From Ryuthela nishihirai (taxonomy: Eukaryota > Arthropoda > Arachnida > Araneae > Heptathelidae), in assembly GCA_038380435.1 (NCBI GenBank), contig JAWZYU010000018.1:49028251-49092250 (forward strand): a stretch of DNA of 64,000 bases. Reading direction: 5' to 3'. Each line of letters begins with the position of its first letter. Position 1 is the first letter of the stretch. Below, in pieces: positions 1-64,000 of this stretch. A program made the translations under genes and the position numbers. Under the pieces are notes generated by a model that was not told where the DNA came from, did no database searches, and saw only the letters and a list, made by a program, of their open reading frames with translations.

Positions 1-945
1 TGCCTGTTCATATGGCACTGTTATGGGATGGAGGCACAAATTCAGAGAAGGGTGGCAGAGCTTCGAAGACCTCCTTCGTGCAGGAAGACAGGGGCCCGTG
101 AACGAGAGAACCGTATCTGTTGTTTGTGAACTCATTAAAGGAAACCCATAAATCACCGTTCAGGTAATAAGTGTAGATGTCAGTATATCGATTGTCAGAG
201 TGGAAACATTTTTTCGTCAACAATTAAAGTTCCTGAAAAGCTTTGCCAAATGGGTACCCCACAAAATGACAGAGCAGCCAAAAAGGGATAGACGACTTGT
301 GCAAGGAGTTACTGGCAAAGTTTGAACCTACTGGCCCTAAACGGTTAACATATATTGTCACAGGTGATTAAATGTGGTTGTATTACTATACAATTCGCAG
401 AAAGATCGATAAAAACTATGATTGACTTGTGAAAGATGAACTGCATCCCAAAATCCACCTACAAAACTTTCGCTCAAGGAAGAGTATATTTACAATATTT
501 TTCAATTCAAAAGAAGTGGTAGTCGTGGACACCTTACCTGAAAATATGACTAATGACTATAAATGGCCATCACTACAACATCGTTTTACCCAAAAATGGT
601 TAAAGAAATGAAAGAGCTACTTCCAACAACAGGAGTGTTAATGATTCTCTTTCTTCCTGACAATGTCAGTGCTCATAAAACCCGGCAAATTGCGGCGTAT
701 CAGGAATAGGAAAAAATCAGAAAGCTGCATATTCACCCGATCTTGCACTGTGAGTTTTTTGTTTTTTTTTTCCAAAAATTGAAAAGGAACTTTCTAGGAA
801 GCCTTTTTCAAGGATGCAAGATCTTGCCAAGTTCGTTAATTCAGAATTGCCGAGTATTCCCTAAGAGGAATACCACCAACTGTTCCAGAATTTGCGTAGA
901 CTCTGCAATTTAGATGTTGGAAGGGAGTACATTAATGGACAGTAA
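1..945 (+). pseudogene. Mariner-family transposase fossil, left end outside window
   Basis: This is a decayed mariner (Tc1/mariner superfamily) transposase, the enzyme that cuts and pastes the element at TA sites. Conceptual translation, broken by stops and frameshifts, shows the N-terminal DNA-binding part around 30-230 and a WVPHKMTEQ segment near 250-275, the family's WVPH linker. Near 440-520 comes FFNSKEVVVVD, followed by a degraded DD34D catalytic tail: PDNVSAHK near 655-690, then the HPPYSPDLAPCDFF block, altered and out of frame, near 735-765. The C-terminal cysteine region (LRRLCNLDVGREYING) ends near 935. The start lies beyond the left edge and no inverted repeat is visible. Multiple stops, for example near 168, rule out function. 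Family assignment is by recalled motifs. Confidence 0.85.
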
Positions 946-1714
946 ACGTTTTTTGATGTAACTGCAATGTTTTTTGTCCTGCAGATGTATGGCAAGAACT
1001 TTTTTGAACCCTCTGCGTATAAGGTGTTCCGCTCCAATGGTTCTTTCTTGACTTATTCTTGGCTTCCTGGCGTCTATCTGCCTCACAGTCCCGTTCAAGC
1101 TGGTATCTATGCCGCCGTCTGCCTAGATGTGGTTTACCCACGGACAACTGAGATTAGTCTAAAGGCCTGCTCACGAGCCCAAAATGTGTGTATTCAATTT
1201 TCAAAGCCGAGAGTTATAGGTGGCGCTACCACCACACTGTAGCCACGGCCAACCTGTAGCCTATCCCTTATTCACAGAAATAGTGTTGGCAGGAAGTGAT
1301 GTTAGTTCGTTCTCGATTTCACAGTGAAAAATGCATGTTTTTGTTTTATATAGAAGCTTAATTTTTTTTATTTTCATAAGTTATTTTAAATGATGGTTTA
1401 CTGTTCCACTCCTACGTGTAAGTTACAGAGAGGGAAAAGTACTGGTACATCGTTTCTTTTTTCAAGAATATCTGAATTACCCTTGTGTGAACCTAAATAG
1501 GATACTAATCAGCTTTTGGACCCTAGTGTACACCACTGGATATTACGATTGATGAAGTCTCTTGTTCCATCCTTATTAACTTCAGAGAAAGAATAATAGC
1601 TGTTTTTTTTTTTCGTGGTTGAAATATATCGGTTTCGGTGTCGTATTTTTTTTTTCTTTGAATCAATATGAATTTAGTCAATGATTTTTCAATATGTTTT
1701 ATTTTTTTCTTATC
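946..1714. other. Unassigned stretch after mariner fossil
   Basis: No gene is recognised. Short open frames on both strands between 910 and 1242 match no family I know. The sequence becomes AT-rich with poly-T runs after 1350. The first 300 bases may include the mariner 3' untranslated end and terminal repeat, but I could not find its partner repeat. Confidence 0.4.
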
Positions 1715-2042
1715 CAGGGACGTAGCAATGGGGGGGGGGAATCCCACTAATCCCCTCCCTTAAGTAATCGAAGCTGTCAAATTCTAGGGAGTTGCAAAAT
1801 TCGAATCGACTTGGTAAAATCCAGGTGAATTGTGAAAATTGGAATTTTTCTTTTGCAAAATTAAGGAAAATTGGCAAAGTCTCGATGAAACTTGGTAAAT
1901 CTGGAGAGTTGGTAAAATTCGAAGTGACTTCGGAAAATTCACATGTGATTGGGATTATTTTTTGCAAAAATATGGCGAGTTGGCAAACTCTTGGGGATCT
2001 GAGTCCCTTCCCCCCCGTAATTAAATCCTGGGTACGTCCCTG
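1715..2042. mobile_element. MITE-like element with CAGGGACGTA ends
   Basis: The left end reads CAGGGACGTAGCAATGGGGG. The right end, read on the other strand, starts CAGGGACGTACCCAGGATTT and also runs into a G tract, so the two form imperfect terminal inverted repeats about 330 bp apart. A related single end lies at 26436. The CAGGG start is typical of hAT-type non-autonomous elements, but no 8 bp target duplication is visible. The interior holds short degenerate repeats of a 'ggtaaaattcgaa' type and no credible gene. Confidence 0.55.
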
Positions 2043-2092
2043 ACAGAAATACAGCATAGTTCAATTTATGTAACTGCCTTATTTTCTCAGTT

Positions 2093-2250
2093 GGCAAAAT
2101 TTTATTTCCTAGTTGCAAAATTTTCGCTCCCCACCCCCCGCGTCCCTCCGACAACCCTAGTCGCTTCGCTACGCCATTATTCCTATCTAGGAACAATGGT
2201 GTAGCGAAGCTATCTAGGAACTTTTCCTATCTAGGAACAATGGTGAGGAT
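2093..2250. repeat. Remnant of a G/C-tract MITE end with a local 20 bp duplication
   Basis: A C-rich stretch near 2128-2160 followed by 'tcgctacgcc' looks like the inverted end of a GGCGTAGC-type MITE. The words 'ctatctaggaac' and 'cctatctaggaacaatggtg' recur at about 2182, 2209 and 2227. Confidence 0.4.
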
Positions 2251-3104
2251 ACGTATTTTTTAATTTACACATTTTATTTTTGCTTTCTACTGAAAACTCT
2301 GGAAATTTCTGTTTTAAAGAATGGTAGGAGGGAGCATGAATTTAAAGCCTATATTACTCCCTATGTAAGCAGTTTTCATCTGACATAATTCGTTATGGAC
2401 GGCTCTATTAGTGAGATATAGCAGAACGACAGTTTGCACTCTAACCCTTTTCTGGAAGAAAGAAGGGGGATAGGAAACGTTAATTTCAAAATGCAACATT
2501 ATCTCCGCTTTAAGTTTTCATTTCCTTCGTGTTTCATTTGGTGGGGGGGATAGTTTTTCCTTGTAATGTTCAAATGCAAATAGACGTTACAAGTTGTCAT
2601 TTCATGCATCTCAGTGTAAAATAGCAAAAATGAGTATAGTTGCAAAGTCAGCGATGTTTGAGGTATGAGCAGGAAAATAATAAAATATAGCTCTTCCCTG
2701 TACTTCTCCCCATGCTTTCTTTGATTCTCCTCTTACGAGGAACAACTGCTGCACATCGTCTTCTACACAGTTCGGAGACCAGAGTGTCCAAAAATCGTGC
2801 GCCTTTTCAGTTGCCCTTTTCGTCCGTCCCTGGGAGAGGTCACCCACGTCTATGCATGGTGCTGTCCATTGCCCCGCGCAGGTCGAGCTGCGAATTCTCG
2901 TACCATCTGGTGCAGGTTGCGTACAACAACAAGTCTCGTAGGCTCCCAATCATCTGGGGGCCACTGCACCATGTTGTAGAGTTTCCGTGCCGGCGGTGGT
3001 TTTTGAACTGGGCACCAAAAATGGAGGTTAAGGTGTACACGTCACTGGCAAACATAATGGCAGCCGAGACCATCTGCGCCAACAGTCGTGTCCGAATTTA
3101 AAAT
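2251..3104. other. Unassigned, with a GC-richer block at 2710-3100
   Basis: The block at about 2710-3100 is clearly less AT-rich than its surroundings and is open on both strands: 129 codons on plus (2712-3101), and 112 (2611-2949) and 80 (2840-3082) codons on minus. I recognise no domain in any frame. It could be a fragment of a host exon, a captured sequence or part of an unknown transposon. Confidence 0.3.
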
Positions 3105-5695
3105 AAATGTGGGCACGATATAATTCCCAGTAACTAACAAGTTGTTTCCTGGATAATAAACCCTATGTCAAAATATCTGAGCAACATCGTCAAAGGAAAG
3201 TCATCTTTCCTACCTAACAACGGATCTTAATCGAAGTAGGATAAAGACAGGAATCAAATTGCAAAGGCCTACAAAAAGCATTTTCGTCTGTTTCCGATTT
3301 TACTCTGACAGAAGAAAGCTAACTGCGCCTCAAATGCTGCTGGTTTCGATGGCTTTTTGGGCATCATATTATCTAAAACAATAAGACTGAAAGGCAATAT
3401 ACAATTCTAATTCCCTAATATTCCTGATATTTTACATATATTACAGTACACTACAAAAAGAAATTGGCTCTAGTAAGTGAGATCAGCAACGCATTGCAAC
3501 ACTTGCAATATTAGTTTAAAATTAATGATGCTTTCCGGTTATCATTTTGTATCAATATAGATGCTATTGTCATATGTCTGCATGTGATGTATGCAAACAT
3601 AACATATGCAACACAAGTTGAATTTCATATAGTATTATCTTTTTATTGTACATTAGGTAGTTGTATTTATCTAAAAAAATACATCTTTTTTTTTAAATAG
3701 ATTTTTTAGGCTTTTTCTTTCGAATAGATCTCTTCGAACTAGAAACTTACGTTATTGAATATTACACGGGATGCTTTCCATGGACTTAGGGAGGGGGTAC
3801 TATTTCGTTTAACTCTTTCATTAACTGAAAGAAATGTATTCCTGTTAATATTTTAACAAATCTTACATGACTAAGAAAGGAACTCTACAATTTATCAATA
3901 ATTATAGAGAAACTAAACTAAATAACTAAATAAAATTTTATTTTAAAAAACCTGCTCAAATGTAATCTTAAATTAAGCGTTTTTTTTTTTTTGCAAAGAA
4001 CTTGTGCTTTGGAAAAAATATTGATAGTCCAATATGGTAAAAAAATAGCCTAACATTCATAACGTTTAGAAAAGGATTTCGAAATTGGAACTTAACCACG
4101 AGTATTTATAAATCGATGAATATTAATTTATACATTTTATGGTTCACTCAATTTTAACAAGCAATTTAATTTATTCAAAGAATTCGTTAATTCTTTGACA
4201 TACTTTAAAATATATGTCTAGATAGAAGTAAATAGATAAAAGAAAGTTTATGGAATAACAGTGGTATACATGTCCGGATCTAGGGGGAGAGCGGGTATGC
4301 CGCCCTTATCCCCGTTTGAGAATGCCAATAAGGGTAATTGGGTACAAAAATTATTAAACTTGTGATATATATCAAGTAACTGTTTAAACAAGATCTTAAA
4401 AATTTCAAAATAAAGGAGAAAATGTTTCACTGTAATACATATTCAGTCCCACCCCCATTTATATTTTTTTCCGCTCTATTGCGTCGCTTCACACCCCCTT
4501 CCCCTTAACTCTTACTAGAACCGTGCCTTGTATGTTGTGTGCAAGTGTATGATAACACATTAATACACTGCTTAAAATTTATTGTTTTAAATTAATATTA
4601 AAATTATATTTTTAAAGACGAAAATAAGTAATATTTTAAACAACTAAAGCCATTAGAATGATGAATGGAGGGAAGGGGAGGAGGGGTTATAGCTTTGTGC
4701 ACCTTCTTATGCAACTGAGTACATTGGAGTGCATAGTCCAATTCCGAATTTTCAGTTATTTACATAATTTTTACTTGCTAATGGTAAGGCATTTCTCTTC
4801 TTCAATAATGAGAACGACTTTTAATAACAAATATGCCTCAGAACAAGCTGCCTCTATCTTCGTAAAATTTTTGTGTTGTTTTGCACATCGCTCTTTTTAT
4901 AAACAAGTAAATATTATTATTGTACTTCACTTCTAAAATTCATTCATCAGATCAGCAAAATTCCTCAAGATATATGCAAGTTCCCTTTGATGTAATTTGG
5001 CTGAATTGTTACCGCTGTGGAGCGCTTATTTTCATATCCCCGAGAGAGCCGCCACGTGCAAGAAAAAGAAATCTTTCTCAAGAAAGACTCCAGCGCACAA
5101 ACTGATTTAGCCACTGATGTTGAAACGATAGCGTCGATGGGTAAAGCTACAAAGGTAACAATATTCTGTTGATATTTACTAAATTTTACGAACTGTATAG
5201 CTACTTGAGGTTTCTACATCCCCAAAAATTATTTGCATAATGGAATGAAATCTAAAGTTTAGAAGAAATATGATAAATATTGTAGAGAACGTAGTAATAA
5301 AATTCTTGCAATGCAGGAGGAAATTTAGACTTTTTCGCTTCCTAAATATATTTATGCATAGCCTGTTTCAACAAGGAATTATTCATCTATATGTATTTTC
5401 TTTTGCTGCATAAAGTAAGAGAATAACTTAGAAGTTTTCTAATCTATTCCGGTTTACTTGTACAAGACATGACAGCTGGGGAAATATCATCGAATTTTCT
5501 AACTACTTCATCATTTACTGCTGTACTGCAATGCATATTATTCTATATTTATATAATTCTTTATTTCTGAATAGCATTGATACTTTTACACTGCAGTGAT
5601 TTGCCAGATTTTTGACTCCAGTCTTCATCCTTTTACGATTGAGTCTTTTCTTACACTCTACTACTCTCCTTTCTGTAAAATCAAGAAATATCATC
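3105..5695. other. AT-rich intergenic sequence, no gene seen
   Basis: Mostly A/T-rich with homopolymer runs. G- or C-tract segments at 4268-4310, 4445-4510 and 4660-4690 resemble worn MITE ends of the type seen at 1715. Short open frames at 4658-4936 and 4920-5105 show no recognisable motif. Confidence 0.5.
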
Positions 5696-6046
5696 AGGGA
5701 CGTATGTAAGGGGTCAATTTTGGAGGTCCAAACCTCCCCGTCAAACTCTGACAGTTAATATTCTTGAAAAACATGAGCGTAATTTTCGTCTTCGAATACG
5801 CACGAATTTCAAATGCCATCGACCAATCTGTTCGACTGTCTGTTTAGCTCATCATTGCTGGCAATTCTAAGCCTCCACCAATCTGTTCGACCATCTGTTT
5901 AGCTCATCGTTCCTGGCAATTCTAAGCCTCCACCAATCTGTTCGAATTTGAAATGCCATCGACCTGTTGATCGACCAATTCTGTTCAGCTCATCGTTGCT
6001 GGCAATTCTAAGCCTCCACCTATCCATAATTTTGGACACGCCACTG
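5696..6046. mobile_element. MITE-like element with internal tandem repeat
   Basis: The left end CAGGGACGTATGTAAGGGG and the right end, read in reverse as CAGTGGCGTGTCCAAAATT, form imperfect inverted repeats of the CAGNGNCGT type. No clear target duplication is seen. The interior is largely a short tandem array, listed separately. Confidence 0.5.
5806..6020. repeat. Tandem repeat of about 55 bp inside MITE
   Basis: Three imperfect units contain 'accaatctgttcga', 'tgtttagctcatcgttgctgg' in variant forms, and 'caattctaagcctccacc'. The outer units also share 'aaatgccatcgacc', so a larger duplication is superimposed on the short period. Confidence 0.75.
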
Positions 6047-7448
6047 AAACAAGGGACTGTCTCAATGTGGAGGGGACTTAATGTGGCTGTCGTCCCTCGC
6101 CAACAAAGTCTAAAAGAAAACCATTGCTCCGTTCCGATCGGTTGTAGATAGTTGGTTGTGAGAGCCCTCCCTCTCCCCAAAAGTGTGTTTCTTGAGACCA
6201 AAACGCAAATGAACACTACATAATTTGGATAGTCAAAAGATGCCAGTATCATCAAATTAGTATGCAGAAAAATCGATCGTATTGTCGTGACTATATTTAT
6301 GCAAAGGACCTAAAATTCTTTCGTCTCCAAGCGAGTTTCTTTTCTTCTCCCTTCCCCACAATTATAGACTTGGAATTGTCAGTGAACCCTGCCTTACGAT
6401 TGCCTGTGATCGACCTTATCGAAGTCCCTTCCAGAAAACAAAAGAAATTTGAGTTTAACTAAGGACTACTTATAAAGAAAATTGAACAATCAGAAATATG
6501 AGAGGGAAACTTCACCCACTGCCAGAGTGACTCAACGCTACTGCAGTCTCTTTTTCCTAAAAACCACATACTATTCAGCCGCAACTGAAGGCGTGCGGAA
6601 TGTCCGCACGCCAAGGGTAGGACAAAAGAGCAGCGCGTGAGATGTTCAGGATGATGATGGCTGCGTAACATCCTGAGCAAATCCAAGCCTTCCAACCTTC
6701 TTTTTAGCTTTACCGTAAATGACGCGAACGAAATCCAATGATATCTGGTTATTTTGTTTTATTGGCTGAAATTTTTTATTGGCTGAAATTTTGTTTTAAA
6801 TTGTCTGTATATGACAGTAAGAAACCCGAAATCATTAGCGCCTTAGATAGATATATTGTTGGCAATCCTTAGACCAAGAATCAAATGCATAATACCATTT
6901 TCTTTTTTATATACTTTTGCACCTTATGCTGTATCTATAAGCCAAGGAATATGGGAATACATAAAGATATTACTATACTCAATGCAGCACAGTTTATGCC
7001 GAACGTACTGGTATAATCGTAGTTGTCAGAAGACCATAAATAAAATACTGCAGTTCACAAGTTAAGGAAGTTGAACAAAATTGCAAATACCTCAATCAAT
7101 GCTTTTTGAAATTTAAATAAAGTTTCAGAGAATATTTAGCGTGAAATAACTCACGTTTATCGGCAATTAAATTTGCATTTCTCAATGAGAAAGACTGCGA
7201 TATGCAAACTGAGCTGGCGATAAAAGTAGCTTCAGGAATAGGTACTTCTTGTTTCGGATTAAAAACGGCTTTATGGAGCTCTTCGCATTACTGTTTAGAT
7301 AAAATTCAAAGGAGGAACCATTAGGATGACGGTAAGAGATCGGACAAATAGAAGCAGGACAGTCACATAAGGTGGTTGTGATATACACGAATGTGTCGGA
7401 GAGTGTAATTTCCAGACGCTGTAGATGTTTTCAAAACACTGGAACATG
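6047..7448. other. Unassigned stretch
   Basis: No gene is recognised. A minus-strand frame at 6459-6695 and a plus frame at 6856-7065 carry no known domain. A GC-rich perfect hairpin at 6590-6612 is listed separately. Confidence 0.4.
6590..6612. repeat. Perfect 10 bp hairpin, 3 nt loop
   Basis: The arms GGCGTGCGGA and TCCGCACGCC are exact complements around 'atg'. It is unusually GC-rich for this window. No T-run follows and no function is evident. Confidence 0.8.
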
Positions 7449-7456
7449 TTCTAGAA

Positions 7457-7708
7457 CAGGGTTCTCAACCTTTTATGCTTCACGTATCCCCTGGAAATGT
7501 GTATGTAACCGGCGTACTCCTTGTATAGGTAGATAAAACTATAGTTATAGTATAACAATGGGAATAAAATAAAACATATATATATATACACATTATATAT
7601 ATATTTTTTCACACATTAAATTTTGTACTTAATTTACATCTAGCGACTTTTGAGCTCTCATTGCGTACCCCAAAAAGATTTACGGCGACCCCCCGTTGAG
7701 AACCCTTA
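7457..7708. mobile_element. hAT-like MITE, family 1 copy A
   Basis: Starts CAGGGTTCTCAACCTTTTA and ends with the near-complement GTTGAGAACCCTTA, flanked by the 8 bp word TTCTAGAA at 7449-7456 and 7709-7716. The 8 bp duplication fits the hAT preference nTnnnnAn. Inside are 'cgtatcccctgg' and 'gagctctcattgcgtacccc'. The same family occurs in reverse orientation at 35096-35288. It has no coding capacity, so it would have been moved by a hAT transposase acting in trans. Confidence 0.8.
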
Positions 7709-7716
7709 TTCTAGAA

Positions 7717-8142
7717 CAGTGTCTCGCAAACTGTGTGCCGCGAGAGATTTTCAAATTGACACTAGATATTCCAAAGATTTCATTTTGACTTGACTTGTGT
7801 TATCGACGTGCTTTAATAAAAATCTTTCAGATTTTATCAACTGGAATCTTGTAAGTATTTATCAAGCTTTTTCCAAATTTTGGTATTAATTTTTGATTAT
7901 TTCAAGCCATAGAATGGACAAATATTTGAAACAAACACCGAGTTATGAATTAAAGAACGAAAGAAAATCTTCAAATAAAACCAGGCTGATGACTTCAACA
8001 AAGCGCAAATATAATGACGATTATATAGAGTTTGCTTTTATTCTTTTTTTAGGTGTGCCGCGGAAAAAAAATAGATTCAGTGTGCCGCGGAAAAAAAATT
8101 AGATTCAGTGTACCGCAGAGTAAAAAGGTTTGCGAGACACTA
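7717..8142. mobile_element. hAT-like MITE, family 2 copy A, abutting family 1
   Basis: Starts CAGTGTCTCGCAAACTGTG and ends with the complement of TAGTGTCTCGCAAACC. The inverted repeats match over 15 bases with only the first base different. It lies between the TTCTAGAA words at 7709-7716 and 8143-8150, the first of which is shared with the neighbouring element. Near the right end is an internal repeat of 'gtgccgcggaaaaaaaa' followed by 'agattcagt' (about 8054-8112). Confidence 0.82.
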
Positions 8143-8150
8143 TTCTAGAA

Positions 8151-8905
8151 GAACGAGCCAGGATAGACCACAGTAACAACAGTTCGAGATGATCATTTCC
8201 TGTCCCTAACTGCAAGGCGCAATAGAATGATATCAGCGCGAAAACTTACATCGGAGCTGTCAGCTGCAACAGGATGGACAGTAGCCAGAGTAACTCTGTC
8301 CCGACGACTTAATTAAAGAAGATTATATGCTAGAAGACCTGTAGTGTGCTTACCCTAACCTCAGTATATCAGAGAGCACGACTGGAATGGAGCAGGTAGC
8401 ACCTTTTAACCAACGATCAATGAGGACAGTTTCTCTTTTCGGATGAATCACGATATAGCGTAAATAATGATTCCCCCGGCGCCAATACCTTTTAGAGAGA
8501 GAGTGAGACATATCATCACACTCTAAATATCGTGGAAAGGTATCGGTTTGGTGGGAGTGGTTTAATGGTCTGGGAAGTATTATCAATGGCCGGTCTGCCC
8601 CGTATGCCTTCTCTCTCTAATTGTCCTAAGATACAGAGGCGAGATACCAGAGTCTCATCTGAGGCTTTTTAGAGATTCCATTATGCCATAATTAATTTAT
8701 GGTATGATAACGCTCGTCCACATAGAGCTCAGATAGTGGAGGTATACCTTGAGAGTGAAGATATCCAAAGAAAGGATTGACCAGCTAGGTTCTCAGACCT
8801 AAATCCCGTTGAACATGCATGGGATGCTTGAGTAAGGCGAATTGAAAGTCGTCAACTCGTCCTAAGACTTTTACAAATTTAGTGACTTCGAAGGTAAAAA
8901 AACTG
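8151..8905 (+). pseudogene. Tc1-like transposase fossil A
   Basis: A broken Tc1-type transposase. Reading across frameshifts, the N-terminal helix-turn-helix region (LTARRNRMISARKLTSEL) lies at about 8200-8260. The VLFSDES-like catalytic block is near 8425-8455. The DNARPHRAQIVEVYLE block, carrying the second catalytic aspartate, is at about 8710-8755. It is followed by a degraded SPDLNPIEHVWDA block near 8795-8830. Stops and frameshifts are frequent, and neither terminal inverted repeat was found. Its left side abuts the hAT pair. Confidence 0.85.
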
Positions 8906-9056
8906 AAATAACAGAGCAGATATGATGACTGATGTCTGAATTATTAATGACAAAATTTCGTTTATAAATATAGGTTATATTCCCTGCGGATAAGCCTTAA
9001 TGGTCTTCTCAGAGATATACACATGCTTGTTACTATTGACCGAGCCCACCTACGAG
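8906..9056. other. Short unassigned spacer
   Basis: Nothing recognised. It may include the decayed 3' end of Tc1 fossil A. Confidence 0.4.
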
Positions 9057-9070
9057 TACTTTTCGAGTGG

Positions 9071-9420
9071 TTGTTTACCTCTGAGCGGCATTTTTGCATA
9101 TAATGGGATAAATGGCCAGGTTACAAAAACACCAAAATTCTGGGGAGGGAACCCAAGGGACAGCTGTTAGGAGACAGATGGTAATCTCCCTTCAAGGCCA
9201 TCCAGCAAGTTTTTTAAAGTGCACAAGATATAGCTCTCCCTCACAAGGGGCCATAGCTTAACGTCCAATGCGACAGATGACAGCCTTTTCTAGCCCATGG
9301 GTTCCCATAACGACCAAGGTCAGGGAATTTTTAAGAGATAAATCTGAACGCTGGCCTAGGCGGGACTCGAACCTGGGAACTGAAGATTACGAGCCTGGCA
9401 CGCTACAGACTGAGCCACCC
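9071..9420 (-). mobile_element. tRNA-derived SINE copy with target duplication
   Basis: Read on the minus strand, it starts with a tRNA-like head (TGGCTCAGTCTGTAGCGTGC, box A type) and GGTTCGAGTCCCGCC (box B), followed by the family body and the 'gccgctcagaggtaaacaacc' tail. Flanking words TACTTTTCGAGTGG (9057-9070) and TACTTCTCGAGTGG (9421-9434) form a 14 bp target duplication with one mismatch, which identifies it as a genuine retroposed copy. Confidence 0.88.
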
Positions 9421-9434
9421 TACTTCTCGAGTGG

Positions 9435-10267
9435 GATAATTGTAATATTAATGTTTAAAATATTATTTCTCTTTTAAGTTTATTTCAAGATGTTTATAAA
9501 TTTTGCCTGAAATGTAATAGCAAAGACAATGTAAATTTGTATATGTTTTTCCTTGAATTAACTGAAACCGAAAAATCAATATATATATCAATCGATACCA
9601 AGTTGTGTATTAAAATAGACTACACATGAATGCACCAGTGATATCTTTGGGATTTCGGGATTTAGCGGAGAGAGGATGAGAATTTTCTTATCCTTATTTA
9701 GAAGTAATATTTGAAAAGTGATCCGGGCGATATAAGGTAGATATGAGACTATCACAGTATAGGTATATAATTTTCTCCCTTTTACCTTACTTTCAGCAAC
9801 CTTCGCCATGAAACAACCTGCACCCAATTTTACATAAAGAATGGAACACTTAAATCTTAAGATCAAAGATGGAAGCAAACAATGAAAATATGAAACATCC
9901 ATATGAGTTCTTGCAAGAGCAAATCTCAGATGTTCTTCTGCAGCAAATATTTCCACGCTTTATGCAAGTAGTAAGTACTTTTTATAACATAAATTATAAT
10001 GTATAGCTTATAAAAGTTAGCAATTGAAAATGCTGTTTTGATTTTCGGAATATTGCAAAGTGCACGATGAAGCAGAATTTCTTTTATAGCGATACATCCG
10101 CGAGGTAAAACACTTGCCATGGAAGTTCCTTAACTAGTTGAGGATTGTTTTTATTGGTTTTCGCGATTAAAGAGCAGTAAGCGACAACTGGACAAAAATC
10201 TCTTTCAGGGATAATTGCTGCTCCATTCTTTATGTGAAACAATATATTCTATAAAAGCTTTCTGGCA
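9435..10267. other. AT-rich unassigned stretch
   Basis: No gene is recognised. The minus-strand frames at 9588-9956 and 9926-10120 have no identifiable domains. Confidence 0.4.
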
Positions 10268-11220
10268 CACCCAGTTCCCCACTAATACGACAGATGCGTT
10301 CTTCAAAAAAAAAATCGTGTAAGGCGAAATCGTGTTAACCAAGGGTGACCATAGAGTAAAGGCTGGAAAAGAGAGCATTCTTCTTTTTTTTTTTCAAATT
10401 CATTTTCAATAATAAAATGAAAAAAAAAACTTGATAGGAACTTTAAGATCATCATTAAAAGAAAATTATTTTCCTAAAAGTAGCGCGTTTAACAGCTGCT
10501 CATAATTAAGGTAGTTTTCCTCGGAAGGGGGCGGGGGTGGCTCAGTCGGTAGCGCGCCAGGCTCGTAATCTGTAGTTCCCAGGTTCGAGTCCCAACTGGG
10601 TCAGCGTTGAGATTTATCTCCGCAAAATTCCCCGCCCTGCCCACGGTCAGTAGGGGACACCGATGGGCTTGGAAAGGCCGCCGTCCGTCGGATGGGACGT
10701 TAAGCCGTGGTCCCGTGTGCGGGAGAGCCATACCCTGTGCACGTTAAAGAACACGCTGGATGGCCTTGACGGGAGGCTACCATCTGTCTCCCAACAGCTG
10801 TTCCAGTGGGTCCCCTCCCACAACCTTCTCTGAGCCTTCGGGGTCCATGTGACCTGGCCATTTAGCCCATGGTGTGCAAAAAAGTGCCGCTCAGAGGTAA
10901 AACAACCAACCAACCAACCTCGGAAGATTCATATTCAATATTAAGCAATCGTAGGTGAATCAAGTATCACTCTGAACAATCAGGAATAATACATGATGTG
11001 AAGTTGACAATTTGGATACCATTCAAGTATTCTAATTCTTTATTTAAATATTAAAATTATTTCAGTACATTTTAAATTTCACTTCTTTTAAAACTTTTTT
11101 TAGTAAAATATGAACTTTTCTATCGTTAAAAAAATGGCAGATAAATCATGTTAAACCGAACGACCAATTGCGTTAGTCGAAAACCAGACCTAATTTAAAA
11201 ATCGTGTTTAACCAACGACG
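10268..11220. mobile_element. Possible Tigger-related relic split by a SINE
   Basis: CACCCAGTTCCCC at 10268 resembles the left terminal repeat of the Tigger element at 52199 (CACCCAGTTCTG). Runs such as 'aaaatcgtgtaaggcgaaatcgtg' (about 10310) and 'aaaaatcgtgtttaacc' (about 11198) resemble the 'aaatcgtgtaaaaa' subterminal words of that element. The opposite terminus is not clear. A complete SINE sits inside. Confidence 0.4.
10528..10917 (+). mobile_element. Full-length tRNA-derived SINE (best copy)
   Basis: This 390 bp copy defines the family. Box A (TGGCTCAGTCGG, 10538-10549) and box B (GGTTCGAGTCC, 10582-10592) form an RNA polymerase III type 2 promoter within a tRNA-like head. The body contains 'aggggacaccgatgggcttgg', 'gggacgttaagccgtgg' and 'acgctggatggccttgacgg'. 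The end is 'gtgccgctcagaggtaaaac' with a (CAAC)n tail. The exact 9 bp target duplication CCTCGGAAG lies at 10519-10527 and 10918-10926. It has no coding capacity, and its mobilising LINE is not identified. Confidence 0.93.
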
Positions 11221-11226
11221 TGGGAG

Positions 11227-11500
11227 TTGGAGTGGTTCAGCAGAGATCGAACCACGATGCCTATCTACAGTTCCCAGGTTCGAGTCTCACCTGGACCAGC
11301 GTTAAGATTTATCTCCTTAGAACACCCCCTGCCCTTCTTCAGTAGGGGACACCGATTTCGCAGTTTCTAAAAGCCACCGTCCATCGGATGGAGCGTTAAA
11401 CCATGGTTCCGTGTGCGGGAGATCCATACCCCTTGCACACGCTGGATGGCTTTGACGAGAGGCTACCATCTATATGCTAACAGCTATTCACTGGGCATTC
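11227..11500 (+). mobile_element. SINE copy, diverged and 3'-truncated
   Basis: Same family as the copy at 10528. Box B is intact (GGTTCGAGTCTCACC), but box A is worn (TGGTTCAGCAGAG). The body can be followed to 'gctaacagctattcactggg', after which similarity stops. Confidence 0.8.
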
Positions 11501-12373
11501 ACTGTGTTATACATTTCACATAACGTTATATTTTACATAGCTTATTCTCTAAACAAGTATACATACATCCACAAGAGTTAAAGAACTCGAATATTAGCTT
11601 AAACAATTTATTATTGTTACGAAGTATCGATGGTAACGATCGATGTTATTGAGAGTTTCTACTATCGAGAACAATAGTCATAAAAAGCAACAACAGTACA
11701 GTCGACAATATCAACTTTTCTTTCGTTACTGTCTACGACTATCTATTCGTCTTTAAAAAACGACGATAATTCGCCTCAATACAGTTTATTAAAATAAGCG
11801 TTTGAAAAACAGGAACAATTTTAATAGAATATACTATAGGTGTGTTGTCATTGTCTATCCATTTATCAGCAAAACACATTCCATTTTCAAATTAAAATTA
11901 CCGTATTAAAAGACCAGAAAAACAGTTGATATAACAATGTCATTAATTTCTCTAATCCCGTTTCTTAATTTCCATTTAAAACAATGAAAGTTTGTTTCGT
12001 CTTTAAAATCACCCTACAAATAATTAAATATTTCTGGCACTAAATATGTATAATGTTTTCCCTTTTTTTAGTAAGAGATTAAATTAAAATTTATATGATC
12101 AGCAATTCTTCTATTATAATTAATATTTGTAGTCACATTTTCAGCCAGTGTTTTATATATCTATATGTTCATTATTCTTTATAACAAAATAATATATAAA
12201 TTATAGGATAAATGTATGGTTTGTAACGTATATTGGATTACATTTAAACTCCAATGAATTCAACCATTAATAGCATAATAATAAATTTGATCTTTGTAAT
12301 AAATACATTTAAGCTTTTTCTCTTGGGAAAAATAAATACAAAGCATTAAGCATTTTATACTACATAAGTCTAA

Positions 12374-12455
12374 ATTTCAAGTATTTTAACCCTCTTCTTG
12401 GAAGAAGAAAAAGAATTTCAAGTATTTTAACCCTCTTCTTGGAAGAAGAAAAAGA
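12374..12455. repeat. Two exact copies of a 41 bp unit
   Basis: The unit runs from 'atttcaagtattttaaccc' to 'gaagaagaaaaaga' and repeats head to tail without visible difference, followed by the first bases of a third copy. It looks like a recent local duplication. Confidence 0.85.
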
Positions 12456-13189
12456 ATTTCAAGTTTGGAATATTTTTCGCAGGTGACGTTTTTAACTGTT
12501 CTTCTTTCTTTAAACAAGAAAGCAAGTCCCTCTCGGTGACTATATTTAAGTTAATCAGTCTTAACAGAAATCTTATGCTTTTAAATGGTAAGCATGCTGG
12601 CAGTTTTACAACGTCTCTGCGGGACAAAATGGCTCATGATGAGTCCCATTTGTGCACTTAATGACTACACTTTCGTATATTCATTCCCTCGACGTTACTG
12701 CTGAGGTGAAGTACTGTTATATATATACTTTGTTTTAGTGTAGAGCAAGTAACACTGTGAGGTAATTCGGTGAGCTAAAAGCAAAACATAAAACTCCAAG
12801 AATAGGTAATAAAGCCCATTGATCATTGCTCTGCTGAGATAAGGTTGCAACAAACTGAAGAGTAATGAAAGTTCTTCTTCTCACCTAGTAGTTAGAGCAT
12901 TAAACGACTATGTGTAAGGTATTGGTTTGAATTCTAATTAGTAAACGATGCTGTTAGCTCTCTGTTTAGAAGCAGTATGCCTCAAACATCGTGGTTGCTA
13001 CATTTCCTTAATGTTTCGAGATTCTTTCAGATTTGACGAACATGCTGAAAACAGAATAGTACTTAAACTAGTGATGTTCTTTATGAGCATACATTATCAG
13101 AAGTCGGATTTTCTTTTTTTTTCTTTCAGTCTTTCTTTCATATAAAACATGCAAATAATATTTTTTTCTTTTCATTTCAATATATGTAT

Positions 13190-13228
13190 TAATAATACAC
13201 TAATGAATATTACATTAGTGTATTATTA
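13190..13228. repeat. Perfect 16 bp inverted repeat, 7 nt loop
   Basis: TAATAATACACTAATG is followed by 'aatatta' and the exact complement CATTAGTGTATTATTA. It lies in AT-rich DNA upstream of Tc1 fossil B and could be a tiny palindromic MITE. Confidence 0.85.
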
Positions 13229-13451
13229 CTGTATCCTATTTAATAGAAATCGAGCATTTTCAGCATTATATTTTTTCTAAGTCAACTGATAAAACATTGA
13301 CTACAATAAATCTACCCTAGATTATTAAAAATGTGCCTGACAATTTTTGCTTCATGTTTTGAACTTTGCAGTAGCAAGTTTTCCAAATGGCTTAATTTTA
13401 CTGTAACATTAAACAGATATACAATGAAATGCCAGTTTATAAGGTATCTAC

Positions 13452-14530
13452 CTAGTAGTTTGTTGCGCCTCCTTCGGCCATCAGAACAGCCCGAAAACGT
13501 CGGGGCATGGAATTTACAAGATGCTGGATGTGTTGTAGAGGAATGTTGTACCATGTGGAAATGATTGCGTCGCACAGTTCCTGCAAATTGGTCGGCGGCA
13601 CAGTCTCGCTGCGAACAGCCTTTACCATTTCATCCAAAAGATGCTCGTAGGCTAGATCTGGCGACTGTGAGGTCAGTGAAACAAGGAAAACTCGTCGCCA
13701 TGTTCCTGGAACCGTTGAACGTTGACGATACGTGCCTTCTCAGCAGGTGCATTATCATGCTGCACATGTCCATCCGATATGTTCAGCATGATAATACTGT
13801 AGGATAACTGTAACCATAAAATTGTACATGTAAGTAAGGATAAACTGTAATCATGAAAAGATGAACTTGTTCAGCAAAGATGTTCAAATACGCCGTGGTG
13901 TTCAGATGTCCTTCGATGGGTATCAGGGGACCTAATGTATGTCCAGGAAAACATTCAGCACACCACTATCACACCACCACCACTGGCCTGTAATGTTGAC
14001 ACCGGAGAAGTTGGCTCCGTGGCTTCATGTTGGTCCGACCAGGATACCTTTTACTATCGACACTCAATGGTCCAGTGTCGATGCTCCTGCATCCACTGGA
14101 GATGCACTTAGCGCTTTTCCCTGACAACATGATCGGCGGCTGTTGTACCCCATTCGCCACAAGATCCAATACGTGGAGCATTCGGAGATGACCTTCTGCA
14201 CACCAATGTTTAATTCTGCTATGATTTGCCTGGTTGTGTCCCGTTTGTTCGCTTGCAGGATTCTCGTCAGTCTCTTTTGACTCCTCTGATCCACAAGCTG
14301 TTTTCGTCCACAGATCTTTGATGACTGGTAGTTTTTTTTTTCTTCTTTTCGCACCACTCTCGACAAACCTTTTAAATGTTTGTACGTGAAAAGCCCAGGA
14401 GGATGGCCATTTGAGAGATGCTAGAACCCGGCAAGTCAATTATCGTGTCACGTTCAAAGTCGCTCAGGTCGCTCGTTTTGCAAATTCTGACGCTCAATTC
14501 AACTCTAGCTGATGCTCAAAGAGTTGGTCT
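13452..14530 (-). pseudogene. Tc1-like transposase fossil B
   Basis: Minus-strand remnants of one transposase are in correct order. The N-terminus near 14460-14510 contains LSDFERDTII-like residues and SISQMAILLGFSRTNI. A KQLVDQRSQKRLTRILQANK helix-turn-helix region is near 14250-14310, and a WILWRMGYNSRR segment near 14130-14170. The C-terminus at 13455-13600 carries TNLQELCDAIISTWYNIP and SMPRRFRAVLMAEGGATNY. Much of the catalytic centre between about 13650 and 14050 is deleted or scrambled. No terminal repeats were found. Confidence 0.87.
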
Positions 14531-15358
14531 CCCTGATTTATATCGCACATGCGACCACGTGACGCAATGAACCATTTACGTGACGAAAAATTATGTATTT
14601 AATAAATTGGCATCTGATTGTAATTATGGAATTTTTTGGAGTTCATTTAGATTATATATAACTGCAAATTTATAAGTATTCGATGTATGTCATCCAATGT
14701 GATGTCCAATATTATAAAACAATCTGGTAAAGAAGACTAGAGAATCTATATTTCAAATAATTCAATGAAGTTTTACATTTTTTCGCATGAGAAACACCTA
14801 ATTATATCTTACATACATCAGAAGTAATGTACACGTAAAGCTAGATCTCAAACGATAATTAGTTTCTAGAGTCAAAATGGTCCGATCTAATTATTTCCAG
14901 AAAAATATTTTACTGTAGAAGATTTTCTTAAAGAGTAATTTCTGTAAGTTCCAAATGTTATTAATGCTCCCCGTTGAAAATGATCAGCAACAGTGGCAAA
15001 GCTATTCTCAGCCTAAAAAAAAAACATTCTTGACATCATTTATGCTATATTTTTCTTATATACCGTTAAAATTATCTTTAAATTATTCTGTTAAAAATTA
15101 AATTTTTAACTTTTTGCACTGTTTTAGTTGTTGGTTTTGAAACTATTCCATTTGTCACTGCAATCTTCAGCTTCAAAATGAATCATTTTTAGGAATCTAT
15201 AATTCTAACTCTTTCTTAGAATCACTTTGTACCACTAAGTCTCACTGTATTCTTCACCTTCACCCACCTCATTTCATTCTTTTTTTAAATCATTTATTTA
15301 TTCAAACAATTGCAATCAAATCATTTCTGTTTACAGATGTCCCACAAAGCTAACATCT
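14531..15358. other. AT-rich unassigned stretch
   Basis: Nothing recognised apart from homopolymer runs. Confidence 0.5.
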
Positions 15359-16038
15359 TATACACCGAAGAGCCAAAATATTATGACCACCTTCCTAATA
15401 TGATGTTGGTCCTACACGTTCAGCCAAAACAGCTCTTACCCGGCGAGTAAGTAGTTGTGCCTTGTGTAAGGGGCATGGATGCCACAAGATTTCTAAAAAT
15501 GTCTTGTAGTATCAACACGTTACCAGCAGATCCTTTAACTCTTGTAAGTTACTTGGATGACCCGCCGCAGATCGGATATGCTGTTCCAACACAAACCAAA
15601 GAAGCTCGATTGGATTGATGTTTGGGGAATTTGAAGGCCAGGGCAATACTTGGAAAACTTCCTCATGTTTCGCTAATCATTCTCCAACAATCTAGGCAAT
15701 GCAGCATGAAGCATTATCCTGCTGAAAGAAGGCACTACTAGAGAGATATACCGTTGCCATGAAAGGATGTACCTGGTCTGTATGGTAGACGTCATATTTT
15801 CCTGTACATGAATGACTACACCCAGGGTTTTCCAACAGAACATTGCCCTAAGCATTACACTTTCTCCACTGGATTGATTCCGTCCAACGGTGCATCCTGC
15901 TCCAACATTTCCCCAGGTAAACGACACACACGTACCCGGCCGTCCACATGATGCTTGAATATGATTGAATGATGCCATCCGACGTTCCACTATACAGAAC
16001 AGTACTATATCTTATGGTTGGCACCAAAAGCCAACTTC

Positions 16039-16330
16039 GTGTGCTGGTTGAGGCCTATCAGAACACTGACATTGAGATTGCAAAGCAGCGGAGAGAGTAC
16101 TTATCGTCTGCCTGACTTTTATATTATCGGAATCTTCTGTTCATTCACATCTCAAATTTCTGTACTTCCGAATTTTGAGACTTGTGTGCTGATTGATGCC
16201 TATCAGAACGCTGACATTAGGGCTGTGGAGCAGCTGGGAGAGCACCTATCGTGTACATTAGTTTAATATTATGGAATCTGTCAGTTCATTCATATCTCTT
16301 ATTATGGAACTTTCGAATTTTGAACCGTGC
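16039..16330. repeat. 145 bp tandem duplication inside Tc1 element C
   Basis: 'gtgtgctg' followed by 'gcctatcagaac' and 'ctgacatt' recurs with a period of 145 bases (16039 and 16184). The second copies have diverged substantially. Confidence 0.75.
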
Positions 16331-16539
16331 TGATGATTTTTGCCAATATGGTTAGGTAGCGTTATGGTCTAATTTTTACTGCAACTCTGTACATGAATTG
16401 TACCGAAAGTCTACCATTTTTAAGGGTAAAGTCGAGCTCTTTTAATTTTAAAACCATAATGATATTGAATTTTAAACTTAAATATCATTTAAGGACCATT
16501 TAGGACAGATGTTCAAGTTTGAAGCTCTCGTAGTTTCGT

Positions 16540-16795
16540 GGATGGTTGGGTGAGGGGACCCATTGGACAGCTGTTGGGAAAATGGTCTCGTCAAGGCCAT
16601 CCAGCGTGTTCTTTAAAGTGCGTGGGTGCGTCTCTCCCACACACGGGACCACAGCTTAACGTCCCATCCGACGGACAGCGGCCTTTTCAATCCCAACAGT
16701 GACCCCTATTCACTGCAGGTAAGGCGGGGAGTTTGGCAGAGAAAAATCTCTACACTTGCCCAGTTGGAACCCGAACCTATTGTGTAACAGGAAAC
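16540..16795 (-). mobile_element. SINE copy inside Tc1 element C
   Basis: The SINE body and tRNA-like head in reverse orientation, from 'ggggacccattggacagctg' to a worn box B 'ggaacccgaacc'. Box A is largely lost. Boundaries and target duplication are unclear. Confidence 0.8.
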
Positions 16796-17444
16796 GAGAT
16801 TCATCGGACAGACGACCTTCTTCCAATCATTCAAGGTCCAGTTTCGATGTTCGCGTTCGCAACTGTAAACGCTTTCGAGAATGAACCGAGGTTAGCATGG
16901 GCACTCGGAGCGTCCTGCAGCTACGCAGACCCATTTTCAGCAGGGTTCGATGTACTGTGTGTTGTGATACATTACTCCCGTCATCAGCATTCAAATTACG
17001 GAAGAGTTGGCCACAATATCTCTTGATAACAGAACTGATAACAGAACAGCTCTGCCGTACCATACGGCAGAGCTTTTGCTCACATCTAGCATCGATGAGC
17101 CATGGTCGGCCCACACCTTCCCGATGGTTCGTGGTTTTTCCCACCTTGGACTACTTCTTGAACGTACTAATCACGGCTGACCGTGAGCACACCACAAGCC
17201 TTGCCGTCTCGGAAATGCTCTGACCTAGTCATCTGGTTATTACAGTTTGGCCTTTGTCAAATTCACTGAAGTCCACTGTCTTTCTCATCTGAAGAACAAA
17301 AATAACACTGATTAAGAGAGCTCAGTATTAAGTGTTATTTATACCGTTTCATGACTTTCACACGCGCCGTCGCTTACCTGCAGTTGCTTCGATATGCATA
17401 AAGATGCGCTAGTCATAACGTTTTGGCTCTTTGGTATATACAGG

Positions 17445-17718
17445 AGAGAATACACATCGCCATAACATTTAACACCTTCTTTCTGTCTTCATCGGCTAAT
17501 CTTAATACAGTTACATCTTGTTGCATTTATTATACTGTTTTACGATTTCAGTTGAAAACTTCAATATTGAATAATTTGCTCCCTTTATTAAAACTTTTAC
17601 CCCCATTTTTCACTTCGAATATTTCATAATCCCATGTGATTTTTATATTCACCTTCAACACTAAAAAAATTGTTAGCAGGCATTAATTTTAATTTAAATG
17701 AATGAATTTGCGTTGTTT
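17445..17718. other. AT-rich spacer
   Basis: No gene or repeat recognised between the Tc1 right end and the SINE cluster. Confidence 0.5.
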
Positions 17719-18600
17719 CACCTCTTAGCGGCAGTTTTGTGTATTCAATGAGTAAATAGCCAGGTCACGAGGACTCCAAGAACTCAGAGAAGGTTGGGGA
17801 AGGGGACCCATTGCACAGCTGTTAGAAGATAGATGAAAGCTTTCCGTCAACGCCATCCAGCGTTTTCTTTAAAGTGCACAGGATGTGACACTCTTGCACA
17901 AGGGTTGGGTTGGATTGTTTTACCTCTGAGCGGCACTTTTTTGCACACCATGGGCTAAATGGCCAGGTCACATGGACCCCGGAGGCTTAGAGAAAGTTGG
18001 GGGAGGGGACCCACTGGAACAGCTGTTGGGAGACAGATGGTAGCTTCCCGTCAAGGCCATCCAGCGTGTTCCTTAAAGTGCACAGGATGTGACACTCTTG
18101 CACAAGGGTTGGGTTGGTTTGTTTTACCTCTGAGCGGCACTTTCTTGCACACCATGGGCTAAATGGCCAGGTCACATGGACCCCGAAGATCTCAGAGAAA
18201 GTTGGGGGAGGGGACCCACTGGAACAGCTTTTGGGAGACAGATGGTAGCTTCCCGTCAAGGCCATCCAGCGTGTTCTTTAACGTCCACAGGGTATGGTTC
18301 TCGACGACAAGATAAATCTCGACGCTGACTCAGCTGGGACTCGAACCTGGGAACTACAGATTACGAGCCTGGCGCGCTACCGACTGAGCCACCCACCCCA
18401 TCCCCTCTTGCACAAGACCCGCGGCTTAACGTTCCATCCTACAGATGACGAACTTCCCAAGCCCAATTGTCGTCCCTTTCTCACCGAGGACAGAACGGGA
18501 ACTAGTGGAGAAAAATCCTCAATACAATCGCAGTTAAAACTCGAACCTGAAAACGGCAGAATAAGATTCTAGCGCTACAACTGAGCCTCTCCCTGCCCCA
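17719..18600 (-). mobile_element. Nested SINE cluster: older SINE split by a younger one plus tandem duplication
   Basis: An older minus-strand SINE starts at about 17719, is interrupted after 'ctcttgcacaag' (17891-17902) and resumes at 18405 with the same word, ending with worn box sequences near 18600. Between them lies a younger minus-strand SINE ending in a good head (box B GGTTCGAGTCCCAGC and box A TGGCTCAGTCGGTAGCGCGC on the minus strand, 18331-18393). The junction between old and young copies is present twice, at 17901 and 18105, exactly 204 bp apart. Confidence 0.87.
17887..18294. repeat. 204 bp tandem duplication across a SINE-SINE junction
   Basis: Two near-identical units each include 'gacactcttgcacaaggg', 'ttgggttgg', the tail 'ctgagcggcacttt' and the body to 'ccatccagcgtgtt'. 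They are best explained by unequal exchange between the outer and inner SINEs after insertion. Confidence 0.8.
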
Positions 18601-19661
18601 CTGAATTTGTAAATGAAGTTATCAAGATTAATAAATGATTCTCCAACGGCATTGTTTGGAATTGGCTAATAATGAAACAATTTCAGAAATTCATTTCAAC
18701 TTTCTTTCGATGCATTTGACCTTTAATAAGTTACACCTTACGGAAAACTTATTACTTAATAGCGTAATAACTAATAATTTAATAATGTATTTAATGTAAA
18801 AGTTAATTACTGTAAAAAGTGACAGTTAAGGAAGCATGAAAAGTATCTCATTATTTCATTCGTTTCACTCGTGCAATATATTCGAGCTTATCAAAATGAT
18901 CCAGCTGAAGATTATAAGTCACATGCACTCCAAAGGTAGAGTTCATGTTTTTCAAAAACTCAACATACATCAAAATTCTCTTCTTTTCTGAAGTGCTACG
19001 AAACGAGAAAGGTTTCTGACTTACCTATAAACTATTCTGTTGTCATGTTCATTCTTCATAGCTGATGTAAGCCTCTCTGATCTTTCTGCTACAAAGCTTT
19101 CTTTTTTTCGCCGTTGCTGTAGGGTGTGGACCAAAGCTAAATCACATTATGGGTGCATCTATAAAACACCATATTTGTGTTGAAAACCGCATCTACAAGC
19201 ACCAATGGCTTTGCTGAAAAACGAATCCTCAGACAGCAAGAATGTCAACTTTTCTCTTGAAATATGAAAGACTCTAAGGTCGAGAATAGGAAAAATGCTG
19301 CTGAATAATATCGGCTTCCTATCTATTGAGAGATATCTATGCTGGTGACAGGAGAAAAGAACGATGATAAATACAGAAATAGGGAGCCTCTGAGTGAGGG
19401 ATGTAGAGAGCAGAATATAACACAAGAAAGCAACAAACTGCTGGAACATTACAGTCAAGTTATAATTTAAATCATTATAAAATTGTATCGAGAAATTATG
19501 AACCGACACACTCTATAAATAAATTAATGTTGTCGAAAACTTTAATATTATAATACAAAAATCAATTTAAAAACAGATTTATGTTTTTATTCTCTCCTTC
19601 TCTTTAATTTTTGAAACTGAAAATGTAGGATTGTAAAACTTTTTATATAAAAGGTTGTACG
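18601..19661. other. AT-rich unassigned stretch
   Basis: No gene is recognised. A minus-strand frame at 19159-19509 shows no known motif. Confidence 0.45.
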
Positions 19662-19669
19662 ATCTGGAA

Positions 19670-20139
19670 CAGTGATTTTCAAACTGTGTGTCGTGAGCGT
19701 GTGCCAAGTGTGCCGCAACATTCACATGGAGATGTCTCTAAAAATAAGCTAAAAGGTATTAAAATGCCCGAAATATAAATTCAATGGACACGAATCATGT
19801 AAATACACAAGGGAGGAATTGATAGATTACGTTTTATTGGTTTTTATTAAACGATACTGTTTGGTAAAAATCCTGAATTTAAAAAATATGAGTACAAAAG
19901 TTTTCAATTGGTACTCCGCAACACAATGTTATTCTGCGAATGAGGGTAAATAAAAAAACTAAGGTGATTCGGTCTTAATTAATTATTAAAGATAAATATT
20001 AGTAATTGCTATTATTTTAATTGCTAAACTCTATTAACCTGTTATTCTGAGACAAAGTCATTTCGGTACTCGGATTGTGGTTACGAAGTGAGCCCGATAC
20101 TATGAGTGCCAGAACGTGGAAAAAGATTGAGAACCACTG
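19670..20139. mobile_element. hAT-like MITE, relative of family 2
   Basis: Starts CAGTGATTTTCAAACTGTGTG and ends with the complement of CAGTGGTTCTCAATCTTTTTC. The 8 bp flanks ATCTGGAA (19662-19669) and ATCTAGAT (20140-20147) agree at six positions, compatible with an old hAT duplication. Internal 'gtgccgcaacattc' and 'gtactccgcaac' words link it to the element at 7717. Confidence 0.75.
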
Positions 20140-20171
20140 ATCTAGATACGTCGCTCCCATGATTATGATAA

Positions 20172-20240
20172 AGCGGGGTTCTCAAACACGCGGCCAGTGA
20201 TGCCATTTTGTGCATCCAGCAAGTTTTACGCACTATTGCA
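20172..20240. repeat. Single hAT-like terminus
   Basis: 'gcggggttctcaaacacgcg' followed by 'gccagtgatgcc' matches the start of hAT MITEs common in animals. A right partner was not identified before the satellite at 20440. Confidence 0.4.
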
Positions 20241-20439
20241 TTCATAGTATCGAATTATGACTTCCTAGCTTAGCTCGATTGCAACAATCTGACGTCAGTA
20301 TGGAGAATATGGTTGCTTTCAGCTGAAATGAAATACCACAAGTGAAATTTAGGTTTATGTCTTGGCATTAAAAGTATGTGACATTTAAATGTTAAAAAAA
20401 AACGTAAATAATTTTGTTTTTATTAATAGCGCTTAAAAT

Positions 20440-21712
20440 AATGGGGTCCCCTTATAGAGAAGTAACTGGTTTGACCCTTTTATAACTACTAAAGATAAAA
20501 TATGTCCCCTCATATATTGAAAAGCAACTATTTTTGAATTATTTGAAACCATTGAAGTAACCTATTTGGTCATTAAATGATTGTTTCACATAAAATGCGG
20601 ATAGAAGTAACTGATTTGGCTCTTATAAGATAAAACTTGTCCCCTCATACATTGAGAAGTAACTAATCTGGCCTCTATATGATTATATGAAATGAAATGT
20701 GGCTTCCCATATATTCAGAGGTAACTAATTATAGCCCCGGTATGATTACTGAAATGAAATGTGGCTCCCCATATATTGAGAAGTAACTGATTTGGCCCCG
20801 ATATGATTTAGAAAAAAAAAACGATTCGATTGGTTTGAGGAAACTGATTCGATCATAACTGATTTGGTCCTTATATGACTGTTTAAGAGAAAACTTGTCC
20901 CCTCATATATTGAGAACGTATTGAGTAGTAACTATTTTTGATTCATTTGAAATCATTGACGTAACTGATTTAGTCACTATATGATTGCTTCCAATAAAAT
21001 ATGGATCCCATACATGGAGAAGTAACTAATTTGGCCCCTATATGATTTCATGAAATGAAATGTGGCTCCCCATATATTGAGAAGTAACTGATTTGGCCCC
21101 TATATGATTTCATGAAATGAAATGTGGCTCCCCATATATTGAGAAGTAACTAATTTGGCCCCGATATGACTTAGAAGTAACTGATTCGATTGATTTGAGG
21201 TAACTGATTCGATCGTAGCTGATTTGGCCCTTATATGACTGCTTAAGATAAAACATGTCCCTCATATATTGAGAAGTTTTTGAATCATTTGAAATCATTG
21301 AAGTAACTGATCTGGTCACTATATGATTACTGCAAATAAAATATGGAACCCCATACATTGATAAGTAACAAATTTGGCTCCTATACGATTACATGAAATG
21401 AAATGGGGCTCCCATTATATTGAGAAGTAACTTACTTGATCCCTATATGATTATTTGAAATGAAGCGTGGCCCTGCATATTTTGAAAAGTAACAAATTTG
21501 GTCCCGATATAATTTAGAAGTAAGTGATTTGGCTCTTATATGATTGCTTAAGATAAAACTTGTCCCCTCATATATTGAGAAGTAACTATTTTGAATCATT
21601 TGAAATAATTGAAGTAACTGATTTAGCAATTGCTTAAAAAGAAATGTATAACTCCCCCCCCTCCCCACACACACACTCCTTATATATTGAGAACTCACTG
21701 ATTTGGCTGCTG
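20440..21712. repeat. Diverged satellite with about 62 bp units and higher-order period near 360 bp
   Basis: Repeated words 'ccccatatattgagaagtaa', 'ctgatttggcccctatatga' and 'tcatgaaatgaaatgtggc' recur throughout. Adjacent best units (21061 and 21123) are 62 bp apart. A larger block containing 'gattcgattg..tttgagg' recurs at 20821 and 21181, exactly 360 bp apart, and a shortened version follows near 21510. The minus-strand frames here are by-products of the repetition. Confidence 0.85.
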
Positions 21713-21880
21713 TGTTAATTTAATTTTGAGACCTTTGACTTAGAACATTCTTTTTATACAGAGTATATTTCTTTATACACGCTATAATATAGAATGTTTT
21801 ATTGAATATAGATGGTAGAAATGAAAAATAATTTAACATTATGTGAATCCTGTTGTCAAATTTAGCAAATTACCCATACC

Positions 21881-21913
21881 ATTTATGGACCACCTATAGG
21901 GTGGTCCATAAAT
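21881..21913. repeat. 14 bp inverted repeat, 5 nt loop
   Basis: ATTTATGGACCACC and GGTGGTCCATAAAT are exact complements around 'tatag'. This could be two opposed transposon ends. Confidence 0.8.
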
Positions 21914-22484
21914 TATGAAACACCTAGAAGGATGGAGAGACAGCCCTAAATTAAAGTGTATGATATGAACGGGAATATAGGGTGAACATATGAAAGGTGG
22001 CTAATGGTAATCGTACGCAACATTTGTAATTTTGTTTTGGTATATTTCATAAACATTCCCTCAGAATGTCAGATTTGTCGATGCTGCATTTATAATTTAG
22101 TATAGTAAATATTTAAAATAATTACATTCACTTGTACAATCAGTTTACCCGCTAAAATCAATTTATTTATATCTTATGATTTTTTTTAAATAACATGTAC
22201 AGAAAAACACTCGAACAGAACTTGATAAAGCAGAATTACTGCTGGACCGGAAGGATTTTGTTACGTTAATAAGATTGGTTAGAAAGCAATGTTTTCTGGC
22301 TAACCATGTTTGTATTCTTTGACCAGTAACCCTTGAATGCTGACTGAAGAAACTATGAGACAGCGCCATCGTGTCCTCTTTCTGACAGAGGGCAGGATGG
22401 AGTCTTAGTATAGATGGCCGAAAGCTTTGAAGTAAGCGTATAAAAGTATCAATACAAAACATTCCGTAATTTAAATATATATTA

Positions 22485-22520
22485 ATCTGTACCGTATTAT
22501 AATTATAATACGGTACAGAT
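22485..22520. repeat. Perfect 36 bp palindrome without loop
   Basis: The half-site ATCTGTACCGTATTATAA is followed directly by its complement. Symmetry is complete over all 36 positions and stops at 22484 and 22521. Confidence 0.9.
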
Positions 22521-22621
22521 ATAGCCTTCATTTCACTGTCTTCAATTATATCAAATTCGTACCGTTTTATTTATTTTCACAAGATTTCTCTCTTTGGAAA
22601 ATAATCGTTCATCCGTAAGGG

Positions 22622-22992
22622 ACGAGGTTGTCTCAATCGTCAGAGAGCCTGGCTCATAATCGCAGTTCCCAGGTTCAACTCCAATTGTGAATAAGTTGAA
22701 ATTTATCTTCGCTAATCGACACCCTGTCCTTATCGAGACAGGTAACACCAATGGGTTAGGAAATACTGCAGTCTATTGAATGGAACTTCAAGCCCGTGTT
22801 CAGGAGAGCTTTACCCTATGCTCGTTAAAGAACACTCTTGATGGCTGTGATTGGTGGCTCCAATATCTCCTAACAGTTGTCCAAAGGATCCCATTTACCA
22901 ACTTCCTCTGAGCCCTTTGGGTCCTTGTGAACTGGTATTAATCTCATTAATCCATTGTGTGCAGAAAAGAGCCGATCATAGGTAAAATAACA
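22622..22992 (+). mobile_element. SINE copy, diverged
   Basis: Box A-like 'ttgtctcaatcgtcagagag' and box B-like GGTTCAACTCC precede the family body ('caccaatgggttaggaaat', 'gttaaagaacactcttgatg') and end with 'gagccgatcataggtaaaat'. Mutations are numerous, so this is an old copy. Confidence 0.82.
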
Positions 22993-24317
22993 AGCAAATC
23001 CAGTAAGCTAATTCAGGTAAAATCTTTCATTGCGTTTTTTCCCCAAATGTTTCGGACAGAAAATAGGTTGATGTGCCAAATACTTAAATCACACCCTGAA
23101 AGGCCTGCATGCTATCATGTATGCGATGCACAACGACGGAAGATGATTAATGTAATGAATTCCATTCATGCAGCTATTTAAATTCAAATAGTGTAACATT
23201 CTACCTTAATTATAACTCGTAGAATTATTCAAAAGAGAGAAACTATTGTCATGATAAAAGTATTAAAATAAAGTTTTTGATTAGTTTTTAACACCCGTCA
23301 TTCATTACGTATTATCGCAGTTTTCTCGACACTTATAATGTCGGCTATTCCATTCACATAGAAAATGCAAGAGTGGTTCGCTGATTAGCTTCATTTCAAA
23401 TGTCTAGTTGCATTCAGCAATTTGTCCGAATTCCCGTCTCTGAATAATTGATATAGGTTATGTCGCTCATGATTTGACTTTAATGTAGGTAATGCGTGCT
23501 TTGTTTGGCCATTGATGTTTGTATTGTGTCGTGTTCGACTTTCTCATAGTTGTCACCAGACAGAATCATCTATTCATATCTGTCATTCATGAATGAAACC
23601 TCCGCAATGATTTTTCTTGTTCGGTCTCCGTGTTTGGACAAACGAGGAACGCGATCCTGTAAACAGCCATTCAGTAACCGGTTAAAAGTGGCATGCATTG
23701 ATGCAAGGAAACAATCCAGTACACGCAATTTGGCGAAACTCACACAGTAGCTCGTGTTTGTTCACACTAATTGCTGGAGTTCGCCATAGCACAAACGTGA
23801 GAGCTCCATTTGGGCATTACGTCTACAAAGGCAGTTTTAGGAAGATGAATTTGAAAGTTCCATTCTGTTTAATGTGTTCGTTTCAAACTGGATATTTTTG
23901 AAGATTTTAATCTTTTGCTTTAGATATTTTCGATTACATTACATTTTTCTAAAAATAAAGACATGAGATAGAAATATTGCTTAAATGAATATTTTAAATA
24001 TGAGTAGGAATAAATTGTACAAACATAATGGATAACGTATGATTCATTACTGTTGTAAAACTATGAATGGCCGTTTCGTTCATGTAAAAACGACTGACGC
24101 TGAGGAATTTTCACAGAGGCCTATTAAATATTCTTAATCCTTCAGTCCAAGTTATTAACTAAATTAATGCTTTATTGATCTTATTGATTTATATGTGTCG
24201 AAACAATTGTATTATGTTCAAAATCATGTAATGTAATGCATAAAAAAATGAAGAAGCCTGAAAGCGTTAAAGAAACTTTTTAAAAACTTAGGTACTTACA
24301 AATTAAGAGTGTTAAAA
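22993..24317. other. AT-rich unassigned stretch
   Basis: Short plus-strand frames at 22957-23181, 23550-23750 and 23698-23901 show no recognisable domain. No repeat structure seen. Confidence 0.45.
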
Positions 24318-24599
24318 TACACTGTTGTTCAAAATTAAAGGATAATCGACAAAAACGCATATAGCTGCTGATATATGTAAATAATGCACTGAAAATGGCT
24401 ACGCGGAAAACTACCCCGCATTTACAGTTGCCTTACGTAAGCCGGAATATGCAAATTAGGAATGCGTTAAAAAGACGCGGGAGTCTACTCGCAGCTTGTA
24501 GCTGTTTTAGGAACTCTTGCTTTCACTTCAGTGGCATGTCGAGCTGATTATGTCACGGTCACCATAGTAACAGTGTCACGGTAACCTGAAGACATCGTA

Positions 24600-25620
24600 T
24601 GGATGATTTTCAGCATTGGAGAGCGATTGGGAGGATGGAAGCAGGTCAGTCTCAGACGGAAGTTTCCAGAGCATTGAATGTTCCACAAAATGTTCTGTCA
24701 AAACTCTGGAGATAGTTTCAACAGACAGGAGATGTTAAGTTTCAACAGACAGGAGATGTTAAGTTTCAACAGACAGGAGATGTTAGTAGTCGACCAGGAC
24801 AAGGCCTTCCCAGAGCCACAACTGCTGCCGGCGGTCGCTATATGAGTCTTAATTCCAGACAGAACAGAGTGATAACCGCTAGACAACTATCTTTGAAGCT
24901 TGCAACAGCTACAGAAACGAGAGTTTAAAGGCATACTTGTATTTACAGGAGACTTCTTGAGTAATGCCTTTATACCAGAAGACCTGTTATTTGTGTCCCT
25001 CTAACTCCCGCCGCCTAGCGAGTTCGTTTAATGTGGAGTCGCCAACATCACACTTGTAGTCCAGACCACTGGGCGCATGTTATGTTCAAAGATGAATCAC
25101 GATTCAACTTAAGTACTGATTCGCGACGTATTCGCATCTGGAGAGAACCAGGGACCGGAAGAGTCCCTCGAATATCAGAGAAATGGATTACTATGGTGAC
25201 CGTGACGTAATGGTTGGGGCAGGAATCATGACGAATGGGCGTACAGACCTGGACATCTTTCCGAGTGGCTCTGTTACTACCCTGTAGTACAGAGACGAGT
25301 TCCTGAACCCATATGTAGGACATTCCGGAGAGCCGTCGGTGCAGATTTTATTCTTATAGGCGATAACTACTCTCATTGAGCTCATGTGGTTGACGATTTT
25401 CTCGAAGAGGAAGATATTATCCGAATGGCACCCAGATTTTCTGACCTCAACCCCATTGAGCACGTATCAGATACTCTGGGAAAACGCATTGAACTCGCCA
25501 ACCCGCTCCCAGAACACTCCACGAACTGAGAACAGTACTTGCAAAGGAGTGGTCATTAATCCCTCAAGACCTTATCAATACCCTCATAAACAGTATGAGG
25601 AGTGATTGCTTGAGCTGCAT
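24600..25620 (+). pseudogene. Transposase relic of Tc1 element D
   Basis: Reading across frameshifts gives FQHWRAIGRMEAGQSQTEVS (first helix-turn-helix, about 24610-24670), SRPGQGLPRATTAA (24789-24830, the GRP linker), SRQNRVITARQL (second helix-turn-helix), FKDESRFNLSTDSRRIRIW (25086-25142, with the first catalytic aspartate in DESRF), VMVGAGIMTNGRTDL (25208-25250), a degraded DNxRPH block near 25365 and LNPIEHVSDTLG (about 25450-25482). Stops and shifts inactivate it. A 24 bp triplication interrupts the N-terminal domain. Confidence 0.9.
24714..24785. repeat. Three exact 24 bp copies inside transposase
   Basis: The unit 'agtttcaacagacaggag' plus 'atgtta' is present three times head to tail without differences. 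It adds 16 codons in frame to a region where Tc1 transposases normally have a single copy. Confidence 0.92.
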
Positions 25621-25888
25621 GGTTGTTAGGGGTGATCATACTTCATATTAATACACCGCATGTCGTACGTAACAGACTTTAAGTATTGTTCCATGGACTG
25701 TTCCTTCATGTCAGTTGAACGATTATGATCTTAAAGCAAGCACATTATATGATTATGAATTTCTTCTGCTTGATTTCATTTGTAATATAATAATAAGCTT
25801 CTTTACCAAATTTCATTGCATTGCCTTAAAAATACTTTGAGCTATGTACGAAATTATACATTATCGTTTAATTTTGAGCACCAGTGTA

Positions 25889-26729
25889 TTTAGAAAAAAA
25901 TCTGAGAATACAGGTTTATAAAATGTTTGTGAGAGATACTTGGTCATTCAGGCATTTACATATGGCCGAGTTCTTTATTTAAAAAGCTGCAGTTAGAACT
26001 TTTTTGTCCGGAACCTGTATAATACTTTGCCAGAAGATATTAAGTTAATTGAAAGTGTGATAGTGCATATCAAATATAATAAATTATAGTTATTGAATTA
26101 CTTAATATTGAATCTTTGTTTTAAAATCATGTAATCTGATATTGTATTATTTGTTATTATGTGACTTATTAACGGTTTTACTATCAACGTGAAACTTCCT
26201 CTCCGCGAAGTATTACTGTATATTTCTTCTTATATTGTCGAAAGTTTTTTGTCGTAATTGTGCAACTCTACATTTGAGAAACACTACTGCTACTAATGCT
26301 GTGCTAAGTAATTAATCATTTCCATCTCTCTTTTACACCTATTTAAACATGGAACTTCCTCTTGGAAATTAAAACTTCCCCTGCCACAATAAAATTTAAA
26401 CACGTATCATTTTAATTTCAGCAACGATGACTCTGTGGTCAGGCACGTACCCAGGATTAAGTTTGGGGGTGGGAGGTTCTGCGAATAAGACTTGAATAGT
26501 AGTTCCCAATTGCTAAAATGTTCAATTGGAAAGGACAGGTTAGAATGATAATTTTACAGTTGTTTTTAAATCTATTTTTAGGGTTGGACATGTATCATGG
26601 GCCTAAAATAAAATTATACAAAGACAGCTGTTTTGGATTTCAAAGCGGGTAGATAAGTTCGAGATTTAGTATAAGACGACCGGATTTTAGGGGAGGGGGG
26701 CATCTGAGCATTTCGTGGGTGCGGACTCT
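25889..26729. other. Unassigned stretch with one MITE end
   Basis: AT-rich, no gene. At 26436 CAGGCACGTACCCAGGATTA, running into 'gtttgggggtggg', is a solo end of the MITE family seen at 1715-2042. Confidence 0.5.
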
Positions 26730-27105
26730 GAGCGGCATTCATGTGCATACAATGGCCATTTCACAATTCAATGAGCGGCATTCATGTGCATACAATGGCC
26801 ATTTCACAATTCAATGAGCGGCATTCATGTGCATAAAATGGCCAGTTCACAATTCAATGAGCGGCATTCATGTGCATACAATGGCCAGTTCACAATTCAA
26901 TGAGCGGCATTCATGTGCATACAATGGCCAGTTCACAATTCAATGAGCGGCATTCATGTGCATACAATGGCCAGTTCACAATTCAATGAGCGGCATTCAT
27001 GCGCATACAATGGCCAGTTCACAATTCAATGAGCGGCATTCATGTGCGGCAATGGCCAGTTCACAATGGCCAGTATACAATTCATGTGCATACAATGGCC
27101 AGTTC
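26730..27105. repeat. 43 bp tandem array grown from a SINE tail
   Basis: Eight units start at 26730, 26773, 26816, 26859, 26902, 26945, 26988 and 27031, each reading GAGCGGCATTCATGTGCATA, then 'caatggccagttcacaattc' and 'aat', followed by a degenerate partial unit. The unit is the reversed 3' tail of the tRNA-derived SINE, so the array extends the SINE copy that follows. The short open frame over it is a by-product. Confidence 0.92.
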
Positions 27106-27236
27106 ACAAGGACTCAAAGAGCTCAGAGAAGGTTGGGGTAAAGAACCAACTGGACAACTGTTAGGAGTCAGATGTAAGTTTCCCGTCAAGGCCATTCAGC
27201 GTTCTTTAATGTACATCGAATATCACTCTCCTGTAC
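27106..27236 (-). mobile_element. SINE copy, first half (interrupted by LINE)
   Basis: Reverse-orientation SINE body from 'aaggactcaaagagctcaga' to 'atatcactctcctgtacaa', where a LINE interrupts it. The rest of the same SINE is at 30520-30694. Confidence 0.85.
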
Positions 27237-27245
27237 AAGTTGCAT

Positions 27246-27343
27246 GGGTTAAGAATGGGAAAATCTTCTTGAGGGAATCCGATGTATCTAAAATTTTACG
27301 CATAAATAATGAGGTAGACTTGGATAACCTTTCAAACACATAA
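27246..27343 (+). pseudogene. 3' end of LINE ORF1
   Basis: The frame NGKIFLRESDVSKILRINNE followed by VDLDNL resembles the C-terminal end of the nucleic-acid-binding ORF1 protein of CR1-like LINEs (the FP-type C-terminal domain, where WVKNGKIFVRK-like residues recur). Everything upstream was lost through 5' truncation. The domain name is from memory. Confidence 0.6.
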
Positions 27344-27479
27344 TTTGGCTCACATTGAAGTAGACTTTATAAATTCTGTGACCATTAATGGCAGGCAATG
27401 TTAATGTTGCTAATAGACTGGTAATCACTGAAGAATCTGATTTAACTGCATTTTGGGAACAGTTGATTACAATAGTCTA

Positions 27480-30370
27480 AATGTTTTAAATATAAATATT
27501 AGAAGTTTAAGATCCAATTTTGAACTTTTCGAAAAACTCTGTAGATTATAAATTTGATTGCATGATATTAACAGAAATATGGATTAAGGAAGATGAGATT
27601 GATCTTTATCAGATTAAAGGCTATACAACATATTGTAACTGTAGACAATATAATAAAGTTGGTGGTGTAATGATACATGTTAAATCTCATATTAACGTTA
27701 AAACAATAGACCACAGCCAAATACAAACAGCAGAGTTACTCCATATAGAGCTTTCATTATGTGAAGTATCAGTAATTGCAATCTACCGTTCCCACAGTTA
27801 TTCACTATCTGATTTTATGAATGAATTAGAGCATATTATGCAGGGTTAAACACAAGGAATATTATTATAACTGGTGATATAAATATAGATTTGTTAGCGA
27901 ATACTTCTGACCTTGTAAATGAATATCTAAATCTGACTGCTATGTATGAATATTAGTCAATGATAATATTGCTACCAGAGAGAGGTCCATAATACTCAGT
28001 CTTGTTTGGACCATTTACTGGTTAAAATTAACAATAGAATTAATGTACAAGCTGCAGTATATAAAATGCCGATTACGTATCATTACCCCATACTAGTTAA
28101 AATTAGACATAAGGAAAATAAAACTTTTGACAAAAGAAACGATAATATTAAATATTACATGCTCAGAATTAATTATGAACTAATAAATGATAAATTAAAA
28201 GTTTATAAATGAGAGGGGATAACACAGGAAACTAACGTTAACAATGCGTACAAAACATTTTGTGTAAAGTAATTAAAAATTCATCTTACTATGGAAAAAT
28301 AAACATTCAGAAACTGAAAAAGGCTTGGATCACAAATGTAATCTGTGATATATGATTAAGCATAGAGATAAGCTATATAAATAATTTTAAAAATATCCAT
28401 ATAACGAGGACCATGAGAAGCAATTTTTAGAACATAGGAATAATTTAAGATCTAAAATTAAGGAGGCCAAAAACAAATATTACATGGAAGAACTTTTAAA
28501 ATATAATGGAGATATAAAAAAACAGTGGAAGTTCGTAAATAGTTTAATTGGGAATAACTCAAAAGATGAAGTTCTACCGGATAAAATGAATAATAGTCAG
28601 TACTGTAATACTGACGAAATTAGAAATGCAGCAAATGAATTTAACACTTATTTTGTCGATTTACCTAGCAAAATACCTAATGACAAACCTACTGAATATG
28701 AATGTTATAAAAATTATTATAAAACAGATAACTCTTTCTTTTTTATTCCTATAACCGTACAAGAATTAGATAAGACCATTACAAATCTAATAGAAGGCAA
28801 ATGCCCAGGAATCGATGAAATTTCAGTAACTACAGTAAAAAAATGTAAAAATTTCGTTATTCATCCCTTAGTTTATACCTTTAACCTTTCTTTTCAAACT
28901 GATTTTTCCAGACGATCTCAAAACCTCTATTGTACTTCCGATTTACAAGAAGGGAAGTAAAAACTGCCATTCAAACTACAGACCGATCTCGCTTTTGCCT
29001 GTTTTTTCCAAAATATTTGAAAAACTGGTAAAAGTCAGAGTATTGAGTTATTAAAAAAAAAATTCTTTTCGTCAAATCAGTTTGGCCTCACTGAGGGTAA
29101 GGGCACTGACCATGCGTTATTGTCGTTCACTAATTTTATTTATAAATCAATTGACCAAGGAAATTTAAAAACTGTATCAGTTTTTCTAGATCTTGAAAAA
29201 GCTTTTGACACCGTAACACATTCATTGCTTTTGAAAAAACTGGAGCATTTGGGTATGAGAGGGATTGCTCTAGAATGGTTTATCAGTTACTTAACAAATA
29301 GAACTCAGTTAAATTAAAAAACTGTCTCAGCAATCTTAAACAAACTAAATATGGCATTCCTCAGGGCTCTGTTCTTGATTCCCTGTTGTTTAATATTTAT
29401 ATTAATGACCTCTGTGAAATGAACATTAATTGTAATATTACATACAACCTTTGCAGATGACACTGCATTAACGTTTATAACCAAACTAATACAGATTTAT
29501 TGTCCAATGTCAATAATGTTCTTGAGAAAGTTAATATGTGGTTCGAAAATAATAATCTCTCAATTAATAATAATAAAATTAAATTTGTTTTCTACAAGTT
29601 GAAAAATGACCAAAATCCTACAAATACTTTTGTCATTAAACTGCATTTACCTCAATGCTATAAACATATTGATTGCGTTTGTGATGACATAGAACAGGTT
29701 GAGAGCATTAAATATTTATGTATTTTCATAGATAATAATCTAAAATGGAAGAAACGTATTGACTACCTTACAGATAAAGCACATTGCAAACTACTCAAAT
29801 TACATCACTTGAAATACAAATTAATCTTAATATGCTGCGAACATTGTACTTATCATGGATACAAGCTGCATTTCAATACGGTATAGTTTGTTGCAATGGA
29901 ACTTATGTCTCGGTATTTAAACCTCTGGTGTCTCTGAAAAACAAAATTATTAAATTAATTGCAAAAAATAACACCGATATTTTAAGCAATTTCAGTCGTA
30001 CTCTATGCTGAAAATTCTACCAATTAGACATATATTTGTTTTTAGAGTGATGTTATTTTTTAGGCGAAATTGCTTTAATTTTCACATTCAGCCGGATTTA
30101 TACAACTTCAGAGAGAAAGGTACAAAATACTGAGTTCCTTTGACCAAAAAAGAAATTGCTTATAAGCATTATTCGTATATCGCACCTAAAATCTTCAATC
30201 AGTTGCCTCTTGAAATTAGAAGTGAAAAAAATTTTAATATGTTTAAGCGGAATTTAAAAAGCTTTCTCTTTTCATTGGAATATGTTGCACCTATACTAAA
30301 TATGCTAAAAAACCTATTGCTAAAAAAACCTATTGCACCTATGCTAAAAAATGACACATATTGTTTGTAA
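27480..30370 (+). pseudogene. LINE ORF2: endonuclease and reverse transcriptase, frameshifted
   Basis: The apurinic-type endonuclease begins with NINIRSLRSNFELFEK (about 27490-27535), then ILTEIWIKEDEI (27565), GGVMIHV (27661) and TGDINIDLL (about 27872-27896). The reverse transcriptase shows GKCPGIDEIS (about 28795-28825), a frameshifted [19 protein letters not shown] (about 28977-29035), [18 protein letters not shown] (29178-29230, catalytic aspartate region), GIPQGSV (29352-29372) and the catalytic FADDTAL box (29450-29470). The following NNNLSINNNKIKFVFYK is the usual next block. At least five frame breaks occur. Endonuclease and reverse transcriptase chemistry is known for the family; this copy cannot make an intact protein. 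Confidence 0.88.
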
Positions 30371-30494
30371 TCTTTGTAGTGAGTAAGTCGTTATTGGTTT
30401 TTGCATTAATTTCCTTTAGTGGCCCAGACAAACCATGTGGTTTTTGGGTTCATTCATATTTTTCTATGTTACAAATTGTATATAATGATGAAAT

Positions 30495-30518
30495 AAAATT
30501 GATTGATTGATTGATTGA
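30495..30518 (+). repeat. (TTGA)n LINE 3' tail
   Basis: Five or more TTGA units follow 'gaaataaaa', marking the 3' terminus of the LINE. Confidence 0.85.
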
Positions 30519-30519
30519 T

Positions 30520-30694
30520 TGTACACGGGGCAGAATCTTTAGATCCCATCCGACGAACGGAGACCATTCTAAACCTATCGGTATCCTCTTTCTAACCAAT
30601 GGTAGAGTGGAAGCTTAGCGGCGATAAATATCAAAACTAGTCCATGTGGGAATCGAACCAGGGAACATCAAATTACGAGCCTGGCGCGCTAGCG
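30520..30694 (-). mobile_element. SINE copy, second half (after LINE)
   Basis: This continues the SINE interrupted at 27236: 'gatcccatccgacgaacgg', worn box B in reverse ('gaatcgaaccagggaac') and the head 'attacgagcctggcgcgcta'. Confidence 0.85.
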
Positions 30695-31347
30695 ACAATG
30701 GCGATGTCATAAATACCCCAAGGACAAAGGGTTACGTAGGAAAATGGAATCCACTGCAATTCAAGTGTTAGGAGACTGGAGCCCATAGATAGCTGGAGAA
30801 TCATCTCTTGAGTGCGTGAACAACATACGATTTCTAAGGAAGTCATGTCATTGAAAATTTCTTGGTAGGCTACTGGAGAACAGAGCAGGGATTAGCGGTG
30901 AGAATCTCATTGCAGGTATAGTGGAGTCTCTCACATGGAAACATTTGTTACAAGTTCACGATTCGCCCAAATAACATTCCCTTCATCCAGCATGATTTTG
31001 TTTTCTCGAGTGAAGGAATTTATGAATCAGTTTCTTACCTGTTTGATGTTACGCATTTTCAACGCAATTAGCAATTGCTAATATTTAACCGTGCGTTTAA
31101 ATGTATGTTTAAAAATATGGATCAGAAAATAGGCAAATGACTGATTTCGAACTAATCTCTAATTCGAACGTTTCTAAATACCGCCATTTGAGAATAGTGC
31201 AATAGAAGCATAAGAACACATGTGAAAAACTAAGGAATAATAGAATATGCGGTAAGCTAAAAATAAAGGAATTTTTGGATTCTGAATGGAATTCTGTCAA
31301 AATCTGTATAGGCGTATAAAACAATCTAGAGTTTATTTTTTCCCTAC
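30695..31347. other. Unassigned stretch
   Basis: No gene or repeat recognised. Confidence 0.5.
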
Positions 31348-31355
31348 ACTATGAG

Positions 31356-31664
31356 CAGGGCCGGCGTGAACTTTTGCGGGCCGGGTTCTAAAATTGTGCG
31401 GGACCAAAAAACGCCTTTATATGTACTTTTAAATTTTATAATAATAAATTATTTATTATAAGTACAAAGTGCGGTTCATATCTATATACAACTTAAAGGA
31501 ACACCGAGTATATAATAAATATTAAATAATTTTTAATGGCCTTTTCGCCGCAAAATCTTTAATTATGTCATCAAAATTGACCGATTTCGCTATTTCTCTC
31601 AATTTTGACCAATTTTTCATTCGTTTTTTACGATGAGCTTTTCGTGGACCTCGCGTCGGCCGTG
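31356..31664. mobile_element. hAT-like MITE, family 3
   Basis: Starts CAGGGCCGGCGTGAACTTTT and ends with the complement of CACGGCCGACGCGA. Flanks ACTATGAG (31348-31355) and ACTACGAG (31665-31672) are an 8 bp target duplication with one difference. AT-rich interior without coding capacity. Confidence 0.78.
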
Positions 31665-31734
31665 ACTACGAGGTAGTATTTTCATTCTCCCCGTCTATTG
31701 TTAAATGCCTTTCATTCTTGAAAAATCCACATCT

Positions 31735-32010
31735 TGCTCTCGGTCAGAAAGGAAACACCGATGGGCTTGGAAAGGCGGCCGTCCGTCTGATGAAACGTAA
31801 AACCATTGTCTCGTGTACAGGAGAGTCATAACCTGTTTGCATTAAGAGAACATGTTGGATGTCCTTGAGCGAAGGCTTCCATCTGCCTCGTAACAGCTAC
31901 CCAATGACTCCTTTTTCTCACCTTTCTCTGAGCCTTTGGGAGTCCTTGTGACCTTGCCATTTGGCCCATTGTGTGCCGAAAAGTGCCGCTCAGATGTAAA
32001 ACAACCCACT
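31735..32010 (+). mobile_element. SINE copy, 5'-truncated
   Basis: Lacks the tRNA-like head. The body runs from 'ctcggtcagaaaggaaacac' to 'gccgctcagatgtaaaacaa'. Confidence 0.85.
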
Positions 32011-32519
32011 CTCTTTTCATTCTAAGAGTGTCGAAAGAAATATAATCATTCAGGTGAAATGAAAACAATTTAAAACATGTTGGTTTTATGAATGCTTTCT
32101 TGCAAATAATGATGAGGAAGAAACATTACATTAATCTTTTATGAATAGGTTTGCTGGCGGCAATGTCAGACCTCTTATCCGTGACCTTCGATAGTCATGG
32201 CTTTCCTTTCAAGGTCGATATGATCTACAATTGCAATAATAGAAAAGATTAATTTGAAAAAAAATTAACAAAGCAGGAAAGGATTACGCGCTTCTTTGAA
32301 GAATAGAACAAAACAAGGCTGCTTTTGTTTTTATGACGAGAAACGATATAAGGAAACTACGTTTCGTACCATTTCTCGTACCAAAAAAGCAAATTTTTCC
32401 TTTTTAGTTGTGTAACTTGATTTCAAATAATGTTTTGCTAAGAAGCAGAAAGAAATATAATACATCTATGTAACCATGCTTCACAATCTGTGTTGAATTT
32501 ATAAAAAATAGTGGGTGGG
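32011..32519. other. AT-rich unassigned stretch
   Basis: No gene or repeat recognised. Confidence 0.5.
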
Positions 32520-32785
32520 GCCGAAGTGTTCCTAGTGAAAGGAGTGGAGGTGAAGTGTTCCTAGTGAAAAGAGTGGAGGTGAAGTGATCCGAGTGAAAAG
32601 TGGAGGCGAAGTGATTCGAGTGAAAAGTGGAGACGAAATGATTTGGGTGAAAAGTGGAGACGAAGTGATTTGGGTGAAAAGTGGAGACGAAGTGATTCGA
32701 GTGAAAAGTGGAGACGAAGTGATTTGGGTGAAAAGTGGAGACGAAGTGATTCGAGTGAAAAGTGTAGGCGAAGTGAGTGGAAGGG
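32520..32785. repeat. 27 bp minisatellite
   Basis: About ten units of the type 'gaagtgatttgggtgaaaag' plus 'tggagac', with T/C and GA/TG variants. Because 27 is a multiple of three, both strands stay open: plus 32584-32853 (VKSGDEVI-type 9-residue repeat) and minus 32532-32993 (SSPLFTQIT-type). Neither resembles a known protein, and both are probably fortuitous. Confidence 0.9.
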
Positions 32786-33294
32786 GGGATAAATCGAACC
32801 GGAATACTATTCCAGAGGAACCGTTTTTCTCCTTTTTAACAGTCTTTAAATAAATTCTTGAAAAATATTTGTATGTTTGTAATATTGTATTATGTTGTAA
32901 AAAAACTTGTAATTTTGTTATATTGTTGTATAAAGGTTTAATATTTTTCGCCTCAGTTCTAATTACTAACATCTTCAAAGCTTGACCACTCACCCCATAG
33001 ATTCTGTCCTATTTACAGTCACATTCTTAATTGTATTATACTGTAACTTTTAGTTTTTATTTTGTGAATTCCTTAACATCATAATTAGCAATGTATAAAG
33101 GTTCAATAAAAATGCGAAATCTGTCGAATTTTAGTTATTTCAATGTTTTTATTCCATTTTCAGGTAATGTGACTCTTCTGCACATGGCCATGCCTTGAGC
33201 CACTTGAACGTTAAAATTAATATCCAGAATTACCTGTACCATGGCTTTACTGTAAGCCCTTGCATGGAATAAATTATTATTATATATTACTATA
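32786..33294. other. AT-rich unassigned stretch
   Basis: No gene or repeat recognised. Confidence 0.5.
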
Positions 33295-33790
33295 TAGGAG
33301 TAATAATAGCATGTGGAGCTTTCTCGCGCTCAGAAACTAGTGGAACATGACGTGGCATGGATGCTACCAGTTTGAGATATGTTCAGACAAGCTAACTGCA
33401 AAGCAATTCACAAGTGAATACCAGTGACAGCTGACGTATCAGTAAATCGGACTGTTCGCCCCACAACATTCCACAGATGTTTCGTGGGGTATTAGTTGGC
33501 CATTTCGAGGATGGTAAGTGATCTGAATGCTCTCCAAACCATTCCCCTCCATAGCAGCCTGATGAGTTGGTGTATTGTCTTGCGACAAAATGCTCTCATT
33601 GAGGAATTTTTGAAAGTGCACTTCATCTATTACAATATTCAAGTAATTGACACACTTCTGAAGTTATTGCATTAGTATCATTTGATCTAATTCATGCCAG
33701 CAGAACATATTCCAGCCTACGACAAAACGGTCACCAGCCTGCATTGTCTGTACAATGCTCTGATTAGTAATGAAGCTCATATTGTATTTT
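33295..33790 (-). pseudogene. Tc1-like transposase C-terminal fragment E
   Basis: The minus-strand translation includes LSQDNTPTHQAA (about 33560-33600), the DNAPxH catalytic block of Tc1 transposases. It is followed by a worn SPDLNPIEHLWD region near 33470-33530 and LVASMPRHVPLVSERESSTCYY (33305-33375), the normal C-terminal SMPRRxxAVxxAxGGxTxY region. The N-terminal half is absent. Several frameshifts are present. Confidence 0.75.
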
Positions 33791-33964
33791 TTATTACGTT
33801 AGCATAAATAAATACTTGAATTATTTATGATTTTTAATTAAACTTCGAAGCGTTTCAAGTAATAGTTTAATCAATAATTTTTAATTCTAAAATTTCGTAC
33901 AAAAATGTGTTAAAACGAAAATATTAGTGTGCATGGATAAAATTCTATTTATGAAACTGCAATA

Positions 33965-34145
33965 TTAGCCGTCGGTTTTGAGCTTCTCCTTCACAGCTTC
34001 TTGCTGCTTTTTCAAGAGGCTGTGAAGGAGCTGCTTTGCTGCTTTTGCAAGAGGCTGTGAAGGAGCTACTTTGCTGCTTTTGCAAGAGGCTTGCTGCTTT
34101 TGCCTCTTGCTGCTTTTCTTCACAGCCTCTTGCTGCTTTTGCCAT
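33965..34145. repeat. Imperfect 42 bp repeat with inverted segment
   Basis: Units contain 'ttgcaagaggctgtgaagga' and 'gctgctttgctgctttt'. The last part repeats 'ttcacagcctcttgctgctt' in the opposite sense, so a fold-back is possible. Minus-strand frames coding K/Q/A-rich peptides are a by-product. Confidence 0.75.
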
Positions 34146-34544
34146 GGACGAAGCAGTTTCTTTGCATGATGCAAAAGGAAACGCTATTCATCGAACCATC
34201 TGATCTTTTTCAGATCGTCCATGGTACATGTTAAATGTCCGTAGCATCATTCAAGTCGCAGTTTTTGGTGTTGTGTGGTAAGGAATGGATTCAGCTGTAG
34301 GCATCTGCTATGACACTGCATTTTAAAAGATACAGAATTCGACGCCCTATTGAAATTTCGTTTTATTCACACATGAGTGCCTCAGCTTCTGCATATCTAT
34401 TGGATTGCAGAAAATGAAGAATCTATTTTTAACCTCGTTTATTCGTCTTGTGTTTGACATTACAATTCTTGTTCCTGCTGGTTGTTTCTACTTCTGTGTT
34501 TACTTCTCCATTACGCCTTCATAACAATTACTCTTGGAAAGCCA
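34146..34544. other. Unassigned stretch
   Basis: CCATGGACG at 34142 and its complement CGTCCATGG at 34216 bracket a small fold-back. Nothing else recognised. Confidence 0.45.
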
Positions 34545-34922
34545 AGGATGAGAGTTCGCTCAGTCAGTAGCTCTCCTGACTCGTAATCTTCAATTCCCAG
34601 GTTCGTGTCCCAATTGTGAAAGAGTTCAGATTTTTCTCCACTAAACCCAACCTGCCATCGGTGAGAAAGAGGACACCGAAAGACTTGGAAGGCTGTAGTC
34701 TGCCACATTGTCGCCGTGGTCCCTTGAACAAGAAAATTCTATTTTCTATTCTGTACAGGTTAAAGAACACGCTGGATGGTCTCGATGACAGGCGTCCATG
34801 CCTGCCCTAACAGCTGTCCAGTGGGTCCACCTTCCTAACCTTCTCTCATTCCTTAGGGTCCTTGCGACATTGCCACCACTGTGTACAAATAAAGTTCCTC
34901 CCAGAAGTAAAACGAACCAATC
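34545..34922 (+). mobile_element. SINE copy, near full length
   Basis: Head with box A-like 'tcgctcagtcagtagctc' and box B GGTTCGTGTCCC, body 'gttaaagaacacgctggatg', tail 'cccagaagtaaaacgaacca'. Several short deletions relative to the 10528 copy. Confidence 0.85.
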
Positions 34923-35095
34923 CAGTGAAGCAGCCAAGATATGCAATTTTGAGGAATCCACCCGCTCAGATTCTGACATTTACACATTATCTGTATCACT
35001 TTTCATTTTTCATGTCCCAGAAAGTTGCTAAATTCTGCCACACTGAGATAAACCACAGTTTCTTACCTTCGCACGGTGTATTTTACACTATAGAG

Positions 35096-35288
35096 CAGGG
35101 GTTCTCAAGGTGAAGTACGCGATAAAATTTTTACCGTGAGAGCTCAAAAGTCGCTAGATATAGTAACAAAGTTGCCAAGTTGGCATTATTATACTATAAC
35201 TATAGTTTTATCTATCTATGTAAAGGATACGGCAGTTACATACACATTTCCAGGGGGTACGTGCAGCATAAAAGGTTGAGAACCATTG
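35096..35288. mobile_element. hAT-like MITE, family 1 copy B
   Basis: Starts CAGGGGTTCTCAAGGTGAAG, ends 'aaaaggttgagaaccattg', and its interior is the reverse complement of the 7457-7708 element ('agagctcaaaagtcgctaga', 'actataactatagttttat'). Flanks CTATAGAG (35088-35095) and GCATAGAG (35289-35296) agree at the last six positions. Confidence 0.8.
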
Positions 35289-35306
35289 GCATAGAGTATA
35301 TTGGTT

Positions 35307-35689
35307 GGGTTGTTTTACCTCTGAGCGACACTTTTTGCACACATTGTTTTAAATGCCATGTTAGAAGGACCCCCCCCCGGGGGGGGCTCAGAGAAGGTTG
35401 GGGAGAGTGGACCAACTGTACAGCTGTTACTAGACAGATGGTAGCCTTCCTTCAAGACCCTTCAGATTGTTCTTTAATGTGTACATGGCATGATTCTTCC
35501 GCACACTGGCCACGGCTTAACATCCCATCTCACGGACGGCTGCTTTTCCAACCCCATCGGTGTCCCCTACTGACCGAGGGCAGGGTGTTTTACAGAGATA
35601 AATCTCAACGCTGGCCAATCTGGATCTCGAACATGGGAACTGCAGATTATGAGTCTGACACGCTACCGACTCTGCCACCCCCTTCCCCA
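35307..35689 (-). mobile_element. SINE copy, near full length
   Basis: Reverse orientation from the tail 'gttttacctctgagcgacac' to a worn head near 35680. A run of C then G (CCCCCCCCCGGGGGGGG) near 35370 is an oddity within the body. Flanks GTATATTGGTT (35296-35306) and GTACGTTGGTT (35690-35700) form an 11 bp duplication with two differences. Confidence 0.87.
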
Positions 35690-35700
35690 GTACGTTGGTT

Positions 35701-36649
35701 ATAAATAAATGACCATTAAGTGTATATGAATTCACATGACGATGACCTCTAGAGACTGAAATAAAGACATTCCCCTAGAAATAATTCGCGCAATTTTTAA
35801 CGCCATTTTTACGGAAGCGAGCTAGATATAAGTGTAAATCAATATTGATCTCTTTAATGACTTTTAAGAGTATTCTGTTGAAGGTTATTGTATATTGAAT
35901 TTTAATTTATATTGATGGTAATTTGACACATTTTCATTTCCCGCAATTATTAGAAACGAATCTTTGCTCAATGTGGTAGGAGAGGATTACTGATATTCTG
36001 CTTTTCGATCTTGAATTGTATTTTATAATAAAGCAAACTGGAAAAGTTCTGAAAAATGATGAGCACACTTATTTGTTTCTGATTTTGAATTCGTGGTCAG
36101 ATAGGACGCGACCACTAGAAAACAGTTGCTACACCTGCGTAATTCTTATTAATAAATAACAAGATTACTAATCTCTCTAATATACAACCATTGCTGGAAA
36201 CTAGAGGAATTTTGTTTTTCATCAGTAAGAGAATCTGCAAAACCCCAGTCTCATTTCTGACATTCTACCTGTTCAGCGACCAGCACTACTTGACAAAATA
36301 TAGCAATGATAGAAATTACCATGTTAGAAAATCTACGCTGCCTTAATGACTCGGATGTAAAGCAGAATGCATCGGACATCACAAACATCTTGGATGATAA
36401 ACGAGCAAAGTTTCTGATTCTACTCCGATTTAATCATAATTATCTTGAGTTTTTGGGTATGTTTTCTTGTTTGTTCTGTTTGCTTGAATAAATGTTCTGT
36501 AAAATGTTTCGAATGGTCGCTTGGATCACTTTACATTTGAATAAATTATTCATATGAAATCATTGAAGATGAAACAAATCTCCCAAAAGAAAGAGCACTA
36601 AAAAACGCCAGAAAATGGCGAAGGAATGTGTATGTGTATAGTACGTTAT
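35701..36649. other. AT-rich unassigned stretch
   Basis: A plus-strand frame at 36306-36491 (61 codons, LENLRCLNDSDVKQN..) is flanked by a possible acceptor near 36205 and a possible donor 'ttgggtatgt' near 36455. It matches nothing I recognise and may be chance. Confidence 0.35.
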
Positions 36650-36897
36650 GCACACAATGGACTAAATAACCGGGTCACAAAGGCCACAGTGGTTCAGAGA
36701 AAGTTGGCTATCCCATTGGACAAAATCGGTATCATGAAACGAATTGTAATCAATAATTAGTAGTATACAGGATTGTAGTCTTCATTCAAGACCATCCAGA
36801 GTGTTCTTTAACGTACACAGGGTATGACCCTTCCTCACACGGGTCACGGCTTAACGTCCCATCCGATGGACAGCTGCTTTTCCAACCCCATCGGTTT
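36650..36897 (-). mobile_element. SINE copy, head missing, small insertion
   Basis: Reverse SINE body from 'ggactaaataaccgggtcac' to 'ccaaccccatcggttt'. About 60 unrelated bases near 36722-36775 interrupt the region before 'gtagtcttcattcaagacca'. Confidence 0.8.
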
Positions 36898-36904
36898 CGT
36901 TTTT

Positions 36905-37160
36905 AGGGATTGCCTCAGTAGGTAGAGCCCTGAGCTCATAAGGTAATGTTACCAAGTTCTAGTCTCAATTCTGTCTGCGTTAATATTTTCTCCGCTCACC
37001 GTCGTCCTGACCTCCGTGAGAAACAGGATACCGATGGGCTTAAGAATGCGTCCATCGGACGTCGTCCCGTATGCAGAAGGATCATCCCTGTGCACATTAA
37101 AAACACGATGGATGGGCTTGAAGGAATGCTCCTATATGACACTTAATAACTGTTCATTTC
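36905..37160 (+). mobile_element. SINE copy, 3'-truncated, inverted to its neighbour
   Basis: Plus-strand SINE with a recognisable box A (TGCCTCAGTAGGTAGAGC), no clear box B, body 'ataccgatgggcttaagaat' and an end near 'cttaataactgttcattt'. It lies head to head with the minus-strand copy just before it, giving an imperfect inverted repeat. Confidence 0.8.
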
Positions 37161-37194
37161 GGCCTAGAAATGTTATTGGATTTTGCATACAACG

Positions 37195-37250
37195 GGACAC
37201 GCCTGCTGCTTTAGTAGTCAAGCACTCTAACCACCAGACCAAGTATGAGC
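37195..37250 (-). repeat. tRNA-like head fragment
   Basis: On the minus strand TGGTCTGGTGGTTAGAGTGC followed by TTGACTAC has the form of a tRNA box A region. Box B is not convincing. It may be a remnant of a second SINE family. Confidence 0.35.
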
Positions 37251-37559
37251 ATGTCTTATTTTCCCTCGTTACATTTTAATGAAAACTGAAAAATAACGAA
37301 ATTTTTTATCAAATACCAAAACATTAGGCTTCGTAAACTGCTAGATTGAACGTTATTAAAATTAATTCTATTACATATTTTGCAATCTAACTAGGCAGTC
37401 AAACAAGAGCAATAGTAAAAATATGTTAAAGTAAGTAGTAATTTCGAACAAATTATTAACTAAAATGTCATTAACATAGGACACCAAAGATATTTAAATG
37501 AGCGTCGAAAGTCATCTAGGAAGAGTTAACCTTTCTTCTCATCAGCTGTATTCTGATGC
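37251..37559. other. AT-rich unassigned stretch
   Basis: No gene or repeat recognised. Confidence 0.5.
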
Positions 37560-37912
37560 GCAGGGCGCGGGTGGCTCTTAATCTGCAGTTCCCATGTTCG
37601 AGTCCCGCCTGGGCCAGCGTTGATATTTATCTCTGCAAAATTTCCCACTGTACCCTCTGTCAATGTGGCACAATGATTAGTTTCAAAAGACCGTTAAACC
37701 GTCGAAGGGACGTTAAGTCGTGTTGCTGTGCATGTGAGAGAGCTATACCCTGTGCACGTTAAATTGCTGAATGGCCAAAATAGGGGGTATCTATCATTTT
37801 ATTAACAGCTGTTCAGTGGGTCCCCTTCCCCCAACCTTCTGTGAACCCTCATGGCCCTTGTTACTTTGCCATTTACCCCATTGTGTCCAATAAAAAGTGC
37901 CGCTCAGATGTA
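37560..37912 (+). mobile_element. SINE copy with deleted box A
   Basis: The head reads 'gggcgcgggtggctctt' and jumps directly to 'aatctgcagttcccatg', deleting the box A core. Box B GTTCGAGTCCCGCC is preserved. The body and the end 'gccgctcagatgtaaaacat' are present. Confidence 0.87.
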
Positions 37913-38379
37913 AAACATACCATCTCCCATGCAATCAGAAAGAAGAATCAAAGACAATAATAATAACATAAAGTATCTTGGGTTCAGATCCAACCCAGCT
38001 CAAGAGGCAATTTTTCCTCTAGACCCATCTTCATCCTGCTACTTAACTTTACTTAATTTAAAAATACATTAATAGTGATGAAATACTTAGTATATCAATG
38101 AGAAGTTGTAGATTTATTTGTCTAAATAATAAATAGAAAAAAATTAAGGCAGAAAAGAAGATTTCGACAAAATGTTTGTGTAAGCAACTTCCATTTATAA
38201 AGCTATTGCTAGCGACAAAAATTCTCGAGTTACAAGTTCACTCTTGGGAATCGAGAAGTCGGGGGATACTTGTAGTAAAAAGAAATTGCAGGTGACGCAC
38301 AAATAAAAACAGAGTTTACAAGTATGTTAAAACCTTGCAGACTGGCGTTACAGTGCTAAAGAAACAAGAAAAGGGAAGG
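37913..38379. other. AT-rich unassigned stretch
   Basis: No gene or repeat recognised. Confidence 0.5.
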
Positions 38380-38940
38380 AATTCGTGTGCAGCTCCACAA
38401 GATGAGACAAAGATGAAACGACTGTCCTTAGAAAATAGAAGGATATCATAAGACGACATTCAAGGCATTCTTCATAGTTCTGGTGAAACAAGGAGTGACA
38501 GAACAGTTTGTCGTAACTACTTAACTGTGCCTTAAAAGAAAGAATTTCGCAAGAGAAGTAGTATATGAATCCGCAGAACAACGAAAACAAAATGCGTTCT
38601 GTACGCCAGGAATCGTCTCAACTGAGAAGTGCACGTCAAGGAAAGGGACATATATAGCGAAGAAACAAAAAATATCGATGTTTGGAAAGGATGGTTTGCG
38701 CTATTTTCGACGAAGAATAGGAGTAGACTTTCTCGCAGAATGCACTACAGCTGCAATGAAGCATCCAGTGAACGTTATGAGCTGGGGAACTACGGCAAGT
38801 AATGATGTTTGGCAGCTATATATTGTTGATACTACCCTCTCTTCTAAAACGTACATCGATTCTATCTTGGAACACAAATTTGTGTTTTCAGTGAATAATT
38901 TATCTCTTAATAATGACACTGGATATTTTTCCTTCAAAAT
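38380..38940 (+). pseudogene. Tc1-like transposase fragment F
   Basis: The clearest part is the frame 38678-38956: CTTAAMKHPVNVMSWGTTA corresponds to the CTIPTVKHGGGSVMVWG block of Tc1 transposases, and IVDTTLSSKTYIDSILE to the IDGTMNAxxYIDILE block. Upstream bases from about 38390 give weak N-terminal similarity in other frames. Both ends and the catalytic DNAP block are missing. Confidence 0.7.
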
Positions 38941-39109
38941 AAAGCTCCTTTTTTAGAAGATAAATTAACATAGAGATGATTTTTGGGAAGCAAAGTTCGT
39001 GTACTTACTTGATTGGCCAGTAGTTAAATTATGTTTTATCACATCGACAACTCTTCGTCAAGAATAAAGTATAAAGTAAGACCGAATAACAAAAATCTTT
39101 GTAATAAAA

Positions 39110-39242
39110 GGTGTATGTATGTGTGTCTGTGTGAGAGTGTGTATCTGTTGGTGTGAGTGTCTATGTCTTTGAGTGTATCTGTTGGTGTGAGTGTCTATGT
39201 CTTTGAGTGTGTCTGTGTGTGTGTGTGTCTGTGTCTGTGTAA
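39110..39242. repeat. GT-rich microsatellite with 36 bp internal duplication
   Basis: Imperfect TG repeats. A segment containing 'gttggtgtgagtgtctatgt' and 'ctttgagtgt' is present twice in tandem. Confidence 0.8.
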
Positions 39243-39479
39243 ATCATAACTGATCGGAAAATCAACATAGAGGCTTCCAAATTTCAGAAAATGTTTCTGT
39301 GTGTGGTCCGGGTGGCCGTGCCAAATTTCAAGTCGAAAGTCTAAAAGGGAGGATTTCTAGAAGCAAATATGAAGCAGCCGATGAGAAACGATAATCGCTG
39401 TAAAATTTATTGTTGCCAATAACTGCTCCCTAACTGTGACCTTAACAGTTCACATAACATTTAAATCTGCTGCAGTTGC

Positions 39480-40065
39480 CAGATTCCCCACATTTCCAAA
39501 GGCACTATTAAGGCGACCCATTGTGACTAGGGACCTGATTTTCTAACCAAGAATGGAGTCAAGCAGAGGGAATCCGCCTACGAAATATAGGACCTTTCGG
39601 TCAAGTACGTCATAAATTACAGAATGCCAAAATCTGTCGAAAAAAACAATTTCGATAGTTTGGAAGAAGACACGGGCTATGAGCGCGCACGCTGAGTCGG
39701 CAATGACCTTTACAACACTGGGAAATTCTTCATGTTCAAACTGCTAAAAATTAGTGCAGTAAACAACAGAATATGCAGATTAAAAATGAGTCTCGAACCG
39801 TGACAATTTGTGTAGAAACGAAGCCACGAGACAAGTGGGAACCTGATTTTTAGACCAATCATCGAGGCACTTGAGGGAAGCTGTGCAGGAAATTTGGACC
39901 ATGCGGTCAACTATCATGGGAGCCATAGGGCCGCAAAATCTGTCGTAGCGGAAATAAAAATCTCGGTAGTTTAGGTAGAAACTAAGCCACGGGCTATGAG
40001 AGATCTCGCTGACGTCAACAACGACCCAGCAAACAACGGGAAATTTTCTTCATGTTGAAAATCTG
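39480..40065. repeat. Two imperfect units of about 285 bp inside Helitron-like element
   Basis: Shared words in order are 'cctgatttt..accaa', 'ggacc..tcggtcaa', 'gcc..aaaatctgtcg', 'tcg..agtttgg/agg', 'acgggctatgag' and 'gggaaatt..ttcatgtt'. Divergence is high. Confidence 0.7.
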
Positions 40066-40170
40066 TGCTAAAATGTGGGTGTGTGGGGGGGGGGGGAAAT
40101 TTATCTTTAGTGCAGTGAAAATAAGAATATACAGTTTAAAAGTGACACCCGGGCAGCGCCGTTGAGCTAG

Positions 40171-41439
40171 TAATAAAATAGAAATAATTTAACAGTTGTT
40201 TTCATGTTATGATATCTAGGGAAATCAAAATGTCTTCATTAAATGACTAGAAAGTGTGTATATAAAAATATTCTGTAATTGTTTCAAAAGACATTTTTTA
40301 CAAGATTATTACAAGACCCGATCATAACTTGGGAAAAATATTTCCATTCCAAAAAAATAATTGAAAGCTGTCACAATGAACGCAGAAGTAACATTTTATT
40401 CAGCACTGAAATACAATATTTTAGATGGAAAAAAAAACAGTTCTAACTCATCAACTCAGTCTCGAATTTCTAAAGAATGAAGACAAGAAAAAACGCGTTT
40501 TCTTTTTCTATTCCTCTAACGGAGATTCAGATTAGTGTCACTAAATTACTTTTAATACTTTACGTACGTAACGTAATCCAACAGGTTAGGGATGAAATCT
40601 TGACAGGTGATGTTGACAGGTTGTGGGCAAAATCTTGACGTGAAGGAAAAAAAAAACACCTTCCATTGGTTTGTTATCCAAGCAGCTAGGATGGCCATAT
40701 TTAGTTTAACAAATCCCAGAGACTTTCAATTAAGTATTTCAGGTTTGAAAACTTTATGAATATGTTTTTGAACAATGTTTATGATAAGATATTTTTAGTT
40801 AGTGTGTAAAATTGTTTATTTTCATAATTTGATTTCCGCAATTTCTGGTATAATGATTTGCTTTGGTTTCTTATATAAACACCTCCAGGCAAGACAAATT
40901 TAGTTCAGAAATCCGAAACTACCTATTCATTAAGTATTTCAGATTTAAATACTTAATTATTGTGCTTTTGAAATTTAAAAACTTAATTATTGTGCTTTTG
41001 AACAATGTTTTGTGATTTTTAAACGATATTTTGTGGTACGCTTTCTTTCATTTGGTAGGTGAAATTCAATATTTAGAACATTTGATTTCCGCAATTATTG
41101 ATATAACTTTTAAGAGGTTTGTTTCGTTTTTAAAGCATTAGAAGCTTCTTAGGTCCATCCATAGCAGTGGGATACCATGAAACGTAGATTGAATCATATA
41201 AAAAATAGTGATATTTTTACCAAAGTTAGAACTGAAAATAAATTATAAAGCAAGTATTCTCAAAGTAGGATCCCCAGTGGTTCGTAGCTCATTTTCCATG
41301 ACTGAGCTATGCGTTATTGCTCAAGTCTAAGTTAAACATAAGAAAATAACTGCCTAAATTACTGCAATATTAACTAACTCACTAATTTATTTTTCTATTG
41401 CATGATAATAATGAAAGTCAATTAACCATTATAGAATCC
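40171..41439. other. AT-rich stretch with a diverged duplication
   Basis: No gene. Segments near 40730-40880 and 40925-41110 share 'ttaagtatttcag', 'ttttgaacaatgttt' and 'atttgatttccgcaatt'. The phrase 'acttaattattgtgcttttg' is immediately repeated at about 40951 and 40980. Confidence 0.55.
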
Positions 41440-41625
41440 AATGGTAAATTTCGGAGCCTTCCAATATAATGCTCCGTTAGGGAAGATTAGTGCCGAAGGA
41501 GAGATCTCAGCAGAAGAACAGCACAAAAAAGAAAACATCAACGCCTTATCCAAGGATCGGACCCGCCTCCCTTTGATCATTAGCCAAGTGCACTATAACC
41601 ACTCGGCCTCGGGGAAGAGTAGTTA
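41440..41625 (-). mobile_element. Second tRNA-derived SINE family, copy 1
   Basis: On the minus strand a head with GGCCGAGTGGTTATAGTGCA (box A) and GGTCCGATCC (worn box B) is followed by 'aaggcgttgatgttttcttt', 'ctgctgagatctctccttc' and 'ggaaggctcc'. It shares this order with 59040-59215. The family differs from the abundant SINE. Confidence 0.65.
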
Positions 41626-42329
41626 ATTTTAAAAGTAGCATTCCTTAACAAAACTCGTAATTCTTAATTCATAAATATTGATAAGAAAGATTAATGCAAA
41701 TAGAAGGGTGAATGAAAAAGATTTCTTTAATAAAAGCTGTTATACTTGAAAAAAACCTCAGTAAATTCATATTAAAATTTTAAAAGATTATATTTTAAAT
41801 TTTGCATTTAAACATCTTTTTAAATTCATATACTTTTCAGAGATACTTTTTAATCTATTAACGTTACAGGTAGCCCATTAGCTGTTATTTTAGTATACTT
41901 GAAACTATAATTAAAATTACATTTTAAAATATTTAAATTCAATTATTATTAATGTTAAATTATAATTTAATAATAAATATCAGTTTATGGAAACAAAGTC
42001 ATTTAGCAAAAATTTTGAAAGTTATACACTTTAATGGAAAACTCAGAGTAAATTTCCAGTTTGAATACCAAACATTTTTCTGAATACATCGCGGTACATT
42101 TCAAAATACTCGGTAATTTGTTGTCACTAAGCGATAGGAGATTAGCGAATCCATCATCGAGTTGACTTATCTAATAATTTCAATAAGAGAGTATATTTCA
42201 AATAATCTCATAAGTACAAAGTATGTTATATTGTTCTACTTGTCTATTTCAAATACTTCTTATCATATATACAAGACCATTTTCCGGCGAAAAGGAATAC
42301 CAAATCATTAAGCATCATAGACATGGAGA
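41626..42329. other. AT-rich unassigned stretch
   Basis: No gene or repeat recognised. Confidence 0.5.
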
Positions 42330-43135
42330 TAGTTTTTACCTATAGCAGAATAGGCAGAACTAGGCATACGTTACCGACAATAAATATAATCGTGCCAGTA
42401 TTTATGCCGTGCTGCAATCCACAAATCTCTGATTACCAACATCAATGCGACAAAACGTGTGTTTTTCCTGTAAGTATGGTGCACGTAAGATGCTGCAAAG
42501 CACATAAAAACAGGGATTCTAAAGACTGACAACATGTCATCTGCTCTGATGAACCGTGATATACATTGTTTTCCACCACTGGTAGAGTGTACGTCTGATG
42601 AAAACCTGTAGAAGAGTACCAGCCCGACTGTTTGGTTCCGACTCTGAAGCATGAGATGAATCACTGATACTGTGTGTGTGGGGGGGGGGGGGATATCATA
42701 GCATTCCTTAGGATCATTACTTATTCTACAGGGTCGTGTCACCTCCGCAACGTACGAACCCATTCTCTGGGACCACCTGCACCCAATGTTGCCGGCATTG
42801 TTCACTAATAACCGTCTCTGGTTTCAGGTGGATAATGCACCCGTGCATTGTGCGAAACGTGTCAAGTTGTGGTTTGCAGAGCACGAGGATGACGTACAGC
42901 AGCTACCCTGGCCACCTCAATCTCCAGACCTCCATATTATTTAACATTTGTGGGAATATCTGGAGCGGAAGGTCAAATCATATCTTCCACCTCCAGCATC
43001 ACTGGCGCAGTTGGTCATATTTTACACGTAGATTGGTCCCACATCCGATTACCGTATGTGCATGATTGGTATAAGTCTATTCCACGTCGAACTGAGTCTG
43101 TTCTGAACGTCCGAGGTGGGCCTATAGTTTATTAA
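42330..43135 (+). pseudogene. Tc1-like transposase fossil G
   Basis: Plus-strand pieces of a Tc1-type transposase. The block around 42555-42660 corresponds to the DESxFTLFPTxGRVYVWRTP..CLVPTVKHG region, out of frame. At 42836-42950, DNAPVHCAKRVKLWFAEHED and then LPWPPQSPDL form the second catalytic aspartate block and the SPDLNPIE region, here ending in a stop. SIPRRTESVLNVRGG at about 43075-43120 is the usual C-terminus. The first 200 bases are only weakly similar. The LTR element inserts 115 bases downstream. Confidence 0.85.
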
Positions 43136-43245
43136 TAAAATGTTCTCCACAACCAGTGCGTGTTTCCATTATTTTGATTATTTCCATTATTTTGATATTT
43201 GATTATTTAATATTCCATTACCTTGTGTATAAGTGCTATTTCATA

Positions 43246-43249
43246 ATAT
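43246..43249. repeat. Left 4 bp target duplication of LTR element
   Basis: ATAT here and at 47330-47333 flank the element, within the 4-6 bp range of LTR retrotransposons. AT-rich flanks make this duplication weak evidence on its own. Confidence 0.65.
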
Positions 43250-43895
43250 TGTTGCGGATTACAAAAAAAAATGGATAGCCACTGAGCGTGAGTATTAAAA
43301 GCTATATTTCAAAACCAAATTCAATACAAGGTAAATTGTTACAAAGGAAATATGGATGAAGTATCTTATTAACAAATCAACTATTAACATGCACAAGTCA
43401 TCAATCTTCCTGCGTAGAGCACACAATATCAGCTCTGTGTATTTTACTAAATACTACCTTTTACTTGATTTACCAGGTCACCCGAAGATCTTCACTCGTA
43501 AACCAATTCTCGTCCTGTGCTAATAACTTTTCACACACTAGCCGAACAAAAAGACAGTCCGTGTAGACATTCGAAGTTAGCCATAAAAGTTCCCACTTTT
43601 ATACTTCCGCGTATACACAACACATCAAGTTACTTCTTGATACTTAACGATAAAAGATCCCACTTTTATCCTTCCGTGTATACACAACACATCAAGTTAC
43701 TTCTTGATACTTACGCGCACTGTCTCAGAACAGCTCACCGTCCATTTTCGAACTCCTCGACCGTTACAACACAACAACCGTTACAATACAAAACGACCGT
43801 TAACGCTCCACTCTTCTTCTCCAAATTCTCCCAACGTTCTTATTCGTTGGCTGAAACTTTTTGCTTTCGGTTGCCAGATTCCTTCTGTCGTAACA
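43250..43895 (-). repeat. 3' LTR
   Basis: 646 bp, from TGTTACGACAG (at 43895) to CCGCAACA (at 43250) on the minus strand. Compared by eye with the other LTR, the only difference is 'ctattaacatg' here against 'ctattagcatg' there. It contains the 67 bp duplication with TATA words. Its first 96 bases on the minus strand also encode the last 31 codons and the stop of the internal frame. Confidence 0.96.
43584..43713. repeat. 67 bp direct repeat in U3, 3' LTR copy
   Basis: Two units (43584-43650 and 43651-43713) share 'taaaag.tcccacttttat', 'tatacacaacacatcaagtt' and 'acttcttgatactta'. Each contains the small palindrome ATCAAG..CTTGAT. The arrangement recalls retroviral enhancer repeats. Confidence 0.85.
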
Positions 43896-46652
43896 CTGCC
43901 CCCTTCCTAGGTCTTGTTCGTCCCGAACAATTCTGGATTCCAAAGTTTCTTCAGTTCTTCGATGAAACGGGGCCAAACGATCCACGTGAACCAGCTTGCA
44001 CTTTGTAGCTGGACGTCGACGAATGCGATATACCACGTCTGTGTCAAAATGAAAGCGAATCTCATTATGACGTAGATTTCTTTTCTGACTGAAGCCTCGT
44101 CCACAAACATAATACGTGTAAGGCCTATAGCCCTTGTGAACACGTTTATGTCTCTGCAGGGAGAAGAATCGACTAAGAGTTTTCGTGCAAAACCTGTAAA
44201 AAGTTTTCTTCTTTGTCGAAAGTTTTCTTTTTTGGATTTTTACTTCTATCAAGAGTAACAAGGAATGAAAGTCATTAGTGACATAAAATCTAGGGAGAAG
44301 TTTCATCCTCCAGTCTGACCTTTTTGTCAGTTGACTTTCCCTTAATTCAGAACTGTCGTGATGAACCTTCAGCCATATTTCACCTGATTCCATTTGATCC
44401 CCAAGGTGCTTCACAAATATAATATCAGCTCCATAATTCTTTTTAGCTCTTCGGTCCATCTCCTCCTTCCATACTCTTGCTAGAACTGCAGCTTCTAATC
44501 CGACAACCTTACCTGTTTCTCCTGTATAAGTGAAATCAGTGATGTGTCGGGCTGCTAACAATATTTTTTCTGTTTTACCTTCACATAGCCAGCTTGCAAC
44601 ATCTTCAGATACTCCTTGTTCTATTAACATGTTACGAAACTTGTTCAAAGCATTGCCGTTATGCAGAACCTTACGGACACGTGATGCTTCATCTACCCTA
44701 TTATCCACAATGTTCACAAAACGCAGAAGTTCTCCTAACTCCTCGACGAGCTCTTGCAGTTCCAAGGATCCGTTACCAAGGAAACACTGAACAGCTTCCA
44801 TCACTTCCAGAGAGTTGTCAACAGAGTTTTCAAGAGGTGAATCCATGTTGCTGATAACAGCTGAACAACTCAAACTCTTCATTCCACGAGCTTGTGATGC
44901 TGCAACCACTTTCTTAACTAAATCAACAGCAACATCTTCTGTACTGATGAGATCAATAGCTCCTTTTCCGAATTCAACATCATAAACCAAAGCGCACACT
45001 CCTTCAGCCAGCTTTTTGGACACAATTGAGCATCTCCTTAGAGGAACGCTATCTACGGTAGCCGTCAGATCCTTGCAGCGGTAAATCTCCTTATCTGTTG
45101 GCACCAGCTCCTCTGTCTGTCCTACGATGCAGCATCCGACGTCTTCCATCATCTGCTCGATTTTATCTTTAGTGCAGTCGACTGTGAAGCCAGGGATGGA
45201 TTCCAATTTGTCCAGAGTATCTCCCGTCAATTGGAGAGCACGACCGGAGATCATAGGGACCTTGAGACCTAAAGCAGCAAGTGCAGGAGCCAAGACAAGA
45301 CTCACTTTGTCGCCGACACCTCCTGTACCGTATTTATCTACCATCCGATGGCGCCACTCGGGTCTCCAGCAAAACACATGACCCGAGGAGGTCATAGTTG
45401 CTGTTTCTTCGGAATTCAGTTTCTTGGAGCTCTCATTGTAATTAGCCAGGGAAACATCAGTCATGATTGCCAAATTGTTCATTCTGGAGATCAGCGACGA
45501 GTTTTGTAACATGATATTGTCCACTTTAGAGCTCTTGTAATCGTGATAAAACTTTTCTATATCCTTATAATCTAAATGGTTATAATGTCCAAATCTGCAC
45601 ATTGACTGTTCAGAAAAGAAATTCAGCATGGTTTCGTTGAGATTGTCTGAGGGCTTTACTTCTCTCTGATCGTAACTCTGAGGCTTAGTTTCATCCAGAA
45701 AGTTAGTCTTTGAAGTACCGTCTCTGCCTGAAGCTCTTTTACTAGCATCACCTGTTATGCTTCTAAGCCATTCTTCGGAATTCCTCTTCCTTAAATCCCC
45801 ACTTTCTATAAACGATTCAAGTGTGGCTATATGCTTCGGAAAAATCTCTCCGACTTCCCTGGTAACGACGAAGGGCACTTTGTATCTATGATGAATGGAC
45901 GCCTCTTCTTTACTCGGACCACTCTGCGAAACGTAAACTCTGTTTCGTTCCCCTTCATTACCACTCGTTACTCTGCCTTTGCGATAATTGTCCATGACGC
46001 ATTTTGCTGACAGCGAGGAATAGAATACCTTTCGTGTGGATCTCTCTTCAGATCGTGCCAGACTTGTATACCTAGGTATTTTGAAGTGCAAAGCGTACTG
46101 TATAGTCTCACAGCTCTCTGATCTGTGTGATTGTTCTTCACAGTTCCTAAACATGTCACCAGCGACATAGACACTCTGCCATGCATTACCAGTAGTTGCG
46201 TGGTCAAAGGCATCATCTGCGCTATCTCTACAATTCTTGATTTCCAGTAGCAGATCCACATTTTTATATGCGTTGCCTTTCTCTTTTTCTTTTCCATGTT
46301 TACAATCTAACTTAACACTATCAAGATCATCTTTTTCACTGACAGATTCAACATTTAAACTATTGCATTGTCTATTGAGTTCGGTTTTATGATCCTTGAA
46401 CTGATCAATAATCTTACCAACTTGAGAAGCCACTTCAGCTCTCATCTCAGTATTTTGTGCGGCCAGATCACCTCTTTTATTCCTCAACTCATTATTTCGT
46501 GCGGCCATTTCGGCTTTCATTTCATCTAATGTACTATTTTGTGTCGCTATTTCGGCTTTCATATCTTTCATATCAGTCATCTGCGTAGCCATATCGACTT
46601 TCAAGCTATTTATCAACTTTACTAATTCATCCATACCTCTAGTTAACGGCAT
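43800..46652 (-). CDS. Gag-like / thymidine phosphorylase / zinc-finger / integrase-tail fusion protein
   Basis: One uninterrupted frame of 950 codons. Residues 1-100 form a charged coiled coil with 11-residue repeats (DMKAEIATQN, EMKAEMAARN), as in some Ty3/gypsy gag proteins. Residues 101-410 are unrecognised, with no CCHC knuckle seen. Residues 411-775 are thymidine phosphorylase, which splits thymidine with phosphate into thymine and deoxyribose-1-phosphate. Visible blocks include KYGTGGVGDK (440-449), SGRALQLTGDTLDKLE (469-484), GCCIVGQTEELVP (506-518), LTATVDSVP (529-537) and SIVSKKLAEG (542-551). Residues 815-868 contain a degenerate C2H2 zinc-finger pair, and residues 870-905 an integrase C-terminus (DVVYRIRRRPATKCKLVHVD, RLAPF). 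The last 31 codons lie in the LTR. The ATG at 46652 is 12 nt beyond the primer site. Compared with E. coli TP (numbering from memory), His85 is Tyr441, Ser86 is Gly442 and Arg171 is Lys527, so activity is doubtful. Confidence 0.9.
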   Translation of the reverse strand: MPLTRGMDELVKLINSLKVDMATQMTDMKDMKAEIATQNSTLDEMKAEMAARNNELRNKRGDLAAQNTEMRAEVASQVGKIIDQFKDHKTELNRQCNSLNVESVSEKDDLDSVKLDCKHGKEKEKGNAYKNVDLLLEIKNCRDSADDAFDHATTGNAWQSVYVAGDMFRNCEEQSHRSESCETIQYALHFKIPRYTSLARSEERSTRKVFYSSLSAKCVMDNYRKGRVTSGNEGERNRVYVSQSGPSKEEASIHHRYKVPFVVTREVGEIFPKHIATLESFIESGDLRKRNSEEWLRSITGDASKRASGRDGTSKTNFLDETKPQSYDQREVKPSDNLNETMLNFFSEQSMCRFGHYNHLDYKDIEKFYHDYKSSKVDNIMLQNSSLISRMNNLAIMTDVSLANYNESSKKLNSEETATMTSSGHVFCWRPEWRHRMVDKYGTGGVGDKVSLVLAPALAALGLKVPMISGRALQLTGDTLDKLESIPGFTVDCTKDKIEQMMEDVGCCIVGQTEELVPTDKEIYRCKDLTATVDSVPLRRCSIVSKKLAEGVCALVYDVEFGKGAIDLISTEDVAVDLVKKVVAASQARGMKSLSCSAVISNMDSPLENSVDNSLEVMEAVQCFLGNGSLELQELVEELGELLRFVNIVDNRVDEASRVRKVLHNGNALNKFRNMLIEQGVSEDVASWLCEGKTEKILLAARHITDFTYTGETGKVVGLEAAVLARVWKEEMDRRAKKNYGADIIFVKHLGDQMESGEIWLKVHHDSSELRESQLTKRSDWRMKLLPRFYVTNDFHSLLLLIEVKIQKRKLSTKKKTFYRFCTKTLSRFFSLQRHKRVHKGYRPYTYYVCGRGFSQKRNLRHNEIRFHFDTDVVYRIRRRPATKCKLVHVDRLAPFHRRTEETLESRIVRDEQDLGRGQCYDRRNLATESKKFQPTNKNVGRIWRRRVER
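43896..43910 (-). promoter_or_regulatory. Polypurine tract
   Basis: On the minus strand AGGAAGGGGGCAG abuts the TGTTACGAC start of the 3' LTR, the expected place and composition for the plus-strand DNA primer of an LTR retrotransposon. Confidence 0.88.
43938..44045 (-). other. Integrase C-terminal remnant (codons 870-905)
   Basis: DVVYRIRRRP..K.KLVHVDRLAPF is the characteristic ending of Ty3/gypsy integrases, just upstream of the polypurine tract. It is the only pol sequence left and shows where the parental element resumes after the captured DNA. Confidence 0.85.
44049..44210 (-). other. Degenerate C2H2 zinc-finger stretch (codons 815-868)
   Basis: FFSLQRHKRVHKGYRPYTYY and CGRGFSQKRNLRHNEIRFH follow the C2H2 layout: Phe and Leu core, HxxxH, a linker like TGEKPY, then a second finger. 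Several zinc ligands are missing. It may be a fragment of a cellular zinc-finger gene picked up with, or independently of, the phosphorylase. Integrase N-terminal zinc binding is of the HHCC type and does not look like this. Confidence 0.6.
44328..45422 (-). other. TYMP: Captured thymidine phosphorylase segment (codons 411-775)
   Basis: Co-linear with about the last 360-370 residues of animal thymidine phosphorylase, beginning near the LNSEET/WRHRMVDK region and running into the C-terminal domain (VKHLGDQMESGEIWLKVHHD). The N-terminal helical part, roughly 90-100 residues, is missing or unrecognisable. No intron interrupts it, as expected for capture from mRNA. The recognised homology is extensive and not a single motif. 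The symbol denotes the homologous gene; this copy is a fragment within a retroelement protein. Confidence 0.9.
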
Positions 46653-46664
46653 TCAATTAATTAA

Positions 46665-46681
46665 TCCCACTTCTGACACCA
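46665..46681 (-). promoter_or_regulatory. tRNA primer binding site
   Basis: On the minus strand, TGGTGTCAGAAGTGGGA starts two bases after the 5' LTR. It complements a tRNA 3' end of ...TCCCACTTCTGACA plus CCA, which from memory fits a tRNA-Leu (CAA) type. Confidence 0.85.
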
Positions 46682-46683
46682 AA

Positions 46684-47329
46684 TGTTGCGGATTACAAAA
46701 AAAAATGGATAGCCACTGAGCGTGAGTATTAAAAGCTATATTTCAAAACCAAATTCAATACAAGGTAAATTGTTACAAAGGAAATATGGATGAAGTATCT
46801 TATTAACAAATCAACTATTAGCATGCACAAGTCATCAATCTTCCTGCGTAGAGCACACAATATCAGCTCTGTGTATTTTACTAAATACTACCTTTTACTT
46901 GATTTACCAGGTCACCCGAAGATCTTCACTCGTAAACCAATTCTCGTCCTGTGCTAATAACTTTTCACACACTAGCCGAACAAAAAGACAGTCCGTGTAG
47001 ACATTCGAAGTTAGCCATAAAAGTTCCCACTTTTATACTTCCGCGTATACACAACACATCAAGTTACTTCTTGATACTTAACGATAAAAGATCCCACTTT
47101 TATCCTTCCGTGTATACACAACACATCAAGTTACTTCTTGATACTTACGCGCACTGTCTCAGAACAGCTCACCGTCCATTTTCGAACTCCTCGACCGTTA
47201 CAACACAACAACCGTTACAATACAAAACGACCGTTAACGCTCCACTCTTCTTCTCCAAATTCTCCCAACGTTCTTATTCGTTGGCTGAAACTTTTTGCTT
47301 TCGGTTGCCAGATTCCTTCTGTCGTAACA
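46684..47329 (-). repeat. 5' LTR
   Basis: 646 bp, the promoter-bearing LTR for the minus-strand transcript. Same length as the 3' LTR and one visible base difference. It contains the same 67 bp U3 duplication at 47018-47147. Confidence 0.96.
47031..47037 (-). promoter_or_regulatory. Probable TATA box in 5' LTR
   Basis: TATAAAA on the minus strand within the repeated U3 unit. The other unit has GATAAAA. It is a plausible core promoter for the element; the transcription start was not located. Confidence 0.5.
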
Positions 47330-47333
47330 ATAT

Positions 47334-50300
47334 ATATTATATCTACTTAAATATAAAAAAACCTCAATCCGTACTGTGAATAACCTAGTCTATTAATCGT
47401 ATAAAACGAAACTGGTTGCATTGTTTCACAGTGAAAAAACGATTCTATCATCGTGTAAATCGAAACTAGTTGCATTTTTTTGCACGTGTAAACTCAGTGT
47501 TAATCAAGAGATATTTTAACTTTTGAATTGAACACTCCTTATGGGTAATTATAGTAAGGTTTCATTCTGCTAAATTCCAGGAGAATTATTAAAAATCCCA
47601 ATTCATTCTAAACGAAGATTGTCCAACATATGGCTCGAGTGGTGGATATTTTTCTTGTTTTAAAGCTATCCATTTATAGCGTCCGCTCTCGACAGAAGGT
47701 GACAGCATCTAAACAGTACATTACGGAATATATGGCTATCTCTATGGGCAATAATTAACATGTGGCTGGTTATTAAAAAAGTTCGACAATCCAGTTCTAG
47801 GCGATGCTAGGAATCTTTCAAAAATATAGCATTCAAAGTACCGAAAAATTATTTTAACGGAAAATTGAAGTTTGTTTTCGGAATATTTATATAATAATAC
47901 TTTGCTATTACATAAGCAAAACCGAATGATTAACCATACATATATTCTTATCTTTTTTAATAAAATGATGGAAATAGCAGTTTTGACTTTTAATGAATTT
48001 ATCACACTTTTTGTTTGACAAAATAGTTCTGCGAACTTGAGATTACTGCTATTAGTGTTCAAGAAATGGCTAATTTTGTTTTCTGGCGTATGACATGATA
48101 ATAGTTTTAATAAAAGAGATATTTAAATAGAAGTTTTGTTAAGGTTTTATTTCACAATATTTCGTCATGCAATGTATACCGTGGATTTAAAAATGTCCAG
48201 GTCGTCTGCAGTCCACCTAAAAAAAAATTATTATTGTTAAAAAAGCTATGTATCAATATTTGCTTCCAAGAATCTTGCCACAGGATTCTGCACAGACTTG
48301 TTAGTTTCCACTTAATGAAACTGCTCTAAGCATCAGCTCTTTGGATTCCTTCTTATCAGACTTCTGAGTCAATCTATGATTTACTTCTGTTGACGAACCA
48401 ATTTGCACAACCTCAAAGTAGTTTTATCTGCTGGTTAATTAATCGTTAATTATCGCCTCTTCTCCACTTCTCTACCTATAAGAAGAAAACAGATTATTAG
48501 AACAGTTTGCCCTAAAAATATGCATTTATTTGAAATGAACTGATATATTTTAGATATATTAAACTCCTTGAGAGAACATTACATATATATATTTTTTTCC
48601 AAATGTGTAAAAATGAACAAATTTAGTCATAATCAACCTATCCGAAGTAACCATTCACAAATATCATTTTCAACGTTGTTATTTATGCGAAAACGTGATA
48701 CTCAGAGGCAGATCCGGATTTTAAAAAATAAAGGGGGTGGCAAGAAATCGGATTTTCATTGTCGAATAATATCCCTCCTTTCTTGGAGGGAGGGCAATTT
48801 CTTAACCAAATTCTGTAAAAATTATTGGGATTATTGGAACAGACATCCTGTTTTCTTTGGTAATCCTAGGCAATTGCCTAGTTTTTCCTATTCCCAGACC
48901 TGGTCCAACTAGATACAACGGTCTCATAAAGCAGTTGAATAAAAGCAGAAGAGATATTAAACATGCGAAATTTTTTAAGTAATTTAACTTTTTAAAATAT
49001 AAGCTGTTTAGTATGAAATAGCAGAAAATTAAATAATTCAGTTTAATACTATTTACTAACTGTTTAAAAATAAGTTACAACTAATTGAAGTTTAAGAGAT
49101 ATAATTTTAATTGGAAAGAAAGCTACTTTACCTAAGTGAACTATCCTAACCATTTGTATCGATGTGTCCTATATCCTAGTACTGCCTAGATCCTCCTCTG
49201 GCGGACTCAGTTTTGACGGAAGAATAAATCAATATGGTCAGGTCCTTCAACACCTAAAAACGTAAACAATTAGATCTTTATGTGTACTCTAATGCAGAAC
49301 TGCCCAAACGTTTTGGCATAGGGCCGGAGATAATTTTGCTCTGTCCAGTGGTAGAAATGGAGGGGGGGAGGCGATAACATGGCGTCCAACTAGTTCCAAG
49401 ATGAAAAAACTCTCTGTAGCAGGCGTAATATACATCATTCTAGACAAGGGTTTGAGGGTTGCGCCATTCCCAAGTACTACCAATGTGTGTGGGAAGAAAA
49501 TAATCACATATCTTCGGATTTTTTATTTTATTTTGGAAGGGACTATTACAGAAACGATTTATTTTTGCCGTTCCCCTAGCTAAAAAATCCAATTTCCAGA
49601 GCTGGTTGTAGTCAGTAATTAGGAGGGAAGGGGGTGTAATAAAAGAAAAATTATCACCTCTTAATTACTATATCTATAGGCACAAAATAATAAAGAAAAA
49701 TAATAAATTTTAATATAAAGTTTATTTTAATGTCAAAACTCAAGATGGATGATCGAAGCAGAATGTGAAGGATGGGAGTCGATCCCAGAAATGAGCTGAT
49801 GAACATTCGGCTTGAATAACCTTGTAGCTAGTTGTATGATTTGGTTCTAATTTTCACCTTTTGTGTTATTAAAGCGCCATTCACTTTAGTACAGCCAGAT
49901 GATTTATTTTTATATATTTCAATTTTACAACGGGACCTGATAAAATTACTGAAAGGGCTGAAATTTGTGCACGCCTTCTCTAAACCAATAGTATGTACAT
50001 CAAAAATACCAAAATCTAATTAGTTAATTAATTTTCATGCAACCCGGTATTTCTCTTCTCTGATTTATTAAAGTGAATTTCTTTGTTTTTAGGAAAGACA
50101 TGAATTATGTCAAAATACTACGAACCATCACTATTTGTTTATAAAGTTACTACTGTTCATACTGGATGATTATAATCGAATAGGTAATAGGCGTTACCAT
50201 TACTGAAGGCATAAAGACGACTATTATTTTTCAAACAACACCCATTCAATTTAAACACAAAAGGCGAAATTCTTAGCAAAAATTAAAACAACAGCTATCT

Positions 50301-51794
50301 GCCGTCACATCTCAACCATCGTGCAAACTGAAGTCACAAAACACTTCCAGTGACTCATAGCTGAAGGCAATAAAATTACGAATTAGTTTCAATATCGTCA
50401 TCATTTCATATTAATAAATAAAAATTAATGATATGCTTCCAAAAACAAAGGGAAACAAAAATATATCAGACTACATTTCAACAACGAAAAGACATTAAAT
50501 TATGGTGCTACTGATATTCCAAATAACTTAATTTTTCAGGGGTACTACCTCTCTCCTCGATAAGCATGCTAACAACTTTTTATTAAAGTGGAATCCTAAT
50601 TCACTGGTAAAGGTTAGGAAAAATTTGTGTTTTAACTTGTAAAGTCTTTCAATAACTTCATCGAGTTTCCTGGAAATAAGGAAATAAAGTCCATTGTTCA
50701 ATCTATATTTTTCGAAAATAATATAGTCAGCATTGAACAAAAAACTAAGCATCAGATTAATAAACAAAAGTATTTTTTTATGTACAAACCACTTTACATA
50801 CCAACAGAAGTTTCACCTTCAGGAACCGTTTTCAGCTGACGCGAAACCACCTGTTTATAATATAAAGAAAATATTTTAAGAAATTCTTATTAAATATTGG
50901 AAACTACTTGTTAAGTATTAGTTAAAAAAAGTTTTCTCTACCAATGTAAACATAAATTCATATAATTAGAGAACTTGGAGTTTTAAGATCTTGTCCTAAT
51001 AAAATATAAATGTACCGAACAGCATTAGACTGATTATTCACGATACACGAAATAAAACATTAAATGCAGTTTCGTTCGTTTGTTCCCCTTACTCGCAAAG
51101 AAGTGCTTAATGAGTTTACCTCATTATCTGAAACACCTGCAAGATCAATGGAACTCATAACTTAGCGCTAAAAGTTTCCAATGTGGAAGGAAAAGCAATT
51201 CACAGAAACACAAAACAAGGAACTCGAAGCATTAGCACCGCACTCGACATCGGAGTAAATGTGCAACACCTTAAACTGCTTTGTACGTTTACAATTAACG
51301 GTTCCTGGCGCTTCTAACGAGCAAGAAAAACAACAATTAATTCAATGGTTGCCACTTCTCTCCAGCTAAATATTAGGTAATTTGCGCAATTAATATCAAA
51401 TACGTAGAAGCTTTGCAAATGAGGATTCGTGCACAGCTGGGTGTCTTTTGTTTTCATTAAATAATTTAGTTGATTATTCAAATATATTAATCCTAAGTTT
51501 TAAAATTTTACACTATTAATCAAAATTTACTTTTTTTTTTAGATTTGAGCAGTGCACAGTATGCATATGGTATTGAATGAAAGAACAATTTTCACTAAAG
51601 CAAGAAAACTTTTCACTAAATTCAAATAACTCATTACTCATTCATAAAAATACAATAAATAAATTCAAACAATTTATTGTTTAATGATAAAAAACATGAT
51701 AATAATTAATTTTTAAAAACTCATTGTTTACTGATAATGAACCAGATTGTATTTCTTATTTCAATCATAGAATTATTAGTGTTGTGTTTTTGTA
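47334..51794. other. Long AT-rich stretch without recognised genes
   Basis: 'aacgaaactggttgcattg' (47406) and 'aatcgaaactagttgcattt' (47457) form a short diverged repeat. G/C-tract segments near 48710-48900 (CAGATCCGGATTTT start) and 49295-49640 resemble worn MITEs. A tRNA-like reverse segment is near 49770-49820. Frames at 48568-48912 and 47742-48062 carry no known motif. Confidence 0.5.
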
Positions 51795-52113
51795 ATTTTA
51801 TCTCTGAACTGCCCTTTTTGTATACAATGGGTTAAATGGGGAAGGTAGCAAGGGCCCCAAAGGCTCAGAGAAAGTTGGAGAAGGGGATCCACTGGCCTCT
51901 GTTAGAAGACAGATAGAAACCTCCCATTAAGGTCACAAAGCATGTTCTTTACATGCACTGGATAAAGCTCTCTTGAACATTGACTTAACGTTCCACCCGA
52001 TGGACGGCGATCTTTGCAAGCTCCTCAGTGTTCCCTTGCTGACCGAGGGCAGGAAAAGGGTTTACAAAGATAAAACTCAATGCAAGCACAAGTGAATCTC
52101 ACAACACATACTT
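51795..52113 (-). mobile_element. SINE copy, head degraded
   Basis: Reverse SINE body from 'tatctctgaactgcccttt' through 'aaggctcagagaaagttgg' to 'agataaaactcaatgcaagc'. The tRNA-like part beyond is barely recognisable. Confidence 0.82.
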
Positions 52114-52159
52114 GTTCGAAGGGATCTAGGTCTGGCGGTTTGCTAGATACCTAACCATT

Positions 52160-52198
52160 TTTAGATATATTCAGTTTTCAGATACTCAGTTTTATAAA
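52160..52198. repeat. Left-flank copy of a target-site repeat
   Basis: 'atatattcagttttcagata' followed by 'ctcagttttata' also occurs to the right of the Tigger element (about 54852-54905), so the element sits between two copies of a pre-existing short repeat. Confidence 0.65.
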
Positions 52199-54842
52199 CA
52201 CCCAGTTCTGTTTTTACGCGGTAGATAGATTCCTGAAAAAAACGTGCAAATAAAAATCGTGTAAAAAAAATACAGTGCATTTGAAAAAATAGAAGATTGG
52301 TTCCAGACCTGAAACCTCTCTACAAATAATAAGTTGTTTTCAAACAAATCATATCAAAATATTTGATTAAATCTTTATTTGATTTTTATTCATTTAAACA
52401 CGTTTCTTTATTTTATAAAGAAAATTATATGTCACTAATTCAAGAATGCAAAAAAATATGACTTACATATGCTTATTAATTAGATTTTATTCGTTGCCAC
52501 TTTCTGACAATAGACGCATTCGTTTGCGTAAGAATGAAATTAAATCAGTTTCACCGCTTGAAACATTTTGGCCGTGGTGTTCATACTCCAATGGTGAAAT
52601 ACTCTCTGTGGCACGAGGAACCAAATTATCACTTGTTTCCAGTGATTCTGAGATTTGATTAGTTTTGAAACGAACTCTGTAATCAATCGTTGAGATTCTG
52701 CTTTGACTAGATCTTTGTATAATTCTTGATAACGCGCCATACATCACTTCAGTTCACGTTTAAACTGCTCAGCTCGTTCGACAATGGGATCATGTGTAAG
52801 AAAATGACTTTCCAATTTACTAGCCATTTGAAGCCCTTCTTTAATTAAATCTGCAGTGAGTGGAACCTCTTCATCACCATCACTATTTTCTTTTTCATTA
52901 GGAGTCTCAAGAACAACTTCCATTATTTCATCATCGCTAAGAGCTTTCTCAACCAGCAATTCATCAATATCTGCAAAAGATATATAATCTAATCCTTCTC
53001 CACCAACTGCGTGTGCTAAACTTATGATATTAGGATATTCAATCGTATTTGGGGGTATAGGATCTTTGCTTTTTACACATTCTGGCCAAATAACTTTCCA
53101 TCATGCGTTTAAGGTTGATGGTTTTAATTCTGATAATGTCAAAATCCAGCATGTATGATACAATCTAAAATAGAACTAGTTTATCCAAAATGTATAGGAA
53201 TCTTTGTCTTACGTAGTAAGTTTTAAATGTGGCAATTATACCCTGGTCTGGTTGTAATAAGGATGTTGTATTAGGCGGAAGAAAACAAAATTTCACATTT
53301 GGGTGCTCCAAAACAGGATACCCAGGTGCATTGTTTATAATCAATAGAACTTTAAATTAGAGATTTTTGTCCTTCAAATAGAGTTTAACTTCTGGAACAA
53401 AATATTTATAGAACCATTCATTAAAAATTTCTTTTGTATCGCAGACTTTTTTATTTGCCATCCAATACACTGGCAATTTATTCAAATCTACCTTTCATTG
53501 ACCGTAATCGTAGGGATCGTTTGATGAGCAACAGTTTCTCCTGATGCGTTGCTGGAAAATAGAAAGGTCACACGATCCTTAGTGCTTTAAACAAACAGTT
53601 TTTTGTGGTTTTGCTACGTAGACTCTACTCGGTATTTTTTTTTCCAAAAAAGATTCTGCATTCTAAATTTGATCAGGAGTGTATCCACTATCTTCAATGA
53701 TTTGGGCCAATTTTCGATAAAATGCTTTAGCAGCCGTCTCATCTGCAGATGCAACTTCACCTTTTATTTTTACATTATGAAACACGTGTCTTTGTAGAAA
53801 TCCTGCAAGCCAACCTGTACTTGCAGATAATTCATAATTTTTGTTTAACTGAGCTGATGTCGTTGGTTCCATTTCTTGTATTTGCTTTGCATATTCGTCT
53901 AGATGTATTCTTTTTTGCGAGTTATTTCCATCCACATTACTTAGTGCCTTTTCCATCTTCACTTTTGCAATATCTCTCACGTACGATGACGACTTAGCGC
54001 TCAGTTTTGTTCCAGAAAGCACAGATTTTCTAATAGCATCTGCATTTTATTTGATGGTTCTTACGGTAGCTTCGTTCAAACAAAACTATTTACCTATGGA
54101 TGTTGAAACTTCTCCAGTTGCAGGACGATCTAAAATTTGGATCTTAGTACCCAAAGAGATGGCTTTCCTTTTCTGCTTTTGTATAGTTGAATTTTCCGAC
54201 ATCGTGGTAAGGTTTACGAAAAATATTTGAATTGTAGTTAATAAATTAGATGATGAAAAATTGTAAATTTCCTATCAGCAAAATTTAATAAATTTACGCA
54301 CACTAAACTTCAGAAAACGAAACAATTTTTTTTTCGATTTCTTCTATTAAACATCTAAAAACTTTAAACACGAAATGTGAGACCAAGACTAACGTATATT
54401 GAAGATAAAATTGAGGGGAATTTCCGAAACTCAATTTTGCCACTTTATTCCGAATTAAGTAGGTTTTGTACAATTTTTCCATAAAATAAAGAATGAAATA
54501 GAGAAAACTTGTTGTGTAGTTATGTTACTGTAGTTTTTTTTTGGGGGGGGGGGGATTTTAGTGCACAAAACGTGTATCTATATTACATTTTCAAAGTTAA
54601 AACTACTCGAAAAATGTAACCATAAAATTGGCAACTTTGTTATAAATGTAAATTCTAGGAATTTTTTCTTGAATAGGAATATCTTTTCAGAATTAAATTC
54701 AAATGGATATTTTTAAAAAGGCGCTGTTTGAACCGTGTTAGACAAATATAAATCGTATAAAAGGAGAATTTGAATTTTTTTCTAAACCGTGCTAAATCCA
54801 AATCGTGTAAAAAAAAAATCCTTGCAAAAACATAATTGGGTG
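52199..54842 (-). mobile_element. Tigger (pogo-group) DNA transposon
   Basis: The left end CACCCAGTTCTGTTTTTACG and the reversed right end CACCCAATTATGTTTTTGCA are terminal inverted repeats of about 20 bp, followed on both sides by 'aaatcgtgtaaaaa' words. TA follows the right end (54843-54844); at the left the equivalent bases are AA, so one copy of the TA duplication is mutated. The length of 2.64 kb suits an autonomous Tigger element. Confidence 0.88.
52490..54202 (-). pseudogene. Tigger transposase, inactivated
   Basis: From an ATG at 54202: N-terminal psq/CENP-B-like helix-turn-helix (KRKAISLGTKIQILDR), then the CENP-B-type second DNA-binding domain (ELSASTGWLAGFLQRHVFHN, then GEVASADETAAKAFYRKL, 53690-53850), and a DDE catalytic core of DDE_1 type. 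The core shows IPSRVYVAK (about 53610), NKLPVYWMANKKV (53440-53490), LLIINNAPGYP (53315-53350, with N for the usual catalytic D) and HPNVKFCFLPPNTTSLLQPD (53245-53305). An acidic C-terminal tail lies at 52500-52960. Stops occur in the N-terminal domain and near 53360, and a small deletion removes the NADETGLFW block near 53655. Confidence 0.9.
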
Positions 54843-55204
54843 TATATATATATTCAGTTGCCAGACACTCAGTTTTATATATATATATATTCAGTTTCCA
54901 GATAATTCTCTACATTCTGGACTTTGTGGAAACAAGTCTTCTCTCTGACAAACCTTAAATTAGAGCTCACAGATCCCCTAAAAGTTACACATTGGGTTCA
55001 AAGATTTCTTAAGGTTCCCTTCTCGGATGCAACTGGATTCAAGTCCGGAACCAGTATATTTGAAATTCCCTTTTCCGGCGGTATGCTGACCGTACCCAAC
55101 GTTTGGCACTATAAGGCCGCACTGGACATATAGACAACTGGAAAACACATATTGCCTGTATTTATGCGTGCTCATTTTCAAAAAGAATGAAGTTTTCGTT
55201 TGCC

Positions 55205-55500
55205 AACTTTTCCCATTTTAAAAGCAGATTTTTGTACCTTTGAGAGGCATTTGTTTTGCGCACACTAAACTAAATGGCCAGGTCATAAGGACCCCGAGAG
55301 CTCAGAGACGTTTTTGGGAGGGGACTCACTGGACAGCTGTTAGGATATAGATGTTAGACTCCCATCAAGGGAGGGTTTCACAGGGTATAAATCTCCCGCA
55401 CACGGTGCCGCAGCTTTACGTCCCATCCAATGGAAGACGGACTTTCCAAGCCCATTGGTATCCTCTATTGACCGAGGGCAGGTTGGGGTTTTTGCAGAAC
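55205..55500 (-). mobile_element. SINE copy with flank, first of a tandem pair
   Basis: Reverse SINE lacking the tRNA head. The upstream 'cttttcccattttaaaagc' matches 'cttttcccgctttaaagta' before the next copy, so the two copies arose by tandem duplication of SINE plus flank with a period near 293 bp. The intact 'gagggtttcacagggtata' at about 55370 shows what the second copy looked like before the P element entered. Confidence 0.82.
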
Positions 55501-55673
55501 CTTTTCCCGCTTTAAAGTAGTTTTTTTTAACTCTGAGAGGCACTTTTTTGCGCACACTGCGCTAAATGGCCAGGTCTTAAGGACCCCAAGGGCTCAGAGA
55601 CGTTTAAGGGAGGGGACCCACTGGGCAGCTGTTAGGATACAGATGGTAGCCTCCCATCAAGGGAGGGTTTCAC
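55501..55673 (-). mobile_element. SINE copy, part left of the P element
   Basis: Second copy of the tandem pair, ending at TTTCAC (55668-55673), where the P-type element begins. It resumes at 61517. Confidence 0.85.
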
Positions 55674-57055
55674 CATGGCCGTCTATATACCTACCAGGCC
55701 CGAACATTTCGCGAAAGTCTAGTTGTGACGTCACGTATCTAGTGCTACTTCAGAGCTATCTGTATACTGTAATCTATAGCTATCTCGTGTAAGATACGAT
55801 AAACACAATAATATTATTCAACCTAAAAGGATTATATTATCCAAAGGAAAGTTATAGTTATTATTTGAGTCTATATATCTTAGTTTTCGCTAATAATATA
55901 ATTTATGTAATACTTTAGCTGTGTTTTCGATTAGCTGTTACCACACCTGAAGTTAGGCCTAATTTTAAGGATGAGCGGTAAATTTAAAATTTTAAACCAC
56001 GAACCATTAAATTTTATTTACTGATTAATAAATGAAAGTGAAGTGGTGAGAACAGCTGTAGAAAACAGCTGTAAGGACCATAAATATTTAAAATTTCATT
56101 CAAAACCAACATAAATGCTATATTATAAAATACAGTATTCGTCAGTAAATCAAGTCTCATGTATACATAAGGAAATTATTTATGTTTATTGAATATTTTG
56201 CTATGTGTGTATATAAATATTTATTCCTTAATTATTTGTGGAATATGTTGGTTTCGTGAATTTGAATATTTCTAATTATTAATTATTTGGTTTAGGTTAT
56301 GTTTTGATTTTATGTATTGCATAATAATTACACAACAGATACATATGTGCAACTTTACTTACGTATAAGGTTTGCTTTTATCAGATAAGTTTATAATATG
56401 AATCAGATATGAATTTTTATCAAATAAGTTTATAATAAGCAAATAAATATGATCAGTGCTACATTGGTTCTACTGAAGAAAGTGAGTTTTGATATGCTGA
56501 GAAGTCTGTATTTTGTTATCATACCATCATAGCATTATGGAATTTAATGCTATTGTGGTACATAAAAATATATACTTATACCTATTTTTGATATACAAAA
56601 AAAAGTATAACCAATCCCAGAAGTAATAATGCAAATGTATATGATACATATTAAATATGTTTGTTTTGAAGTATCCATACAAGGATTCATCTGGAAGCAT
56701 GGTTTTGAATTTCAACCATAAATTAATAAATACCCCTATATGGCAAAAAATGAAATATCCCACAAACCCTATATATATATAACTTGCATTCGAAATATTT
56801 ATTTCTCTACCACATGGCCTTAAAATTATAAATATTGAAATTAGAAAGTAAAACTTAGAAGGTAATCTAAACATAACTGATATGAAGTCTAAATTCCTCA
56901 TCCATTCAAAATATACAATTCTGTTTGCACATATTAACATTACTGGAATTTGATATATTAATTGTAATTTCACATGACTACAATTATATGTGTATTCTAC
57001 TCCAAAAGAAAAATATTGATGTTTGGACTTATAGATATAAAATGTTAAACATCCT

Positions 57056-58490
57056 TACAAAGGAAAAAATCTTCTTGACCCATTCTGTGATCCCATAAGA
57101 AATGACCATGACAATGCCTTGAAGTACCTTGAAAAATTTTCCTCATGGTTGGATAAGTGGAAAGTCATTGTAGTTCCTGGTTTTTCTACTTCTAAACAGT
57201 TTGGAAAATTAACACAAGAAACATTTTTCCCTTAAGACACACCACAGAAACACTGCTAATTATGTTCATATATATTTACAGTTTCCAAACCTAAATATAT
57301 ACTTTTAGGAAAATTTCAAACTGATAACTTAGAGAATAGATTCATTTGCTATCAGCAAATGAGTGGTGTAAACTATAATGTATCAGTGACTCAAATCTTA
57401 GAATCTGAAAAGAAACTTAAACTTATTTGTTTTTGATTCAATTAGTTTGATCAAGCTACATTCAACTAAAAGGGTGAGTTTACATTAAAAGAATTTATTG
57501 GAATTGGTTCTGAAATTGCTGTTTGTGACAGAATGAGTACTGACATTAATAAAGATTTTGAACATGTTATTGAGGAGTCTGAAGTTGTATGTATTACAGA
57601 TGAGACTAAACAGATATTGGTTGTTATCAGTGGCTCTGTAGCATATTCCACAGGTAAGACTTTAAAATCTGCAAATTGTAAAATTCTCTTGTAGTATGAA
57701 ACTGCTTTTGAGATTGATTGGGGCGGGGGTGGCTCAGTCGGTAGCGCGCCAGGCTCATAATCTGCAGTTCCCAGGTTCGAGTCCCAGCTGAGTAAGTGTT
57801 TAGATTTATCTCCGCCAAACTCCCCGCCCTGTCCACGGTCAGTAGGGGATACCGATGAGCTTGGAAAGGACGCCATCCATCGGATGGGACGTTAAGCCGT
57901 GGCCGCATGTGCGGCAGATCCATACCCTGTGCACGTTAAAGCACACTCTGGATGACCTTGACGGGAGGCTACCATCTGTATCCAAGCAGCCATTCCAGTG
58001 GGTCACCTCCCCCAACCTTCTCTGAGCCTTCGGGATCCTTGTGATCTGGCCATTTAGACCATTGTGTGCAAAAAAGTGCCACTCAGAGGTAAACCAACCA
58101 ACGAAATTGAGATTGATTCTTCACATGTAATACAAATATTTGCTTGAAAACAGCAGAGTGGTCTGAAATGGCCAAAAGATTTTCTTGTATGTTTAAGTAT
58201 TACAGCATTCCAAAATTTCAAAGCAATAATTAGTGAAGAATATGAAGATAAATTTATATGCTCAAAAAAATCAGCATTTCATTTTAAAATCTTTATGTTT
58301 GAAGAGCTTTGAATCTCAATACTTAAATTTAGATAAATTTTGCACCTGTGGATCAACATTAAGAAAACTTACTGAGAAAGCACTAAATGTGTTTTTAAAC
58401 ATTCTGTTGAGAAATTATTGCAAAGTCAAAAATGACCCTGTTCAAAGCATAAAGAGTTCAAAGAAGAGAAATCTTACTGCATTGCTGTAA
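57056..58490 (+). pseudogene. P-element/THAP9-type transposase, C-terminal half, broken
   Basis: Fragments in order: DPFCDPIRNDHDNALKYLEK (about 57075-57140) with FSSWLDKWK, then GKFQTDNLENRFICYQQMSG and VNYNVSVTQILESEKKLKL (57307-57425), which is the hallmark block of P/THAP9 transposases (GKFQTDPLExRFGxYRQxSGxNYxVSVxQVLExEKK). These are followed by VISGSVAYSTGKTLKSANCK (about 57617-57680) and, beyond the SINE, CGSTLRKLTEKALNVFLNIL and KKRNLTALL (58340-58488). The GTP-binding insertion, most of the RNase H core and any THAP zinc finger were not found upstream. Stops and the SINE insertion inactivate it. Confidence 0.85.
57720..58106 (+). mobile_element. Young full-length SINE inside the P-element transposase
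   Basis: 387 bp. Box A TGGCTCAGTCGG and box B GGTTCGAGTCC are intact, and the tail ends 'aaaccaaccaacgaaa'. A perfect 12 bp target duplication TTGAGATTGATT lies at 57708-57719 and 58107-58118. It is very similar to the copy at 10528, implying recent activity. Confidence 0.94.
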
Positions 58491-59039
58491 AATATTAAAG
58501 ATGCCCATCAGTGGTATATACTTGAATTCATTTTTTATTTGGTTTGCTGTTCAACCTTTTACGAATAGTAACTCAGTTACTCTTAATCTACTGATTAGTT
58601 CTCTGGGTTGAAGTTGGCTTTATCTTTGAGCTATTTTATTTAGAGAAATAGATGCAGATAATGATATGAAATCCTTATATCATTGAAAAATTACTTTTCC
58701 ATGCCACTTCTCACATACATTTTCTTTCATAAATTTTATTCCTGGTCAATAACTACTTGGAACAAAAAACAAATTTAAGATTTAAATATTCTGCATGATT
58801 AATAATGTGATCACAATTTCAATGAGAATTATCAGCAATAATAAATCTCGAGTTTAACTAAGCATATTTTGTTCAGTCATTTAAGAAGAAATTTGCAATC
58901 ACAAAACACTTGAGAGATAATTGCCAGTGATTAGTGTACCTGGCTATGGAATACAGTGACCAAATTTTGAGCCATGGGGAGTGTATGAAATTTTCTGTTA
59001 TCAGGTATTATAAAATAAATACTCCCTCAAGCAGCTGCT

Positions 59040-59215
59040 TGTCACAGAGGTCTGACAGGAGCCTGTCAGTTTATATGCCATAATAGAAGGTCTGTGAGGA
59101 TGGCAGGACCTCAGCAGAAAAACACCACAAACGTCCATGCCTTACCCGGGCCTCGAACCCAGGTTTCTTAGATCAGCAGCCAAGTGCGCTAACCACTTGG
59201 CCATGGGACGGCTGG
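59040..59215 (-). mobile_element. Second tRNA-derived SINE family, copy 2
   Basis: On the minus strand: box A GGCCAAGTGGTTAGCGCACT, box B GGTTCGAGGCCCG, then 'aaggcatggacgtttgtgg', 'tttttctgctgaggtcctg'. Better preserved than the 41440 copy; the head is more Ser/Leu-like than that of the abundant family. It lies within the P element. Confidence 0.72.
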
Positions 59216-60322
59216 TCAGGTATTATGGCTGAGGTATTGTTTTTTCTCAGAGAGATCTACAGCTTATAATGGTAGGCTGTATTAGATTTCTGTAGCAAGT
59301 AAATGTTATAAAGATAATTTTTCTGCTTATTGTATACAATGATCTTCATGGTGTATGATATATTATATATACATTTTTCTTCAGTCACATATAAGTAGAA
59401 ATTTCCTGAAAAATGTTTTAATGCTAGCTGAAGAAAAGATCAGTGCAATTTAATTTGGAGAATGTGAGAAGTAGCATGAGAAAGCAAATTTTTCAAATTG
59501 TTATAGAAATGTGCACGGGAATAAGAAAGTGACAGCTACAGAATGAGTGCAAAATTTAAGCCTAGTAATATTTTAAAATTATATGAAAGCTATTATATAA
59601 TATTTGCTTGTTAAATCGCCAATAAACTTGGTGAAGCAAAATATATTCATTTGGTTTTGGTGATGAGTAATAGTGATAATGTCACACATAGAGTTTCTTG
59701 ATACAACTATGTTCACCATATATTACTCTTTGCTCTATCATATTTTATTTTCTAAGAGAAAAAATTACTGAATTCAGTATTTCTGTGAGATATCTAGAAG
59801 CAATATTTAAGAAGGAATACATGTGAAAATTAAATACATCAGTGTCATATATGCACACACAGAGAGAGAGTTTAAAAAAGAGCAATATTCAGGATATATG
59901 ATAAGGTTATTACTACCACATTGTAGAAAGATTATATGGTTTCAAGGTGGAGCGTATGCAGTATAACAACTGAGAATTTCATCTATGTGTCAGTAATACT
60001 CATATATCATTGGTTGATTTCACTATTAATGTAAAATCAACCAGTGATCATATTAGATCACTAGTTGAGGAGTGACTGATATCTCATAGAACTATTGCTG
60101 CATCAACTGCACAGTCTCTAAGTTACCTGCTTCAACCTAAAATTGAATATTGCAACTTTAATGCCTTGAACATTTCACCAAGATACACACTGATTGTGAT
60201 ATCACACATGTCTTTTTGCTAATTTCTTAATTGACCCTGTAGTATCAAATTCAATAAAATTCTCTGTTTAGCAAAAAATATTTAAGTTTATCCTTCAACC
60301 TGTTTGCTTTTTAAAATTTTTT

Positions 60323-60406
60323 TGAGAAAAAATGGAAACTTTTCGGAGCAAGGACAGTGCTCCATCTTCAGGAAGTCCTTGCTCCGAAAAACTCCTGAAT
60401 TTTCTC
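60323..60406. repeat. Hairpin with 16 bp perfect core
   Basis: TTTTCGGAGCAAGGAC (60340-60355) and GTCCTTGCTCCGAAAA (60375-60390) are exact complements 19 bases apart. The outer TGAGAAAA and TTTTCTCA words extend the fold. Possibly a small fold-back MITE. Confidence 0.82.
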
Positions 60407-61074
60407 ATAAAAAATATTAACATGCAAATAGCTTGGAGGATATACTTAAAAATTTGATTGCTTAATGACAGAATTTCACTTATTGTAATTAATTTCTTAG
60501 TAAGGAGCAAGGTCTTTTAAATTGGGAATAGTATTAAATATATGACTTTCTTTTCCATGATGCAATTCTTTCAAGCTGCTTTTTTTTGTAATCTTAGCAG
60601 TTTACATATTTTCCCAGTGACAGTTATATATATATAATCCATACAATATAATTCTACCATTTCGTTTTCTTTGAACTTGGAAATTAAGGTTATGGCAATG
60701 TTCATTTTGAAATTGAACTGCAAATATATATGCATTTCTTATATGGAATAAACTGGTCATTACCAATGAAAAGTGATTTGTAGAACAGATTTTGAATTGA
60801 TTTTCAAAATAAGTATTTTCCATTCATGATATATACTTTTAAAATTTTTAAATACCTAATATATGTATCTTAAGAAATGTGGAATGTTTTTTTTTGGCCA
60901 TTTTCACTTATAAAGAATAAATTACTACATAAAACTGTAAAATGTTTCTGTTTCTATTGCAATCCCTTAGTTAAAATACAAATATAAGAATTGAGTTAAA
61001 ACTCTGAAGTTTACTTTCATTATAGTACAAATCATCATAACAGTTGCATGTAATAACACAACTAACTTTCGATA

Positions 61075-61445
61075 TTTTTTTTTATCCTCCATATGGCAGG
61101 ATTAACAGAACAAATGCATTTTTTTTTTCATTTCTGTCCCAGTATTCAAGACTAAAATTAGTTGAATACTAATTTCACCATTTTTGCGATGTATTTATAA
61201 TTTTCTGCTGAAAGCAAGCGGTGAACGTTTTTGTTCATGTCTACAATTTTCGTGTTTTTTTTTTATCTCCTCCATATAATAGGATTTTCAGGAAAAAAAA
61301 TGCATTTTTTTCTATTTCTTTTCCAGTAATCAAGATTAAAATGGTTGAATGCTAATTTCCCTATTTTTGCGATGTATTTATAAATTTAAAACATCTTTTT
61401 GCCCGAAGCAAGCGATGAACCCTATATCTTGTTCTAGTCTACGAC
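61075..61445. repeat. Tandem duplication of about 180 bp near the P-element right end
   Basis: Both units contain 'ttttttttatc(tc)ctccatat', 'caggat', 'aaatgcattttttt', 'tttttgcgatgtatttataa' and 'gaaagcaagcggtgaac' or 'cgaagcaagcgatgaac'. Confidence 0.8.
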
Positions 61446-61516
61446 TCTTCCATAGCCCCACGTTCGTAACGTCAAAAACAGAATTTTCGGACCTGGTAGG
61501 TACAGAGATGGCCATG

Positions 61517-61717
61517 TTTCACAGGGTATAGAACTTCTGCATACGGGACCGCGGCTTCACGTCCCATCCGATGGAACACGGCTTTTCCAAGACCATCGGT
61601 ATCATCTACTGACCGAAGACAGGTTGGGGGTTTTCCGGAAAAAAACCTCAAATGCTGGCACAGGTGAGACTCGAAACCTGGAAACGTAGATTACGAAATT
61701 GGTAAGCTACCTCCCTT
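61517..61717 (-). mobile_element. SINE copy, part right of the P element
   Basis: This continues the SINE interrupted at 55673, from TTTCACAGGGTATAGAAC through 'gtcccatccgatggaacacg' to a worn head ('actcgaaacctggaaacg', 'attacgaaattggtaagcta'). Confidence 0.87.
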
Positions 61718-62389
61718 TAAATCAATAAATCGAAATAATGGATGATTGGAAAATGCATAGAGTAATATTTCAATAGTGCGTATATAACATAAAAGTAATT
61801 TTAAAATTTTCCCGTAAAATTAAAATTGGGATTTTTCCAACACCCCGTGAGAAAAAGTGGATAATGTTGTCAGTGTAATCTACATCGAAAACCTACCACC
61901 GAAATTTGAGATTCCTACTATAAATATATCACTTCCAATAATCGCTAAAAATTTTACCTTTTCCATATTTAAAGCCCTATGACGATGGGAAATAAAACTT
62001 CTTGAGGATTTGAAAATTTTGAAACGTTATGGCTTCATTAGTGTCTTCCAATTGATAAGACTTTTTCAACTATCTCTTAAAACAAATAATTTTCCCCCTA
62101 CAACTTTTACATAAGGAGGCAAATACTTATTGTCAATGCAAACGTCATGACCTTTGCATTTCACCACAAAAAAGTAAAATTTTTGTATAAATACGTCGTT
62201 TGAAATACTAGTTTAAAATTTTGCAGTTTTCAATTTTTTTCCGCTGTTGGAGGGCGCAACTGAAACTTTAAAAGTTTTGAAAAGTGGAAATCATAACATC
62301 TCATCAATCCCTATCCAATTGAAAACGAATTTTTTATTTATGGCTAAAAACCAAAAAAGTGAAATGGTTACTGAAGGACGACAAAATAT
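61718..62389. other. AT-rich unassigned stretch
   Basis: No gene or repeat recognised. Confidence 0.5.
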
Positions 62390-63150
62390 TGCATGCTCTC
62401 ATATGTTGTACAATGTTGAAAGTGTGTAAATGCTGTTGATACTAATCTCTCTCTTCCCATAGATCGTTTCTGCTGGACTTACATTAGCGACAAAAATGAA
62501 GAAAGAGACTGGATACCCATTGCCGTATAACATTTTCCTCTCCGTTTCAGTGGTCTTTAAAAACAATCATTGAAAAAAAATGCATGAAATACGCTCATGT
62601 TCGAGAATTGCTTGCCTCCAGTACTCTTGTTAACATTCTCAAGGGAGGCGGAGCGCTGGTCCTCTTGTTCCCCCCCCCCCTATATCTGGCCATGCACACT
62701 CTCATATGTGTACAATGTTAAGAGTGTGCAATGTTGTTGATACCAAGTAACCCTTACATCATAGGTCGTTTAGGATTTGTCATTCGCAACAAAATATTAC
62801 ACACTCTCGTATGTTGTATAATGTTGTTGATACCTAATCTACCTTGCCTCATAGGTAGTTTAGGATTTGCTCTTCGTGAAAAATATTTCCACACCTTCAT
62901 GTGTTGTACAATATTGTTGACATTTAATATCCCTTACATCATAGGTCGTTTTGGATTTGCCATTCGCAGCAAAATATTACGTACTCTTATATGTTCTATG
63001 ATGTTGTTGATATCTAATGTCCCTTATCTCATAGGTCGCTAGTCTCGTGGATTTGTCATTATCAACAAATACTATACAGTCTAATATGTTGTACAATGTT
63101 GTTGATACCTAATCTTGCTTTTCCTAATAGATCGTTAGTCTCGTGGATTT
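62390..63150. repeat. 90 bp tandem array, five clear units plus worn ones
   Basis: 'atgttgttgatacctaat' or a variant recurs at 62731, 62821, 62911 and 63001 (90 bp apart) and 63097. Each unit continues with 'ttacctcataggtcgtt', 'aggatttg.cattcg' and 'tatgttgta'. A worn unit at about 62395-62500 is separated by 200 bases that include a C12 tract. Because 90 is a multiple of three, the plus frame 62731-63042 stays open with a 30-residue repeat; no known protein is indicated. Confidence 0.85.
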
Positions 63151-64000
63151 GCGATTTAATACAATCTTCAGAAACATGACCCAACGAACGGCGTGGGCAT
63201 AATACTGTGTAAAATGGTTGACAAAATTAATTCATCTTCTAAGAACAGGATAAAACAGATATAAATAACGTACATATTCGGAAAAATGCATAAAGTAAAC
63301 ATAGTGTAGACTGTTCACAAAACGAGCTAAAGAACAGTAGAAATATTGACGTAGTGAAAAGCTGACCAAAATGCAATTGCGAGTAAATTTTTTCAGTAGT
63401 AACTGATTTGTAGGTATGCAGTCTTAGGTGATTCAGTAGCAAGTCCACGGCGAATGCCTCAATGTCCACTGTACCTAACCAATAGTATTTTGTTTTCCAT
63501 TTATGTTCAGAGGAATAAATATCGTTATTGTATTACGAATTGGCCTACGTAAAGATACTTTATTTTGTGGCTCCAATACCTTTCTGAACATAAAAAACAC
63601 CCTTCAATCTTAGAGTGCAAAAGTCTCTCATTTCATTAAAGTAATATTTGGGAGTGGAGTTTCGGAATTAGCAGATGGAATTCCGTTACAGCATGTTGGT
63701 CACACCAATTGAAACAGGCTTTCCAATGAGTATTAGCAAGCGAGATACAGACCATTATATTCATGGCATAGAGTCTGCTCTAATTAAGCCTTCGCCGAAA
63801 TCGACCTTGCAGAAGGAGCAGATAGCTAGAAAGGGAGTTGGGTGATGTCATCTCACTATTCCGTCTTGCATTAGACTAGATGCTGATCCTCTTGAAGTAA
63901 CCGTTACACTGCATTGTCTTGGACTCGTGGAAATAGATCCAGTGCTGAATTTGTTAGTTGCATGGCGTAGGCATAAGGGGAAAGCACTGCCTCAAAATTC
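63151..64000. other. Unassigned stretch to window end
   Basis: No gene recognised. The last 400 bases are somewhat less AT-rich and could belong to an unidentified element or exon continuing beyond the window. Confidence 0.4.

What the first reader, a model, noticed from the sequence alone, without database searches (positions are those of the whole stretch)
43250..47329. LTR retrotransposon that has replaced most of pol with a cellular thymidine phosphorylase
Seen: two 646 bp LTRs with primer site and polypurine tract surround a single 950-codon frame. In it, about 365 residues align block by block with thymidine phosphorylase, between a gag-like coiled coil and the last residues of a Ty3/gypsy integrase. 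Known: retroelements occasionally transduce host mRNA (maize Bs1; gag-onc retroviruses). Inference: an autonomous relative recombined with spliced host mRNA during reverse transcription, giving a mobile, intact, possibly translated nucleoside-metabolism fusion. I know of no described retroelement carrying this enzyme.
Basis: partly seen in the sequence, partly recalled or inferred. Interest (0 to 1): 0.97.

Follow-up and report, generated by a model that had tools for sequence, protein, structure and literature searches.

The report
Retrotransposon carrying a captured thymidine phosphorylase
A jumping element, likely of an arthropod and perhaps a chelicerate, has most of its own copying genes replaced by a piece of the cellular enzyme thymidine phosphorylase and sits at 145 found places in the same genome; it is likely copied by the enzymes of full-length relatives, and the enzyme piece is predicted to be inactive.

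Summary
TYMP lies at 145 distinct places on 43 contigs. Among the 40 scored LTR matches, 12 loci carry TYMP elements and 11 carry gag-pol relatives with closely matching LTRs. All 18 copies complete in the fetched stretches have matching 4-bp flanks; one TYMP copy is inserted in a relative's gag. So this is a successful, recently active non-autonomous element, likely mobilised in trans. A working nucleoside-metabolism fusion is not supported: the N-terminal domain is missing, catalytic positions are changed in all 14 segments read, and dN/dS among them is 0.99, against 0.05-0.20 in pol pieces. Oddly, the TYMP frame stays open: no stop of its own and only in-frame small indels. The host TYMP donor gene and the donors of the other pieces were not found, so capture of spliced mRNA is inferred. 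Host-gene capture by LTR elements is known; this is a new variant.

The parts
46684..47329 (-). 5' LTR (646 bp)
   Evidence: same family at 40 of 40 scored places
47330..47333 (.). target site duplication ATAT (right copy)
43246..43249 (.). target site duplication ATAT (left copy)
46664..46681 (-). primer-site-like TGGTGTCAGAAGTGGGAT, at the same place in the 10 rows (one base differs in L009); tRNA-Leu type from memory, not tested (tRNA search did not complete)
43800..46652 (-). single 950-codon frame incl. stop (stop lies in 3' LTR)
46263..46652 (-). start of gag with coiled coil (residues 1-130); matches gag start of full-length relatives to about residue 123
45420..46262 (-). stretch B, 281 codons, origin unknown; no DNA match to the gag-pol relatives; weak PANTS-like hit E 0.0018, below cut-off, not accepted
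44322..45419 (-). thymidine phosphorylase piece, 366 codons (roughly human TP 87-452), lacks N-terminal helical domain
44046..44321 (-). stretch with degenerate C2H2 zinc-finger-like sequence (finger about 44085-44189)
43896..44045 (-). C-terminal end of integrase, ends in polypurine tract; matches relatives (98-99%) from about 44039 on
43896..43908 (-). polypurine tract AGGAAGGGGGCAG
43250..43895 (-). 3' LTR (646 bp, 1 difference to 5' LTR)

Best explanation
[quoted passage not shown] Shown: LTRs, primer site, polypurine tract, gag start and integrase end are shared with the relatives; the TYMP form is dispersed at many places, each complete copy checked having matching 4-bp flanks; TYMP and pol sequences are joined in one copy. 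Inferred: the RNA is packaged by the relatives' Gag through the shared leader and gag start; the captured pieces entered by template switching between co-packaged RNAs, most simply spliced host mRNAs; the TYMP protein has no enzyme activity and its residues are drifting.
For: Fusion frame and domains. TYMP identity by sequence, solved structures and predicted fold: (pLDDT 88.3; best match human TP, TM-score 0.91 over the query). Dispersal: 93 of 93 scored TYMP protein matches (of 2519 first-look candidates), 40 of 40 scored DNA matches at 99-100% (of 2008), 145 distinct places on 43 contigs together with the fetched loci. Full-length relatives: 11 loci with gag-PR-RT-RH-IN, four of them cut by the fetched stretch (domains by pieces on L016). 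Matching 4-bp flanks in 18 of 18 complete copies and 3 of 3 lone LTRs. Nested insertion of a TYMP element into a relative's gag, with 4 bp of gag on both sides (L028). LTR pairs differ at 0-3 sites in 17 of 18 complete copies (6 sites and a truncated 3' LTR in L019). TYMP/pol join in L013 with a 4-nt shared word. Loss of catalytic residues: with passages of PMC2719695. Unconstrained residues.
Against: No direct evidence of transcription or movement. The donor TYMP gene was not found, so capture from a spliced mRNA of this same species is unproven. Absence of a TYMP stop in 14 segments and 5 of 5 in-frame small indels is not what a pure passenger predicts, though the stop count alone is borderline (P 0.03-0.08). 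ATAT is palindromic and common at AT-rich sites, so part of the matching flanks could be target preference. The gag start varies: TYMP copies are 72-100% identical to the window there and relatives 67-87%, against 96-99% for LTR and integrase end in most copies; a single recent capture does not predict this without fast change of the coil repeats.
Confidence: 0.86

Rival explanations
1. The fusion protein is made and useful to the element: the Gag-start-TYMP protein is kept translatable, as a scaffold, a Gag partner or a dominant-negative form of the host enzyme, without needing catalysis.
For: TYMP frame open in 14 of 14 segments once the pol part of L013 is set aside; 5 of 5 small indels are multiples of three (0.004 by chance if one in three); fused frame from gag start to zinc finger open in 7 of 14; 84 of 93 scored places have no stop in the TYMP match (but ranked by score, so biased); B and ZF show dN/dS about 0.5 (few changes in ZF).
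Against: TYMP dN/dS 0.99 with variable sites 29/22/31 over codon positions; 7 of 14 lack an open fused frame; 3 of 13 B segments carry frame-breaking indels and one more a stop; stop deficit alone P 0.03-0.08.
Confidence: 0.22
2. The element encodes an active thymidine phosphorylase that alters nucleoside pools to help reverse transcription.
For: Fold predicted intact; three of 13 readable segments keep His116.
Against: N-terminal helices, which form the dimer interface, are absent; Arg202 is Lys in 14 of 14 and Gly153 is Asp in 13 of 13 readable segments; His116 is Tyr or Asn in 10 of 13. His116 to Phe or Lys abolishes activity of the human enzyme (PMC2719695, passages); Arg202 to Lys itself was not seen tested there.
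Confidence: 0.03
3. A normal host TYMP gene or retrogene flanked by LTRs through an assembly error.
For: None found.
Against: Many copies at distinct places with their own matching flanks; one continuous reading frame with gag start and integrase end.
Confidence: 0.01
4. The TYMP piece came not from this host but by exchange from an element or mRNA of another arthropod.
For: No host TYMP N-terminal domain found by three queries; branch of 0.97 to the element clade in an unresolved fork.
Against: No closer donor is known: the 120 listed relatives are at most 49% identical; the N-terminal searches scored only 3, 9 and 4 candidates, have no eukaryote control and would miss split exons.
Confidence: 0.12

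Closest known systems
Bs1 of maize (review PMC13317346, passages)
   Same: LTR element with pieces of several unrelated cellular genes.
   Different: Plant; ATPase, xylan endohydrolase and glucanase pieces. Here an animal element with TYMP, found at 145 places beside full-length partners.
Crocodilian ERVs with KIT-ligand and nectin3 (PMC4299795, passages)
   Same: Animal retroelements that took up host mRNA and exist as multi-copy lineages.
   Different: Endogenous retroviruses; purifying selection on the captured frames is reported there. Here the enzyme piece is truncated and its residues are unconstrained.
Orchid Ty3/gypsy elements with a 2-ODD RNA demethylase domain (PMC9289625, passages)
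   Same: Ty3/gypsy family carrying an enzyme domain over several rounds of replication.
   Different: There an additional ORF with kept cofactor-binding residues, called functional in the title; here a fusion that costs pol, with changed catalytic residues.
Bdelloid rotifer LTR elements with dUTPase, GDSL esterase, DEDDy exonuclease (PMC5408684, passages)
   Same: Animal LTR elements with enzyme-derived ORFs, one of nucleotide metabolism (dUTPase).
   Different: Additional to gag and pol there; thymidine phosphorylase was not mentioned in the passages seen.
LARD-type large non-autonomous LTR elements (recalled, no call)
   Same: LTRs, PBS and PPT kept, pol lost, likely moved in trans.
   Different: LARDs are recalled as non-coding; this one has a long open frame with a recognisable enzyme fold.

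Membership tests
LTR retrotransposon | LTRs with TG..CA ends, PBS, PPT, target site duplication | tested here: met
   the tRNA partner of the PBS was not tested
Ty3/gypsy (Metaviridae) | pol order protease - RT - RNase H - integrase | tested here: met
   In the full-length relative L016 (Pfam by pieces); the window element keeps only the integrase end. No RT tree was made.
Ty3/gypsy (Metaviridae) | own RT and integrase core in the window element | tested here: not met
   no such domain in the frame; hence a non-autonomous derivative
Host-gene-transducing retroelement | intron-free cellular coding sequence between LTRs | tested here: met
   continuous 366-codon TYMP match
Host-gene-transducing retroelement | donor host gene with introns in the same genome | tested here: inconclusive
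   searches found no host TYMP N-terminal domain; weak tests
Host-gene-transducing retroelement | re-dispersal after capture | tested here: met
Thymidine phosphorylase (enzyme) | sequence and fold of the family | tested here: met
Thymidine phosphorylase (enzyme) | N-terminal helical domain (PF02885), dimer interface | tested here: not met
   PMC2719695 passages
Thymidine phosphorylase (enzyme) | His116, Arg202 and Gly153 (human numbering) | tested here: not met
   no segment has all three

The most novel reading that the evidence does not exclude
A retrotransposon family that spread with a Gag-thymidine-phosphorylase pseudoenzyme whose open frame is selected but whose residues are free: continuous translation of the captured enzyme frame, not catalysis, is what the element needs (for example to keep its RNA stable and tied to its own nascent Gag start), and the lineage seems to rival its full-length helpers in number.
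Probability: 0.2. Interest if true: 0.82.

Novelty: new variant of a known kind. Interest (0 to 1): 0.66.

Why it matters
Host-gene capture by an animal LTR retrotransposon is seen here with fusion copies, full-length likely helpers, a recombinant and a nested copy in one genome, most of them young (0-3 LTR differences in 17 of 18 complete copies). Capture by template switching, helper dependence and the fate of a captured enzyme can therefore be read from sequence. It also warns annotators: a thymidine phosphorylase gene call in such a genome may be a transposon.

Tried and rejected
Active enzyme: rejected on missing domain and catalytic residues. Assembly duplication: rejected. PANTS-like identity of stretch B (E 0.0018, 19 bits against a cut-off of 27; 0.0033 alone): not accepted. 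Relatives of the integrase end: none among 38 candidates. TYMP N-terminus in other frames upstream of 45420: none clear; a weak in-frame resemblance of the residues just before 412 to it was not tested further. Host TYMP gene: not found; the only two PF02885 hits lie in DNA that by eye is bacterial and trpD-like. Donor of the 512-bp stretch: its 40 scored places were all near-identical repeats; B and zinc finger were not searched in the genome because element copies would fill the scored list. Species name: not obtained. Literature: the listings (open-access PMC) show no title or abstract start on a thymidine phosphorylase retroelement; passages of PMC2719695, PMC13317346, PMC9289625, PMC5408684 and PMC4299795 were read, other papers only as listings.

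Full report
What is in the window. The element lies on the minus strand. LTRs at 46684-47329 (5') and 43250-43895 (3') are 646 bp each and differ at one site; both begin TG and end CA, and ATAT flanks both sides. Just inside the 5' LTR is a primer-site-like TGGTGTCAGAAGTGGGAT, and just before the 3' LTR AGGAAGGGGGCAG. One 950-codon frame fills the interior. Searched in pieces, it reads: residues 1-130 coiled coil; 131-411 unassigned; 412-777 thymidine phosphorylase (Glycos_transf_3 3.4e-33; NCBIfam thymidine phosphorylase PRK05820, 276 bits against a cut-off of 269); then a degenerate C2H2 finger (zf-H2C2_2 9e-6, below its curated cut-off) and the integrase end (Integrase_p58_C, 30.0 bits against a cut-off of 27 when scanned alone, 26.2 in the longer piece).

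The TYMP piece. The best listed relatives are horseshoe crab, spider and unnamed database TYMPs at 43-49% identity. Among solved structures the human enzyme scores 258 bits and bacterial ones at most 183. The predicted fold (mean pLDDT 88.3, 33-row alignment) matches human TP 2j0f with TM-score 0.91 over the query. A 26-row tree puts the three element copies used on a branch of 0.97 in an open fork with horseshoe crabs and the other non-spider TYMPs. The identities suggest a chelicerate or another arthropod, but the tree does not settle it and no call names the species. The piece starts after the N-terminal helical domain. Of 86 columns conserved in at least 97% of 120 relatives, the window copy keeps 72; the worst of the 120 relatives misses 10 of 85, the median 0.

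The family in the genome. The window lies in a 3.11-Gb assembly. Of 1875 first-look LTR candidates 40 were scored, and all 40 match; the loci around these were fetched. Twelve loci carry TYMP elements (window, L009 with two in tandem sharing an LTR, L010-L014, L017, L019, L020, L021, L028), 11 carry gag-pol relatives (L015, L016, L018, L022, L024, L026, the outer element of L028, L030-L033; L018, L022, L024 and L026 run off the fetched stretch), and three are lone LTRs (L023, L025, L027). By pieces, L016 has zinc-knuckle gag, aspartyl protease, RT, RNase H and integrase in Ty3/gypsy order; its gag and pol frames are 415 and 1218 codons stop to stop, and L015 is alike. Frames of the other relatives were checked only in the RT, RNase H and integrase pieces, with no stop and one frame-breaking deletion (L018). 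A TYMP protein search scored 93 of 2519 candidates, and all 93 match at 47-50% identity to Limulus; 84 of 93 have no stop in the match and 68 of 93 an open frame of at least 900 (ranking by score favours intact copies). A TYMP DNA search scored 40 of 2008 candidates, all 40 at 99-100% over the segment. With the fetched loci these are 145 distinct places on 43 contigs. First-look counts (TYMP DNA 2008, RT 1712, LTR 1875) are unscored and only hint that the TYMP form is about as common as the full-length form.

Evidence of movement. The 18 copies that are complete in the fetched stretches, of both kinds, all have identical 4-bp flanks, as do the three lone LTRs. Most are the palindrome ATAT, so target preference plays a part, but TTAT (two), CTAT, ATAA and ATAC cases also match. 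In L028 a TYMP element sits inside the gag of a relative with the same 4 bp on both sides. LTR pairs differ at 0-3 sites in 17 of the 18 and at 6 sites plus 71 gap columns in L019, whose 3' LTR is truncated. A 512-bp stretch found in L014 and L010, in part in L035, but not in the window copy is 100% identical at 11 places on 11 contigs. These facts mean recent spread.

How it likely works. The TYMP form shares with the relatives LTRs, primer site, leader with the gag start, and integrase end with polypurine tract, and lacks the rest of gag and pol. That is the usual minimum for packaging and reverse transcription in trans (general knowledge; not tested here). L013 shows exchange directly: TYMP sequence passes into RNase H-integrase of a relative, with only a 4-nt shared word at the join. 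Capture of TYMP and the other pieces by the same kind of switch is inference.

Is the protein used? Human TP numbering: Arg202 is Lys in 14 of 14 segments and Gly153 is Asp in 13 of 13 readable ones; His116 is Tyr or Asn in 10 of 13, and the three with His (L014, L028, L035) share the other two changes (first seen in 8 segments). Other active-site positions (for example Ser217, Lys221, Tyr199) are kept in all 14. In human TP, His116 to Phe or Lys abolishes activity and the N-terminal helices form the dimer interface (PMC2719695, passages). Among 14 TYMP segments pairwise dN/dS is 0.99 with variable sites 29/22/31 over codon positions; RT, RNase H and integrase pieces of the relatives give 0.05, 0.20 and 0.19 (the position spread differs, Fisher p 0.0007, after dropping three columns that in L013 belong to pol). 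So residues are free. Yet no segment has a stop of its own (the one counted in L013 lies in the joined pol part) where 2.6-3.6 were expected (P 0.03-0.08), and the five small indels are all multiples of three. Against this, B has frame-breaking indels in 3 of 13 segments and a stop in a fourth, and the fused frame from gag start to finger is open in only 7 of 14. Youth alone may explain the open frames; selection on continuous translation is the bolder reading.

What is not settled. No host TYMP gene was found with Limulus residues 1-72, with PF02885 or with P0006 residues 1-87; exons split across introns or poor first-look sensitivity could hide it, and the controls are all prokaryotes. The origins of B, of the 512-bp stretch and of the finger are unknown. 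The gag start varies widely, 72-100% identity to the window among TYMP copies and 67-87% in relatives, while LTRs and integrase ends are mostly 96-99% identical; fast change of the coil repeats is the simplest account, older capture with later LTR exchange another.

Comparison. Capture of host sequence by LTR elements is known: maize Bs1 with three genes (PMC13317346, passages), crocodilian ERVs with KIT-ligand and nectin3 (PMC4299795, passages), a demethylase domain in orchid gypsy elements (PMC9289625, passages), dUTPase and other enzymes in rotifer elements (PMC5408684, passages). The listings of searches show no report of thymidine phosphorylase in such an element. The finding is a real, new variant of a known kind.

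Noticed in passing
L028 5498-8519 / L029 2498-5519: A TYMP element nested in the gag of a full-length relative, with the same 4 bp of gag on both sides.
   Followed up: yes
L013 2540-5253: Recombinant: TYMP sequence passes into RNase H-integrase of a full-length relative with a 4-nt shared word at the join.
   Followed up: yes
L009 490-8043: LTR-interior-LTR-interior-LTR array of two TYMP elements with TTAT on both outer ends; perhaps unequal LTR recombination.
   Followed up: partly
L014 1569-2080, L010 1385-1893: 512-bp stretch with inner repeats between gag start and B, absent from the window copy, 100% identical at 11 places; no Pfam match at E 0.01.
   Followed up: partly
L036 (G000:C16:11096433-11099534): GC-rich DNA that by eye is bacterial with a trpD-like frame, inside a 75-Mb contig: bacterial insert or contamination.
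   Followed up: no
window 10528-10913, 17713-18302, 35301-35688, 57720-58105 and others: Many copies of a roughly 380-bp dispersed repeat; a borderline Rfam tRNA hit at 18326-18398 (-) lies next to one cluster, perhaps a SINE.
   Followed up: no
window 42371-43140: Frames beside the element that look like a decayed Tc1/mariner-type transposase (from memory, not tested).
   Followed up: no
gag start of TYMP copies and relatives: The coil region varies by up to about a third between copies while LTRs and integrase ends differ by a few percent.
   Followed up: no
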